Translations under genes and position numbers: made by a program | Assembly (NCBI RefSeq): GCF_002234675.1 | Contig: NC_019863.2 | Span: forward strand, 4,144,609 to 4,208,608 | Direction of reading: 5' to 3' | DNA length: 64,000 bases | From: Oryzias latipes | Taxonomy: Eukaryota; Chordata; Actinopteri; Beloniformes; Adrianichthyidae | The notes under the pieces: generated by a model | The model's database searches: none | Told to the model about the DNA's origin: nothing | Seen by the model: the letters and a program-made list of their open reading frames with translations, nothing else | Part shown: one piece after another, positions 1 through 64,000 of the stretch | How positions within the stretch are numbered: position 1 is the stretch's first letter | Layout of the letters: each line of letters opens with the position of its first letter

Positions 1-129
1 TACCAAATTACTATCCTATTTATAGATGGATAAATATCCTTTATTCAGATTTAAATATGTTACTATTTTATCAAATGTTTAGTCTAATTTCTGACATGTT
101 TCAGAAAGTATAGGGATACAGAAGATAAG

Positions 130-500
130 CAACAAACTAGCAAGCCATCCACGACACTCACCAAGTTAACTGACATGTCTGATAATGCGGAGCTGGAAGA
201 GCGTTATCCCGCTCATACCATGCTCATTTGCCAAAAAGCTAAATGTTAATATCAAGTATTATAACTTCGGTCCTGTTATGTTTTTAACGTTTAAATCATT
301 TTTCACTAAAAACGGACTATTTAGAGTGCGGTGCGTCACATTGTCATGGTAACCAGCACCCGCACTAACAGTTCTCGTTCTTCTTTCTGAGAAAAGTGGT
401 CGTCACAAACACATAAACAGAGCGGCTTTTCAGAAAGAAAGTTAGCCTCTTCCTGCACGTTTTTGTCCAGATGATATGAAGCAAAAGTTTGTTTACAAGC
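130..500. repeat. Unclassified dispersed repeat, copy 1
   Basis: This stretch matches 43750-44200 in several blocks in the same order: the TCTGATAATGC block, a 'CATACCATG' block, AAAAACGGACTATTT, and a block reading AGAAAGTT.GCCTCTT followed by TTTTTGTCCA and GAAGCAAAAGTTTGTTT. Two separated copies show it is a repeat family rather than unique sequence. An open frame across it on the minus strand (336-656) has no recognisable domain and I do not call it a gene. Termini and class are not resolved. Confidence 0.55.
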
Positions 501-1439
501 AACAAAGTCTAAATAGATCAGTTTCTCCGGGATCACATCCTCGTGTTTCATTTCTTTCTTTTTAGATTCTCCTCCCTTTTTCTCTTCTGCTCCATCCCAG
601 GCTTCAAAATGATCAAATTCACCAAACAGGTTAAAGGAAACTTTAAAAGCTCTCAAGCTTTTTCTACTGTCTTGCTGTTGTGATAAACTATTTTAGCTTA
701 ACTTTTCATTTTTCAAAAGTGACCGAAGTCTGAAACTGAATTTGTTCTTCAATCCAGACGTTATTATAAAAGTGTTTCAGTTGTAAAGATGACTTGGACC
801 AAACTCTGGGATGTTTGGCTGTTAATAAACACAAACCTTGAAGGAGAACTAAACTGCTGACCTCTGATTTCATCAAGAAGATTTAAAAACTGTTTGATGT
901 GTGTTTGTTGTGGTTTCAAGACGTTCAACAGGGAAAACTCATTGTAGCGCTGAGATGCTGTCAATTTAACCCAATGCATCATGGGAGACGTAGTGAAGAC
1001 AGACTAGCGTCTCTGAGCCTCATTGTATTGTTCACATGTTCCACAGTCTGACACCAGATTCTGTGGAAAGCTGCACCGCTAAAGACGAGCTTTAGCTGGT
1101 ATTTTTGTTGGAACTGAGAGACTTTATGAGCAGAATCAGAACAAGGAAGTGAAGACTTTAACCACTTCTGATTGGTCAGATTGATGACATGTGATTAAGA
1201 CTCCAAGAATGATTGGTGGAGACAGTTAAAGGGGCGGGACTTTTCCAAAAACAGAGCTGAAGCTGCAGCTAAATCGCGGTACCGTCATTCTTATCAAAAT
1301 GTCTTTAATAGAATCAAATAAACACAAAGAAAAAAGTATTTTATGATCTTTCATATTCCTAACTCCTCAGTGTTTTATCAAAGTCTGTTTGGATGAACAC
1401 AGAGCTGATATCCTGGAGATGGGAAAAATTTATAGATCA

Positions 1440-1532
1440 GGGAAAATGGGTAATTTCCTACGGCACACCTGACCATCTCCCACAGCGCACTAGTGTGCCG
1501 CGGCACACCGGTTGAAAAATATAGAGCACCCT
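1440..1532 (-). mobile_element. hAT-type element fragment
   Basis: The block holding GCGGCACACCGGTTGAAAAA next to ACTAGTGTGCCGCGGCAC resembles the terminal region of a common teleost hAT non-autonomous family, read on the minus strand. Only one end is visible and no duplication was found, so it is a fragment. Family assignment is from memory of the terminal motif. Confidence 0.45.
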
Positions 1533-1966
1533 GGACCAGGTGTTTTTTTTCTTTTCTTAATTGGCTAATACTGAAAAAATCCCTCTTGTGGTGTAAAAGT
1601 AGATTTAGAAAAAACGCCATAAAGCCACTTTATTAGTTGAACTTTGATCTTTTACTGCGCCACAATGTCACAAATTTAAATGAAAACACCTCAAAATGAG
1701 GCTTTTCACAGCAATTATTTGGTTAAAAGTATTTGCAATGAATTAATTAATTATAGGTCACGGTTAATTAATTGCACAAAACATTAAATGCATGACAGCA
1801 CTAATAATAGTAACAAGATCCTTTTTAATTTCATTCCAATACATGTTTTTTATCTGTTCTTTTCATCCCACTTTGTTTAATAACAAATAATAGCTTAGGA
1901 CATACAAAATGTGTTAATATCCACTTAACAAATAATTCTTGACCAGAAGCTCAACTTCTCTAAGTG

Positions 1967-2275
1967 AGTGTTTTTCAGCCTTTTGTGAGTCAAGATCCGC
2001 TTTTTCCTGGACAAAAATCACAAGCAGCGGCTGAAAATGTAAAACGGAGAAACTCTGAGTCCCTCCAGGTACTATAGTTGTAATATTGTTATTAGTTTTG
2101 GGGTAAAAATAATGATTTTTTATATTTTTTTATTACTTAATTTTAAATTTAACTCAATTATTTTCAAAAGTGCTTGCACTGTGAAACAGACTTTATCCTT
2201 TAATCCAGATGTTTTTTAGACTGAATAATCTTCCATGTCCCACCTTACCATCCCTGGTTGAAAAACCTGACACTG
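1967..2275. mobile_element. Small hAT-like MITE in c1galt1 intron
   Basis: The left end reads AGTGTTTTTCAGCC and the right end reads GGTTGAAAAACctgaCACTG, an imperfect inverted pair of the hAT 'TTTTTCAACC' type enclosing about 300 bp. No coding potential is seen. A flanking 8-bp duplication could not be confirmed. It lies in the presumed first coding intron of c1galt1, about 110 bp upstream of the exon at 2388. Confidence 0.4.
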
Positions 2276-2387
2276 AAGTACCACAAGGAGACTATTATTT
2301 TCATTTGAGAGGTCCTTTTTCAGATTTATTTTTTTGTTAAGTAAAAACTAGTACTTGTGTTAAATAATTGTTGCTATCTCTTTCTAG

Positions 2388-4046
2388 GTGAGGACAGCCA
2401 CTTGGCTGATGCCTTGTATAAAAAGGTGCGCATCCTTTGTTGGGTTATGACTGGACCCAACAACCTGGAGAAGAAGGCTCGTCACGTGAAGTACACGTGG
2501 AGTCGCCACTGCAATATAGTGATCTTCATGAGCTCTGTGGACGACCCGGACTTTCCTACGGTGGGATTAGGAACAAAGGAAGGGCGTGATCAGCTGTACT
2601 GGAAAACAATACGAGCCTTCCATTATGCCTACGAGCATCATGCAGAAGAGGCAGACTGGTTCCTCAAAGCAGACGATGACACTTACGTCATCGTGGACAA
2701 CCTGCGCTGGATCCTTGCCAACTACACGGCTCAAGACCCCATTTACTTTGGACGGCGGTTCAAGCCCTATGCCAAGCAGGGATACATGAGCGGCGGTGCG
2801 GGCTACGTGCTGAGCAGGGAAGCTCTGCGGAGGTTTGTGGAAGGCTTTCAAAGCAAAGTGTGCACTCACACTACCTCTGTGGAGGATCTGGCCATGGGGC
2901 AGTGCATGGAGAAGGTGGGAGTGAAGGCGGGAGACTCCAGAGACTCTGCACACAGGGAGACTTTTCACCCATTTGTGCCGGAGTCGCACCTCACTGGCAA
3001 GTTTCCAAAGAGTTTCTGGTACTGGAGTTACTGCTACTACCCCATTGTAGAGGCAAGTATAGAAAACTCTTCCCAAATCATTGAGGAATGTAAAAACACC
3101 ATTTTTACCGTAAAGAAAATGTTGTTTTTAGTTTGTTTTACACGTTCTTGGGGATTTTCTCTGATGATGGAGAACATCTATAAAGAAAATTAAGATTTTA
3201 TTGCGTTAATGAATATTTATTTATTCAAATTTTTTGACGAAAGAATACTGTTTGAAAAGGATATTTGTGGTTTAGAAAATACGCTGGGCGGGCCACCAGC
3301 CCACCATCCACCTGCATCCATGTTTTCCTGGTCTGAGCTGGAATCTGGATCCAACCTGTACAGCTGATATTGCTCCCCATTTTTGATGGGCCTGTCATGT
3401 TTGCTTGGGGTTGTGAGAGCCTGTTAGCTAGTGGTAGAGCGTGTAAGTAGATGGATGACAGGAAGTGGGGGTGGGGTTGCTCTGTCCCAACCATCCCGAC
3501 CATAACTCAGAGGTGAATTTCTAATGAACTCCTGTCGCTCTGCAGAAACTATCATATATAAAATGAAACGCTTAGAAAATACCTCAAAAGGTGATTGGAG
3601 TGGGACTTTAAAGCAATGTTAAAGTCACAAAAACACTTTGTAGTGTTTGATTGCTCTTTAGTACATAAATACTTTATCACAACTCCAACGTCTGACACAT
3701 TTTTTTTTTTGCAAACATGACCCATTTGCTCCTCTGAATGTGGTCCATTTCCTGTCTCTCGTTGTCTCAGGGCCCTCAATGCTGCTCGGATCTGTCCGTG
3801 TCCTTTCATTACGTGGACGCTGCAGGCATGTATCTGTTGGAGTACTATGCCTACCACCTGCGTGCCTTTGGCTACAGACACCGGTACCAGTCCCCCACCC
3901 CAAAAGGTTTGAGACTGGAACAGTCCGGAAAGCATCAACATGAGCTGACCTCTCAGGAAAAAGAGCGAGGGCAGGTGGAGCACAAAGAAGATGGCCCCCC
4001 CGGAGATGCTCGGGAGCCTCCGGCAGCTCCACAGGAGGGAAACTGA
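2388..4046 (+). CDS. c1galt1: Core 1 synthase (beta-1,3-galactosyltransferase), last two coding exons
   Basis: This enzyme adds galactose from UDP-Gal to GalNAc-Ser/Thr in the Golgi, forming the core 1 (T antigen) O-glycan. Coding exons are 2388-3052 and 3771-4046 (stop TGA). Together they give about 312 residues covering the whole lumenal catalytic domain. Visible hallmarks are [11 protein letters not shown] near the start, the metal-binding motif ADDDTYV at about 2668-2688, the FGRRFKPY and [11 protein letters not shown] blocks, [10 protein letters not shown], and the cysteine-rich [16 protein letters not shown] at the exon junction. Human C1GALT1 has 363 aa, so roughly the first 60-80 residues (cytosolic tail and membrane anchor) are missing; no such exon was found from 1 to 2387, so it should lie left of the window. 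The acceptor TTTCTAG at 2381-2387 fixes the exon start in split-codon phase. The intron 3053-3770 uses a GC donor (GAG|GCAAGT) with a normal CTCAG acceptor. The hydrophilic tail after about 3905 is variable. Which teleost paralogue (a or b) it is cannot be decided here. Confidence 0.93.
3205..3612. mobile_element. Non-autonomous repeat 'TTAAAGTCCCACTCC', truncated copy
   Basis: This intronic sequence aligns with 11014-11614. Shared blocks include GAGCTGGAATCTGGA, CTCAGAGGTGAATTTCTAAT, GAACTCCTG.CGCTCTGCAG and the end GTGGGACTTTAA. The right end reads GATTGGAGTGGGACTTTAA, the complement of the left terminus of the longer copy, so the family has inverted termini. This copy has lost its left terminus. 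Confidence 0.6.
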
Positions 4047-6404
4047 CACTCGTGCTGTGCAGGTGTGTTGAGGGAGCCTGTTTCAGTCCGTCATGACGTC
4101 CCTGGCTCAGAAAATTGGTCTTCTGTAATCGAAGTTTAATTTGCACAAAAGCAAAAGTTGAAGGACTGCTTTTCATGTCAACTGTGACTGCAAGACTGTT
4201 CCTGGTGTTCCTGACCGGTGGGCTGGCTTTACCTTTGTCTTAACGGGCGTCTTCTTTAAAGGCGGGGCCTTTTCTGAGCCTGCTGCTCTCATTGTGGAGC
4301 TGAAGTGAACAGTTCAGGCGTTTCCCTTCCCACTTTCTTTGTTCATTCTTCTGTTCTTCGTTACTGCTGTTGCATCAAAACTACCACTCTGTTGTTTTCC
4401 ATCTGCTGGAGCATCTGACCTCACTGAAGACGCTGTTTCATCTGGACTAAAAACCCAAATTCATTCATCGTAAACGATTAAATATAGGTTTTTAAGTTTT
4501 GGTGCAGTGGTATTGACGCAAACAACCCACCAAACATGAATTTGGCAGTGCTGTTAGTCCATTTATTGATGAAAAACCTTTTTTTTTTAGGGACTGGGAG
4601 TGCAGTTGGGCGTTGTAATTTTGACCTTTTTTGTGTTGTTCTTTTACTGAAAACTCTGAAGGGGAAGTGAAAGTGGGGATAAAGGAAGGAAGTCTTTAAA
4701 TAAGATGAGGTAAAGCGCCACGTAGTCAGAAGACGGTGCAAAAAAAGGAAACTATTGACACCAAAAAGCATGAACCAAAAATGATTTTTGGTACCAGCTC
4801 AGCTGGTAAACTAAATGGTAGTACTGTCAAGTCACTTCTACTATAAAGGACAAAAACATTTGAGTTAAAGGCAACTATTGATAGTATTTTAGTACTTATA
4901 TCCATAGAAACAGAATTGACACAATAGCTGGAAGTTCCAGCATCACATTTAGTTTTTTACAGTTTACTTGTTCTCAAAAAGTAAAAACAAACTTTTTTAA
5001 AGCAAAACCTGTAAATGAATGAAATCTTGTTTTAATTCTAAACCAGCAACAGATTCCTGTGGGAGACTAGACAAATCAGAATTTCTAGAAGGTTGTTGTT
5101 TTTTCTTGTGGTCTCAGAGGTGGATTTGTTGTTTTCATAATGACTAAATGCTCATGTGAAATCAAACTTTTCTCATGTCGCTCCGGTGGTTTGACCAAAA
5201 CAAAGGAAACCCACGGGATGGCGTTTGATCTGCAGTCCTCCTGGAAGCCGCAGAGCCTGAAAACGGCAAACGGCCTTCATTCCCAGAGAACTCCTGAGCT
5301 TGTGCCTTGTAGGATGAGATTGTATGAGCCGTCTGCACACGGGACTTTACACTGTGACACTGTTGAAACAAAGAGTGCTGTGCTTCCATCGCATCCTAAC
5401 GAAGTTTACTGTTTTAATGTGCTTCAGAAATACGTTACTGCTTCATGAAGAGAAACGTTTCTTTTTCTCTTGTTTTCCTCCTCTTTTATTTCCCTTTAGC
5501 ATATGAAATCATTTGCTTTTAGAAAAAGATGAGGTATATTTTGAAGTTAAAGTGTGTTTAAAAGGCCTTCACCTCGGCTGCTTTGGTGGTTTGAAACCCA
5601 ACGGACGTCCATTTAGACACATTCATATCTGAGAGCTTTCAGATTCAGAAGGATTTTGACAGAATGTTTTTTTCTGCACCAACGGCATTCTTGCCATTCT
5701 AACCACTTTCTTCTACTGTCTTTAGACCACATTAAATGATTAATCTATTACCTTATGACTTTTTTTTTACTTACTCTTTGTACCGTAATTGAAAAAACAG
5801 ATCAACATTTAAAATTTGCACATTTGTTTCATTCTGCTCTGTTTTCTGCAGATTCTGAGTTTTAGAATGGTTTCCAGTGGGAGGGACAACATATCCTTGA
5901 CAATATCCTCACAATTCACCATTTTCAGAGACATATGCTGTGACATATTTAAAGTGTCTTTGTGTTTAAATTTCTGTTCTTAGTGTGTTCATGAATCTGG
6001 GTGTGTCTGTGTGAAGAATTGGTGAGCAGGACCATTTTAGAAAAAAAAGCCACTTTCATCTAAATAAATGCACATTTTATTGAACATCTGCTTGTGTTTG
6101 TAATTCATCCTCAGCTTCTTTCCCTGCTGATGGTAAGGATTCTGGAGATAAATGGCACGGACATTTATGATCATTATATTCACAAAAGTAGGATCTATGA
6201 CAACTGGAGGTTTCAGTTCTGCAGAGTAGAAACTGGAGGAGATTTCCACTGCAGAAGGCAAAGTTTAAAGGTCAAAAGACTACATTTCTAATTTGCTTTA
6301 GGAAAAGTCTGAGCCATGACTGCCTCTGACTTCTTTACAATGTTTTTGTCTATTTATCAAATATTAAAACGGGCAATATTACTGAACAGGTAATATTGTG
6401 TCGG
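4047..6404 (+). other. c1galt1 3' flank, no gene seen
   Basis: This contains the expected 3'UTR of c1galt1. No canonical polyadenylation hexamer lies close to the stop; the first clear AATAAA I see is near 6063 (taaataaatgcac), so the 3'UTR end is uncertain. Short open frames here, such as 5140-5448, show no domain and low-complexity composition. Confidence 0.35.
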
Positions 6405-6900
6405 ACAAAGTGGTCAATAGCATTAGGGCACCTCAAGGAACCGTCCTCTCCCTTTACACGACGGACCGGACAGTCCTCTCACCTGCAGAAGTTCTCAGAC
6501 GACTCGGCCTTTGTTGGTTGCATCATCCTGAGGACAGGACTGTTGGTGACTGAACTTCACTAAAACAAATGAACTGTTGGTGGAGCTAAAGAAGACCAAG
6601 CCTCCTGTGACCCCTGTGTCCATCCAGGGGGGTCAACGTGGACACGGTGGAGCACTATGAGTGCATGGGAGTCCGGACTGCCAACAAACTGGGCTGGGGT
6701 GGGAACACTGATGCCTGACTCGACTTCCCTAGGATTCTCGGGTCCTTCAACATCTGCCAAACCACGATGAGGATGTTTTGAGTCTGTGGTCTGTAGAGCC
6801 GTCTTGTTTGCTGTGGTGGGCCGGGGCGGCAGACTGAGGGCTGCAGACGCCAGCAGATTAAACAGCCTGGTCTGTAAGGCCGGGGATGTGCTGCTAGTCA
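6405..6900 (+). mobile_element. Rex1/CR1-like LINE reverse transcriptase remnant
   Basis: Despite frameshifts and stops, three-frame reading recovers the later part of a Rex1-type reverse transcriptase: a PQGTVLS-like block near 6428, a block on HLQKFSDDSA near 6480-6510, KTKELLVELKKTKPPVTPVSIQ near 6565-6630, an 'EHYECMGVRTANKL' equivalent near 6650-6690, and a RSFNICQTTMRMF-like block near 6740-6780. It is a dead, 5'-truncated copy. Confidence 0.7.
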
Positions 6901-6914
6901 AGCTGGACTCTTGA

Positions 6915-7066
6915 GAGATGATGATGATGATGATGATGGGAGGCTGTGACAGACTGGTGACCTGTCCAGGACGTCCCCTGCCTTCGCCCACGAGTGGCCG
7001 GGATAGGCTCCAGCAGCCCCGTGACCCCGAAAGGGGCAAAACGGGTTTAGAAGAGAAGAGAAGAGC
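6915..7066 (+). mobile_element. SINE/LINE-type 3' tail
   Basis: A short GATGAT run is followed by GACTGGTGACCTGTCCAGG, GGGATAGGCTCCAGCAGCCC and CGTGACCCCGAAAGGGG. This is the widespread teleost retroposon tail, also present in degraded form at the end of the element at 14164-14455. It ends in a GAAGA-rich tract near 7060. It may be the tail of the adjoining LINE remnant or an independent SINE. Confidence 0.6.
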
Positions 7067-8454
7067 GAATGATGCTTAAAAAACTGCAAAGCATCCTGGA
7101 TAACACGGGTTCTTGGTAAGTAGAACATATCCTGTCTTTAGGTGTAATTATAACAGCTACAAGTCAAACGTATGTTTCTGAGGACAATAATGTCCATATT
7201 TTTGCAGATTAAATGCTCCGGGGAAATTTTACCTCTTCAAGCAGGAAAGCATTCATTTTTTTTTAGTCAAATGATTTTTAAAAAAGGAAACTGTGAAAAA
7301 GAGATACTTGACACAAAATGCATTTTTAAAAATAGTATCAGAGAGCAGAAAATACAGCCACTGAACGTACTCAACACCCTGAACTCTAACCAACACAACG
7401 GTGTGTGAATGAATGCATTTATGGTGAAGCAGTGTAACAATGAACCAAGAAAGTAGCCATTTAGTTTTTTCCCTTTGGTCCAGGCAGCATGTGCACAAGG
7501 TGGCTCTAGCAGAGGCTGCAATGCTGTTAAGTTGTCTTTTCCAATAAATGCCCCACAGCCACAAACATTGAATGAAACTAGATCTGTCTCTGAAACTGTT
7601 TAAGACGTTGGATTGTTTCATTCATCATGTAGACATTCTCAGATGTGTAGTGTGGAGGTGCAATGAACAATCTCTGCAGCCATGGTGGTTCCTCTCATGC
7701 CAGCCCATAATCTCTTACTCCCTGCAAATTGTTAGCAATTAAAGTTTTACCGTTTCATCCTCGAAAACGGAAGCAACATAATGCCAGCACTTAAAACAGT
7801 TCAATCACTTCTGTGCACACATTTTTCCATTTAAAATAGAGGGTACTTATATACCCCAATCACCACTTGCAAAATAAAGTTGATTTTATTAATATTACTG
7901 CTTCATGCTATTACAGGCCAATTACAGTGAAATGTGAACTCAAGGTACAACTGTGGTTTATTTATGTTCCTTCAAAAGTGTTCCTGCCACAGACCTGTAC
8001 TGGAGACTGACGTTCACACAGTCACCACTGGAGGTCGCTGTAACAAATGTGTTTCTCCCTTGAGCCGTTCAGTTATTAAATTAGCCCAAAATGTTTGTCA
8101 GCCAGAGCTAACTAAAATATTATAAAGTACATTATGAAAACGAAACAGTGCAAACAGAGAAAATAGTAAAAAAAAAAAATAGTTGAGAACAGTGACGCTT
8201 CCATAACTTTGGGAATAATTGATCGACGGCTGGAATGTTTACACTGCTTAGTTGCAGCATTCTGCTCATTGATCCAAAGCTTTCTAGTTCAAACATGATC
8301 ACTTTCTCTTATAACACTGAAGTTGGTCCGATTAAAGTCATCAGTAAAGAAAAATCGGCCAAAATTCCTCCTGATATGTGCAGAAACCTGCTCATCAACT
8401 ACAAGAAACATCTGACCGCTGTGCTGCTAAAAGAGGTTTAGACACAACATACTA
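7067..8454. other. Intergenic, nothing recognised
   Basis: AT-rich spacer. Open frames at 7172-7408 (+) and 7253-7621 (-) overlap each other and carry no recognisable domain. No splice-site-bounded exon or structured RNA was evident. Confidence 0.3.
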
Positions 8455-8640
8455 AGCCTCTCAAATACTTGTTTCCCTCAATGAAATGGAAATAAAATGC
8501 ATAGAAATTCATTAAATTGGTTTTCTTGATTTTCTTTGTGTTTATCCATCTCTCGCTGTTTAAATGAACCATACCAATAAAATGACAGGCTGTCAATTTA
8601 TTGTTAAGATGGCAAACCTACAAAATCAGATCAAATACTT
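8455..8640. mobile_element. Tc1/mariner terminal fragment
   Basis: The sequence holds GGCAAACCTACAAAATCAGA followed by TCAAATACTTATTTCCTTCA, the characteristic end of teleost Tc1-like elements, and begins with CTCAAATACTTGTTTCCCTC, an additional TIR-like block. No transposase coding is left between them. Confidence 0.6.
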
Positions 8641-10407
8641 ATTTCCTTCACATAGCTTTCAATCCTAATTCGATAAAATAAATCCAAAACTTGTATCATA
8701 TCACACCCTAGAGACATCAGATCTCACAGCCACTCATACAAACTGCTGTTTGAAGTGACTGCAGTAAAACCTTGAGCTAGTTTATAATGCACAAGAAAAG
8801 CCACAGATGAGAAACAACACAAATCTGAACATGCATCAGTTGAACTTACGGTTCTAAATAAGGTCTATCTGTACATCATAACTCATAAACAGTATCAAAA
8901 AGTGTTTTACAGGAAAAGACTAATTCAAAGTGCAGAAACACAAAATATTACTATTAAAATTATTAAAAATATTATTTAAAATTACATTTTTGTTAAATTA
9001 ATAAATAAATATTACATAAATAGAGCCGGAAAGTGTAAAAAACATAATCAACTGCAAACATGCGATCAACTGTAAAAAACATGTAAAACTAAAATAAGTA
9101 AGTAAATAAAGTACACACCAAAACAAACAATCGTTCAGGAAGAAAAAGTCTTTTGTCAGACGCACTGAACACGGTCAGACCATAATGCGGAAAACACTAA
9201 ATGAGGTGTGTCGGTGTCATTGTAAAATGTAAACAAATGGAAAACTTGAGTTCAGAACCCCCGTGAAGTTCCTCAGCAACATCCGACCAAGACATATTTG
9301 GTTTTTCCAAACAGAGGCACAGGGAGTGTTTACTATGAAAAGGTTATAGAAATAGATAAAATGGTAAGGAAGCATTTTATTTGGTCTGCAATGTTGCAAA
9401 TTAAACCAGGCAATCACTATATCAACCACATCATTGAAAAGAATGCTAAAAACAGCAATTTAAAGAAGAAAAGGAAAACTAAAAGCATAAGTCTGTTCTT
9501 AGAAATTCCTTTTTTGCTTTTTCGGCAGGTTCTCATTTCAGACTGTGAAAAGAGAACTTTTCCTCCATGAGAGAACATTTCATTTTAGGATTTGGGTCAA
9601 CAGCAAAATCTGCCAACTGTGTGAGAGGGAGCAGAGGGACCCGGGGAGGGGGGGATGTGGAGATAGCAGAACAGACGAGCAACCCAGCGTCAGAACACAC
9701 AGACTTTCCCCCACGTGAATCAATATTCAAGCCTTGAACTCTCTGGAGAAATGAGGCCAGAAAGAAGAGGGAGCTTAAAGAGGGGTGAGACAAAGGGAGG
9801 GCTGTGGGATGTCATGTGTGAAGAGATTCTCATTGGAAGCATAGAGAAAAGACGGTTACGCATGTTATTAGAAAGTGTGTTTGTTGGGGACTGCATCCCA
9901 CAGGCTGAAACCATTTTGGTTCCACTTTCTTCCTCTGGATTCCAGAACTGCAGCTCTGAATCTTCTAAAGGTTGGTCTTTAACTTCTAACTACTGATACG
10001 TTTAATTAGATTAAGATAAAGTCTGTCTTTTGCATATTCCACATACTTATATTCCTTTTTTACATGTTAGATTCATGTAAAAATGAATGCATATTTCCGC
10101 CAGCATTTACTATCCAGCAGTCTCTTATTTTCTGCTTCTCTCCAAAAAAAATGATCAGAAACTGTTTCCTTTTTCAACCAACCTTCACAAAATTTACATT
10201 ATTAAGTGTTTTGGAATTGTTTGTTAAAAAACACTTTAATTTTAAAATGTTCTTGATGTGTCTTAAATGTTTCATTGCAGCCCTTTGACCAAAGAAGTAT
10301 CTTTCCCCTTGATGCCTGAATATAGGTCCAAATGAACAGGACGCATGATGCCGTGAGATTATTCACACACAAAAAGGCTAAAATTTGATTTAAAATTGAA
10401 TCCCTAC
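8641..10407. other. Intergenic, nothing recognised
   Basis: AT-rich spacer with no exon-like signals I can support. The open frame at 9715-9996 (+) encodes 93 residues without any recognised motif or flanking splice logic. Confidence 0.3.
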
Positions 10408-10608
10408 TTAACGCTTCTGCCATCCTAGGCACTTTAACGTTGGGAGTTGGGTCATCTAGACCCACTAGACAGTGCTCTGAACCTTTTTTCTTCAGTGATT
10501 TGTGATCTTCACTGGTGTCCATGGATTACATGAAATGCTCTTCACCTTTAGTGGGTCTAGATGACCCAACTCCCAATGTTAACGTGCCTAGGATAGCACA
10601 AGGGTTAA
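10408..10608. mobile_element. piggyBac-like MITE with TTAA ends, copy 1
   Basis: TTAA tetranucleotides at 10408-10411 and 10605-10608 flank inverted ends: CATCCTAGGCACTTTAACGT on the left and the complement of AACGTGCCTAGGATAGCACA on the right. Arms of about 60 bp include GGGTCATCTAGACCCACTAG. The core GATTTGTGATCTTCACTGGT is shared with the copies at 47640 and 49962. TTAA target duplication is typical of piggyBac transposition. Confidence 0.8.
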
Positions 10609-11013
10609 TATAGACCATTTAACATTTGCCACAACTAAAGTGAGAGTCACACAGTCAGCCAAAGTCAGCTGGGTCAGTCTGTCTCTTCTCCCTTTGAGGA
10701 CTCTGCAAATGCTCTGAAGTTTGACTGCACCTGCACATGAATGTTTAATTAAGGCCGTGAAATGAAGGAGTACTGGTCATGACCTTTGAATGACCTCAGA
10801 TCACAAAACAACCAGACCTGGTTGAAGTCAAAAGCTTAAACTTTTCAACTACAAGTCAGATGAGCAACACGGCTACAAATCTTGCAAACATGATGACTGT
10901 TCTTTAAAAACAACAACAAAAGGACTTTAGACTGCAGTCACAGGATCACAGGTCCTAACAACAGTAATAACAGCATGGAAGATCGGCTCAGAACTGAAGC
11001 CAGATATGGAAGA

Positions 11014-11614
11014 TTAAAGACCCACTCCAACGCAAATTGAGTTTTTGGTGTTTTTAACATGTTCTTATAGCTTTTATCTCACGATGATGGACAGAATAGG
11101 AAATTAAGCTTAGATTTGCATTTCTGATTACTTCTTTATTCAAATCCTTGGGAATCAGGCGTGGACAAAATTACACCATTTAAAAAAGACAGTTTGTTAC
11201 TGGGAGGGCCACAAGCTTCCTGCTCTGTTCCATCCTGATGCCTCCACCTGCAGACAAATACATCCATGAACGTCTTTGTTTTCCTCGACTGAGCTGGAAT
11301 CTGGACCCAAACTGTACGGCTGGATGGCTCTGCTATTGCTCACTATTTTCTGGCACCGATAATGTTAGGTTGAGGTTGTGAGGGTATGTAAGCTAGGGGG
11401 AAAGTTTGTAAACAAAGAGCTCTCAGCAATGGGGAAGGTAAAAGGGCCGGGTTGCTTCATGCTCACAGTCGCCCACATCTCAGAGGTGAATTTCTAATGA
11501 ACTCCTGCCGCTCTGCAGAAACCTTGTCCTAGAAAACGCCACAGGTTTTTTCTATTTTGACAAAAATAATCACAACTAAAAGTCGACTGGGAACAATTTT
11601 AAATGGGACTTTAA
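11014..11614. mobile_element. Non-autonomous repeat 'TTAAAGACCCACTCC', full copy
   Basis: The left end reads TTAAAGACCCACTCCAA and the right end reads ATGGGACTTTAA, forming inverted termini. The body matches the shorter copy at 3205-3612 in the c1galt1 intron. It has no coding capacity. TTAA lies at the extremes, so it may be another piggyBac-type derivative, but the duplication cannot be separated from the terminus. Confidence 0.6.
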
Positions 11615-12239
11615 GGGCTTGAACTTTCTCCACAATTGGAAAAAAGAGCAACAATGATAGTAAGAAGTTCTGTTCACACCAAATACAAATGGGCCATCAA
11701 ACATTTTGATTGATTGGTTTCAATCACTGTAGTCAAAACAATAAAGAATTCACACAGATTTGTCAAACACATTACAGAAATGGTGAAATGCATAGATTTT
11801 GCAAACTTTGTTCAGTTATTGGACAGACTATCATCATTACTGTAAAAGCAGCTGCTGTCATTCTATAAGCTTTTAACATAAGGTATAGTTATAGTTTTCA
11901 AAATGTTTCTGCATTTTGCTTTTGTGTTTTAAGAAATTACTCAGTTTCAATGGTTGGAGTGTTTTTTTCTCAATCCATAATCTAAACCAGATTATTATTT
12001 TTACCAGGTCAATTTAATAAATAAGGCACAAAAAGCTGATTATCTATTTTCAGTTCATTTCTATAGATACATTATGAATGATTGACAGTATTTAATCCAG
12101 AAAATGTAAGTCAAGCTGATGTTGTTAGACATACTTCTTATCAATGAAGTTAAATGACAAACCCTTCGTCATTCAGAGTTTTTACTCTCTTGTTTTCAGT
12201 GTGCCGTCTGAAGAAGAGCCCAAACTGAAGAGTGAGATT

Positions 12240-13562
12240 ATGTCCTGTCAGCTGAAGTGGTTGATTTTGATTCAGCTCTTGCTGACTGAACAGGCCCTGT
12301 GCAGATCGCCCCCTCCACTGATCTACACAAACACTTCACTTCCAGAAACTAACACTGATGAAGAGACAAAGGCAACGATCAAAGCGGATCATCCGTCTCC
12401 TCCGGCATCAAACCCTCAGCCTTTTGTTTTATCCACAGGTAAACCCAGCCCTGCATTAACAGCTTCAGAAAACCAAGACAGAGTCCAGTCTGCTGGACTC
12501 ACAACATCCGTGCTCAAGGCGAAGCTTCAGCAGCAGACTGGAGATCATTTCTACATTCAGGGAAACATCAGCTGTAAAGAGCTTCTATCTGCAAGCTCTG
12601 TGGGTGATCCATTATCCTCAGTGTTCTCTCAAGAGGTGCTGGGTCTCGCCATCGTGCCCGTGTTGGTGATGGCGGGCTGCCCAGGTGAGGCTCAGACTCT
12701 GGTGCTGAAGCTGTACAAACTGCTGGGAAGAGATGATGCAGATGAGCTCCTGATGGAGATAGGAGCTCTTATGGAGGAGAAAATGAAAAAGTCCTCTTCT
12801 GCTCCATCACCGGGACCACCAGCTTCAGACAAAGATGGAGAAGATCGCCGCCACATGGAAGCTGTCATGTTTAACATTCAGCAGTTGGCCGTGGTAGGTG
12901 AAGGTACTGATGTGCCCCAGGCCCACTGTGAAGGTTGGATCAGAGTGAATGGAACCACGCTGGCAGGAACTGATGTGGCAGGAGCCACTGGTAGACTGGA
13001 GGATGCTGTAAACCGCTGTGATAGCCTGGGAGCTTTATGTGCTGGAGTGACCAGCACTGGACCTCTTACACCTGGGACGTACCGAGCGGTGCTGAAGAAA
13101 GGAAGCAGCATCTTTCCCTTCTCATCCCCCGAGTCTGAGAGCTGGATCCGTCAGTGCAGGGTCCTGGATGATGTTCCGATCGGGCCAGCCTCAGGGCAGC
13201 GATTGAAGCGCAGCCCTAGGAGAAGCTGTATCAACAAAAATGAGGAGCGTGTGTACAGCGTTGTGGAGTGGATCCCTGGTGTCAGCACACTCTACAACCT
13301 GGGAACAGCTGTGTACTACGCCTCAGTCAACTGCTCAGCAACGGCCAAGGAGAGAGCCATCCTGACCGCTGTTGATCTGGGAACAGATGCCCTGATGGTT
13401 GCCACAGGAGGGGCCGCTGGGGTGGCAGGTTATGCTCTGGGGGCGGGGGTAAAGACAGGAGCGAAAGCTGGAGTCAAATACATGTTCAACTCCATGGCAG
13501 AGGAGGACGACGTCCTGGTGAACCAGAGAGGCTGGGAGGGGGGAGTCCTCACAATCCAGTAG
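12240..13562 (+). CDS. apof: Apolipoprotein F-like secreted protein
   Basis: The family (human APOF, lipid transfer inhibitor protein) is a liver-secreted glycoprotein that binds lipoproteins and modulates CETP-type lipid transfer. I start translation at 12240, the ATG giving MSCQLKWLILIQLLLTEQ, a signal peptide ending near residue 21. An in-frame ATG at 12144 is rejected because a strong acceptor (TTGTTTTCAG|T, exon from 12200) lies between them. The product is 440 aa. It has a Thr/Pro-rich N-terminal part, a conserved core beginning near NISCKELLSAS (about residue 112), potential N-glycosylation sites including NIS, NGT and NCS, and a furin-like RLKR at residues 321-324 followed by a 116-residue tail with a glycine/alanine-rich hydrophobic stretch. 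Human APOF is also made as a cleaved precursor. The gene lies directly upstream of stat2 in the same orientation, as in human, which supports the call. A candidate AATAAA lies near 13613. Confidence 0.75.
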   Translation: MSCQLKWLILIQLLLTEQALCRSPPPLIYTNTSLPETNTDEETKATIKADHPSPPASNPQPFVLSTGKPSPALTASENQDRVQSAGLTTSVLKAKLQQQTGDHFYIQGNISCKELLSASSVGDPLSSVFSQEVLGLAIVPVLVMAGCPGEAQTLVLKLYKLLGRDDADELLMEIGALMEEKMKKSSSAPSPGPPASDKDGEDRRHMEAVMFNIQQLAVVGEGTDVPQAHCEGWIRVNGTTLAGTDVAGATGRLEDAVNRCDSLGALCAGVTSTGPLTPGTYRAVLKKGSSIFPFSSPESESWIRQCRVLDDVPIGPASGQRLKRSPRRSCINKNEERVYSVVEWIPGVSTLYNLGTAVYYASVNCSATAKERAILTAVDLGTDALMVATGGAAGVAGYALGAGVKTGAKAGVKYMFNSMAEEDDVLVNQRGWEGGVLTIQ

Positions 13563-14163
13563 ATCCAAGGATCTGTCAGTTACACTAACAGAAGTATATA
13601 GATTCAGTTGTTTAATAAATGACGCCTAAACTTTATGATGAAGATTATTGGAGAACAAGAATAATGTGTTAAATGCATTTGTTCTATTTTTGACTGGTTG
13701 GCAGGGTGACCACATCACATGCAGTTTAGAAAATAAATGGTTACCATTTTTAAATTGCGATTCTATTAACGTCTTTGTTTTTTACTTTTTGATATCTCGC
13801 CTTTAATATTGTCATAATTAAACAGTTGTCTTTCTGATAAAAAAAAAAAACGTTTTGCAGAAAGACAGTTAGCTAAAAATTAGAAAATGTGAATTTCACA
13901 GAAAAGATATGTTTTTAGTTACCCAATACCGTTTCCACTACTGGTACTTTTAAACTTAGCAAAAAGGCCAACACCAACAGGTTTGCTAAATTCAAATTTA
14001 ACATGTTGGCTCCAAAGAGTGTGACTGTATTCTCATGTACTCTCTTTGCAACCTTTTTACTTTGCAAAACATAAACAAATTGTACATATATTATAAAAGA
14101 AACTAAGGCATTTAACAGCTATGCATACCCATTAAAACCCTAGAAACCAAGCATGTGCTTTAG
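13563..14163 (+). other. apof 3'UTR and spacer
   Basis: AATAAA-like signals at about 13613 (taataaatgacg) and 13731 (aaataaatgg) can end the apof transcript. Nothing else was recognised. Confidence 0.5.
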
Positions 14164-14455
14164 GTATCCGGCGGTGTAGTGGTTAGCACTCTCACCTCCG
14201 TGTGAGGGCCCTGGTTCAAATCTCTGCAGGGTCCTTTCTGTGTAGAGTTTGCCTGTTCTCCTCATGCATGTGAGGGTCCAAAAACATGCTTCATGGGTTA
14301 ATTGGTGGCTCTAAATTGTCCCTTGTGTGTGGTTGTGTGTCTCTGTTTGGCCCTATGATGGAATAGCAAACTGTCCAGGGTGAACTGGAAAAGGCTCCAA
14401 CAACCATTAACCCTGAAACAGGGCCGAGTTTAGTTAAAAAAAAGGATAAATGTGC
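14164..14455 (+). mobile_element. tRNA-derived SINE
   Basis: The 5' part reads like a tRNA gene with Pol III boxes: GTAGTGGTTAGCACT (A-box region) and GGTTCAAATCTC (B box). It continues into a body with GTAGAGTTTGCCTGTTCTCC, TTAATTGGTGGCTCTAAATT and a tail with CTGTCCAGGGTGAACTGG and CCCTGAAACAGGGCC. This is the common teleost tRNA-type SINE layout. The tRNA part is too divergent to be a functional tRNA. Confidence 0.7.
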
Positions 14456-15567
14456 TTTTCAGATATAGTGTACTGTAAAATGGTCTCATTTATCATCTTT
14501 CATTTAGATCCTGTCTTTGTGAACTTAGTGTTTCCTCTGTTTATCATCTTGTGGTGTAATAAATTGCGTGTTGTTGTAGATTAATGCTGTGTTATGTGTA
14601 TTGTTTTCATATAGTAAAAGCATGTTTGCTTAGACGTATATGTAGTTGCTGGTTTTTCAGGGTTTTTAAACAGGCTCTTTGTCATTCCTTAGCAGTGGAG
14701 TTGAAGTGGAGGAATACGTAAGAAGGAATTTCAACAACATATCACATTAGAACAAAAACCCCAAAAATATTCTCAAACTATCTGCATGCTATAACTTTCG
14801 GATTTTGAACAAGAATGGTTAAAATCCCTTTTCTTGGCATTCATCTGAAACCAATGTGTTTTGACCTGAAAGGGGGATGTCACTTTCAAATCTGGTCAAT
14901 GGAAAAAGTTACTTTGGAGGACACAAATTTGTTTTTTGAACCAAAATGTGCTCGTCTCCCTTCTTTAGAGGATGAGTGAAATGGGTGACTCTTTAAAATT
15001 GTGTGATCAATTTCTGTTAAATGGCAAGTGTAACATCTACTGGTGAAACATAAAACTACATTTAAATAAAAATCCCACTTTCTTTTTTCGTGGATTAAAT
15101 GTTTGGACAAACCTGGGAGTGGAGATAACCGCTGTGTTGTTCTTATAGGGAAAAGAATAGGAAATGAAATAAAATAAATTAAATATTGCTCCTGTTGTAA
15201 GTTTGAGTTTATTTTGCCATATTCTAACAAACATGTCACTTCCTTTCTATGTCCTGCATGAAAAAGCCGTGTCGGAGTTATTTTAATTCCATTTGGTCAG
15301 ATTTTAATAGATATTTGTGATTTTTTAAAATCAGTCAATTTTACAATGTTTTTTTTTTTTAAATTCTTGTATTAAACAGATAAAAATAATGTCTGCAAAT
15401 ATATATATAATAGATTATGCCGGTATTGGTTAAAAAGTCATTTGAATTGACTGAATATAAATTGATGTGAACTTGATTCTCGAGGGGAAACTATGGAAAC
15501 TGCCCGTTTTGATTCTGTTTAGTCCGTCACGTGCTCCACTTGTTGTTCGCCACTTTCACGACGTCAT

Positions 15568-15576
15568 TTCCAGGAA
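15568..15576 (+). promoter_or_regulatory. GAS-like STAT site near stat2 promoter
   Basis: TTCCAGGAA is a perfect TTCNNNGAA palindrome, the binding consensus of STAT homodimers. It lies about 440 bp upstream of the predicted end of the first noncoding stat2 exon. A match this short could be chance. Confidence 0.35.
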
Positions 15577-15709
15577 ACTTGAATGGGAACGGGGCTTTAA
15601 GTTTCTATTTTGTTGACCACGCCCTTCGCCACTCATCTGACAATCACATCCACCAATCGTGCGAGGGCTGCTGGGAAGCTTTCGACCAATTAGCATTCAG
15701 TGTGGAGCG

Positions 15710-15721
15710 GAAGAAGAAACT
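15710..15721 (+). promoter_or_regulatory. ISRE-like element at stat2 promoter
   Basis: GAAGAAGAAACT differs by one base from the interferon-stimulated response element GAAANNGAAACT, the site bound by ISGF3 (Stat1-Stat2-Irf9) and IRFs. It sits in a locally GC-rich segment just downstream of a CCAAT motif at 15686, where the stat2 transcript probably begins. Confidence 0.4.
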
Positions 15722-16011
15722 GCGCGGCTCGGTCGGCCATTTTGGCCCCTCGGACTGAACCAGCAGCCGTTCTGTCGGAGCCACAATGGCGTCCGCGTTC
15801 TGAGTCAAGAACCGAAAAAGGCGGGATCGTGACTGTCCAATGGGAGAGAGAGCTGCGAGAAAATGCGAAGGGAAATAACAGAGACGCTTGGCTGCTGTGG
15901 TACAGTGTCTTGTTTCAGCAACGTTAAACTAAAGAGCGGCGGCGACATTTCTCACATGCTGGGATCAAACTATGCACCTGTGCTAGTTTAGCTTCCAGTC
16001 ACACAGCGAGG
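15722..16011 (+). other. stat2: Probable stat2 5'UTR exon
   Basis: A good donor, GAGG|GTGAGTAA, at 16012 and the acceptor TTGTAG at 16181-16186 just before the start codon imply a leader exon ending at 16011. The start is unknown; the left limit given is a guess from the ISRE and GC-rich segment. If transcribed, it contains ATGs at 15786 (5 codons) and 15863 (42 codons to TAG at 15989) that would act as upstream open frames. Confidence 0.45.
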
Positions 16012-16190
16012 GTGAGTAAATCAGCTCTGAATGTTGATTAATTTAAAGCAATCGATAAGGAAATCGAAGATTGATATTAGGCTGGGAATCAGCGAAAACA
16101 ACAACAACAACAACATAATCATACATGTCGGTTTTTTTTGTAAATTGTTGTTCCTAAAGCTGTGACCTGTGACCCGGCGGTTGTAGGATC

Positions 16191-19100
16191 ATGGCGCAGT
16201 GGGAGAGTCTGCTGAAGCTGCCTGCCAGCTACAGACTGCAGCTGGATGATCTGTACGACAGGGACTTCCTACCTATGGATGTCAGACACCACCTGTCAGC
16301 TTGGATAGAGAAGCAGGACTGGTGAGTCCTCTCAGTCACTCCACACCGCCTTAAGATCAGTCCAGGAAGAAACTGTTAACCTCTCAAAAATTCAAAGATA
16401 AAAAACACATAAATTAATCTAGTAATACTCCAAACCTTCCCCATTATCCATCATGTTGGGATTTACTCAAATGTGCCTTGTAATCGTAGTTTTATTTCTC
16501 ATCTACAGTGATCCCTTGTTTTTCGCGGGGGTTACGTTCCAAATAGAACCCGTGATAAGCAAAACCCGTGAAGTAGAAACCTTTATTTTTTTACAATTAT
16601 TATACAATGAAATTCACTATTATACATTGAAAAGAAAGAACAAACCATTTAACAGGCTAAATCAATTGTTTTTTTAACAAATAAAAGTACTTTAGAAACG
16701 TTTTTTCAACAAATAACTTCTGTGGTGTGCTGTCAAATAATAATTTCAATCATCGATAAGAACAGAAGGCTTTAAATTGCGGAGATAAGCCCCGCCCACC
16801 GCGACCCGAGTGGATTAAACGGAGGAAAATTTAAAATGATTATGAAAAAAATAAAAAAGTACAGTGGGACAGATAGTGACACCGGTCTTCTTTTTCACTG
16901 CTCTTCATACTGAGCCGCTGCATCCTCTGCAGCGTTTTTTCCTTCTGAAGCCCGCGGTGCAGCTGCAGGTGTGTTTGTTCGGGAGAGGAACATAGTGATA
17001 GGCAGTTGTTGTCGCTCTTTTTTCTTCTTTGCTAAAGACCCTCTTACACCGACATGCCACCATCGATTATGTTGGAGAACTGTAATGAACGGCTCATCAA
17101 AGGGTCCCATTCTTGAGCTACTCGCTGAGTGACTTTTTAGCCAATCAGAATGCAGAACACAATGCACAATCCAAATCCGTGAAGTAGCGAAACCGTGAAA
17201 AGTAAACCGTGATATAGCAAGGGATCACTGTATTGTACTTTTTTTGTTCCATCTCTTTGCATTCTTCTGATGTATGGCTATTGGTTTTGTTTGAGAAAAA
17301 TAAACTATGATCTGTTTGTTTCCTGTTTGTTTGTGTGCTTCCCAGGCAAAGAGCGACCCAGGACCACGCCTTGGCGAGTGTGCTGTTGCAGGTGCTCCTG
17401 GAGAATCTGGATATCCAACACAGCCGCTTTGTCCAGGAGGAGTTGTTCTTACAGCAGCACAACATCAGGCGTTACAAGCACAAGTTTCAGGTGCGTAAAG
17501 CAGACCGATTAGCTGCGTTGACATGTCTTTGATCGGATCAAAGACCGGATCAGAATTGAACTGTGTACATGGGCCCAGAGAAACTTCATCCGATTATAAC
17601 AAACGTTTACCAATGCCACAATTTCGACTGGAATAAATCATTCTGACATCTAAAATACCGGAAACGGCCATAGAAGAACAAATAGTGAGTTTTGTGGTAA
17701 ACGAACAAAGCTGCGACATAACATGTGCTTTCATTATTGCTGTGATTATTATTGATCGCTCCTCTGCTCGGAGACGCGGTCCTCCTGAGTCCGGACGCAG
17801 AGCAGCCGGACGGACTGCGGTCCGTAGCCTCCCCCGAAGCGCACACCGTCTACGCATGGCGTAAAAGCCAGAGCAGTAGGGACCCACACTTTGAATAATT
17901 GTTTAGATGCACCACGGTCGGATCAACAATCGACGTAACCCACCTATCTCGATCAGAAGGAAATTTTGATCCGAACGAGTCTGATCGGGTCAGAGTATTC
18001 CGAATGCCGTGTTTACATGACGCATTTACATTCTGGTCAGGCGTTTATTCAGATTACTTTTGTCCATGTAACCGCAGCTAATGATATACTTTCTGAATAG
18101 TGGTTTGCATTTATCTAAAAAAAATTGAATCTTTTTTCTGTTTGCATAGCAAGATCAATATCTGACTGTCTTTGCATATTTGTTTAATAATCCAGCCCCT
18201 CTTGTTGTGATTCACCGATATAAACGTGAAATCCCCCTGTACCTTGTGTCTGACAGATGCACCAAGATGATCCCTGTAAATTGGCGAGCACCATCCACTG
18301 GTATCTGGAAAAGGAAAAGGAAATTCTTAAGGATGTGACTTTGGATGAACAGGTTTGGGGAACGTGTTAATCAGCTGTAATGTCTTGCACAACACCTACA
18401 CAAAAAAACAATACTCTACTGTATGTGATTTAACATATGTATGGAAAGCTAAACCCGTTCTGCAAAAAAACACATGTAATGTTCAGCTTTCACCTGCTGC
18501 TGCTGTCAGTGACTGTAGCTGAGAACTGGACTGAGTGCGGCTGAGTGTCACCCATAGAAAATGAATTGAAGTCAATTCATTCACCACTTTTTCCTGATGC
18601 GGACTTCGCCACATTGGAACCAGAAGTAGTCAATGAACAGAGATTGGTCAGAATCAATGAGTCATCGTTTCTATGGCAACCACTCTGGCCAAGCGGGAGT
18701 GATCTTGTCAGAAGTCCACACCTCTACTACTTAAAAGCTCAGGAGAATGTGTCAATCAAACGTTTTGCATGCTGGAGGTGGGGGCCAGCAGGCCCCACAT
18801 GCTTTTATTAAGGCATCTGATTGGCCAGTTTATAACACGAATAACTTGCAATAAAGATAAAAATCTTTTTTTTTTTTTTTTAAAAGAGGACTTTCAAGAA
18901 CATACTGAAAAAGGTATCAGAGCAAGGATGGTTTTTCTGCTAATAGATTAACTGAAAAACAGCTGTTTATTGCTCAAATTCTCATAAACAGTCAATGTTT
19001 GCTGCATAACAGTAGATTCAATGCACAATTATATTATATTAGTTCACTAATTATATTAATTCACTTGATCCAAAAAGTCATGATTTGTTATGTTTATTTT

Positions 19101-22100
19101 CTGATAGTGTTATTTTTTCTTAATCATAAACATGATTTTTCTAATGAAATGAATCTGAATATATTCTAGATAACTGATCTGTATGTGGTATGTTATTAAA
19201 CAAAATAGTTATAACTACTCTACATAAGTATGAAGTAGTTCATCATTGTCATGTGATTTATTGATACTTAAACATACGTAATGACCTGAAAGTGTTGGTA
19301 AGGCATTGATGACAGATGAAAAGTTATGATAATGATCAATCGTGTAATAAAATGGTTACGGTAGAACAGCGGTGGGATTATAGAAGTTCTCTTCCTTCCA
19401 CTCCGTTACAAGCAATCTTTGATTTAATGTCTAATAATCCTAAGTTTGATACGTCTTTGAATGAATGCTTATTATATTGTTTGTGCTTTATTCTGTGATT
19501 GCTTAAAATAAACAATTTCAAATCAAATCAAATCAAATCAAAAACAATGCAATATACTTTATAACGTTATTTATTTCACATGATTTCTCTTGCTCAAAAA
19601 TCCTATATTTTCTCATTTTCTATTAGAATAAATGTTACTAATATCAACAATAAATTAAATGAACATTCAAGGTTTATCTTCATGCATTGCCTGTGTGGTT
19701 TAATTGCCACCTTTTCACCCTCCTACACTCTTTTCAACAGAGTTTTATCTGGGAGAAGAATTGGTCCTGTTCACACTGAACGTCTGTCTTGTTCTAGGTC
19801 CAGCGCTTGACAGTTACTCAGGAAAGCATGGAGATAAGCTGCCAGCAAGACCTTGAGTGTAAAATGTCAAGTCTGAAGAATGAAGTACAGGTGCACACTT
19901 TGCTGTTTCCCCATTCTTTGGCAGTTCAAACCTTTTTTGGTTACACTCTGTTTCCCTGTCTTGGGCTGTAGTGCATGGAACATGCAGTCATATGCCTGGA
20001 AGAGCAGCAAGATGAGTTTGATTTTAAATACCAAACCCACATGCTGGAAGGTGAGCGCTTTAAAGATTTCTGAGGGTTTTTCATGTCTGCTGACAGTGCT
20101 CTGAGTCACATCTGCATGCCGTCTTTATGTTTTGCTCTGTCTTCCATGGAAACTCACTGTGGAAACTGTGAAGCAGCCACAGCAGACGAGGCCCTGAAAA
20201 AGGAGCAGTTTAAAACTCTTCAGATGCTTGTCAATAAACTCAACGAGTGTAGAAAGGTATTCAGCTTCCCATCTCAGATCATAACTGAGTCACTGTATTG
20301 AAGGTTTTTCACAGCCCTTTTTCCTCTTTCCACTGCCATTTCCTAGAGCATACTGATGGATATGAATAAGCTTCTGGATCGAGTTGAGGGTCTGATTCAC
20401 CGTTTGGTGGATAAGGAGCTCATTGACTGGAAGAGGAGGCAGCAGAAATCCTGTATTGGCGCTTCAGACAACGTTTGCTTGGATCAGATGGAGAAATGGT
20501 CTGCTTAGCAGCTCCACATGAACCTGTTTGCCGGTGAATGAAATCATTTGATCTGATATATCTTTTTGTTTTTTTTAGGTTCACCGGTGTGGCCGTGTGC
20601 CTTTTCCAGATGCTGGAGTTCTTGAAAAAGCTGGATGAGCTTGTAGGGAAAATGACGTATGAAAATGACCCAGTGAAAGCCCAGAAACCTGCACTGCAGA
20701 CCAGAACAAACTCCCTCCTACAAACATTACTCAAAAGGTCTGAGCTTTTAATACAAAGTTACCTAAATTCTATTGGTTTTGCAGCAGTTATTTTTGACAG
20801 GTACTCACCATTTTCTTTTTTGCAATCTAAAGTTCATTTGTTGTGGAGACTCAGCCTTCCATGCCTCAAGGAAAAGGCCCTTTGGTTCTGCGCACAAATG
20901 TCCAGTTCTCTGCCAAGACAAGGTCAGACTTGTTTGTTTATCTCAATTAATAGATAATCAATAAACCATATACTTTGTTTGTTCATTTTTATGGCACATA
21001 ATGCTTCCCTTTGACTGATAAGAGTCAGCAGAAATAGTCTTCTTTACATTTATGGCCCATGATGTGTTGGCTGTAAAGTTGGACCAAAAGGTGAAAGGCT
21101 GCCTGAAGGCGGAGGAGAACTTCAACCTTCTTCTGCTTTTCTTTCATAACACAGATTCAGACTGAGCACCTGGCTTCACGTTTGTGGTCATACTTGCTGT
21201 AAAACAGCTGTCGCTGTGTCGCCTTATACAATTACCGCTATGAATCCCACTGAGACGACTACTGTTGTAATGTTGGGCCATACAAATAAAACAAAACTGA
21301 ATTGAACTAAACTGTGCACCGGCGTCATCAGACCAACTATCTTATCAATGGATGACCGCTATGACACAGGCCTCTATTGTGAAATGATGTATGTCGCAGG
21401 GTTTGCATGTCAGCGTCACCACACAGCAGGTGCTTTAGAGAGGGGGATTAATAATTCCAACAGACTGTAAACACATATGGAGTCCCAAACTGTTCATAAT
21501 TAAATTAATATGACCTTGTGCAATCACACAATCAACCGATTAAATCGCTCATAAAGATATAAAAACATCATAAAATGTGAAAAACCAGCACAAAGATTTT
21601 AAATTAGCCATTATATTATTAAATATATTTCATTTTGCTTTAAAACCCTCTTCATTATTTTAAAACAGCATTTTAAAATATTAATTTAATTATGTGGAAT
21701 ATTATTATAATTCTATGGCTTTTTTCAGAAACTCGTATTTCAAAATCACTATTTTCCAAAGTATTTTCCAACTTCTCTGCTTCTTTGTTGGGTTCATGTC
21801 CCTCAGGGAAAAATGCAAACTTACAGACATGCTGCGTTTATGTGGTGCTGGAACGATCGGAGAGATGACCGTTCAGCTTGGAAAACATACATGAACATCA
21901 GCAGAACAAGAAATCTTCCAACACAACACAAATTCAGGAAAATGGATTTGTCGTGCACCATCTGTGGATACACCAGAGAAAAAGGAACAATTATTTAGGA
22001 TTTTCAGGACAATTTATTCTTGTTTGGCGGGCCAGACATAATGTTTAACATGTAGCCGTAGTTTTCCCACCCCTGGTTTACAGTCTTTGTCTTATTGTTA

Positions 22101-25100
22101 AGTTCAAATGAACGTGAGTAAAGACTCTTAAAGTTAGTCTTGAGTGTAGATAAACTATAGGAGCACAATCTTGTTCCTTGATTCAATGTAACTATGCTTT
22201 ACTAAAATGTCAAAGGCCAAAGCAGAACTCTGAAGTAAAGTTCTATTAGTATTTAATAAAAGAAGGTTATTGTTTATTGTTTATGGTGTTTTTCATGACT
22301 TTGGCCTCAGTTTTTTAGTTTCAGTTTTCTTTTTTTGTGTCAGAATTCTGGTCAAGTTTCCTGAGCTGAACCACTCCATGACAGTGGCCGTATCCATGGA
22401 CAGGTGAGATTTTTCCTTCTTCTCTCGATCTGTTTGTTCCTCCCTTTAACGTTTTTACTTATTTGAAACAATTCTAAGCAATGTTAATTCTCCTTGTGGT
22501 TTTCTACCTTACCTTTAGGGAGGTTCCTCAGATTAAAGGGTGAGTTTCCTCCATCTTAAATATTATCAGTGTTTCCACGGGAGCTGCACTGAGTCACTCT
22601 TTGTCCCTTTTTTTCTTTTTTTGTAGATACCGACGTTTTAACGTCCTGGGAACCAGAACTAAAGCACTGAACATGGCTGAGAGCCATAGTGGTGGAATGG
22701 TGGCAGACTTTAGACATCTGGTCAGTAATCATGAACTGAAATGATGAAAAAGAAATAATAACTCCTTAAAAATAGAAATAAATAATAATACATTTGAATA
22801 GAATTTTAAAACAAATGAAACAAAGAATGAATCTTTTCACCCACTGAACATTCAGATGTGTTTTGGTAACTCGGCTTGTTGTTGTTCGTAGTCCTTGAGG
22901 GAGCAGAAATCTGCAAGTGGAGGCAAAGGAGTTAGTGATGTGAGTTCCAGATGATGTGATGTTCTCTTTGTGTTCTATGTCCTGTCACACAGCCACTACC
23001 TACATGTTGGGCATATTGCACGTAAGAAAATTGGTCATACGTGGAAAGTGAGAAACGTTGTGGTCTTTACGTGACATTGTCACAGATGCATCACTAAGGA
23101 TCCACGTGAAAACCACAGAAGAAGTATGAATAAACCACGTAAAGATCACGCAAATCAACGTAGAACATGGACTGTGCGTGATTATTGCGCTGTTTATATT
23201 CAATTCATTCGTGATCTGTGCGTCAATTACGTCATTTGAACCTGATATGTGCGCTGTAAAAGTTAAACATCGGTGGTTCATGCAATGTCTGTTAGACATG
23301 CATGGAATGCTCGTGGAAAGCCACAAATTTGCGTATGCATGTTGCAAAAATCACACACAATTGTGTAAGATTTATGTAATAATTGCGTATAAACTACGTA
23401 AAATAACGCGCACAGTGCCTTATTCTCAATCGACAAAACATTTTGAACAGCTCAAGACCGAATTCACGTGAAGAACCGTCGGCTGAAACCCATCAACGAA
23501 CGACGAAGGCGTATGAATTACAGATGTCACGCATGTATCACGAAAGGACCGACATTTCATGCGTGGAAAATGCACTTACTGTAATGTACCGTACGTAGTG
23601 GCTGTGTGACATGAACTTAGAGAAGAAGTTATGAGTTTGTCCATTTGTTCTGCTGAATGTGAATTTCATGCAGATTTCACTGAGTGTTACGGAGGAGCTG
23701 CACCTGATTTACTTCGACACACTGTTTGAACTGAAAGGCTTTTCAGTCCAGTTACAGGTGACCTCAATTTTTCCCATTTGAATTTAACATTTGCTTTATT
23801 GTCTGGTGTAAATATCACATGTATGTGTGTATATATATATATATATTAATATGTTTACTGTTTCAATGATGAGACTGTGACCGTTGTGTCTGTTGTGACC
23901 AAACATCGTGTATGCAGACCTGCTCCCTGCCTGTGGTGATAATCTCCAACTCCAGCCAACAGCAGAGCGCCTGGGCATCCATCCTCTGGTGCAACATGCT
24001 TAGCCAGGACCACAAGGTACATGACAGTCTTCCCAGCCATTCACACATCAGCCTTAGACATTATTGCCCTTACGGGTGGATACGGGCTGTCTGAGGACCG
24101 AAAATGGGCAAACCTGTACAGAGCATGGAAACACACGAAACGCCAAAGTCTGCGACTGCTCGACGAGCCCGTGGAGAGAAAACTATCACACACGTTTTCT
24201 TCTACATGCTGCGAGTGACAGGACCTAGTAAACACTTAACCTCTTAAGACCAGGGGCCTCATTTCTAAACGTTGCGTACGCACAAAAGAAGGCGTACGCC
24301 ACTCTCTACGCAATAGTTGAGATTTATAAAAAGCAAACTTGACGGGAAAATGTGCGGTCCTTCACGCAAGCTCTGACCCAGGCGTTCGCACAAAAACGGG
24401 TGAAATGAGAAACGGCGACGCCGTCGGCAGATGGAAGAAACACGTGAAAGTGAAAATGACAATACTGCCTCTCATAAATAACATGAAGACTTCACAAAGC
24501 AAGTCTTACAATTAACAGCCTACACGAACACCCGTTTGATCGATCAGCAGTGAAACAAACAAAAAAGATCAAACGAAAATCACAACAGAAATTCAAATGA
24601 ACACTTATTTGGAAAAAGAAAAGTGAAATATGTTCTGCAATATTGGCATGTTGTGCAATTCATCCTCATAAATAATATAGTTAACACAACGAAATAATGT
24701 ACAAAACTGATATTCCCGTCAATGTGTCCGTCTGGCGGAGCAGATAGAGGTGCGGACGGACAGACGCACTAATTGTCCACTGGGGAAAGTTGTTTTCATA
24801 TTAAAACATTTCTTCATAAGCTATGGAATTATGGTATTCATGCATATGCCTTTAGTTTGTTTTTATTTTAGATAAAACAATGTATGGCGTATGTCTCAAC
24901 CATTCAGAAAGCAACAAGAAATTACATTTGCGCTGATCAATTTCCAACTTCCACGTCGATTATTACCGAAATCTGTAGCTTGTCAGATGCAATTAAATGG
25001 ATGATAATAAAATGCCCCATCACAATGCGTAATGACGCACAATGGCTGATCTTGTGCTCTTAGAAGATGTGGCAAATGGAAGAATTCGGAGTGAACGCAT

Positions 25101-28100
25101 CTTTAGACAGTAAGAAGACGTGCTGGCAAACGAGGACGAGTGGCTTATGAGCCGGTTCCGACTTCCTCGAGCCGTCCTGTTGGACCTCTGAGGGCTTTTG
25201 GGCCCGGCGTTACAGAGGAGCACTCGGAGGAACCATGCGTCACCCGGTGCATCTGGCGCTCCGGTCCCCCCCCCAGCCCCTCGGACCGGCCTCCGAGGGC
25301 CACGGTCCGAGGTTGTGAAGCTACAGCATTTACGGCGTCTACCACGTGCCTTTTTGGCATTGGTAATGCCCACACTGTGCCCTCCAAACAACACTTTTCT
25401 CCTCTTTTCCACCTCGCCAACGATAACTTCTACTTCACATTGAGTGAAGTTACGTTTTTTTGATTTCCTCTCCGTGTTTGGCATGGTTTCGCAATCAATG
25501 AATATTCATTTGTGGGCGTTTAACGGACTATTTATGGGAAACTATGGGCGTGTCATGAAGCCGCAAAAGCTGCGCTGCATTTAGAATCGGTTGTGATTTA
25601 TTAAGGGAAAGATGCGTAGGATGTGCGTGCGCACGGTTTTATAAATCTGAATATTTCTGTGCGTACGCACGTCCTATGTTTCATCCGTACGCCACTTCTG
25701 ACGCAAATCCTACGCAAAGTTTTATAAATGAGGCCCCAGAGCTCTTATTTGATATGCACTTTTCATTTCGTAGTCACAGGGTCCCAGGTAATCAGTGCAG
25801 GGATTTGCAGTGAGGTTGAGGGCTGGTGAGGCACTGATTCCTCAGTTTTACAATTGCAAGATCTGAATATTTCAGAATTCATCTAACAGCAAGTAAACGC
25901 ACATAAGATGCACACAAGCAGGGCTCCAGACTAACTTTTTTCACTAGGAGCACAGTGACCCCTAACTGAAAATTTTAGGGGCACCACCAGAAAGTTTAGG
26001 GGCGCATGCCGTAAATCAACATGCTAACCAAATCTACCAATTTCCACTGTATTACTAATACGCGGCGGGGGGGCTGCTCTCCTGGTTGGTATTACTAATA
26101 AATACTTTAATAATAGATGCAGAAATTACAATGTGCTGTTTCATATTCAGTGTCACATTTTATTCTGCACTTTTGAAGATGCAACAAGAAGGTAAACTGA
26201 CAGCAGCATCGCTGTCATAATAGTACAAATAAGTAAAGAAAACGGATGGAAATGTATCTTTGTGACACCAAATAGGTGCAGCCAAGATGCACAATAAGCG
26301 TGTTTGAGATCACCCAGATGGACGCAACGCTGCGCAGATCACCTGGTGTGTGAAATATATTTTTGTTTTTGCTCCAACATCACCTGTCAATCAAAACAAA
26401 AATATCGCGAGAAAGGGGTGGGAGCAAGGGGCAAACCTACCCGGACACAGCTGAAAACTGAACTGACTGAAAGCTGCCCTGCAGACTACAAAACAATGCA
26501 TTATGGGACATGTGTCCTGATTGTTTTTGTAGTGGAGTGATTAATTAAAATAATTTAAAATACCAATTCATTAAAAAAGGCTACATACATCACAAAACAT
26601 TAAAATAATCGTAAAATATATAATAGCACAGATCACTCTAGGGGGGAGAAGAATATTAAAACTAAATTGAATGTTAAGGACAACTCCAATTTCCTGTTCT
26701 CCTTCAGTCTTGCTGCAGATTCACCCTCATCTCACAACCCCCCCTTCTGGTCTCCCCAACGATCCAGGCGAGGTGCCGGTTCATCTCAAGCACGTCTATC
26801 GTTGCATTTTCCCCACGTATTTTCAGTGTGTCTAAAACTAATGTTGTTTTTGCTCGAGCGTGTTTAAAGTTCAAGCCCCGTTAGCTGTCACGCATGTAGG
26901 TGTGGGACATTTATTCTCCTCAGCTGACCCGACTCCCGCGGGAGCGATGAGCTGCCGTAACGGCCGTGCATAACCGTTTGATGCGCCGCCGTAACTGTAA
27001 TCAAAACCTAAACCTTCCTCCGGGTCTGTGCGGCCCAGAGAAAAGTTCAGCACGGACTGCATGTATTTAGAAAATTACGAGCGAATAAATACGTTCTAAA
27101 GGAAAGTAAGGAACTCCTTAATGTGGTCCGGGGAGGGGGCTGTCAGGTTTCCCTTTTTTTTTTTTTTTTTTTTTTAACTTGTCCTGTCCAACAGCTGGGC
27201 AGACAGACGAGAGCTGAGGGCCTCTTGTGTTGGACATATTTTGCTTTAACAACAGGGGTTATTAATCTTCTGACAAACCAAAGGTATGTCTGAATAAACC
27301 CCTTTTGTAATTGAGGCCAAACTTTATTAATTTCAATCATGTCTGAAAATCTTTGGTGTTGGACCGGACGGAAAAGGAAAGAGGGGAAGAAGAGAGAGGG
27401 ACGCTAGAGAGAGGGGGGGGTAGGGGTGATAATAGGAGGGGAAGGGGGATAAGACCATGAAGCAGCATACAGCAACAAGTTTACTGGTTGTTAATCATTA
27501 TGGTAAGGTTCAAATGCAGTACAAAAAGGGCGGGGCCCGTCCACACACACACTCAAATGTTATAAACACACCTGCTAGCTGCAAAAATGTCCACCTGTCG
27601 ACATGTACACAAAACAGATAGTGTTCACACACGCATACTTATGCCTTAAAACCAACTAGTGTGAAATATTTCAGTCATTCAGTCATGCAAGCTATTAGTG
27701 CAAAGGTGAGCTAACACCAGTGCTCAGGTGAGGTTTTATGTTCTTCTAAAATGGATGGTGGAACGTGAAAAGAAGGAGGGAGAGTGCCCAGCCATCCCCA
27801 CCCCAAGACCCCCACCGCAGCAGCAGCGGCAGCCGGAATCCCCCCAACGCCACACGGGAACCGGCAGGGAACAACCGCCGCCCGGGCGACCAAGCCCGCC
27901 ACCCAGGCCAGGGCCAGCAGGGCCGCCGCAAGGCCCCCAGAGCCAGAGGCCAGGGAAGCACGGAGGGAAAGAGAGCGCCGCCCCAGCCCAACCAGGAGAG
28001 CAGCCCCCCCGCCGCGCCGGGAGAACCCAACGCAGAGCCCCACCGGAGAAGGACGCCCACAGCCCCAAACGAGCACCCCACCACCACCCAGGAGTTCCGG

Positions 28101-31100
28101 GCATCCCCCCGCCCCAACCCCAGGTACGAGCCAGGACCCCCCAAGGGAGACCCGCTCCGCACTCCAGGCAGCCATCCGCCCGGCCAACGGTTGGTCCAGG
28201 GAGGAGCGAGGCAGGGGGCCCGCCGCCCCCGCCCAGGAGGGGGGAACCCCGGGGAAAAAAAGAGGGCCCACAAGGGGTGTTATAAATATGCCCCGACCAG
28301 GCTCGGCCACAGTTGGAAATTTGGCGGGGCCCAGCACTCAGGAGCAAGGACCAGAACCCACCCCCCAGGGACCAGACAGCCCCGGCTCAGATGTAATGTG
28401 AACTCCCCCACCGCGCGGAGAGAGCACCGCCGGGCCCAGGAAGCCGGCACCCCGGGGACACGGCCGCCGTTGCAAAGGGGGGCCCGTACCCCCCACCAGG
28501 GAAGAGGCAGGGGACAGATGGACCCAGGTCCCACTTTCCTTGCAAAATGTGTGTGCGTGTATGTGTGTTTGAGATGGTGTGTGTGTGCATGTGTGTGTGT
28601 TTATGTTGGGATGTATATATTGAGGGGGGAGGGGTGTGTGTACTAAGGGGGGTGCAGTTAAAATTGGCGGGTAGGGGATTAAGGGGACATCTCCTGATTA
28701 CTCACAGTGACGTCCCCTCACCCTCCCCACCAAGGGGCCCTAAATGTCTAAGGTGCGGTTAAAATTGGCGGGTAGGGTGCTAGGAGGACATCCGCTGCTT
28801 GCTGGCAGTGATGTCCAAGCACCCCCCCTACCAAGGGCCCTACATGTCTAAGGTGCAAATAAAACCGAAAGAGGGGGGGCCCACTCCATACGGCAACCAT
28901 AGGAGGGGGGCCACTGCCTAGTAAACCCCCCCCAAGGCTCATCGCAGGCTAAGCCCCCCACCCCCTCACCCTATTATGAGGTTATATGAGGAAGGGGGTA
29001 AGTTGGGGACAGCTGATAGACTGTCCCCCGGTGGTCAAACAGCTGTCCCCCGCCCCCCCCCCCAGCAAGGGGGCCAGGCCCACCCAGCCCAGGGGCCCCA
29101 CCCCCGGAGGCGCCGACACCCCAGGCCCAGCACCACCCCCCCCACACAGAGAGAGAGGAGCCAGAAAGCGCCGGCCCCCCCCGGAGCAAGCCCAGGCCCC
29201 CACCCCCAAACGCCGGCCCTAGAAGAGCTCTGGTCAGGCCTCGACGGGACCGAGGCAGCCAACCGGCCGGGGAAACCGCCGATGGCCTCAGCGGAGACCC
29301 CGACCCGTCAACCCCCCCTGCCCCGTACCAATAGTGGACCCCCCCCCTCCCCCAGAATGCCCCCCCACAGGTCAGGGCCGACAAGACCCCCCACCCCACC
29401 CCCCCAGACCCCGCAGCCGAAGCGGAGGACACCCAGAGCGACCGGGGGCCCCAAGAGGGTTGTCCCGTCCCGCCCCAGAGCCAGGGAAGGGCCGATCCCA
29501 GCCCCAGGCGTAGATGGGAAGCCCATCCAGCGCCGCTGGCCCCCCCCCCCCCCGAGCAGCGCCCCCCGCCAACCCCCCCCCAGCACAGGCAAAGGGACCA
29601 CCCCCCCAAGCCAGGCCAGACCACCACCCCACCCCCCCACCACGCACCCCCACACCCAAGCCCAAAGGACCACGCAGCGCCCCAGCCCGCCCCACCCAGG
29701 CGCCGGACCCGATCCCCCGACCAACGGAGCCCCCAACAACCCCCGCCAGGCACCGGAGGCCTGGACCCCCACCCCGGCCCACGGCAGAAGGGCAAGGAGC
29801 AGCGACGACCAGGCCCCCCCCACCCCCTAAGTCACGGAGTTAGCTATGGGAGACCAGAGAGACCGAATTCTTTCGAAGTTACTTGAACTTTGGGCTGACA
29901 TTTTTTCCAAGCTGATATGATCAAGCAGCAGATTTCTGTGTTGACTTATATTTATATTTTTTTTAGCTTTTCCAATTTATTAAAATAGTTTTTTTTAGCA
30001 ATGCAAAGAGTTATGAAAATGATAGAGCCTAATCCTCCTTCTACATCGATGGCACTCATGTCACCAAGCACACAAAGTGACGGTGAAGCTGTGATTGAAA
30101 CCTTAAGCCAGACTGATAGATCGGCACATACCTGCCGCCAGAGAGCCTGGACAGGCGTGCAGAACCATAGTGCATGCATGTAATTGTCGGGTAGATTACT
30201 GTCACAGTGCTGACAAATGTCTGAGTTACTGAGACCCATCTTGAACATCCTCTGTCCAGTGTAGTAAATTCTGTGAAGAGTTTTGAAATGGATTAGCTGC
30301 AGATTTGGACTTTTTGTCATTTTAAAGGTGTTTAGACAAAGTTCTGACCAAAAACTTTCATCTGTGCTGATGCTCAAATCCGCATCCCATTTTGTTGTCG
30401 GAAGTGAAATATTGTTATCTAAATTGCATAAAAGTTTGTATATTTTGGAGAGAGTTTTATTCATTGAGAAATTGATCAGAGTGGTAACTACATCTGGTAG
30501 CTTTAAATCGTTGTCTCTGTATTTAAACTTTTTAGTAATAATTGATTTAAGTTGCTGATATTCCAAGAAGTTATATATTCCATGTTTGTCTTGAAGTTCC
30601 TGGGGAGTTATGAATCTTCTATCAATAATTATGTGCTCTAGTTGTTTTATGCCCCCTGCTTGCCAAGCTGGGAAGTGGATAATTTTTTTGTTTATGAGGA
30701 TGTCTGGGTTGTTCCAGATGGGTGTCATTTTGCACGGTTGAATTGATGATTTTGATATTTTGAGAAATTCCCACCAGGCTGTTAAAGTGGCATTTATATT
30801 AATACTTTTGAAACAATCCTGTTTTTTAACTATTTGACTAATAAATGGAAGATTTGACAGGTTGATCTTTCCACATAACGCCTGTTCCAAGTCTAACCAT
30901 GAGTTAGTTTCTGGATTATTTTTTAACCATTTTAAGATATATTGTAATCTATTTGCAAGAAAGTAATTTTGGAAGTTAGGTAATTCTAATCCTCCACAGC
31001 TTTTTGCAGATTTTAAAGTTTTTAGACTAATTCTTGCAGGTTTATTGTTCCATAGAAAGCTTGATATGGATGAGTCTAATGTTTTGAACCATTTTAATGG

Positions 31101-34100
31101 CGGTTGTGTGGGAATCATTGAGAAGAGATAATTAACTTTGGGTAAGATTTTCATTTTTACCGTGGCTACCTTGCCCATAAGGGACAAAGGCAGGTTGGTC
31201 CAGTGTGTTACATCGTCCTGTATGTTTTTCAGTAATGGGGTGTAGTTTAGCTGCACCAGTTCTGAAATTTTGGGGGAAAAATAAATACCTAGATATTTTA
31301 TATTGCCTGATTTGACTGGTATTGTGAGTCCTTGCTCCGCATTACTGTTCAGTGGTAATAAAACAGATTTATTCCAATTAATGGAATAGTCTGATATAGA
31401 AGAGAATTCATTAATGATTGTTGCCGTTTCATTTACAGAATGTATATTACTTAAAAACAGTAATATGTCATCTGCATAGAGACTAATTTTATGATGGCTG
31501 TGTTTGGTTTTAATTCCTTTAATACTCTCATTCTGTCTTATTGCTGCAGCTAGAGGCTCGATAAATATTGCAAAAAGAGAGGGGGAGAGTGGGCAACCCT
31601 GTCTAGTTCCTCTTCCAAGAAAAAACCTGTTGGAAGTCTGTTTATTAGTTCTAACTGATGCATTGGGGTTGTGATATAATATTTTGATCCAATTGATGAA
31701 TGATTCTCCAAACCCAAACTTATGGAGGGCAGCAATGAGGAACTTCCAGTTTACTCTATCAAAGGCTTTTTCAGCATCCAGTGATAGTATAGTCATTTCC
31801 TGGTTTTTGATGGTGGCAAAGTCTATTATGTTAACGAGTCTGCGGACATTATCATCCGAGCGTCTGCCTTTGATGAATCCAGTTTGATCAGGTTTCCTGC
31901 TTTCAAGCCCTGTCATTGTCCCGCCCCCAAGAGTCATATACCCCACTGTGATTGGTTGGTCAGCTTCGCGCACGACAATGAAAAAGTGTCATTCATACAA
32001 ACTGGCGGGCTGCAGTAACATTAAACCTTCATATTAAGGCGGGGACCGCAAAATATAATCTTGGGGGCCGCAGATAGCCTGCGGGCCGCGAGTTTGAGAC
32101 CCCTGCTGTACACTCTGGCACTGGTACACTAGCGCGCAGTGAGCCGGTTAGTGCTGCTGACGGTGTTAAGTGTGGACTCCTTGTGTGCTGTCTGACTGTT
32201 AGAAATCAGTGTGTGTGGACATCCCACAAGCATTGTGTAGACATGCACCATGTACACAGTAAGAAGTCAGAACTTCTGACACACTAATGGACGGTGGACT
32301 CTCTACAGACACACTTAGCACACGCACAAAAACGGTACATTCTATTTTAATGACGGGCCTCACGAGCCTCAAGTGAACTGAAAGACACACCTGCACTGCT
32401 CCTGTCTATGACCCTTCAGGGGGCCAGACAACCCAAAAACCCACTGCACCTGTACACCTGGCTTAAAGGATTTTGTACCCATTCCTGCTTTTTCTTTTTT
32501 CTTCCTGTAGGATGTGATGTTCTTTGCCAACACTCCTGCTGCCCCGTGGCCACAGTTTGCAGAAATGTTGAGCTGGCAGTTTCTTTCGGCCACCAAGCGC
32601 GGTCTGGACGGCGCTCAGCTGGAAATGATCGCACACAGGCTTTTTGGTAACGGTTTCAGTCGTGCTTTTGGGCAATTTTTCTTTACAGCACGATTGTTTT
32701 TAATAATTTAGGTAGTTTTTCATTAACATAGTCATATCCTGAAATGCCACAACAATATACTTCAGTGAGTGATGTTGTTATTTGATTAATTTTGTAGATG
32801 CTTAGCACTGACATCTGCCACATAGAGGTAAACTTGACACTAAACTGCACACCTGTGACTACTTCACCAGGATAGATTCTGTTGCATTTCTTGAATTCAT
32901 GATAATTCCCAGTGGCAGCATGCTGGATCAATAAGTGTATTATATTTTCTAGGATTGTAATGATACATGTAGTTGAACCGAACCGTTTCAGTACGGTATT
33001 TCGGTTCGGTTCACTTCTGTACCATTTAGGGACGGTACGCCCCCCCCGCATGTGCATTGTAACGACTCAGCTGCTTTGTCACTCATAGCGGGGAAATGAG
33101 AGCCGAGCTGCCAGTTAACTAGCTGCTAAGACTGTCCTTGCCCCGTATTCCACACGCCCTCAAACTGTCTCAGAGAGAGAGTAGACAGAGAATTAGATTG
33201 TTCCATCTCCTTTCCAACAATATTATGAACACACACGAACAGCGTAACAACATGAACCTCACTTCTCTTCATAGCTCTCTCAGTGATGGTGAAGGACAGA
33301 CAGAAGTTTCACACTTCCCATGAGTCGTAGTGTCTATGGGCGGGCCTAACCCCCAGGTCGCCACTGTATTAACTTTGCACAGAGGCGGAAGTAATGTTAG
33401 CCTTGAGTTTCTTCCCAGACGCTATTGGGTGACCGACAGTAAGCATGTCAACATATGGCTAATGCAGACGTGAGGCCAGAGATGAGGACCCCCCCCCCAT
33501 CTCCTTACGCTCTCCTGTGTGGGAACACTTCGGCTTTGTTGTCAGCATCCGTGAAGGGAAAAGACAAGTGGATAAGTCGAATGCTGTGTGTTGACATAGT
33601 TACACAAAGATAGTGTATGCCACAGTAACACATCTAATCTGTTAACTAACTTAAAACGGCATCACCGACTGGAATAATGGCGTCTACAAGAAAAAAAACG
33701 TGCAAGTTCAAATGTTTTTTTTCAGGCCAGCGTTAATTATCCAAAGTTTTTCTTATTTTATAAAAGAGAACACCTACATAGGTCAACTTTATTTATTGTT
33801 ATGTAAAACCAATATATTAATTTTGTTAGTAATTTTTTTTGCTTTCGTTTTTTGTACAGAAAAGATACCGAAAAAAGATAAATAGAGAAAAACTTTATTA
33901 ATCTCCAAAGGGATAAATTCATTTTGAATTTTAATTCATTTGATCCCTAATTCATTTAATTTATCTTTTGTTTTTGTTCTTTTAAGGAAAACAAGAAAAC
34001 TATGACACCTGCAATGTAACTTGGTCAAAATTTAGTAAGGTAAGAGTGGAACTCTAACAAATGTCTTCTTACTTACTGCAACAAGAACAACACTGCTTTA

Positions 34101-37100
34101 ATATAAATGAAAATTGTTTATTTTTTTAAGATTCATCTTAGTTTGAGTTGGTGCAGGGGTCGGCAGCCTTTACCACTCAAAGAGCCATTTGGATCAGTTT
34201 CCCACAGAAATTCAAACACAGGGAGCCACAACAGCCTTTGGAAAACCCGGTGTTTCCAGTGAACGGCAGCATTTCACTTGTTTTTAAAGTTCCTGAAGTG
34301 ATGTTCATTTTTATTTGTATCCTCTGTCATTTCATGGGTTCAGATGAGAACCTTTTCCAGAGAGTCATCAGATCTAACAAATTTGTGGTCATTAACCAGC
34401 AGTTAATCTGCTTCTCCCATAGATATTTGTCAACAAACAGACTCTTGTTTTTGGGCAAAAGCTGTGTGTTTATTCTGGGATGTCTCGCCACATTTGAGAT
34501 TTTGTTGTTTGCCAATTCTTCATTGTATATCAATCATACTCTTAAACTTGTTGAAGGCAAACAAATCTACCCAGGCGCCATTAAATAGACCGTTTTCTTC
34601 AGGAATTTCCATTTTCTCTAAATTCTCCATCCTTATCCTACCTGGGTTGGAAATTTGTTTGGATCACACGCCGGCGGGAGTCGTGGCGGTGATGCGGGAT
34701 GATAGTTTGGATTTTTTTTAATCCTAATATTTAACCGCTCCAGAGACGAGCAGCTCGCCTGATTCTGAGCCGCTCCTGGTTCAGACCCGCTCATGGTTCA
34801 CTCCTGGTTCCGACCCGCTCCTGGTTCAGATCCGCTCCTGGTTCAGACCCGCTCCTGGTTCCGACCTGCTCACAAAAATACAAAAGCTGGTCGACGGACG
34901 ACCCGGAGAGGTTCTGCAGGATGAGGCTTTTATACACTTCTCATTCAACATGTCCTGATTTTTTAGAAGAACTTTCCATCCCATAATAGACTCTGGTCGG
35001 CGTTCACACCTTCAGACACGGCCCCTCCACGCGTTCACGCTGCTCCCTTACCCCTGCCCGCTCGCTCATTCCGACCGTGTTAAAATCTTAGAACATGATA
35101 GTTCTTTTGCTAAAGATGCGGCTCCGGAGCTGCAGGGTGCCGACCCCTGAGCGAGTGTAATAATGTATTACTGGTAATAATGTATGTGTTCTTTAAATAT
35201 TATTGAATGTCTAATGGAAGCATCCATAATTCATGCTGTTGCAACCTTTGCTTTGTTATAATCTTTGCAAGCTTTGTTGAACTTCTTTCATCATTGTGCA
35301 TTCTTTTATTTACCGCTACTTAAGAATTATGTTTGATTTCTTTGATTTCTTTTTTTTCTTTAACAGGAGAACACACCTGAATCATTCTGGGTGTGGTTTG
35401 ATGGGATCTTGGTGATGGTGAAAATGTACCTGGAAGATCTGTGGAGGGAAGGGTGAGTCCATTTAATCATGTGCCTAAATCTCACACAAAGCAAGAATCT
35501 GTGTAGACAAATAACCATTAAGTCTCTGCATTTTTCAATGTTTCCCATTCCTGTTGCTTTGAACAAATGGACTTCTAAATAAGGTCGAATTGGATGTAAA
35601 GTAATAAACCTAGCATTTACATAAGGGTGTGTGATTACATAAGTTCACTTCCTCCCACTTCTTTTAAAACACTTAATCAAACTTTTTTTGACAAATTTAA
35701 TATTTAATAGAGTCATTGTGTCATGTTGGAGAGTCAGGACAAAACATGTTCCACATAGACAAGTCTTATTTATATTAGAAATAGGTAGATTAAAGTCCTT
35801 AGCTGTGTTAACATGGACAAAAGTAATGGGAAGGAAAGCCTGATCGGAAGAAAAATGCGTCATTTTAACACGCCGTTAGGAATAGTCTGACCCGTTCAGG
35901 CTCGTTCGGATGAAAATTTCTTTCGATAGATTGGTGAGTTATGCCGTTTGTTGATAATAAAAGTAAAAATGACGAGTGAACAGTGAACAGGTGCCTCATA
36001 ATAACCATAAGAACAAGAAAAGCACGTTTAGAAGATCATCTCGTATATTACAGAGCTGCCACATGCATGCAAGTGGTTTGTTTACAGTGGAACTCATTTC
36101 CTCTTCCGGTAATTAAGAGAGTTCTGCGCATTTCCAAATGATTTATTCAGACCGAAAGTGTGGCCCGTGTAGACGTTTGTTATAATCGGAAAAAGTTGAT
36201 AAGCCCGAAGCTTTTAGCTAAAAATGAAAGAAAATGGTGTAACAAAAGTGTCTTGAGTCTCTGGGATCTGAAAAATAAACAGTTTTTATGTAAAACCAGA
36301 CTCATCATGGGTTTTGTGAACAAGAGCAAAGAGAAGTCTCTTCTGAAGAAGAAGCAGAGGGGCACGTTCCTGTTGCGCTTCAGTGAAAGTGTCATTGGAG
36401 GAATCACCTTCTCCTGGGTGGAAATCGGCTCTACTGGTAAAATGTCCTTTTGTCATGACATGAAGTGACTGATTTCTGTTGGAACCTGTCCTTTTAATGC
36501 ACATAACCTTCTTCATTTTAGGGAATCCTAAAATAAAGACAGTCCAGCCTTTCACCAAAGTTGACCTCTCCCAGATTCCCTTTCATGAAATCATAAGGAA
36601 TTTCCAGATCTTAGAGGCTGAAAACGTTCCAGAAAATCCTCTGCTGTACCTGTATCCCAACATTCCAAAAGACGATGCTTTTGGGAAGTTCTACACAGAA
36701 AAGACTGGAGGTGACTAAAACCTGTGCTAAATGATTGGCCCTTTTTGAAATGGAATTGTAAAAGCACAAAACCTTTTCCTTCTTTTTTTGCAGAGAAACT
36801 CAATACATGTTTTTCTTTTTTTCTGTTTCCTTTAGATGACAGTCCCTACATAAAGTACATCAAAACCAAGTTGATGTTTGTTTCAAAGGAGTAAGTTTGT
36901 GTGTGTATTGTGTGTCTGTGTGAACAAAAAGAGATCCCTTACATTTGAAAACAACAAAAAGAACATCAGGAAAAAGTAGTTTAGCCCCACCCTTTTAATG
37001 TTGAGGGCAACCGGTTGTAATGGCTGTTTGTCATTGGTCGTGTAGGAACGCCCTGGAGGCTAGGTCCTCTGACATGGAACAAGGCGCAGGCCCGGAGCCA

Positions 37101-38185
37101 CAGACCGGCCTGTATGGAGAGGGGGCTGGTGAGTCTTGGCTCTCCTTGCTGTCCAATCCAGCTGAAACCGTGTCAAACAAACTCAATGATCCTGTTCTGA
37201 TAGCAAAAGGCTCTGGATTTGTGGGGTTTAAACTCGGTGCTGCATAGCTTCGGTTGCCTGTTTGGTTGAAACTGCTGAATTGGGAGGATGGCTGACGCTG
37301 GCTGCCTGCATGTTGCTGCATGCACTCAGTGCACCGCTGCTCAGTCCTGGTCCCCAAGATCTTCCACCCTGCCCGTTTTCAAGTCCTCCCTCATGGAGTC
37401 ACATTGGTCAATAGGAAGTGGAAAACTCCTGAGTCAGCTGATCGACCCAGAGAGAAAGGGAGGACTGGAAGATGGTCAGGGTGGTGGATCTCCAGAACCA
37501 GGATTGGGCTGCCCTGATTTAAAGCCTTTGGGTACTAACAAATATTTTCTTCTTTTTTAATTTTCTATTCTTCCTTTAAAATCCAAATGAATATATATGA
37601 ATGAAAACAAAACTAAAATTCTATTGGATAAGTAGTCATTCCAATGAAAGACGATTATACTGTAGTTTCAACATCACTGAAGGTTGAAGCTTTATTCAGA
37701 ATCATTAAATCCAGATGTTGATCCGTAAATTAACTGCACATATGTTCATTTCTGAGATCAAATCAAGTTTTTGGTGGAATGTGTGAATGGATGTCTTTGT
37801 AGCTTGTACATCCGTACACCAGCGCTGGGTTATTTCTCTGTTTAGTGCTTTGTGGCACATCCTATTTCTGTCATTCTCACGTCTCTCATGAGTCATAAAT
37901 AAATGTGTCAACCATGGTCACTGACATAACTTCCTGTTTTCCTCCTCTCTGTTCTCAGATCAAGTTGATTATCCAGAGCCTCTAGAGTCCACGCTGGAAA
38001 CGTATTCACCTGACCCCATGCTGAGCAGCTCTGCCGAACCCCAGACTGATGAGTTACTGCAGTACCTCAACAACCCCAACAACTTCAGCGCCGACTTCCT
38101 GCCATCCGACTCGGCGCTGCCTGATTTAAACCTCTCCTCATTTATCAGTATGCCCATCCAAGCCTGTGGAGGCATTTACCTTTGA
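16191..38185 (+). CDS. stat2: Signal transducer and activator of transcription 2, complete CDS in 23 exons
   Basis: Stat2 joins Stat1 and Irf9 as ISGF3 after type I interferon signalling. Exons: 16191-16321, 17346-17490, 18257-18352, 19798-19890, 19972-20050, 20177-20256 (or from 20174), 20347-20498, 20579-20737, 20833-20922, 22344-22403, 22519-22539, 22627-22720, 22892-22939, 23674-23757, 23918-24016, 32511-32646, 33987-34039, 35367-35452, 36300-36436, 36522-36710, 36836-36890, 37046-37128, 37959-38185. All phases agree and give 798 aa (human STAT2 851). It opens MAQWESL, as human STAT2 opens MAQWE. Next come the N-domain, a coiled coil (about 130-310), the DNA-binding domain (SLPVVIISN near its end), the linker, and SH2 with [10 protein letters not shown] (pTyr-binding Arg about 595). 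The activation tyrosine is probably Tyr685 in YIKYIKTKL. The acidic tail ends GGIYL. STAT1/STAT4 are less likely: the tail lacks their LLPMSP motif and the start fits STAT2. The exon at 36300 has a poor pyrimidine tract. Neighbour apof supports the identity. Confidence 0.93.
16506..17230. mobile_element. pogo/Tigger-like non-autonomous element (TA target)
   Basis: Ends CAGTGATCCCTTG and CAAGGGATCACTG are exact inverted repeats, flanked by TA at 16504-16505 and 17231-17232, the Tc1/mariner/pogo target duplication. The subterminal TTTTTCGCGGGGGTTACGTT matches the 'CCTYGTTTWTCGCGG' style of Tigger ends. It is 725 bp long with no transposase and lies in stat2 intron 1. Confidence 0.8.
17509..18081. 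mobile_element. MITE 'TTAGCTGCGGTTACATG', copy 1
   Basis: Ends TTAGCTGCGTTGACATG and CATGTAACCGCAGCTAA are near-perfect inverted repeats. The right two thirds match 35798-36221 on the opposite strand, including TGGACAAAAGTAAT, AAATGCGTCAT and TCTGACCCG. The element starts only 18 bp after the stat2 exon ending at 17490, leaving the donor GTGCGT intact. Confidence 0.7.
18480..18900. other. stat2 intron segment, repeat-like but unassigned
   Basis: The segment with CCATAGAAAATGAATTGAAG and GGGCCAGCAGGCCCCACATG looks like degraded repeat DNA. I found no second copy in this window and cannot name a family. Confidence 0.25.
19500..19546 (+). repeat. LINE-type AATCA tail
   Basis: AAATAAACAATTTC is followed by about four AAATC units, the usual 3' tail of teleost LINEs (compare 42960-42990). 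The body of the element is not recognisable upstream. Confidence 0.5.
21180..21307 (+). mobile_element. Retroposon 3' end remnant
   Basis: CTGAGACGACTACTGTTGTA, then GGGCCATACAAATAAAACAA and AACTGAATTGAA, is the shared 3' end of a large teleost LINE/SINE group. It lies in a stat2 intron in sense orientation. Only the tail is preserved. Confidence 0.55.
22984..23610. mobile_element. MITE with GTCACACAGCCACTAC termini
   Basis: The left end GTCACACAGCCACTACCTAC and the right end complement GTCACACAGCCACTACGTAC match in 19 of 20 positions. The interior is rich in ACGTG/CACGT words. No coding sequence and no clear target duplication (left flank atgtcct, right flank atgaact). It lies in the stat2 intron between exons 22892-22939 and 23674-23757, its right end only 63 bp before the latter. 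Confidence 0.65.
25042..25240 (+). pseudogene. Harbinger transposase N-terminal fragment
   Basis: Reading from ATG at 25042 gives [20 protein letters not shown], then a stop at 25111, then [19 protein letters not shown], a stop at 25189, then [12 protein letters not shown]. This is the start of a HARBI1-like DDE transposase (the '[13 protein letters not shown]' block). Two in-frame stops and the absence of all downstream catalytic sequence mark it as dead. Confidence 0.7.
25250..25484 (-). pseudogene. Harbinger Myb/SANT-like protein fragment
   Basis: Minus-strand reading from 25484 gives [15 protein letters not shown] and then [20 protein letters not shown], the opening helix region of the Myb/SANT-like (MSANTD-type) accessory protein of Harbinger transposons. 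A frameshift then moves the match to the frame giving [15 protein letters not shown] near 25320-25350. Beyond that it runs into the transposase remnant on the other strand. Confidence 0.7.
25794..25920 (+). mobile_element. Left-end fragment of the hAT family found at 51882
   Basis: GTGAGGTTGAGGGCTGGTGA with GGCACTGATTCCTCAG, then TACAATTGCAAG and GAATATTTCAGAATTCATC, matches the first 110 bp of the element at 51882. The copy stops near 25920, where a different motif begins. Confidence 0.55.
25921..26010 (+). mobile_element. hAT-type terminus, second family
   Basis: CAGGGCTCCAGACTAACTTT is followed by CACTAGGAGCACAGTG, a recurrent teleost hAT-like terminus. No matching opposite end was seen before the L1 at 27153, so only a fragment is claimed. 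Confidence 0.4.
26011..27142. other. stat2 intron, unassigned
   Basis: No exon, gene or named repeat can be supported. Minus-strand open frame 26871-27062 has no recognised domain. Confidence 0.25.
28548..28615. repeat. (GT)n-rich tract in L1 3'UTR
   Basis: Alternating GT with few interruptions, inside the noncoding end of the antisense L1. Confidence 0.7.
28652..28855. repeat. Two tandem units of about 101 bp in L1 3'UTR
   Basis: GTGCAGTTAAAATTGGCGGG starts at 28652 and GTGCGGTTAAAATTGGCGGG at 28753. Both units continue with GGACATC, a CAGTGA.GTCC block, CCAAGGGGCCC or CCAAGGGCCC and ATGTCTAAGGTGC; a third start appears at 28850. The period is 101 bp. Confidence 0.75.
29952..31890 (-). pseudogene. 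L1 ORF2 C-terminal part (reverse transcriptase onward), 5'-truncated
   Basis: About 645 uninterrupted codons encode the L1 ORF2 reverse transcriptase from [14 protein letters not shown] onward. It includes [30 protein letters not shown], the catalytic [10 protein letters not shown] and the following thumb. The C-terminal segment carries [19 protein letters not shown], the CCHC-like region found at L1 ORF2 ends. The endonuclease domain and first part of RT are absent, so the copy cannot be autonomous. The lack of any stop indicates a recent insertion. The open frame extends a further 28 codons upstream into flanking DNA, which is not part of the protein. Confidence 0.85.
31990..32106 (+). mobile_element. 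hAT-type right terminus
   Basis: GCGGGCCGCGAGTTTGAGAC followed by CCCTG matches the inverted form of the CAGGGGTCTCAAACTCGCGG terminus common in fish hAT elements. The left partner was not found, so the L1 may have inserted into this older element. Confidence 0.5.
32949..33065 (+). mobile_element. Unclassified MITE terminus
   Basis: CTAGGATTGTAATGATACAT leads into ACCGAACCG / CGGTTCGGTTC self-complementary words (32978-33010), a layout common at ends of teleost hAT-like repeats. The other end was not identified. Confidence 0.35.
33885..33960. repeat. Degraded repeat piece
   Basis: CTTTATTAATCTCCAAAGGG followed by ATAAATTCATTTT resembles the 'tttattgatcccaaagggaaattcatt' tract scattered through fish genomes. 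It lies just upstream of the stat2 exon at 33987. No second copy in the window. Confidence 0.3.
34154..35149. mobile_element. hAT non-autonomous element, about 1 kb
   Basis: Ends CAGGGGTCGGCAGCC and GGGTGCCGACCCCTG form the inverted pair typical of this hAT family (CAGGGGTCGGCAACC type). Flanking 8-mers AGTTGGTG (34146-34153) and AGCGAGTG (35150-35157) agree at 5 of 8 positions, so the duplication is at best decayed. An open frame crosses the left part (34148-34588) but has no recognised domain. It is in a stat2 intron. Confidence 0.7.
34769..34871 (+). repeat. Short tandem repeat inside hAT element
   Basis: About five imperfect copies of a 17-bp unit like CCGCTCCTGGTTCAGAC, with TTCCGAC and CTCATGG variants, lie in tandem within the element. 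Confidence 0.75.
35798..36221. mobile_element. MITE 'TTAGCTGCGGTTACATG', copy 2
   Basis: Starting TTAGCTGTGTTAACATGGAC, this copy matches the complement of 17509-18081, including AAAAATGCGTCAT, GGAATAGTCTGACCCG and CGTTTGTTATAATCGG. It ends TTTTAGCTAA, 78 bp before the stat2 exon at 36300. Confidence 0.65.
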
Positions 38186-38560
38186 AATGTTTATACACAG
38201 CGCTGTGTTTCACTCCAATATTTCTACAGGTAATCATGGTAAAAACTATGTCATGTTGGTTGACAATCAAACATAAGCATTATCATTTGTTCGTAATTCT
38301 CTTGTAGTAACTCAGAGTTCATAGATTCCTGGTCTGGTGGTGATTGAATGAGCTGGACTCTTCCACTCTAATATAGCATTTTGGTGTCTTCTAACAAATG
38401 AATGATTCTCAGAAAATAACTGGAGAGGAAACGATGTATAAAGCACCTAAATACCCCAACATCTGATTTTAAGTTATTGTAGTTTTGTGATGTTTCTAGC
38501 TATCTTTGTTGGCAAATTTTTTAATCACATTGTTTGCTCTTCCATTAACCCTCTTGCTGA

Positions 38561-38566
38561 AATAAA
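38561..38566 (+). terminator. stat2: stat2 polyadenylation signal candidate
   Basis: AATAAAAATAAAAG lies 376 bp after the stat2 stop codon, followed by a T-rich stretch. It is the first strong hexamer after the gene. Confidence 0.6.
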
Positions 38567-38639
38567 AATAAAAGTCTTATTTTTCTCTAAGTTTAGTGTC
38601 ACACAAGGTTTTACATTTGTAACTAGCCATGAGGTGTGA

Positions 38640-39545
38640 CACGACCGCAGGCTGTCACGAGGTCGTAGACCGCTGTTCATGCTCGCCACTCTTCTCAGAG
38701 AACTGACATCCTTCACAGAGCAAAGAACATCTACTCTTCACACCACCTTCAGACTCTGTCAAGAACCTTTAAGACACTCCTAAGCGAATGTCCTGTCGAG
38801 GCCTCTTGCTGGCAAAAAAGTTCAATTTCTCTGAATGTGGCAGGATTGGTGAGCTGCAGAAGCATCATAAGAGTTACAGAACCAAAAAGTCAAGAGGCTG
38901 ACCCGAAAATGTTTTCACTGGCACTGAGCCGGAGGATCCAAAGGGTTGTCCCCCTAGACTAGGACCTTGAGCCGTCACTGATCCTGACTGTTGCCCAGTA
39001 ATGATCAAATGGCATCTGCAAGAGAAGGACTTTTAGAAACCACAAAGCATCTTCAAAGGCTTCATCAACTCCACAAATTGCCTGGTTCACCAAACATGGG
39101 GCGCTTAAAAGTAGAAGAAAGTTCTCTGATAAGAAAAAATGTCACCTTGATGGTTGTGATGGCTTCCTACATACTGCCATGGCAAAGAGATCCCACCTGG
39201 AAAAGGAGCTATCATGGTCTGGGCTGTGTTTTGCTTTGATGAAACAATGGAGCCTTAGGTTGTGTGAGGGCGTCAAACTACAGCAGTTAAAATGGAGATG
39301 TTGCAGGACGGAAGGCCTTCGTCTGTGTGATGGTGACCGGGTTTTTCAACAGGACAGTGCTGCAGGTCAACGCCGGCCTGACAGAGGACTTATTTCAGGA
39401 GAAGAACCTCCCTGTTGGACCATCCTGCATGTTCTCCTGATTTAAATCTTATTGAGAACATCTGGGAATGGCTGATAAGGGAAGCTTACAAAAAATGGAC
39501 ATCAGTTCCAGATAGTGGATGCACCTCATGAAGCCATCTTCACCA
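38640..39545 (+). pseudogene. Tc1-like transposase pseudogene
   Basis: Across shifting frames the sequence preserves the order of a Tc1/mariner transposase: a KFNFSECGRIGELQKHHKSY-like block at about 38818-38880, KHGALKS and KKKCHLDGCDGFLHTAMAKR near 39090-39185, a 'GAIMVWAVFC' equivalent near 39210-39235, RVFQQDSA (the DDE-domain aspartate region) near 39339-39362, and SPDLNLIENIWEWL with the final acidic residue near 39430-39475. Frameshifts and stops make it non-functional. It lies between stat2 and the LINE at 40668. Confidence 0.75.
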
Positions 39546-40667
39546 CTTAGTAAAAAAGAAAAACGTATAAAAAAAACAGTGACATCAAGGATGCCATGAC
39601 AGATTTTTGAGGTGATCAACAAGAATGGTGTAGCTACTGAGTGTTTTATTTGGACCCTTTAATTTCTGTTTTGAGTTTGTTGTTGTTTTTAAATTAATTT
39701 CCTGCTCAAGATGTTTGGCCTCTCGTTCCCTCTTTGCAATTTGAAGCTCTATTTGTGTCGGTAACACAAAGCACAAAATAAATACTCCTTTCAAACTTAA
39801 AACCAAGAGAAAAAAAGACCATCGCATTAAAAACGTACAAAACAGACGATGCTCTCAACCCTTCAACAACAAAAACACACAACATCTACTGTTAAAACAT
39901 TGTGTTGTGTATTTTAAACTATTTCAGAGTAAGCTCACTTGTCTGACAACTATAACACGTTTGCATTAGCGCCTAAAAAATGTGCCAATATTCCACTGTG
40001 TAAGACATTTCCTGTTGCGTCACAGGATGCTGTAATGTCCGTGCTTGCAAAAAAGCAATGGAAAGATCAAGTTTGGAAGAGTAACTAAAGGGCTTTATTG
40101 TTACAAGTGATGAATCAAAAGATCATTTGTAGCTAACTTTCACTGCAAACAAATCAGAACCAGTTAATCCAACAAAAAGGTTGTTTTTGAGAATCTCTAC
40201 TGAACCAATATCATATCAGTAACTTGTTTTAATAAGGACTCTAATTTTGACCCCAAAAAATTATGAATGACCATTAATGCAATAATCATCACTGATCAGA
40301 TTAATTAGCATTCCATTTTGATACCGGATTTGTGATATGTAATGATTTCTGGAATAATGTTATGTCTTTTAATGTTATCAATGGGAATTCTTATTTGTTA
40401 TTTAATATTATGAATATGGTAAAGTATAAAAAACTAAAACCGAAGTTAAGAACTGCATTATGGTGACTACGTAAAAGGAAAAAGGGAAACAGAGTGGGGT
40501 GAAATTACAGAAGCTTGCTTCTCCTTTTCTAGCAATTAATTCAACTCATTTGGACAAACTTCAAATGTAATAAATTCGATGTCATGGACTGTGTGTATGA
40601 GTAAAAACATGTTAATTTAAGGGTAATTATAATAAAATCCTTTGCATCTTGCAAAATCATTTGTTGA
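39546..40667. other. Intergenic, nothing recognised
   Basis: AT-rich spacer with no exon signals or named repeat that I can support. Confidence 0.3.
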
Positions 40668-42994
40668 CCTGCAAGGGTCAATATTAGGCCCAACACTGTT
40701 CATCCTATATCTAAATGACATAGACATAGTTTAAAATACACTCATCAGCAAATACTTTATATATGCTGATGACACAAGTATATTCTGTACAGGGGAGAAC
40801 CTCAGGGAAGTAGTAAAAATAGTAAATACAGAGTTAGGGAAACTAAAAAAATGGTTCGACAAAAATAAACTCTCACTCAGTGTTAATAAAACTAAATTTG
40901 TGATCCACATTGCTGCAGATTTAGAAATAAAAGTTGCTATTGATAATCATGTTTTGGAAAGAGTGTCTGAAATTGAGTTCCTTGGAGTAATTATGGACAC
41001 AAAACAAGCTGGAAACCACAGATAAAGCAGGTCAGAGCTAAACTGAGCTAAAAGCAGAGGAGTGTTGGGAAAAACGCGTCATGCATTCACAAAGCACCTT
41101 TAATACTAATACTAATAATAATAATATGGAAATACCTATAAAACAAATCTACAGTGTTTGTATTTCTCGCAAAAAAGCCATTTGAATCGTTCATGGAGAG
41201 GATTATGGGACACATACAAGTGTACTATTTTTAAAGTCGGGTTTATTGAAATTACGGGAACTAGTGAAACTGAAAACTATGGAGAGAAATTAGACTCAGT
41301 CGGATTTGTGCGTGCGTAATTCTTGATTTGTGCGTAAATTAGGATTTGTGTTTGCATATTCTTGCTTTGTTCGTGCGTAAATTAGGATTTGTGCATAAAT
41401 TTGGATTTGTGCGTGATTTGTTACTCACATAATACGTTTTGTGTTTAAGTTAAAAAAATATAAAATGAAAAAAATACAAAATGCAATTTACGTATGCACA
41501 AATTAAGATTACAACAGCTTGAAACTACTTACACACACATCTTTAAAAAACACGCACGAATCCCTTGTTACGCACACACAAAGCCAAAGTTACGCACGGA
41601 TCTACCGTGAGACTGTTTTCACGTCTCACAAATTCGTCCGTAAATGCTGCGTTTAAATACCAGTGGAATGCTCGGTCATTAGAATTTTCCTATCAGCCTT
41701 CCCTTCTAAACGTATCCAGACAATGACTCAATCAATACATGAAGACAGTAGATGTTAGTGTTGAACATAGAGGCTACTTACTTCGGGGCGTTGACCACCG
41801 AGATGGGCCGCCATTCTTCCCGTGACTCTCTCAGTCTGACTGCCTTTGATTTTTCCGGAAGAAAAAAACAGTGCCCCCTACTGGTCGTTCCTGTTACGCA
41901 TTTTGTATCAATTCGGTGTCTCTGAGAATAATATACTTTTAACATATATATTAGCGTTTAAAAGTGAACGTCATATTCTCAGATAATAATTTTTATTTTC
42001 CTTTAAAGTTTTTTTAAGCCCTGCTACACCCACTGAAGGAAATACGTTTAGAAGGGAAGGCTGATAGGAAAATTCTAATGACCGAGCATTCCACTGGTAT
42101 TTAAACGCAGCACTTACGGACGAAATTGTGAGACGTGAAAACAGTCTCACGGTAGATCCGTGCGTAACTTTGGCTTTGTGTGTGCGTAACAAGGGATTCG
42201 TGCGTGTTTTTAAAGATGTGTGTGTGTAAGTAGTTTCAAGCTGTTGTAATCTTAATTTGTGCATACGTAAATTGCATTTTGTATTTTTTTCATTTTATAT
42301 TTTTTTAACTTATACACAAAACGTATTATGTGAGTAACAAATCACGCACAAATCCAAATTTATGCACAAATCCTAATTTACGCACGCACAAAGCAAGAAT
42401 ATGCATACACAAATCCTAATTTACGCACAAATCAAGAATTACGCACGCACAAATCCGACTGAGTCTAATTTCTCTCCATAGAAAACTGCTCTCATCATCT
42501 TTAAAGCCAGAAACAACTTACTTCCAATAAACATACAGCACATGTTCAAGGACAGAGACGGGGGTAACAAGTTAGGAAATCAGCTAAACTTCAAAAAGAA
42601 CATCATATTACAAAATACAATGTGCTTATCAATTTGTGGTAATGATTTATGGAACGGATTGAACGAAGGTTTAAAACAAGCCAAAAGTTTACATGCATTC
42701 AAAAAAACCTGCAAGAAGTCATTGATGGAACTGTTCAAGGCAAGAAATGATCAATAAATACAAAAATGTCACTTCTGCATGGGTGCTATGCAGAATTTAA
42801 TGTGACTATTTTAAACAAAACTGTAAATAGAGATACACAGATTTTTGGGGGGTTGTAAAAAGGGGTGGGATCACACAATATTTCTCTTTAACCCACTCCT
42901 TTTCAAGCACACTGCTTGTTTTATCTGTCTATTTTAAACTCTTGTGTTTATTTTCATTTTGAAATAAAGAAATTGAATTGAAAATTGAAAAAAA
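40668..42994 (+). mobile_element. LINE (CR1/L2/Jockey-type) 3' half, split by an insertion
   Basis: The first part (40668-41271) reads LQGSILGPTLFILYLNDIDI, then FIYADDTSIFCTGENL (the RT YADD motif), LKKWFDKNKLSLSVNKTKFV and EIEFLGVIMDTK. The last part (42481-42757) reads TALIIFKARNNLLPINIQ, then NKLGNQLNFKKN and LWNGLNEGLKQAK, ending at a stop. The 3' tail is AATAAAGAAATTGAATTGAA followed by AAATTGAAAAA. Removing the insertion 41278-42480 joins VKLK-TALII in one frame. Stops (near 40732 and 41023) show it was already decaying. Confidence 0.75.
41278..42480. mobile_element. Fold-back element with arms of about 438 bp
   Basis: The left arm (41278 to about 41715) and the right arm (about 42043-42480) are almost perfect inverted copies. 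They start TATGGAGAGAAATTAGACTC and end GAGTCTAATTTCTCTCCATA. The arms are filled with TTACGCAC/GTGCGTAA and ACAAATCC words. The central 330 bp is unpaired and noncoding. GAAAAC flanks both sides (41272-41277, 42481-42486) and one copy is needed to restore the LINE codons, so it is the target duplication. If the element is taken as ATGGAG to CTCCAT, the duplication becomes 8 bp with one mismatch (TGAAAACT/AGAAAACT), as in hAT. The family is not recognised. Confidence 0.85.
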
Positions 42995-43111
42995 TGTGTA
43001 TGTGGAAAACTATTCTCAACTTATCTTCCTGGTAGCAATGAAGGTTAAATAAAAAATAATTTGTGGATTTATATTCTTCTACTTTTCTACAATCGTGTCA
43101 TGATTAATTAT

Positions 43112-43115
<4 letters not shown>

Positions 43116-43186
<71 letters not shown>
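43116..43186. repeat. (TA)n microsatellite
   Basis: About 35 uninterrupted AT dinucleotides. Confidence 0.97.
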
Positions 43187-43193
<7 letters not shown>

Positions 43194-43749
43194 CATGTTA
43201 TTCTATTATATATTTATCAATATATATATTTTTTCTTTTATTTATTAAGAGTATTTTTTTTTTCGATTGCTTAAAATAAACCCATACAGTGATGGAGACT
43301 TGAGTTGCTTTTGAAACTGAAATGTAATCTTTTTGTCAAAAAACCCAATTATTTTGATAGAATGTAAAATGTAAAAATGTAACTGTGGCTAGAAGTTTCC
43401 TTTTTCTAACTAGTCTATATTACTTCTCGTGTTCTAATACTGCCAATAGCCATGTTGCAAAACTAAACGGGGAAGTGCTTCTTGAACGTGTCTCCACACA
43501 TCCTCAGCACATAAGCTATGATTTGCTTCCAGCTGAAGAACCTCAAGTGTTTCTTTGATGAATCATGGTCTGTCAGCAGAGGGAATACACAGATGAAACA
43601 CAGCAATTTCACAAGGTCTGTGAAAGTTTTGAAGCATGTTTTGTCAGCCTGGAAAATCCTGCAGAACTAAAGACTGCTTAACTAGTGGTTTTCTTATAAC
43701 ATGACTCATATATATATCATGTTAAAAGAAAGTGAGATATATTTATGTA

Positions 43750-44250
43750 TATTTAAGGGTTAATGGCAGACGAAGTCTGCATTATCAGAAATTAAAGCAG
43801 GCCGTGGAAGCCTGAGGGCGTGGAGGACGTTTGCGTCAACGAAGTGCATTAATTCTGATAATGCACACGTCGAAGGCCATCAACCAGCTTATACCATGGT
43901 CACTTAGAAAAGGAATACATATTCAATCAGATTTTTGTAATTTATTCTTGTTATTTTTTCGGATTGGTTTACTTTTTCCACAAAAAACGGACTATTTTTT
44001 ACGTGGCCGCTTAGCCGTCTGAGCAGGCACGAACCTCGACTGCGGCAAAGGAAAGTGAAATCTGTGCTGATGGTCACCATGGGTAAATAAAGCACCATTT
44101 CAGAGAGAAAGTTCTCCTCTTACCGCTGGTTTTTGTCCAAATGAGGAAGCAAAAGTTTGTTTTAAGGAAGCCAGTGCAGTGATACAGAACATTTATGGTA
44201 TGTGACCGGAACTTCTTTTTGTTTGTGTGCGGTTATCACTGTGCATTATC
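43750..44250. repeat. Unclassified dispersed repeat, copy 2
   Basis: Matches 130-500 in several ordered blocks: TTCTGATAATGC, CATACCATGGTCA, AAAAAACGGACTATTT, AGAAAGTTCTCCTCTTACCG and GGAAGCAAAAGTTTGTTT. It also has an internal inverted repeat, TGCATTATCAGAAATTAA (43779) against TTAATTCTGATAATGCA (43849). Confidence 0.55.
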
Positions 44251-44255
44251 ACTTT

Positions 44256-44480
44256 TTAATGCAAACCCAGCAGACAAACCTCCGCGGGTGGTTTCTTCCC
44301 CAAGCTCTGGTCCTTTAGCTTGAGGGTCCTGCAGTGTCTTAGCTGTTCCTGTTCTGTCCTGTCCTGTCCTGTCCTGAGAGGTCTGAGGTCTTTCCAGGGA
44401 TCTGTTGTAGCCACTCCTCCAGCTTGGGGGTTACTGCCCTGAGTGCTCCAATTACCACAGGCATCACTGTCGCTCACGAC
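44256..44480 (-). mobile_element. LINE ORF2 C-terminal remnant
   Basis: Minus-strand reading gives PVVIGALRAVTPKLEEWLQQ followed by IPGKTSDLSGQ and, after a TCCTG repeat expansion, a TLQDPQAK tail. This is the recurrent C-terminus 'VIGALG.VTPKL..WL.QIPG' of a teleost LINE family. It is short and frameshifted. Confidence 0.55.
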
Positions 44481-44990
44481 CCATGTCGTATTTGTTTTTA
44501 TTTGTTTCTTGTATTTTGAGTGTTGCATGTGGGGTGAAAGTTCTTTTTGTATGTGTGTAGGTTCTTCATGTTTTGTTTCAGGTGATCTGGATGATTGGAG
44601 GATGAGAGAAGAGCTTCTCCTTTTTTGTAAACTCAATGGTCTTGGCAGCTTTTTAAGTATTTTTGTGGTTGGAGAGACTCACTTATCGTCATTTGGGTTC
44701 ATTTCTTCCTTATTCATATTTGCCCTAGACATAAGGTGCATATCACTGTCACCTTCGCCTTCCATGCTTTTTCCAGTTCTTCTCTGAGTCCCTGGTATTT
44801 CTCCAGTTTGAACAAGGCTTAGATGTCCGGAAATCATGCAGACGCGCCCGCCCTCAAGCATAACACGGATCGGGTGACTACTCAATTTTGATTGACTACA
44901 GGGTGTGGATTAGATCATTTTGAAGACTGTGATGCAGCAGAAGAGAATGAGAGAAAAGAATCTAAGATACAAGGAGGAATTGAAATAGAC

Positions 44991-44996
44991 TTTATT
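44991..44996 (-). terminator. gpr84: gpr84 polyadenylation signal candidate
   Basis: AATAAA on the minus strand, 371 bp after the gpr84 stop codon. Confidence 0.5.
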
Positions 44997-45129
44997 TCTT
45001 TGAAACAAACTTTTACTTATATAATAGTCAGCTTTTTCTGAAACAGCTATTTTAACTTAAATTAAAAATGACAAGATTAAAGTACCAAAAAGTGTGTGAA
45101 TACATGTTTCTTTTGAAAGGGACCATGAT

Positions 45130-45163
45130 CATCCATCCATCCATCCATCCATCCATCCATCCG
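45130..45163. repeat. (CATC)n microsatellite in gpr84 3'UTR
   Basis: About eight ATCC units. Confidence 0.9.
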
Positions 45164-45366
45164 CACGTGTAAACTTCAGTGAATATTTACTTCAGTAAGA
45201 AAAAAAATGACATGAAGAAAGTTGGACCTCATGTAAAGCATGCATACATTCCAAAACGTTCTTCTGTCTAAACACAGTAACTTGCGCTTGTATAAAAAAT
45301 TACGCTTTAAAGTGACATGAAAGCATACAAAATGTGTTGCAGAATACTGAACTCGACGCCAGGACG

Positions 45367-46557
45367 TCAGCAGGCCCAGAAGCAGGTGAGGGGCGTGGCC
45401 ACCCTGCTGAGCAGCACCTGGTAGGCCTGTCGGAACTGCCGGTTCATGAGCGCGTACAGAACCGGGTTGATGCAGCTGTTCAGCCAGGTGAGGTTCGCGC
45501 AGATCATGTGCAGCAGCTGCGGTGCGCGGTTGTTTTTGTCAGCGATGTTCAAAATGATGAATGGGACAAAGCAGCACACGAAACACAGGAAAACCGTGAA
45601 GCACATGCGCGTGACCCGCTTAAACTCGCCGTCATCTGCAGCGGCTGGGGCTGCTGGGACGGCGCGAGGCGCTGCTGCGGTCTCTGCGGGTCTGGCTGCG
45701 GAGGAATTCAAAGCTGTGTCTGGGTTGCGCGCTGGCGGTAAGGAGGACTTCTCATTGAGGAGCTCAGGTGTTTTGGGGGGCGGGTCCACCTGGCTGCTGA
45801 TCTCGGAGCTGCAGGTCTTGGGCGCGTCGCTCTCCACGCCGCTGTCATCCGTCGTCGGAGGGGCTTCTGCGGGCTTACTCTTTGAGGAGCGCCTGCTCAG
45901 CCGGTACTGCAGCAGAGCCCGCGATGCGATGCGCACCCGCCTGTAGATGAGCAAATAAAACGCCCCAACACAACCCAGACCCGCGAAAAAGTAGAAGAAG
46001 AGCAGGATGGTGGAGTACGGCCGGCCCAGGGTGCGGTGGAAGCTGCACGTGCACACCTGAGGCACAAAAACAAAGACGGGCCAGAGCGGGGCGAAGCTGG
46101 CCAGACCCAGCGCCCACGCCGAGACCAGGAGCGCAACGAGACCGGGGTTCGAAAAAACCCGGTTAAACAGAGCTCTGTTTGTAACCAGCAGGTATCTGCT
46201 GACTGCCACCAGGCACAGGGTCAGGATGGACACCGAGTTGGAGAGGAAGAGGAGGAGGCCGAAGACGCGGCACCAGTTCTGACCGGTGCGCCACCGGAGG
46301 TGGAGGTAGGAGTCCACGGAGATGGGCTGCAGGATCGTGCAGTACAGGAGATCCGCCACCGCCAGGTTGACGATGAGCACGTTGAAGCGCGTCCTCACCC
46401 GGGAGTCCAGAGCGAAGGCCAGGATGGTCAACAGGTTCCCCGCGGTGCCGGTGATGGTCACGGCGCAGCCCCACAGCACGGCGAAGTACCGGTACCCGGT
46501 CACGGATGGACTGTAGCAGGAAAAGTCCTCCGTCTGGTTGGTCTGGTTCAGCTCCAT
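45367..46557 (-). CDS. gpr84: G-protein-coupled receptor 84
   Basis: GPR84 is a class A receptor of myeloid cells that responds to medium-chain (hydroxy) fatty acids and couples to Gi. I start at 46557 (MELNQTNQTEDF), giving 396 aa, the same length as human GPR84. The longer frame from 46581 is rejected because a splice acceptor (GTTTTCAG|TTGACAG) lies between the two ATGs. Features in order: N-glycosylation sites NQT-NQT; TM1 with GNLLTILAF; RTRFNVLIVNLAVADLLYC in TM2; SVDSYLHLRWRTG; TM3 SNSVSILTLCLVAVSRYLL with SRY in place of DRY (mammalian GPR84 has GRY); SFAPLWPVFVF in TM4; VCTCSFHRTLGRPY in ECL2; a long Ser/Pro/Ala-rich third loop; KRVTRMCFTVFLCFVCCF in TM6; and NPVLYALMNRQFRQAY in TM7/helix 8. 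The C-terminus CFWAC is a possible palmitoylation site. The coding region has no intron. Human GPR84 lies next to ZNF385A, as here. Confidence 0.96.
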   Translation of the reverse strand: MELNQTNQTEDFSCYSPSVTGYRYFAVLWGCAVTITGTAGNLLTILAFALDSRVRTRFNVLIVNLAVADLLYCTILQPISVDSYLHLRWRTGQNWCRVFGLLLFLSNSVSILTLCLVAVSRYLLVTNRALFNRVFSNPGLVALLVSAWALGLASFAPLWPVFVFVPQVCTCSFHRTLGRPYSTILLFFYFFAGLGCVGAFYLLIYRRVRIASRALLQYRLSRRSSKSKPAEAPPTTDDSGVESDAPKTCSSEISSQVDPPPKTPELLNEKSSLPPARNPDTALNSSAARPAETAAAPRAVPAAPAAADDGEFKRVTRMCFTVFLCFVCCFVPFIILNIADKNNRAPQLLHMICANLTWLNSCINPVLYALMNRQFRQAYQVLLSRVATPLTCFWAC

Positions 46558-46957
46558 TCTGTCAACTGAAAACATTATCAAGTTCCAGGATAAATAAATC
46601 CACCACTTCTTTTTGAGTTAACCAAAGAGAAAGGCTGTCCCCCTTGTTAATCATTTCAATTTATGCTCATGAAAACCTTTGTCAGTTTCAAGTCCCCACA
46701 TGTTGGTTTCCTGAAGCTTCTTTGAGTTTTTTCAAACGCTGAAGTTTTGCACAGTTAAAGTCATTTATTTAATTTTCTTCGGTTTGCTTTTTGTCCTAAA
46801 GTCGTTGGAGTTAATGCCAGGATTTCTGACTAAACCAACTCTGACTGCATTCTCTCAGACTTCATTTCATGGCAGTTTAGTGAGAGTTTACATTCAACTC
46901 ATCTCAGTTTAAAAAGTGCAGAAGAAGACATTTGTAGAAATGACAAAGGAGCCTCAC

Positions 46958-47090
46958 CTTTAGGGTCTGCCTGTCTTCCTGAACTCCTCTGGAAATGCTT
47001 CTTCTTGTGCTCCGAGTCGCTCTCTTCCTGTAAATGGAGCCCTCTGCTTGTGTCATCTCCGATGCTGAAGTCTTCCTCACATGATGAAAT
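46958..47090 (-). other. gpr84: Candidate gpr84 5'UTR exon
   Basis: On the minus strand CTAAAG|GTGAGG at 46957/46958 is a good donor, and the acceptor at 46566-46567 lies 8 bases before the gpr84 ATG. This predicts a noncoding first exon ending at 46958 and an intron of about 390 bp. The transcription start is unknown. Confidence 0.5.
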
Positions 47091-47419
47091 TATGTAAGAC
47101 GGGGCTTTTGTGTCCAAAGAAACAAAGTTTGTGTGATTTATATATACATAATAAAAAAGTCAAATATGCTTTTCCAAAATTGTGCCTTAAAATATTTGGT
47201 TTACAGAAAAGAAGAGGTTTGGGAGTAAATACTTTTCACATCTGCGGTCTGTGCATTTGGGTGAATTTATGTCAGTTGATATGAATTTTCTCTGTAAATA
47301 CTAAATTAACCCCTTCATTCTCAGTGGTTGTTGGCATTTTATGGTGTTTCGTTGTCTTTATGCCCTTTCACTTTATGGCAGAGATGAAACGCCATAGCAT
47401 TTCCCCTCAGTGAATCAGC

Positions 47420-47639
47420 TGTCACAGGTGGTTTGCTGAGATATTTTTTACATTAGATGCCCTTCCTGACACAACCCTGTCTTTTCTGGGCTGGGGACTG
47501 GGACAGGGACACCCAGACTTGTGGCTATACATGGTTAGGCAGTGACGTGAAGGGTCTTGCCTATGGATGAAGATCACCGAACCCTGATTTACCAAGCACC
47601 AGTCCTACACCAGCTAACTGAACCATCCCGCTTGTTAAA
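47420..47639 (-). mobile_element. SINE/LINE fragment
   Basis: On the minus strand GTGTCAGGAAGGGCATCTAA with the preceding CAGCCCAGAAAAGACAGGG is a recurring teleost retroposon segment. It ends exactly where the MITE at 47640 begins. Confidence 0.45.
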
Positions 47640-47853
47640 TTAACCCTTGTGCTATCCTAGGCACTTTAACGTTGGGAGTTGGGTCATCTAGACCCACTAG
47701 ACAGTGCTCTGAACCTTTTTTCTTCAATGATTTGTGATCTTCACTGGTGTCCATGGATTACATGAAATCTTTCCACCTTTATCCACCTTTAGTCATGGTA
47801 GGAAGAAGACGTCGATGTAAGGGTGGGGTCATCTAAGATAGCACAAGGGTTAA
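47640..47853. mobile_element. piggyBac-like MITE with TTAA ends, copy 2
   Basis: TTAA at 47640-47643 and 47850-47853 flank CCCTTGTGCTATCCTAGGCA and the complement AAGATAGCACAAGGG. Core and left arm match the copy at 10408; the right arm is partly replaced (47775-47830). Confidence 0.8.
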
Positions 47854-47934
47854 CCCCTTCATGCCCTTTGACTCGAATTTGCAATGTACCAGAATTCAGG
47901 ACTACACTTAATTTAGCATCACCTTGAATTGAAC

Positions 47935-48045
47935 CTTTAATGATATTAAAGATATTTAATGATATTAATTAATTAATGATAATTAATTAATTAATTATAT
48001 TAATGATATTTAATGATATTAAAAATGATATTAAATAGGAAATTT
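47935..48045. repeat. AT-rich simple repeat
   Basis: Repeated ATTAA and TGATATTAA words, for example TTAATTAATTAATTATATTA; no coding or structural RNA sign. Confidence 0.8.
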
Positions 48046-49454
48046 GGCTACTTATCTAAAGAAAGCAAAAGGAAACAAAAAGTTTCACAGTGAGACTGGA
48101 AACAAACCTTTGAAGAAACAAAAAGAAGCGCTTCCTGGGGTCTGAAAGCAGCTAGTAAGACAAATACTTTTATGGCTCATTAATCAGGTCAGTGAAACCA
48201 ACATGCGTCGATATAAACCTCAAACTATGACGAGCGGTAAACCATTTCAGAGCGGCCACATTTTGTTGTGCTTGTTAGACAGCATTGAAATGTGCCTCAG
48301 ATCAATGAGGTCAGTGATGGACAGAGCTGTCATGAAAGGCTCCTTCCTCACTGGGATAGTAGCCATTGATAACTGCTCACCCAACAGAGATTTCAGTTTC
48401 TGCTGCTAAGTTTATGTTTCCTGTTTTTTCAGGGGATTTCAGACTTTCCTCATGTGTGCATGTGATGCTGGTTTGTGAGGAAATGCAGAACAAACCTAAA
48501 TCTAGTGAGTTCATTTGGCCGCCAATGCAAAGCTGAGGTTCTGCTCTGTTTTTACATCAGCTACAGTTATTGCTTTGGAAAAACTTTTAAAATTGGGATA
48601 TTGCACTATTCCGTAGTTTTCTGAGCCACAAGAAAACTTTCACTGTATAAAAAAGTTACACCATCACTTTTGCCGGGTAATTTTTTATACCCAACAAAAA
48701 GTACTTGTCAAAAAACTAAATCGAAACATGACAACACATGATAAATTGGAGTGGTTTTCTTTAATTTTCAGCTGTGGGGTGTGTAACAAAATGAAAAACA
48801 TAGGAAGTTCCTAAAACATGCTCTAAAATTTCTGAAAAATTAGAATTTTAAGAACAAAGAATTCCTAATAAATAATAAAACGATACTAGAAACTTGGTCT
48901 TTGGTCCACCGATTCCTGGGACATGATAGACTTCCCTGGTGAAGGCACAGACTCCTTGACACGCAACATATTGAAATTCATATAAATTAATTTGTCAAAA
49001 TCCCCCAGCGATAGTGCTCTAAGGTTAATAAAATATAAAAAAAAAAATGTATGTGTATATTATTACAGGTATGTTAACTGCTGTTTAAAAAGAAAGGCTT
49101 TTCAAATGTTCACTTGACAGTCCAACCACTGAGGGGCAGTGCAAGCATGGATACGAGTGAAGTCCTTTGTAAAAAGTAAATATAAAATACTGCAGCTAAC
49201 ACCGATCTTATCAAAGGTTTAAAGCCTAAATTAAGGCAGTCTGATGAGAATAAACTAACAGGAATATTACACTAACAAAAACACTTTTCAATTAAATCTA
49301 TAAATGCCATACAAATTAAGAGAACCATAGCAACATTATTTTGTAAACCCATTTAATAAAGTTTTAAATAAAATGAAAAGGAAACCTTACAAGTCTTAGA
49401 AGACAAAGACTAATGAAATGTAGACTGCAAACTAAAGGTCTGATCCTTTAGAGC
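48046..49454. other. Intergenic, nothing recognised
   Basis: AT-rich spacer upstream of gpr84. Open frame 48203-48409 (+) has no recognised domain. Confidence 0.3.
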
Positions 49455-49530
49455 AGGGGTTCTCAAAGTTCTTGTAACGGAGGGCCAAATTGGGAACTCG
49501 ACATTAGACTGGGGGCAAATTTTGTTTAAA
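49455..49530 (+). mobile_element. hAT-type left terminus
   Basis: CAGGGGTTCTCAAAGTTCTT followed by GGAGGGCCAAATTGGG is a hAT-like terminus with the usual CAGGGGT start. The opposite end was not found. Confidence 0.45.
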
Positions 49531-49961
49531 AAATGGATAAACAGAAAAAGTTATTCTGTGTCCACTGGTGTGTGAATGTGTGTGAATGTCCCGGTGACAG
49601 TCAGCTGAGGCTACATCAGTTGCTTACCATCACCAAGTCTGAATGAGGAGTGAATGAATAATGGACACATTGTAAGCAGGTTGTGCAAACAATAAAAAAC
49701 CCAGATAAATCTAATCCATTATTATTTTTATTAATAACTTTATTGACCAAGTGTCATTTGTACAGGTAACCAGGCCCTCCAGATGTTTTCCCAGAGGTTT
49801 CTGCCCAGATCTTCTACTCGTCTAGTAATTGCACCATTTGACAGACTTTCTTTTGCTCTGGACAAACAATGTCAGCTACTTTCAGCATTTATTTTTTTTA
49901 CAAACTCCCCATCACTTAAGGGTTTGCTACGCCGGGCCATTTCCAAAGCCACAACGTAGCT

Positions 49962-50172
49962 CCTTCAATGATTTGTGATCTTCACTGGTGTCCATGGATT
50001 ACATGAAATCCATCAACTAAAACGAGACTATGCTGCACACCAGATGTTTACAAAAGCAGCTTAATCCAATGAAGCTGTGACAGAAACTAGTAAAAAGGTT
50101 CAGCGCTCTGTCATGTAGGGTCTAGATGACCCCACTCCCAATGTTAAAGTGCCTAGGATAGCACAAGGGTTA
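49962..50172. mobile_element. piggyBac-like MITE, copy 3 (left end missing)
   Basis: Contains the family core GATTTGTGATCTTCACTGGT, GTCCATGGATTACATGAAAT and the right arm CCCAATGTTAAAGTGCCTAG followed by GATAGCACAAGGGTTA. The left arm is absent, and the final TTAA has become TTAC. Confidence 0.7.
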
Positions 50173-51881
50173 CACTGATTGGGAAACCTCTTGATTGCGA
50201 AGCATTTTCAGGCCTTAAGGACCCTTTTTTATATGAAGTGCTAGTGGGGTTAAGTCATTTTATTTGGTTCAATTTCTAGGAATAAACAGGCCTTTTTGTT
50301 TGTTTGTTTGTTAAAAAAAAAGAAGGGTCTAGTGCAAGTGCTGAATGACAGCTTCAGGAAAAGTTCTGTATTTGAAATTAAACAAATAAATTTAGACTTC
50401 CACTTGATTCTTGTTTTATCATTTGGCACCACTATGTCTGTGTGCATTGTGTTGTTGATCTCTGAATCTTTGCAGGGTATAAATTATAAAATTCATTGAT
50501 TCATAACACACAGTATCTGTATTTGTTTGGTCATGGTCAACTTTAGATCATAAGTTGTTTAAAAGCCATTTACCTTAATATACCGCGTTAGAAAACTGCT
50601 GTATCATAGAAATCGTTGAAAAAAAAAGCCAGAAGTTCTCATTTGATAGATACATCAATTCAGTTTAATGATTCCAGGTTTTGTTTGATCCTTAACAATT
50701 CAGACGTCCCAACATGAACCGTATCTTATTTTTATTAATCTACATTTACAGTACAGTTTTTCTAATAACATTTATTACATCTGTAGACATTTTTTTAAAA
50801 TATTGCAGTTGACAAGATCACAGGAGTGCTTAAAGTATTGCTACGTTTCCCATTTCCTGAAGCATTCGTCTCGTCTGGCTCAGGCCTCTATTGACAGTTT
50901 TCAGTCGAACGCTTTGGCCGATGGACAGTCAGTGGACTTGAGGCAAAGCAGAAAGTTTATATTTCTTGTTGATTTCTGGCACTGTTCTAGATTTCTATCA
51001 AAAAGGGCTTTTCACGTTTTTCTTGCATAAATTTGTTCTGAAAATTTCAGCCTTGTCTTGTCTTTCAATTGCTTGATGCTGGTGACTCTTGTCGCTTCCT
51101 GCTATGGTATTGTGGTTAAATGTGGTCTTCTTTGTGTGCATATATTGCAGCAACCTGCAAAAATAACTCAAAAGTGAATCATTGTCCTGCTGTGCTCACA
51201 GTGCATGAAGTCTCTGGCAGCTTCCAGAGCTGCAGTGCAGACGATAAAAAGTCCAGTAGTCCTTCAAAGTCTTGACACCAACATGCAGATCTGTTCCCAT
51301 AAATGTACAAGTATGTGCTTTGTGTTGTTTTTGTCCTTGTTTGAATGGTAAATCAAAAGGAATTATCAGAAAGTGCTGTTCTGCTCCATGTCATGATTGC
51401 ATAGGACCCCAGTGTTTGCTTCTTTAATCTAACTCCATAGTTTCTGTAACATAAATGCATTAAATGTGCACATGTTTTTGGATAATGTCCCACTTGGATC
51501 AACTAAATGTAGGCATAAAGACATTTTTCTTAAAAACAACAGTGTTGATATACAATTTGTGGATCTTCTTAATCTTCATGGACCAAATAAAACCAGAGAG
51601 GTACAATCCAGCATACAGTTGCTACGTTATGACATTTTGGCCGAATCTGAATTGCTTCCCTGTACAGCTCCTCCCCTTTGCTCCTATTAAAGGGGGATTT
51701 GGAGCTGTAGTATATGGAAACACCAGAAATGCTTTTTCATTTTCACAATAAAGCTGCACAGTCGTGTCCAGAGGAATTAAAGGCCAATGTTATTCCCACC
51801 TATTTACGTGCAGCCAAGATCACCATTGCCCGCATGGATTTGAAGTGCATCCAAAGCTAAATGTTGTTAGCACGTAATAAC
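50173..51881. other. Intergenic, nothing recognised
   Basis: AT-rich. Short frames at 50296-50499, 50803-51030 and 51464-51751 carry no recognisable domains. Confidence 0.3.
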
Positions 51882-52565
51882 CAGTGACATTCGGTGAGGT
51901 TGGTGGCTGGTGAGGCACCGACTCTTCTAGAGTCAGATATACAATTGCAAGAAGTGAATATTTCAGCATTCATCCAACAGCAGGTAACAGCATCAACGAT
52001 ACACACAAGAACATATTTGTCCTACAGAGAATATTTATGTCATAGACATGGATAGAACACTCTTCTTGTGTATAAATTATTCATACATATATACCGTAAT
52101 CAAATTAAAGTACACAGATGTGTTCAGCACACATTTCATTTTGAACCCTCAGTAACTATTTCTGGTATTTCTCCAACTTCAAATTCTAGTGCTTTAATGT
52201 TATCAAATGTTGTCTGTGAAAATGATCATAAAAATAATTCTTGTAGGCCTAAAATTAACTTTTCAAATACTTACATTTTTCCCACTTACTCCCATGTTAT
52301 GTTTTAGAAAACAAAAATTGAAAACCATGTTTGGCCCTACTTTTTGAGTCCATGTGTCGATCCTTCACCACAAAAAGCTCTATAATCTCTTGGAAAAGTT
52401 GTCCTTATTTTCCTTTAGTTTAATGGGTCTCTCCCTCTGAATGGAGACAGACGTCCTCGGTCTGTTCTGTTTCTACTGCATCAGTGTAGCTACAAAGCAG
52501 CTGTCAGCTCACGTCTTCCCCCTGCTGGCGAGGCTTGGCTCATCAGCAGCCTTTTCTGCGCCCTT

Positions 52566-53390
52566 AAAGCCCGTACACACCGGGACGAATTTCGCGCGCG
52601 ATGTTCGCCGCCTCGTGACTAAACAAAGGGCACCAATGTGAGTGTGCACACCGACGCGAAAAACGCCACGCGTAAAAGCGTCATTTTTTAAAAACCGCCT
52701 CGGGTTCGTTTTTTTGGTTTGACGCGCCGCGTCAAAAACTATACGGCCAATGACAATGGCGCTTTTGCACACGTATCTGGAGCTTCTGAAGTTACAGTAA
52801 AACACAACTTGGGGGCGCTCAAACCCAAAACTGCCTTTCTGAGCACACATACCAGCGAAGAAGATAGATGCCAAGTAGCGTCTACACTGCCGCGAAGAAA
52901 TAATGACGGACATTCTAAAATATCCCTGAAAACGTTCATGATACATTTTCAGCTCTTGTACCAGTCGATAAAACTCCCCATGTTCTTCTTTTCTCGTAAC
53001 TATGGTATGTACCCAAAATCGACGTCTTTTCCGGCGTCTTTCATCATTCAACAGAACAATAATTTCTTCATCGCTGGAACTGGAGCTAGAGCTACTGGTG
53101 GTGGAAATATTCATGTTTTCTTTGTTTGATTCTGACAAGCGCGTAAATACTTGCTCTCTTCTTCTGAGTGAAAAGCGACTTTAAGAAGCGTAAAGTTGCG
53201 CAGCGCCACCTTGTGTACAGGGGGTATTTCTGTTTTTCACTAAGCGCCATCTAATGTCAGGGAATGAAATTGGATGTTCTCTCGGCTCATCGTCAGCGAA
53301 AATTGCCTGGGTGTGAACACAAAAAACGTGTCGAAAAACGCTGGCGAATAATGGCTGGCGAATATTCGTCCTGGTGTGTACGGGTCTTTA
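52566..53390. mobile_element. Harbinger-type relic nested in the hAT element
   Basis: Inverted ends AAAGCCCGTACACACCGGGA and the complement of CTGGTGTGTACGGGTCTTT enclose 825 bp with repeated GCGAA/TTCGC words near both ends. It carries a transposase fragment on the minus strand. A target duplication is not clear (the outer bases TTA on the left and TTA on the right overlap the terminus). Confidence 0.75.
52795..53138 (-). pseudogene. Harbinger transposase N-terminal exon fragment
   Basis: Reading from 53138 gives an acidic/Ser-rich start, then ERRRKRRRFWVHTIVTRK, EEHGEFYRLVQELKMYHERF and QGYFRMS. This is the N-terminus of HARBI1-like transposases (the 'WVHDI...R...GEF..LV.EL....RF..YFRMS' block). 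Beyond about residue 85 the family match fades, and no catalytic DDE region is present. Confidence 0.65.
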
Positions 53391-53653
53391 CAGAGTCACT
53401 CTGACTGCACGTCTCTGGTAAAATTGAGTCCTGCAGTCAGAATTGAGGCCAAGCGCTCCGCAGCTTCACCCGCGCAACACCCAAATTCTGCGATTTTAAC
53501 CTCAGAAACTGTGGAAAACGAGTCGAGTCAACTGAAAATGTATCTTTAACACGGATCAGTGGAAAATAATATTTACTTAATGTACTTTTATCACAATGAC
53601 AGGTGAGGCCGATCCTCACCTGCCTCATCTGACAGCACGTCACTGGTAGTAAC

Positions 53654-55268
53654 CCAATCCTAACACTTCTTGTGGGTCCGTTTCGCCAATAATATATAGC
53701 GCTGGCCGCATGGATTAAAAAAATTATGAGCAAACAGGCACTTAATAATAATCATAACAATAACAAAAGCACATTTAGAAGATTGTCTACTGCACAATTT
53801 CACAACACCGCTGGGAAACAGCAGTTTTTAAGTAGAAAACGAAAAAGCATTTTGAAGTATTGATTTTTCACTTTATTGTTGAGCCATTTGATGCAGTTAC
53901 ATTGCGAAAATGAAAAAGCATTCTCTCTTAATCCATTTTAATTGTCAAATTAAACATTTCTAAATGAATTTTGCTACACATTTACTAGAAGACTTTTTGA
54001 AAATGAAATGTCAAATACCATTTTCATTATCATTTTATTTAAGTGACAGAATGAACGGTGTTGAGGAAAAAAAAGAAGAAGCGGTTTGGAGGATTAATTT
54101 TTCATTTTATTTTCTAATCAATGAATGGAGCTTCACTGGGAAAATCAAAAACAGCAATTCTGGTATTGACTTTTATTTTGAATTATGAGACATAAATACT
54201 TCCATAGAACTGGTATCTGAAAGTGTTTTTTTGGGGGGGCTGGGTATCCCATCGCTGGAAGGGTGATCTGCATCGCGCTGTGATGCGGAGGAGAAACTTG
54301 TTTGTTCATGTGGGTGTGCTCTGAAGCACAGAAGTTTACATTTAAATGTAAGTAAATGTAAGTTTTTGCAGGACTTTTACATATAAAACAGATGTTATTT
54401 TTGTGCTGGCAGCTATGTGCTAACATAGCTCAACCACAACTCATCAAGTGGTAGTGACGTCCGAATTTGAAGACGCTATTTTTCCATTTCTCTCCGCTTG
54501 GAAGGATAAATGCAGGGATAGGGAGAAACCATTGAGGCGGGGAAGCAATTCAGATTCAGTTCCTTTCAGTGCCGTTCAGTTGTTCTGACCGTGCCTAGAT
54601 TCCCTTAGGTGAGCCAGATTTCTTTCCATTTTTTAAAGTTTAGCAGTAGTTCTATGGGTGTTTTGGACACCCTTTAAAAGCAAACTGTTCATCAAGATAA
54701 TAAGAAAATATGTCCATTAGGAAGCTAAGTACAAAGAAGTGAGGGATGGCTTGAGATGGTTCTCTAATTCATCTGCCAAACATCACAGAGTTAAGCTTGG
54801 ATCCAGTCGGGGTGAAGACAACAAGCATCCACCAACACAGACACACACGAGATAAACCGCCATTCACGCCCACCGCCAGGTTATGCTGTGATGTCGCTTC
54901 CAGCGTTTTGTATTTGTCGAGCAGGATTTAAGAAATCCACATCAAACACAGAAGAGAGGTAGGGGTTTGAGTCTGACGCAGTGGACTGTGAAGCAGATGG
55001 AGAGTTTCCGACTGGGAACTACTCAGAGGGAATCGCCTAAGAACGTGTTTGTCAAGATCCTCTTTAAGCTATTAACACAGACATGCCGATCACTCACTGA
55101 TAACTAAACTGGAGGAAGGAAACTTACACCTCTACACAATAAACAGCAATATTTATGTCTCATCGTAATATAACCACAGTTCCAACCAGACCAGCCAGTT
55201 TTGGCTCCTAATGGCAAGCTGTTGCCTCACAGTGTGCTTCTTCCTGATACTTCTGCGTTCCTTCACTG
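53654..55268 (-). other. znf385a 3' flank
   Basis: Presumably includes the znf385a 3'UTR; the nearest exact minus-strand AATAAA I noticed is near 53871, too far to be sure. Otherwise unassigned AT-rich sequence. Confidence 0.3.
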
Positions 55269-58200
55269 TTAGTACGGGGTGAAAAGGATTGGACCATGTG
55301 TCGTGCGGATGGGACCTGGGGCTGGCCTCAGCAGGCTGATGGGTGTTCCCTGTAGGAGCGGGTGATGGGGATGTGAGGTTGGACCAGGATGACGAAGCGC
55401 CAGTTGATTTGAAGATGCTGCTGCCATCGCTGCAGCAAGGGCCAAGGGATTTGGTAAAAGTCCAGCTCCAAGAGCTTTAGGAAGTTCCTTTGTGGGAACC
55501 AAGAAAGACCAATAATTAAAACCAACCAAGTAAAACCCCAGGAATAAATTAGAATCGAATAACCAATCGAATGTGACAGAAAATCTTAATACCATTAGAT
55601 CTGTGCGCTTCTTGTGCCGACTGAGAAGAGGATTAGGTTTTCCTGCAACTCCATCCCGATGCCTTCTGCTTGATATATGCTGCGACAAAAAAGGTCAATG
55701 AACTGTCAAAGACAGAGAAAGTGGCAACTGAACCCCAGAATGTAAAAACCCAAATTTGGAAGAGAACTGCTTTATTCAGATGGAAGTGACAATGAATAGA
55801 AGTTATTCTGTAGGCAGGAAGAAATGGGTCAGAATCCTCCACGCTGAAGGAACAGCATTGAGTGGATTCCTAGGCTGGCCAAAGCATACAGGGTAAACTG
55901 AAAGTGAGGAAGTCCTCCAGGTGGGGGTCAGGTGGGATCAGCCTGGCAGGGTTAAAACAGGCTGGAGAGCTGACAAGAGGCTGACAGCTGTGTAGCAGAG
56001 TCAGGGTCAGGCAATGCTACGTTCACACTGAATGTGAGTCGGCCACCTCTTTTTCGACGCTCAGCAAATTCGCTGCTGGCCGCCTGTCCAATAATGTGTT
56101 CATGAGCTTGATGCCCCAGACATGTGTGGGAGGAGCTACCGTCAAACGTTTTCAGCCTGAGCTACATGAGCGGTGTCTGTGTATATCTTCTTACAATACA
56201 TGGACGGCACAGATGTTTAGAGAAAGGTTTATTTATTGTAAAGAGCCCTACAAAAGCATTGGTAAACACGTCTCTGTGTCTGGGTAATGTAATCATTTAG
56301 GGACTCTCTGAAGCTTGACTCCTGCTGTATTAGCTAGGTCTGAATGACAGCCGCTTTCTGCTGCTTCTGCAGTCTTTCTATGACCCAGTTTGAAGACTCG
56401 CTGTCCCGCATTAACCCAAGAGGAGAAAAATAAAAGCAAGAATAAGATCAGTGGATTTTTTTATTCTTGTCTCAATGAAAATAAGAAAACTATTGCAAAA
56501 TTCTGGAGACCTGAGCAGGTTGCCTCCCTAAACCACAGCTGCTCTCTGCCCGCCAGCCAGCCAGCCTCCTTGGGGAAGAGTAGCGAGTGCAATCGCTCCA
56601 GCCCTTCGCCCAACAATAGTTGGAGCGGTGCTCGGGCAACCCGTGGCCCCCGAAAGGTATGAAAGATTTAAGAAAATGGATGGATGGATGGATGGAAGTT
56701 CAGAATAAGAATGATCGGATCAATCTTTCATATTGGATTTGCACCCCCACCTGCTGAAGAAGTCACTGAACACGTCACATGCCCAAAGCTGACTCCCTGA
56801 TTGTTTGACACAACGCTGCGCCTTCGCAGAAGTCCAGATTTTTTAAGTCTGGGCGTGCCAAACCAAGATACCCATACTGCACTGCTGTCCTACCGCCACG
56901 CCGGATGTGCAAATCGCACCGCAGGACCTCAGATCGCCTTGACTTGAAACTGTCAGGGTCAGGGTCAGGCAGGTGGGCATGCTTCAAACAGGCTGGATCA
57001 CTGACAACAAGCTGGCAACTTTCTGATAGAGAGGTGGTGGTAGAAAGAGAGCTCAACAGGTGTTCAGGAGGAGGGAGTGAACACTTACCTAGACAAATAA
57101 GAGTGCATAAAAAAACTCATTGAGACTGTAGTTAATGTTGGTTTCTCACCTGCTTTAGCTGCAGTTCAGAGTTGACCCTAACGTTGCATATCTCACAGTG
57201 AAAGGTTTGTTCCTGAGTGTTTGGGTCAGAAGACAGATCTCCTCCCTGCTCAGGGCTGGGTTTAGGACCAAGACGTGGGTATGCTTTGATGGGTCCTAAT
57301 CCACTTCGAGCCTCCAGGATAGTTTTGTGTTTGGTGCCTTGAGACAACAAAAACAGGCTTTGTGTTTGATTGTGACCATCTTCATAATACCTGTAAGGAG
57401 CTTCAAGAGACACATTTTAATCCCAGTGCAGAGTATTTTATGTAAAGATGACAACACTTGATACTAGTGTGCAGAAAGGCATTTTGTAGACCTATACCTC
57501 TTACAATCATTGGGAAAAGGTAGTTTCATACCTGAGTTTTTAGTTTCTTTAGATTCACAAATGTTAAGTATGATATCAAACATGGTAGCTGTTTTGTTTT
57601 AAAATCGGAAAATTACAAATGTAAAATGTTGTTATCTGCATCCAAAACAGCCACATTGTTCTAATTTTCTTCCAAATTCTAAAGTCTGTGTGTTCATCTG
57701 ATGAAGGTGCTGCATGAAAGACTCACCTTTGTTATGTGCCTCCAGCTGTGAAAGGGAATTTACAGCTACTTTGCACAGGGAGCAGTAGAGGAGTTTCTTG
57801 GCTTTCTCCTCCTCTGGTTCTCCTGAATATGGGCTGGGTGCTGGGGAAGGGGTATCGAGCAGAACCACCGGTGCTGGATCTGCAGATGGGACACTGAGGG
57901 CTGCAGAGGGGGACAGTGGCGGGGGTAAAAGACTACCGACAGCAGGCAGAAGGGGGCACTCTACGTCTGCTGCGCTCTGCGCCGGGGTTGGAAGACTGCT
58001 GGAAGTCAGGGGTGACTCTTTCAGGACTGGAGTGTCAACTGCAAGAACCAACAATTTTCCAATCAGTGGTAAGCTTATGGGAGAAACCGAATCATACAAA
58101 CACTCATCCATTTCTCACGACTGTTAAAATCCAAAAACAATACATTGCTATTTTTTGGCACATTGTTGAGTGGCTTTGTGTGGACTAAACATTGTTTCCT

Positions 58201-58498
58201 TTCTGAATTTAGCATAGTAATGATGCAAAAATAAATTTTGAAGGTTTTTGGAATGTTAAAAGGCAAAATAAGGTTGTTTGAAACACAAGGTGTTTGACAT
58301 ATATTGCTGCTGAAGCTTACCCTGCTTATCAGTACCATCAGGTTTGGGGCTGGACGATAAGAGGCCTGCTATGGAGGGGGAAGCAGGTGGGGGAGGTGGC
58401 TGCTTGTCTCCATCTTGTGAACGTGTTGTTTTGGATGTTTCTATACCTTTTATCCTGCGGGCATGGCGATTCCCCTTATAGTGAGCCTCTGCCTGGCT
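55269..58498 (-). CDS. znf385a: Zinc finger protein 385A, last five coding exons
   Basis: ZNF385A (HZF) is an RNA- and p53-binding protein with matrin/U1-type C2H2 fingers. Exons in transcript order: 58321-58498, 57727-58038, 57150-57337, 55593-55679, 55269-55487; phases agree and give 327 residues plus stop. The first visible exon opens inside a finger (SQAEAHYKGNRHARRIKGIE), so the cysteine half and N-terminus lie upstream, beyond 64000. A Pro/Ser-rich linker follows, then finger 2, YCSLCKVAVNSLSQLEAHNK continuing GTKHKTI across the splice, and finger 3, FHCEICNVRVNSELQLKQ continuing HISSRRHRD across the next splice. The ELPKALGAGLLPNPLALAAA block and the end PAPGPIRTTHGPILFTPY are near-identical to mammalian ZNF385A, separating it from ZNF385B-D. 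In 55593-55679 the last residues (KKRTDLM) depend on choosing donor ATG|GTATTA and are less sure. It is a neighbour of gpr84 in the same orientation, as in human. Confidence 0.94.
56555..56695 (+). mobile_element. Retroposon tail with (GATG)n
   Basis: CAATCGCTCCAGCCCTTCGC with CAACCCGTGGCCCCCGAAAG precedes AAAATGGATGGATGGATGGA, the usual teleost SINE/LINE tail. It lies in a znf385a intron, opposite to the gene. Confidence 0.5.
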
Positions 58499-58650
58499 CT
58501 GGAAAAAATAGATTAGGTTTTGAAAAATACTTGTTTTGAACAGACAGTGTGTGGTTGTTTTTATGTTTTTAGCCTCTGATTTTTTAAATTCTTTTTTTTT
58601 ATTTTGGCCACCATCTAGATTATTTTTATGTCATATTCCCATTTCATTTG

Positions 58651-58810
58651 TCCATCCATCCATCCATCCATCCATCCATCCATCCATCCACCCACCCACC
58701 CACCCATCCATCCATCCATCCATCCATCCATCCATCCATCCATCCATCCATCCATCCATCCATCCATCCATCCATCCATCCATCCATCCATCCATCCATC
58801 CATCCATCCA
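58651..58810. repeat. (CATC)n microsatellite, 160 bp, with CCCA block
   Basis: About 40 TCCA units with a CACC/CCCA interruption at 58689-58705. It directly abuts the LINE remnant at 58811, whose natural 3' tail on the minus strand is GATG repeats, so it is an expanded tail. Open frames of IHPS or WMDG repeats here are artefacts. Confidence 0.95.
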
Positions 58811-58945
58811 TTCATCCTCCTCCGCGGGGGGCAGCAGTCTAAGTAGAGATGCCCAGACTTCACTCGTCCAGGACATTTCCTCCAGCTCCTCTGGGGGGGA
58901 CCCCGAGGCGTTCCCAGGCTAGCCGAGAGACGTAGTCTCTCTAGC
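58811..58945 (-). mobile_element. LINE ORF2 C-terminal remnant
   Basis: Minus strand reads [18 protein letters not shown], then [20 protein letters not shown], the conserved C-terminal end of a widespread teleost LINE, followed by the GATG tail. It lies in the znf385a intron, same strand as the gene. Confidence 0.65.
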
Positions 58946-60969
58946 GAGAGAAAAAACTTGTCATGTTTTTGGACATGTTTAACGCAGAGCAGCAGGAGTT
59001 CATCAGAAATTTACCTCTGACTGCTGGGCCGTTAGCACGGAGCAACCCCACCCCCATTTCCCATTATCTCTTTGTTTACACTCTCTCCCGCAATCTTACC
59101 TCACACCCCCAACCTAACATTATCGATGCAACAAAAATGGTGATTAATGTCAGAGCTATCCAGCCGTAAAGTTTAGATCCAGATTCCAGCTCAGACGAGG
59201 AAAACAAAGACGCTCATGGGTCCATTTGTCTGCAGGGGGATGATCAGAATGGGGCGGAGCATGGGGACTTTGGCCCACTGACTGTAGCACCAACTCATGA
59301 TTCACAATGAGTTAAATAACAAAATATAATTATAAAATGCATTTGAAGCTTATTTTTCTTTATACATGTCCTCCATCATCAGAAAAATGCTACAAGAACG
59401 TGTTAAACATTTTCATTGGATTGAGTCTTTAAGATTCTTCATAAATTCCAATGAATCTAAATGACTATTTAGGAAATATCTTTAAAATGTTTAATAGCTG
59501 CACTTTAACCTGTAAAGGGTCAATTTGTGCTTTAAATGTTGAGGTGTTTAAAACTTCAGTGAGGAAAAGATGAAAATAGTCCAGAATTTAAAGTGCAATG
59601 TTTATTTCCATAAAGATTGTGGAGAGCAGTCACTGCAGGCAGGGAGCAGTGAAAACATAAAAAAAGAAAAGCTGCAAGTTGAGACACAGAACATGCAGGA
59701 TAAAAATCAGAACCACTATAAAGCTAAAACACATTTTTACATTCAGAATATTAAATAGAAATGACTAAATACAATGTTGAAGCCACAATATTGCTGATGA
59801 ATCTGTCGAGTACTGAGCATGAGTGGGTTTACCTGTTTTTTCTAGTGTTAAAGTGGTTAAAAATCATGTCTTTATTCTCTTTATTATGCATCAAATGACA
59901 GTGGCTGTGTTTCTCTCTTAGCTTTCTGCTTTTTTCATTATCCTTTCTGTTTTGTGTCCACCTGTGGGTGTGTGTTTGTGTGTCTCTGGGTTTGGTATTC
60001 CTTGGCAATCAGCCTTTGCACCTGATGCCCACGCTCGCTCATCAACCTCTGCAGGATAACTATTCTGGCTTCTTATCCATCCATAAAAGTTGAACCGATT
60101 AGCGGTTGGAGGTTATTACTTGCCCCTCGGGCTGCTCTTAAAAAGTAAATTCACAGTTTAAGTGGGTCTCTGAGCCAAACCTTGAGTTCGACAAATGACT
60201 GTTCTCTGTTAAGGTCCAGAAACACAATGACCGCCGCCTGCCAACCCGCTCCAGTCCAGCCCAGTGCTTCAAATCCACAGGCCACCAAACCTGCACATGT
60301 TTCCACATCTACCCCGGATCTCCATGTTTGGACTTCATCTTAGTCTTCCTCACTGGATTTACTATGAAGTCACCTACAGTAAACTGAGTTTTTGTCTGTT
60401 GTCACCACTGTGCTCTTGGGATCCTAAAAGGATTTTCAGGTTAAGTTGATGGTTTGGTGCCATGATGCGTCTGACAGGGAAGATTATCTTCCTCCCTTCA
60501 CTGCTGGTGTGTGATCAGATAACTTTCCTGCCGTGTTACATGTGACTATTTGATGGACGGATAAAAACATGTTATATTCTTATAGATAAAACCTATATTG
60601 AAATAAATTTTAACCTAAAAAAAAGTGCAAAGTCAAGGCCTTGATAGAGCGGATTAAAAATCAGGATTAGGATTTCAGAAATCCTAAGTGAATTATTTCA
60701 CTTGTTTTTTTGTAAACACGAAAATAATTAAAATAATAAACTATGACAATTCCTGGTTTCTTTGCCACTACTCAATGCACTATATAGTGCGCTCGCCATT
60801 TTTCGGGTTCTCCGAATCAACAATTCTGAATTCCAATGCTCTGGAAATTTTCCAGAAGTCTCTACAAAAAATCTGTGTGCATTGATGCTCACTAGATTGG
60901 TGAACATGGACCACAATGCATTGTGTTTGAATCATTTTTTATTCGAAAAAATGAATAGAAATATATTTT
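58946..60969. other. znf385a intron, unassigned
   Basis: No znf385a exon was found here on the minus strand. At 60765-60800 CACTACTCAATGCACTATAT followed by AGTGCGCTCGCC resembles a recurrent fish DNA-transposon end, but no partner was identified. The rest is AT-rich spacer. Confidence 0.3.
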
Positions 60970-61493
60970 TTAGAGAGACCGTGAAGACCCTGAGCAATGA
61001 CACCGCCCGTCTCTCCGAGGAGAACCGATCCATAAAGGAAACCCTCCTGGATCTTCAGTCGAGGAGCATGAGGGACAATCTAGTGGTCGCGGGGGTTCCA
61101 GAGGAGGCAGGAGAAGACCCCGAGGCCACCGTCAGATCCTTTTTACAGGTCCACCTGAAGCTCCCCAAGGAGGAGGTGCAGAAGATCTCTTTCCACAGGG
61201 TTCACCGCCTCGGAGGAAGAAGGTCCGACCACCAGCGCCCGCGTCCTATTGTGGCTAAATTCGAACATTTCAAACAGAAGGAGTTGGTGAAGGGCCGCGG
61301 ACGGGAACTGAGAGGCACGCATTACAGCGTGAATGACCAGTTCCCGGCAGAAATCCTCCGTAGAAGGAAGATCCTGTTCCCGCTGAGGAGGAAGCATCTT
61401 GCTGCTGGTTCGAGAGCGATTGTGGCCGTTGACAAACTTTACGTGGACGGCCGGCTGTTCCGGGACCCGGAGATCACCCCCTGGCTGTGCTGA
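60970..61493 (+). pseudogene. L1 ORF1 protein, N-terminally truncated
   Basis: ORF1p is the trimeric RNA-binding chaperone of L1. The element-derived part starts near ETVKTLSNDTARLSEENRSI, a heptad-rich coiled-coil end. The RRM-type domain follows with LQSRSMRDNLVVAGVPEEAG, then RVHRLGGRR and PRPIVAKFEHFKQKELV, and then the C-terminal domain with YSVNDQFPAEILRRRKILF and LYVDGRLFRD. It stops at 61491-61493. The coding frame continues upstream to 60762, but that part is flanking DNA. No internal stop is present. Confidence 0.8.
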
Positions 61494-62021
61494 AGGCTTT
61501 CAGATCCGCGCTGAGAACATCTGCGCTGCCCAGAAGAAACCCGCTAAACTTACTTCAATGAATGGAAAACCGGATCATCAATAATCCACACCTCGATTCT
61601 CAGGAAAACAGTCTTTTTTTTTCTTCGTCACCTCAGTCCCACTGATGTTTCTATTGTTGTTTTGTTGTTGTTTTCGTTTTCCCTTCTATCTCTTTTTTTC
61701 TTTCCTTTACTCTCCCCCCCCCCCTCTCCCCCCTCATTATATGTAAATCACCTGGAAGCAACTCATCCTCGGTAAGTATTTATTTATGCACGGAACGGGC
61801 GCGCGCACACACAAGCGCACACAGGGGCGTGCACATGCGATCCCGCACACACACGCCGACATACTGCAATCACCTCACACAGGCTCTCATAGGACGCACG
61901 CGACACGCAGCTCACATAGCCAGAAAACGTTCACGCGCACAGCGCTTCTCAATGCGGGCACGCGCACACGGACTGGTACACAAGCACTACTTAGCTTTAC
62001 ACCTTTTCAGTCAGAGCAGTT
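61494..62021 (+). other. L1 inter-ORF spacer
   Basis: Contains a T/C-rich run (61610-61735) and a CGCACAC-rich tract (61798-61980). No start-stop overlap of ORF1 and ORF2; the spacing is 528 bp. Confidence 0.7.
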
Positions 62022-64000
62022 ATGAACAGTCTTAACATCGTTAGCTGGAATGTGCGTGGACTTGGCTCTGAGCCAAAGAGACTGAAAGTGTTAAATCACC
62101 TGGATGGTCTAAAAGCAGATATAGCTTTACTGCAGGAGACCCATTTATCAAATTCTTTGGATCACCTTATGTGCTGCTTACAATTTCCAGTTATATCCTC
62201 TGCCAGTTACAACTCCAAACAACGAGGAGTTGCTGTTTTAATTAATAAAAATCTTAATTTTACTCATAAGGATACAGTTACTGACCCAGAAGGCAGATTT
62301 GTAATCATTAATATATCCATTCAGAATAAGGACTTTTGTATAGTGAGTATTTATGGTCCTAATGTTGACGACTCTTCCTTCTTTCACAGATTCTTCACCT
62401 CACTCTCAGTTCACTCTGACTCCACAATCATTATAGGAGGAGACTTCAACCTTGTTTTGGACCCTGAACTTGACAGACTCAGCACAGCAGCAAATCAGCG
62501 TACATGGCGATCTGCAAGTATTCTAAAGCAGTACATGAATGATCTGGGTCTCTGCGACGCGTGGCGCTCATGTCACCCAAGCACTAAAGGGTTCACCTTT
62601 TTTTCTCCAGTTCACTATTCACACTCCCGTTTAGACTATTTATTAATCAGTAACTCTCTTTTAAAAAATATTCAAAGCTCCAATATCCATCCAATTATTA
62701 TCAGTGATCATGCACCAGTCTCTGTAAACATTTCTAGGGAAAAATCCACACCCTCTGGTACAACCTGGAGGTTTAATACGTCTCTGTTAAAGGACCAGGA
62801 ATTTCTTGAATTCTTTAAAAAAGAGTGGGCAACCTCCTTAGACTTCAACAATACTCCAGACATCCCACCGTGCGTTCTTTGGGAAACAGCAAAGGCAGTC
62901 ATGAGAGGGAAAATCATTTCTTATTCAACGCACAAAAAACGCAAAGAGAAAGCAGATTTATTAGAATTAGAAAATAAAATCAAAACCCTGGAGACTGCTT
63001 ATGCTGCTTCTGCACAGGAACACATTCTGGGAGATCTGAAAAATTTAAAGCTGCAGTTAAATGACATCATTAATAAACAAACACAATTTCAAATACAAAG
63101 GCTACGACTTGAAAGATTTGAAAACTCTAATAAATCTGGCAAATTTCTGGCTAATCAGCTTAAAATTAACAGAGAAAAATCATCAATCACCTCTATTATG
63201 GACCAAACAGGAAATGTCACCCATGACCCGGTCAAAATTAATAACGCATTTGAAAACTTTTATAAAAACCTGTACACACCGCAGATCAATCCGTCAGAGC
63301 AAAGTATTGACTCATTTCTTAATAATGTAAACCTACCCAGGCTAAATGAGGATCAAATCACAAACTTAGATTCTCCGCTCTCGCCGTCTGAACTTCATGA
63401 AGCTCTGTTACTTATGCCCAATGGTAAAGCACCAGGGCCTGACGGCTTTCCTGCTGAGTTTTATAAAGAATTCTGGGAACAACTGGCACCAACATTTTAT
63501 AAAACTGTCACATCTATTAATGAGAGCCAATCAATGCCACCTAACATGAACTCAGCCAACATAATTCTTCTTCTAAAACCAGACAAAGATCCCACTAGTC
63601 CTTCAAGCTATCGCCCTATTTCTCTAATCAATGCAGATGTAAAAATTATCTGCAAAGCACTAGCACAGAGAATAGAAAAAATCACTCCTCACATAATTCA
63701 CTTCGACCAGACTGGATTCATCAAAGGCAGACACTCGGATGATAATGTCCGTAGACTAGTTAATATAATAGACTTTGCCACCATTAAAAACCAGGAAATG
63801 ACGGTACTATCGCTGGATGCTGAAAAAGCCTTTGACAGAGTTAATTGGAAGTTCCTTATTGCTGCCCTCCATAAGTTTGGTTTTGGAGAAGCATTCATCA
63901 ATTGGATCAAAATATTATATCACAACCCCAATGCATCAGTTAGAACTAATAAACAGACTTCAAACAGGTTTTTTCTTGGAAGAGGAACCAGACAGGGCTG
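62022..64000 (+). CDS. L1 ORF2 protein (endonuclease and start of reverse transcriptase), incomplete at window edge
   Basis: From ATG 62022 the frame stays open for 659 codons to the window end. The APE-type endonuclease is complete with its catalytic blocks: SWNVRGLGSEPKR, ALLQETHLS, VSIYGPNVDD, IIGGDFNLVLD, SRLDYLLIS and IISDHAPVS. A linker of about 150 residues leads to the RT N-terminal blocks: [60 protein letters not shown] and RGTRQG at the edge. The YADD box and C-terminus lie outside the window. In the element this enzyme nicks target DNA and primes reverse transcription of its own RNA. The lack of any disruption suggests recent activity. Confidence 0.88.
   Translation, partial: MNSLNIVSWNVRGLGSEPKRLKVLNHLDGLKADIALLQETHLSNSLDHLMCCLQFPVISSASYNSKQRGVAVLINKNLNFTHKDTVTDPEGRFVIINISIQNKDFCIVSIYGPNVDDSSFFHRFFTSLSVHSDSTIIIGGDFNLVLDPELDRLSTAANQRTWRSASILKQYMNDLGLCDAWRSCHPSTKGFTFFSPVHYSHSRLDYLLISNSLLKNIQSSNIHPIIISDHAPVSVNISREKSTPSGTTWRFNTSLLKDQEFLEFFKKEWATSLDFNNTPDIPPCVLWETAKAVMRGKIISYSTHKKRKEKADLLELENKIKTLETAYAASAQEHILGDLKNLKLQLNDIINKQTQFQIQRLRLERFENSNKSGKFLANQLKINREKSSITSIMDQTGNVTHDPVKINNAFENFYKNLYTPQINPSEQSIDSFLNNVNLPRLNEDQITNLDSPLSPSELHEALLLMPNGKAPGPDGFPAEFYKEFWEQLAPTFYKTVTSINESQSMPPNMNSANIILLLKPDKDPTSPSSYRPISLINADVKIICKALAQRIEKITPHIIHFDQTGFIKGRHSDDNVRRLVNIIDFATIKNQEMTVLSLDAEKAFDRVNWKFLIAALHKFGFGEAFINWIKILYHNPNASVRTNKQTSNRFFLGRGTRQG

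Follow-up and report, generated by a model that had tools for sequence, protein, structure and literature searches.

A G-rich 3'UTR in an L1-clade retrotransposon family of medaka

Introduction

The medaka element described here resembles the L1 elements of mammals (human, naked mole-rat) in having an L1-clade ORF2, an A tail, a target-site duplication and a 3'UTR that is G-rich on the sense strand. It differs from them in carrying 1.7 kb of G-rich sequence, arranged in two parts, that lies directly at the ORF2 stop codon within a 2.65-kb 3'UTR. The G-rich tracts of mammalian L1 elements are far shorter. For the naked mole-rat L1, a quadruplex ligand is reported to have altered retrotransposition if the 3'UTR was included but not otherwise (PMC7952902), and another study gives a length of about 100 bp for a perissodactyl 3'UTR (PMC5872511).

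The L1 clade of teleosts, including Swimmer 1 of medaka (AF055640), likewise consists of L1-clade LINEs. In one survey, six L1 families are listed for medaka and Swimmer_Ol AF055640 is the sequence used (PMC4746887). Swimmer 1 is a low-copy element according to the title of its paper (as referenced in PMC8550402); going by that description of copy number, it is set apart from the present family, for which 1,130 mid-ORF2 and 7,951 tail marker places were counted. Among the literature matches listed, no title or abstract opening mentioned a G-rich 3'UTR in a fish L1, in a search that left most subscription journals and Repbase outside its reach.

Results and discussion

Structure of the insertion

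On its minus strand (27154-31890) the window, a 64,000-nucleotide stretch of medaka DNA, holds an L1-clade retrotransposon that is truncated at the 5' end and closes with an A22 tail (Table 1). We assign a probability of about 0.93 to the reading that this interval is a single insertion of a LINE of this clade and that the G-rich block within it is the 3'UTR of the whole family.

Table 1. Features of the L1 insertion and of a second copy in the window
Feature	Position	Strand	Remarks
3'-side copy of target-site duplication	27143-27152	-	TCAGGTTTCC on the plus strand; other copies exit at or near the A tail into unrelated flanks
Single extra base between A tail and duplication	27153	.	C
A22 tail	27154-27175	-	T22 on the plus strand
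Terminal 3'UTR, ordinary composition	27176-27769	-	A 24-mer near its end is the tail marker
Possible 3' hairpin	27185-27236	-	9-bp arms 27185-27193 and 27228-27236
Distal G-rich part	27770-28540	-	39.5% G; one predicted quadruplex
Two tandem units, about 101 bp each	28651-28864	-	Between the G-rich parts; within the least diverged portion of the 3'UTR
Proximal G-rich part	28870-29829	-	46.9% G on the sense strand; seven of the eight predicted quadruplexes
Family ORF2 stop TAG	29827-29829	-	Frame end in 19 of 31 copies; G-rich block begins here
Early ORF2 stop, window copy	29952-29954	-	Frame reading
5'-truncated ORF2	29955-31890	-	Part of reverse transcriptase and C-terminal region
5'-side copy of target-site duplication	31888-31897	-	31888-31890 L1 microhomology; 31891-31897 flank only
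Second L1 copy, diverged subfamily (L070)	60972-64000	+	Extends past the window; G-rich block, tail and poly-A shared

The ORF2 frame on the minus strand matches human L1 ORF2p with an E value of 4.8e-72 in a search among solved structures. In this phmmer search, confined to solved structures, it is closest to L1 ORF2p (246 bits for the human protein, against 53 for R2) rather than to R2 or other LINEs. An RVT_1 domain is present in the ORF2 of the window copy. The whole element is about 7.9 kb long, and full copies have two frames, the second of which holds the endonuclease and reverse transcriptase domains; in L031 these are matched as Exo_endo_phos (E 1.1e-17) and RVT_1 (E 2e-18). A frame of 288 residues lies upstream of ORF2 in L031 and L033. 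As a candidate for an L1-type ORF1, which would have a coiled coil, an RRM and a C-terminal domain, it has no Pfam match, its best hit among solved structures being at E 0.59. The ends are of L1 type across copies, with a 3' poly-A and variable 5' truncation, and L032 has a 5' inversion.

A 10-base repeat shared by the two ends had been taken in the first-pass annotation as proof of a single insertion. The repeat, TCAGGTTTCC, does occur exactly twice in the window with both strands counted, at the two sites given in Table 1, compared with a mean of 0.12 occurrences in shuffled windows and two or more in one of 100 shuffles. By itself a repeat of this length is modest evidence, as at least 10 bases were common to five random 40-base pairs from the window (up to 3000 draws). 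Three of its bases, TCA at 31888-31890, are L1 sequence and are present in other copies too; the duplication that is confined to the flank is therefore 7 bases long, with 3 further bases of microhomology. The 22-nt poly-T was correctly described, except that it does not adjoin the repeat directly but is separated from it by one C. A single insertion is supported, with the duplication sufficing as evidence only together with the other copies of the family. Target duplications of 17, 12, 14 and 16 bases were found at four of these copies; at four further copies examined (L011, L014, L018 and L004/L033) no target duplication was found. The A tail at the 3' end, the 5' truncation inside the reverse transcriptase domain with its three bases of microhomology and the short target duplication point to an insertion made by target-primed reverse transcription. 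The unoccupied site, at C5:4171751-4176505, would then be one GGAAACCTGA between the two flanks.

Layout of the 3'UTR

The block spans 2.06 kb, of which 1.73 kb is G-rich, and starts at the family ORF2 stop codon. Within it, 330 nt of ordinary composition separate G-rich parts of 960 and 770 nt, and over 27771-29830 the sense strand has 68.5% G+C, 39.6% G and 8.9% A. The 3'UTR had been described as about 2.8 kb long and packed with G-runs. Its G-richness stands, but its length in the family is 2,651 nt, because the ORF2 frame reaches the block edge (TAG, 29829-29827) in 19 of 31 copies; the window copy stops earlier.

The 9-bp inverted repeat just before the A tail recalls the stringent-type LINEs, in which a 3' hairpin is read by the reverse transcriptase. 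Unlike in those elements, the fold energy of the candidate hairpin is near that of shuffled sequences (z -1.56) and no compensatory changes were found in 47 rows, a sample partly selected for one arm. In this same partly selected sample, eight of the nine pairs are each kept in 46-47 rows, and 38 rows keep the ninth.

Constancy across copies and subfamilies

The order ORF2, G-rich block and tail recurs in 29 other loci, collinear at 95.8-99% identity; these loci (30 with the window copy) were picked for their match to the stretch as a whole. In a sample anchored in ORF2 alone, 79 of 82 places run into the G-rich block and the three exceptions break inside ORF2. With the anchor placed just 5' of the block, it is present in 99 of 99 places. 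The block is also present in a second subfamily that is about 8% different. The proposal that the block is the 3'UTR of an L1 is borne out by these loci and by the diverged subfamily, and the expectation that the block follows ORF2 in other genomic copies by the two anchored samples. The analysis establishes the architecture of the element, shows that this architecture is constant from copy to copy and in both subfamilies, and identifies several target duplications.

The abrupt change in composition at the end of ORF2 would also suit a separate repeat, or a piece of host sequence, lying by chance beside a truncated L1. The same position of the block in 79/82 and 99/99 anchored places, and in the diverged subfamily, rules this out for the present family and leaves it a negligible probability. 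On C1, 23 of the 49 exact mid-ORF2 marker sites are without a listed 3' marker, which raised the possibility of a second ORF2 class that lacks the block. Against such a class, one of the 23 sites (L097) has the block and shares 99.0% identity with L070, and at 14 of the 23, L097 included, the block marker of the diverged subfamily follows 1,147-1,149 bases downstream (compared by eye). Nine of the 49 sites, at 185087, 185721, 9832273, 16720461, 25862005, 37463286, 37547597, 37612973 and 37619492, have no 3' marker listed and, as unread sites, limit the case for constancy.

Within group g2 the ORF2 sequences differ by 0.2% and, judged by this divergence, the family is recently active in its host. 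No relatives were confirmed in viral_contigs and genome_contigs.

Marker counts and truncation

Genome-wide, the mid-ORF2 marker was located at 1,130 places, the marker inside the block at 2,431 and the tail marker, a 24-mer near the end of the terminal 3'UTR, at 7,951 (at most three mismatches). In a sample of tail loci, all 19 that were usable match the L1 3'UTR, which leaves a SINE or other element as the source of the 7,951 tails unsupported by this sample. Of these loci, 13 match over the full 0.9 kb that was fetched or to within 15 bases of its end, five stop earlier and one (L063) has an internal deletion.

It could be that the block works against the element, with the reverse transcriptase stalling or jumping there so that many insertions are truncated. 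Copies are lost at 0.61 per kb across the proximal block compared with 0.21 and 0.27 across ORF2, and internal block deletions are seen in L071, L080, L082 and L089. However, the highest loss (1.92 per kb) falls in the last 0.3 kb, which is of ordinary composition, the marker counts are affected by mismatches, both in old copies and in the second subfamily, and the truncation hazard may simply drop with length. We consider such an effect of the block quite unlikely.

Composition and coding potential

With its G+C content of 68.5% and long open frames on both strands, the block might instead be a DNA element, that is, a promoter, a CpG island or a plus-strand gene. The CpG observed/expected ratio over the block is 0.47, below the usual CpG-island limit of 0.6, so that the apparent 'CpG island' falls away. 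The proline-rich frames find no support either; the four frames tested match no Pfam family. The sole Rfam match at E <=0.1 in 26900-32200, to mir-877, scores 26.8 bits, far below the 47-bit cut-off of the family. The idea that the block codes for protein or for a known RNA was rejected, with nothing found in Pfam (four frames) or above the cut-off in Rfam, and a DNA element of any of these kinds is very improbable.

Quadruplexes and retention of G

Quadruplex prediction gave eight motifs on the sense (minus) strand of the window copy and none on the antisense strand; each of the 30 loci has 5-10 on the sense strand and none on the other. The number in the window copy does not exceed that expected from composition (8 versus a dinucleotide-shuffle mean of 7.7). 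The parallel drawn in the first-pass annotation with the G-quadruplex 3'UTR tracts of mammalian L1 consequently holds for strand, place and composition, but not for motif number beyond composition.

In the comparison of g1 with L070, non-CpG G on the sense strand of the block has changed at 21 of 632 sites (3.3%) and the other bases at 69 of 838 (8.2%), a single outgroup copy, L070, underlying all comparisons of G retention. A similar effect is absent from ORF2, the middle part and the tail in the same comparison. G in the block and G elsewhere in the 3'UTR show no clear difference (P = 0.057 for g1 and 0.62 for g2). The lower rate of G change within the block is a hint that G-richness may be maintained. 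In the L1 RNA, the G-rich strand might fold into quadruplexes or other G structures, which would be kept since they help or tune retrotransposition; we regard this explanation as possible but somewhat doubtful.

The block could instead be carried along passively, as an old 3' extension, perhaps captured host sequence, whose G-richness has no effect and which is kept only as the 3' end is always copied. Consistent with this are the quadruplex number, which equals the expectation from composition, the divergence of the two block parts (7.4% and 7.9%), which equals that of the tail (7.7%), and the balance between changes to G and from G. On the other hand, G is retained above the other bases within the block, unlike in the rest of the element, and a sequence without effect would be expected to drift towards the composition of the remaining element. 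We give passive carriage nearly even odds.

Returning to G structures that act in the L1 RNA, the broader proposal is that a fish L1 lineage, separately from mammals and at a far greater scale, may have kept, by selection on the RNA strand, a 3'UTR that forms such structures and acts in retrotransposition. The tract in question extends over 1.7 kb from the ORF2 stop codon and survives in subfamilies about 8% apart. We view this proposal as rather unlikely. If G-rich 3'UTRs did arise in both fish and mammalian L1 elements, the tract would look functional in the L1 life cycle and not a mammalian accident, and the recent activity of the family in its host would, if this is true, permit a direct test. 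In addition, the block spreads G-rich DNA over many places in the genome (2,431 for the marker inside it), which can mislead both gene and CpG-island prediction.

Structure of the element and its insertion junctions

The window copy runs from a truncated L1 ORF2, in which an RVT_1 domain is present and for which human L1 ORF2p is the top match among solved structures, through the G-rich block and an ordinary 0.6-kb end to an A22 tail. The whole stretch was searched against the assembly (734 Mb, 25 contigs; the window lies on contig C5), the best 32 of 6,670 candidates were scored and the 35 matches listed represent at least 30 loci, 29 of them at other places. Among these matches, each of the 29 other loci is 95.8–99% identical to the window copy and collinear with it; the majority reach the A tail and then enter their own flank, and L028 has no A tail. 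The 3' ends of L017 and L030 fall 0.14 and 0.2 kb short, each in an A-rich tail; that of L017 directly follows AATAAAGTTT, a hint that the 3'UTR contains an upstream poly-A signal.

Features of the window L1 copy and its surroundings
Feature	Window position	Strand	Remark
L1 copy	31890–27154	minus	5'-truncated
G-rich block	27771–29830	 	 
Flanking repeat TCAGGTTTCC	27143–27152; 31888–31897	 	no further occurrence in the whole window
TCA of the repeat	31888–31890	 	L1 sequence
ORF2 stop codon of the family, TAG	29829–29827	minus	context GACTTAGGGGGTGG; 19/31 copies
ORF2 stop, window copy	29954–29952	minus	sooner than the family stop
ORF2 stop, other copies	29923	 	6/31 copies (further upstream in 5)
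Family 3'UTR	29826–27176	minus	2,651 nt
Two tandem units	28651–28864	 	~101 bp each
Inverted repeat TGTCCAACA / TGTTGGACA	27185–27236	 	directly before A tail
29-base perfect piece of block	26050–26100	L1 sense	between two TATTACTAATA copies; ~1.1 kb from the L1
Further L1 copy	60972–64000	plus	runs past window edge

The first-pass annotation had taken the ten-base repeat as a target duplication bracketing ORF2, block and tail as one L1. The repeat does flank the element. However, all 29 other loci match the window copy inwards from 31890 and diverge 5' of it (28 have at least about 480 bases of upstream L1 sequence in common, L023 only about 20), and the TCA is therefore part of the L1, leaving only GGTTTCC as flank. 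The 5' junction is one of three bases of microhomology. Target duplications were found for L008 (17 bases), L030 (12), L002/L031 (14) and L003/L032 (16, a copy with a 5' inversion); none was found at L011, L014, L018 or L004/L033.

The full copies (L031 with L002, L033 with L004) comprise a short leader, a 288-aa frame and an ORF2 with endonuclease and reverse transcriptase. The L031/L002 copy is ~7.9 kb long, and the ORF2 frame of L033 is broken. A Pfam search of the L031 288-aa frame gave no match. The family is presumably in Repbase. The position at which most ORF2 frames end places the start of the G-rich block at the ORF2 stop codon. The long G-rich 3'UTR first proposed is upheld, although shorter than the ~2.8 kb suggested. 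The tandem units lie in its least subfamily-diverged part (4.1% versus 7–8%), the inverted repeat could form a 3' hairpin, and the 29-base piece looks like a templated micro-insertion.

Association of the block with ORF2

Because the collinear set was selected by its match to the block, block presence was tested with markers instead. The ORF2 marker P1 (≤3 mismatches) has 1,155 places; of 100 listed, 84 lie on contigs C1–C4 and 82 were used, two past the end of the list for the block marker P2 being left out. P2 lies 326–401 bases 3' of P1 at 71 of the 82. Eight of the other 11 carry the block: L071, L079, L080, L086 and L088 among loci L071–L090, and also L094–L096; in L080 ~0.7 kb of additional sequence separates P1 from the marker preceding the block. 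For marker E, which lies directly 5' of the block, 100 of the 1,387 places were listed and 99 used; the block was shown by P2 at 78, by reading at 20/20 and also at L011. The expectation that the block follows ORF2 in other copies is therefore borne out at 79/82 P1 places (matches listed on C1–C4) and 99/99 E places used. The three exceptions, L091, L092 and L093, break within ORF2, each at a different point. L091 (C1:27747729-27748100) lacks ~2.77 kb between ORF2 and tail and retains the tail and poly-A. Internal block deletions of ~70 to 1,480 bases occur in 4/20 E loci read (L071, L080, L082, L089).

The further L1 copy in the window belongs to a second, diverged subfamily. It has 85.5% identity to L031 there and continues into L070 (1–4511), where the block, the tail and the A tail recur and identity to the window copy is 92.4%. 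The mid-ORF2 marker F has 1,130 places; 23 of 49 exact sites on C1 are without any listed 3' marker. One of these, L097, carries the block, and over 700 bases its identity to L070 is 99.0%. Comparison by eye puts a block marker from this second subfamily (≤3 mismatches, 709 places) at the expected distance in 14 of the 23, L097 included.

Predicted quadruplexes and G retention

With G3+ runs and loops of 1–7, eight quadruplexes are predicted on the sense strand of the window copy and none on the opposite strand; each of 30 loci has 5–10 and 0, and L070 7 and 0. Dinucleotide shuffles of the block give a mean of 7.7, and the finding is therefore one of strand bias and composition, not motif excess; the quadruplex parallel first drawn holds for strand, place and composition and not for a motif number beyond composition. 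Quadruplex sequences in the naked mole-rat L1 3'UTR modulate retrotransposition (PMC7952902, available portion, citing Sahakyan 2017). The portion of PMC7140322 available treats LINE base composition and names fish L1 as AT-biased; the term 'UTR' is absent from it. Six medaka L1 families are listed in the accessible part of PMC4746887. The literature matches listed contain no description of a fish L1 with a G-rich 3'UTR.

Divergence of copy group g1 from L070 is 6.2% in ORF2, 7.4% in the proximal block, 4.1% in the middle, 7.9% in the distal block and 7.7% in the tail; 72 of 111 ORF2 changes between L001 and L070 are at third positions. Within the block, non-CpG G is changed at 21/632 sites and other bases at 69/838 in g1 (P = 0.009 proximal, 0.003 distal), and at 23/629 and 67/836 in group g2 (P = 0.059 and 0.002). 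In ORF2, the middle and the tail, G does not differ from the other bases in this way. Against this, block G compared with G elsewhere in the 3'UTR gives P values of only 0.057 (g1) and 0.62 (g2), and substitutions that create G balance those that remove it. These data hint at maintained G-richness of the block, g1 and g2 sharing the single outgroup copy L070.

Truncation profile

Marker counts, which vary with mismatches in the copies, fall from 3' to 5' as 7,951, 4,242, 2,431, 1,387, 1,130 and 604, with losses per kb of 1.92, 0.37, 0.61, 0.21 and 0.27. The heaviest loss is in the ordinary terminal 0.3 kb, not the block. At exact sites of the mid-block marker on C1, 27 of 58 have a listed marker further 5'. 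Losses in the proximal block are two to three times those of ORF2, and reverse-transcriptase stalling there is possible.
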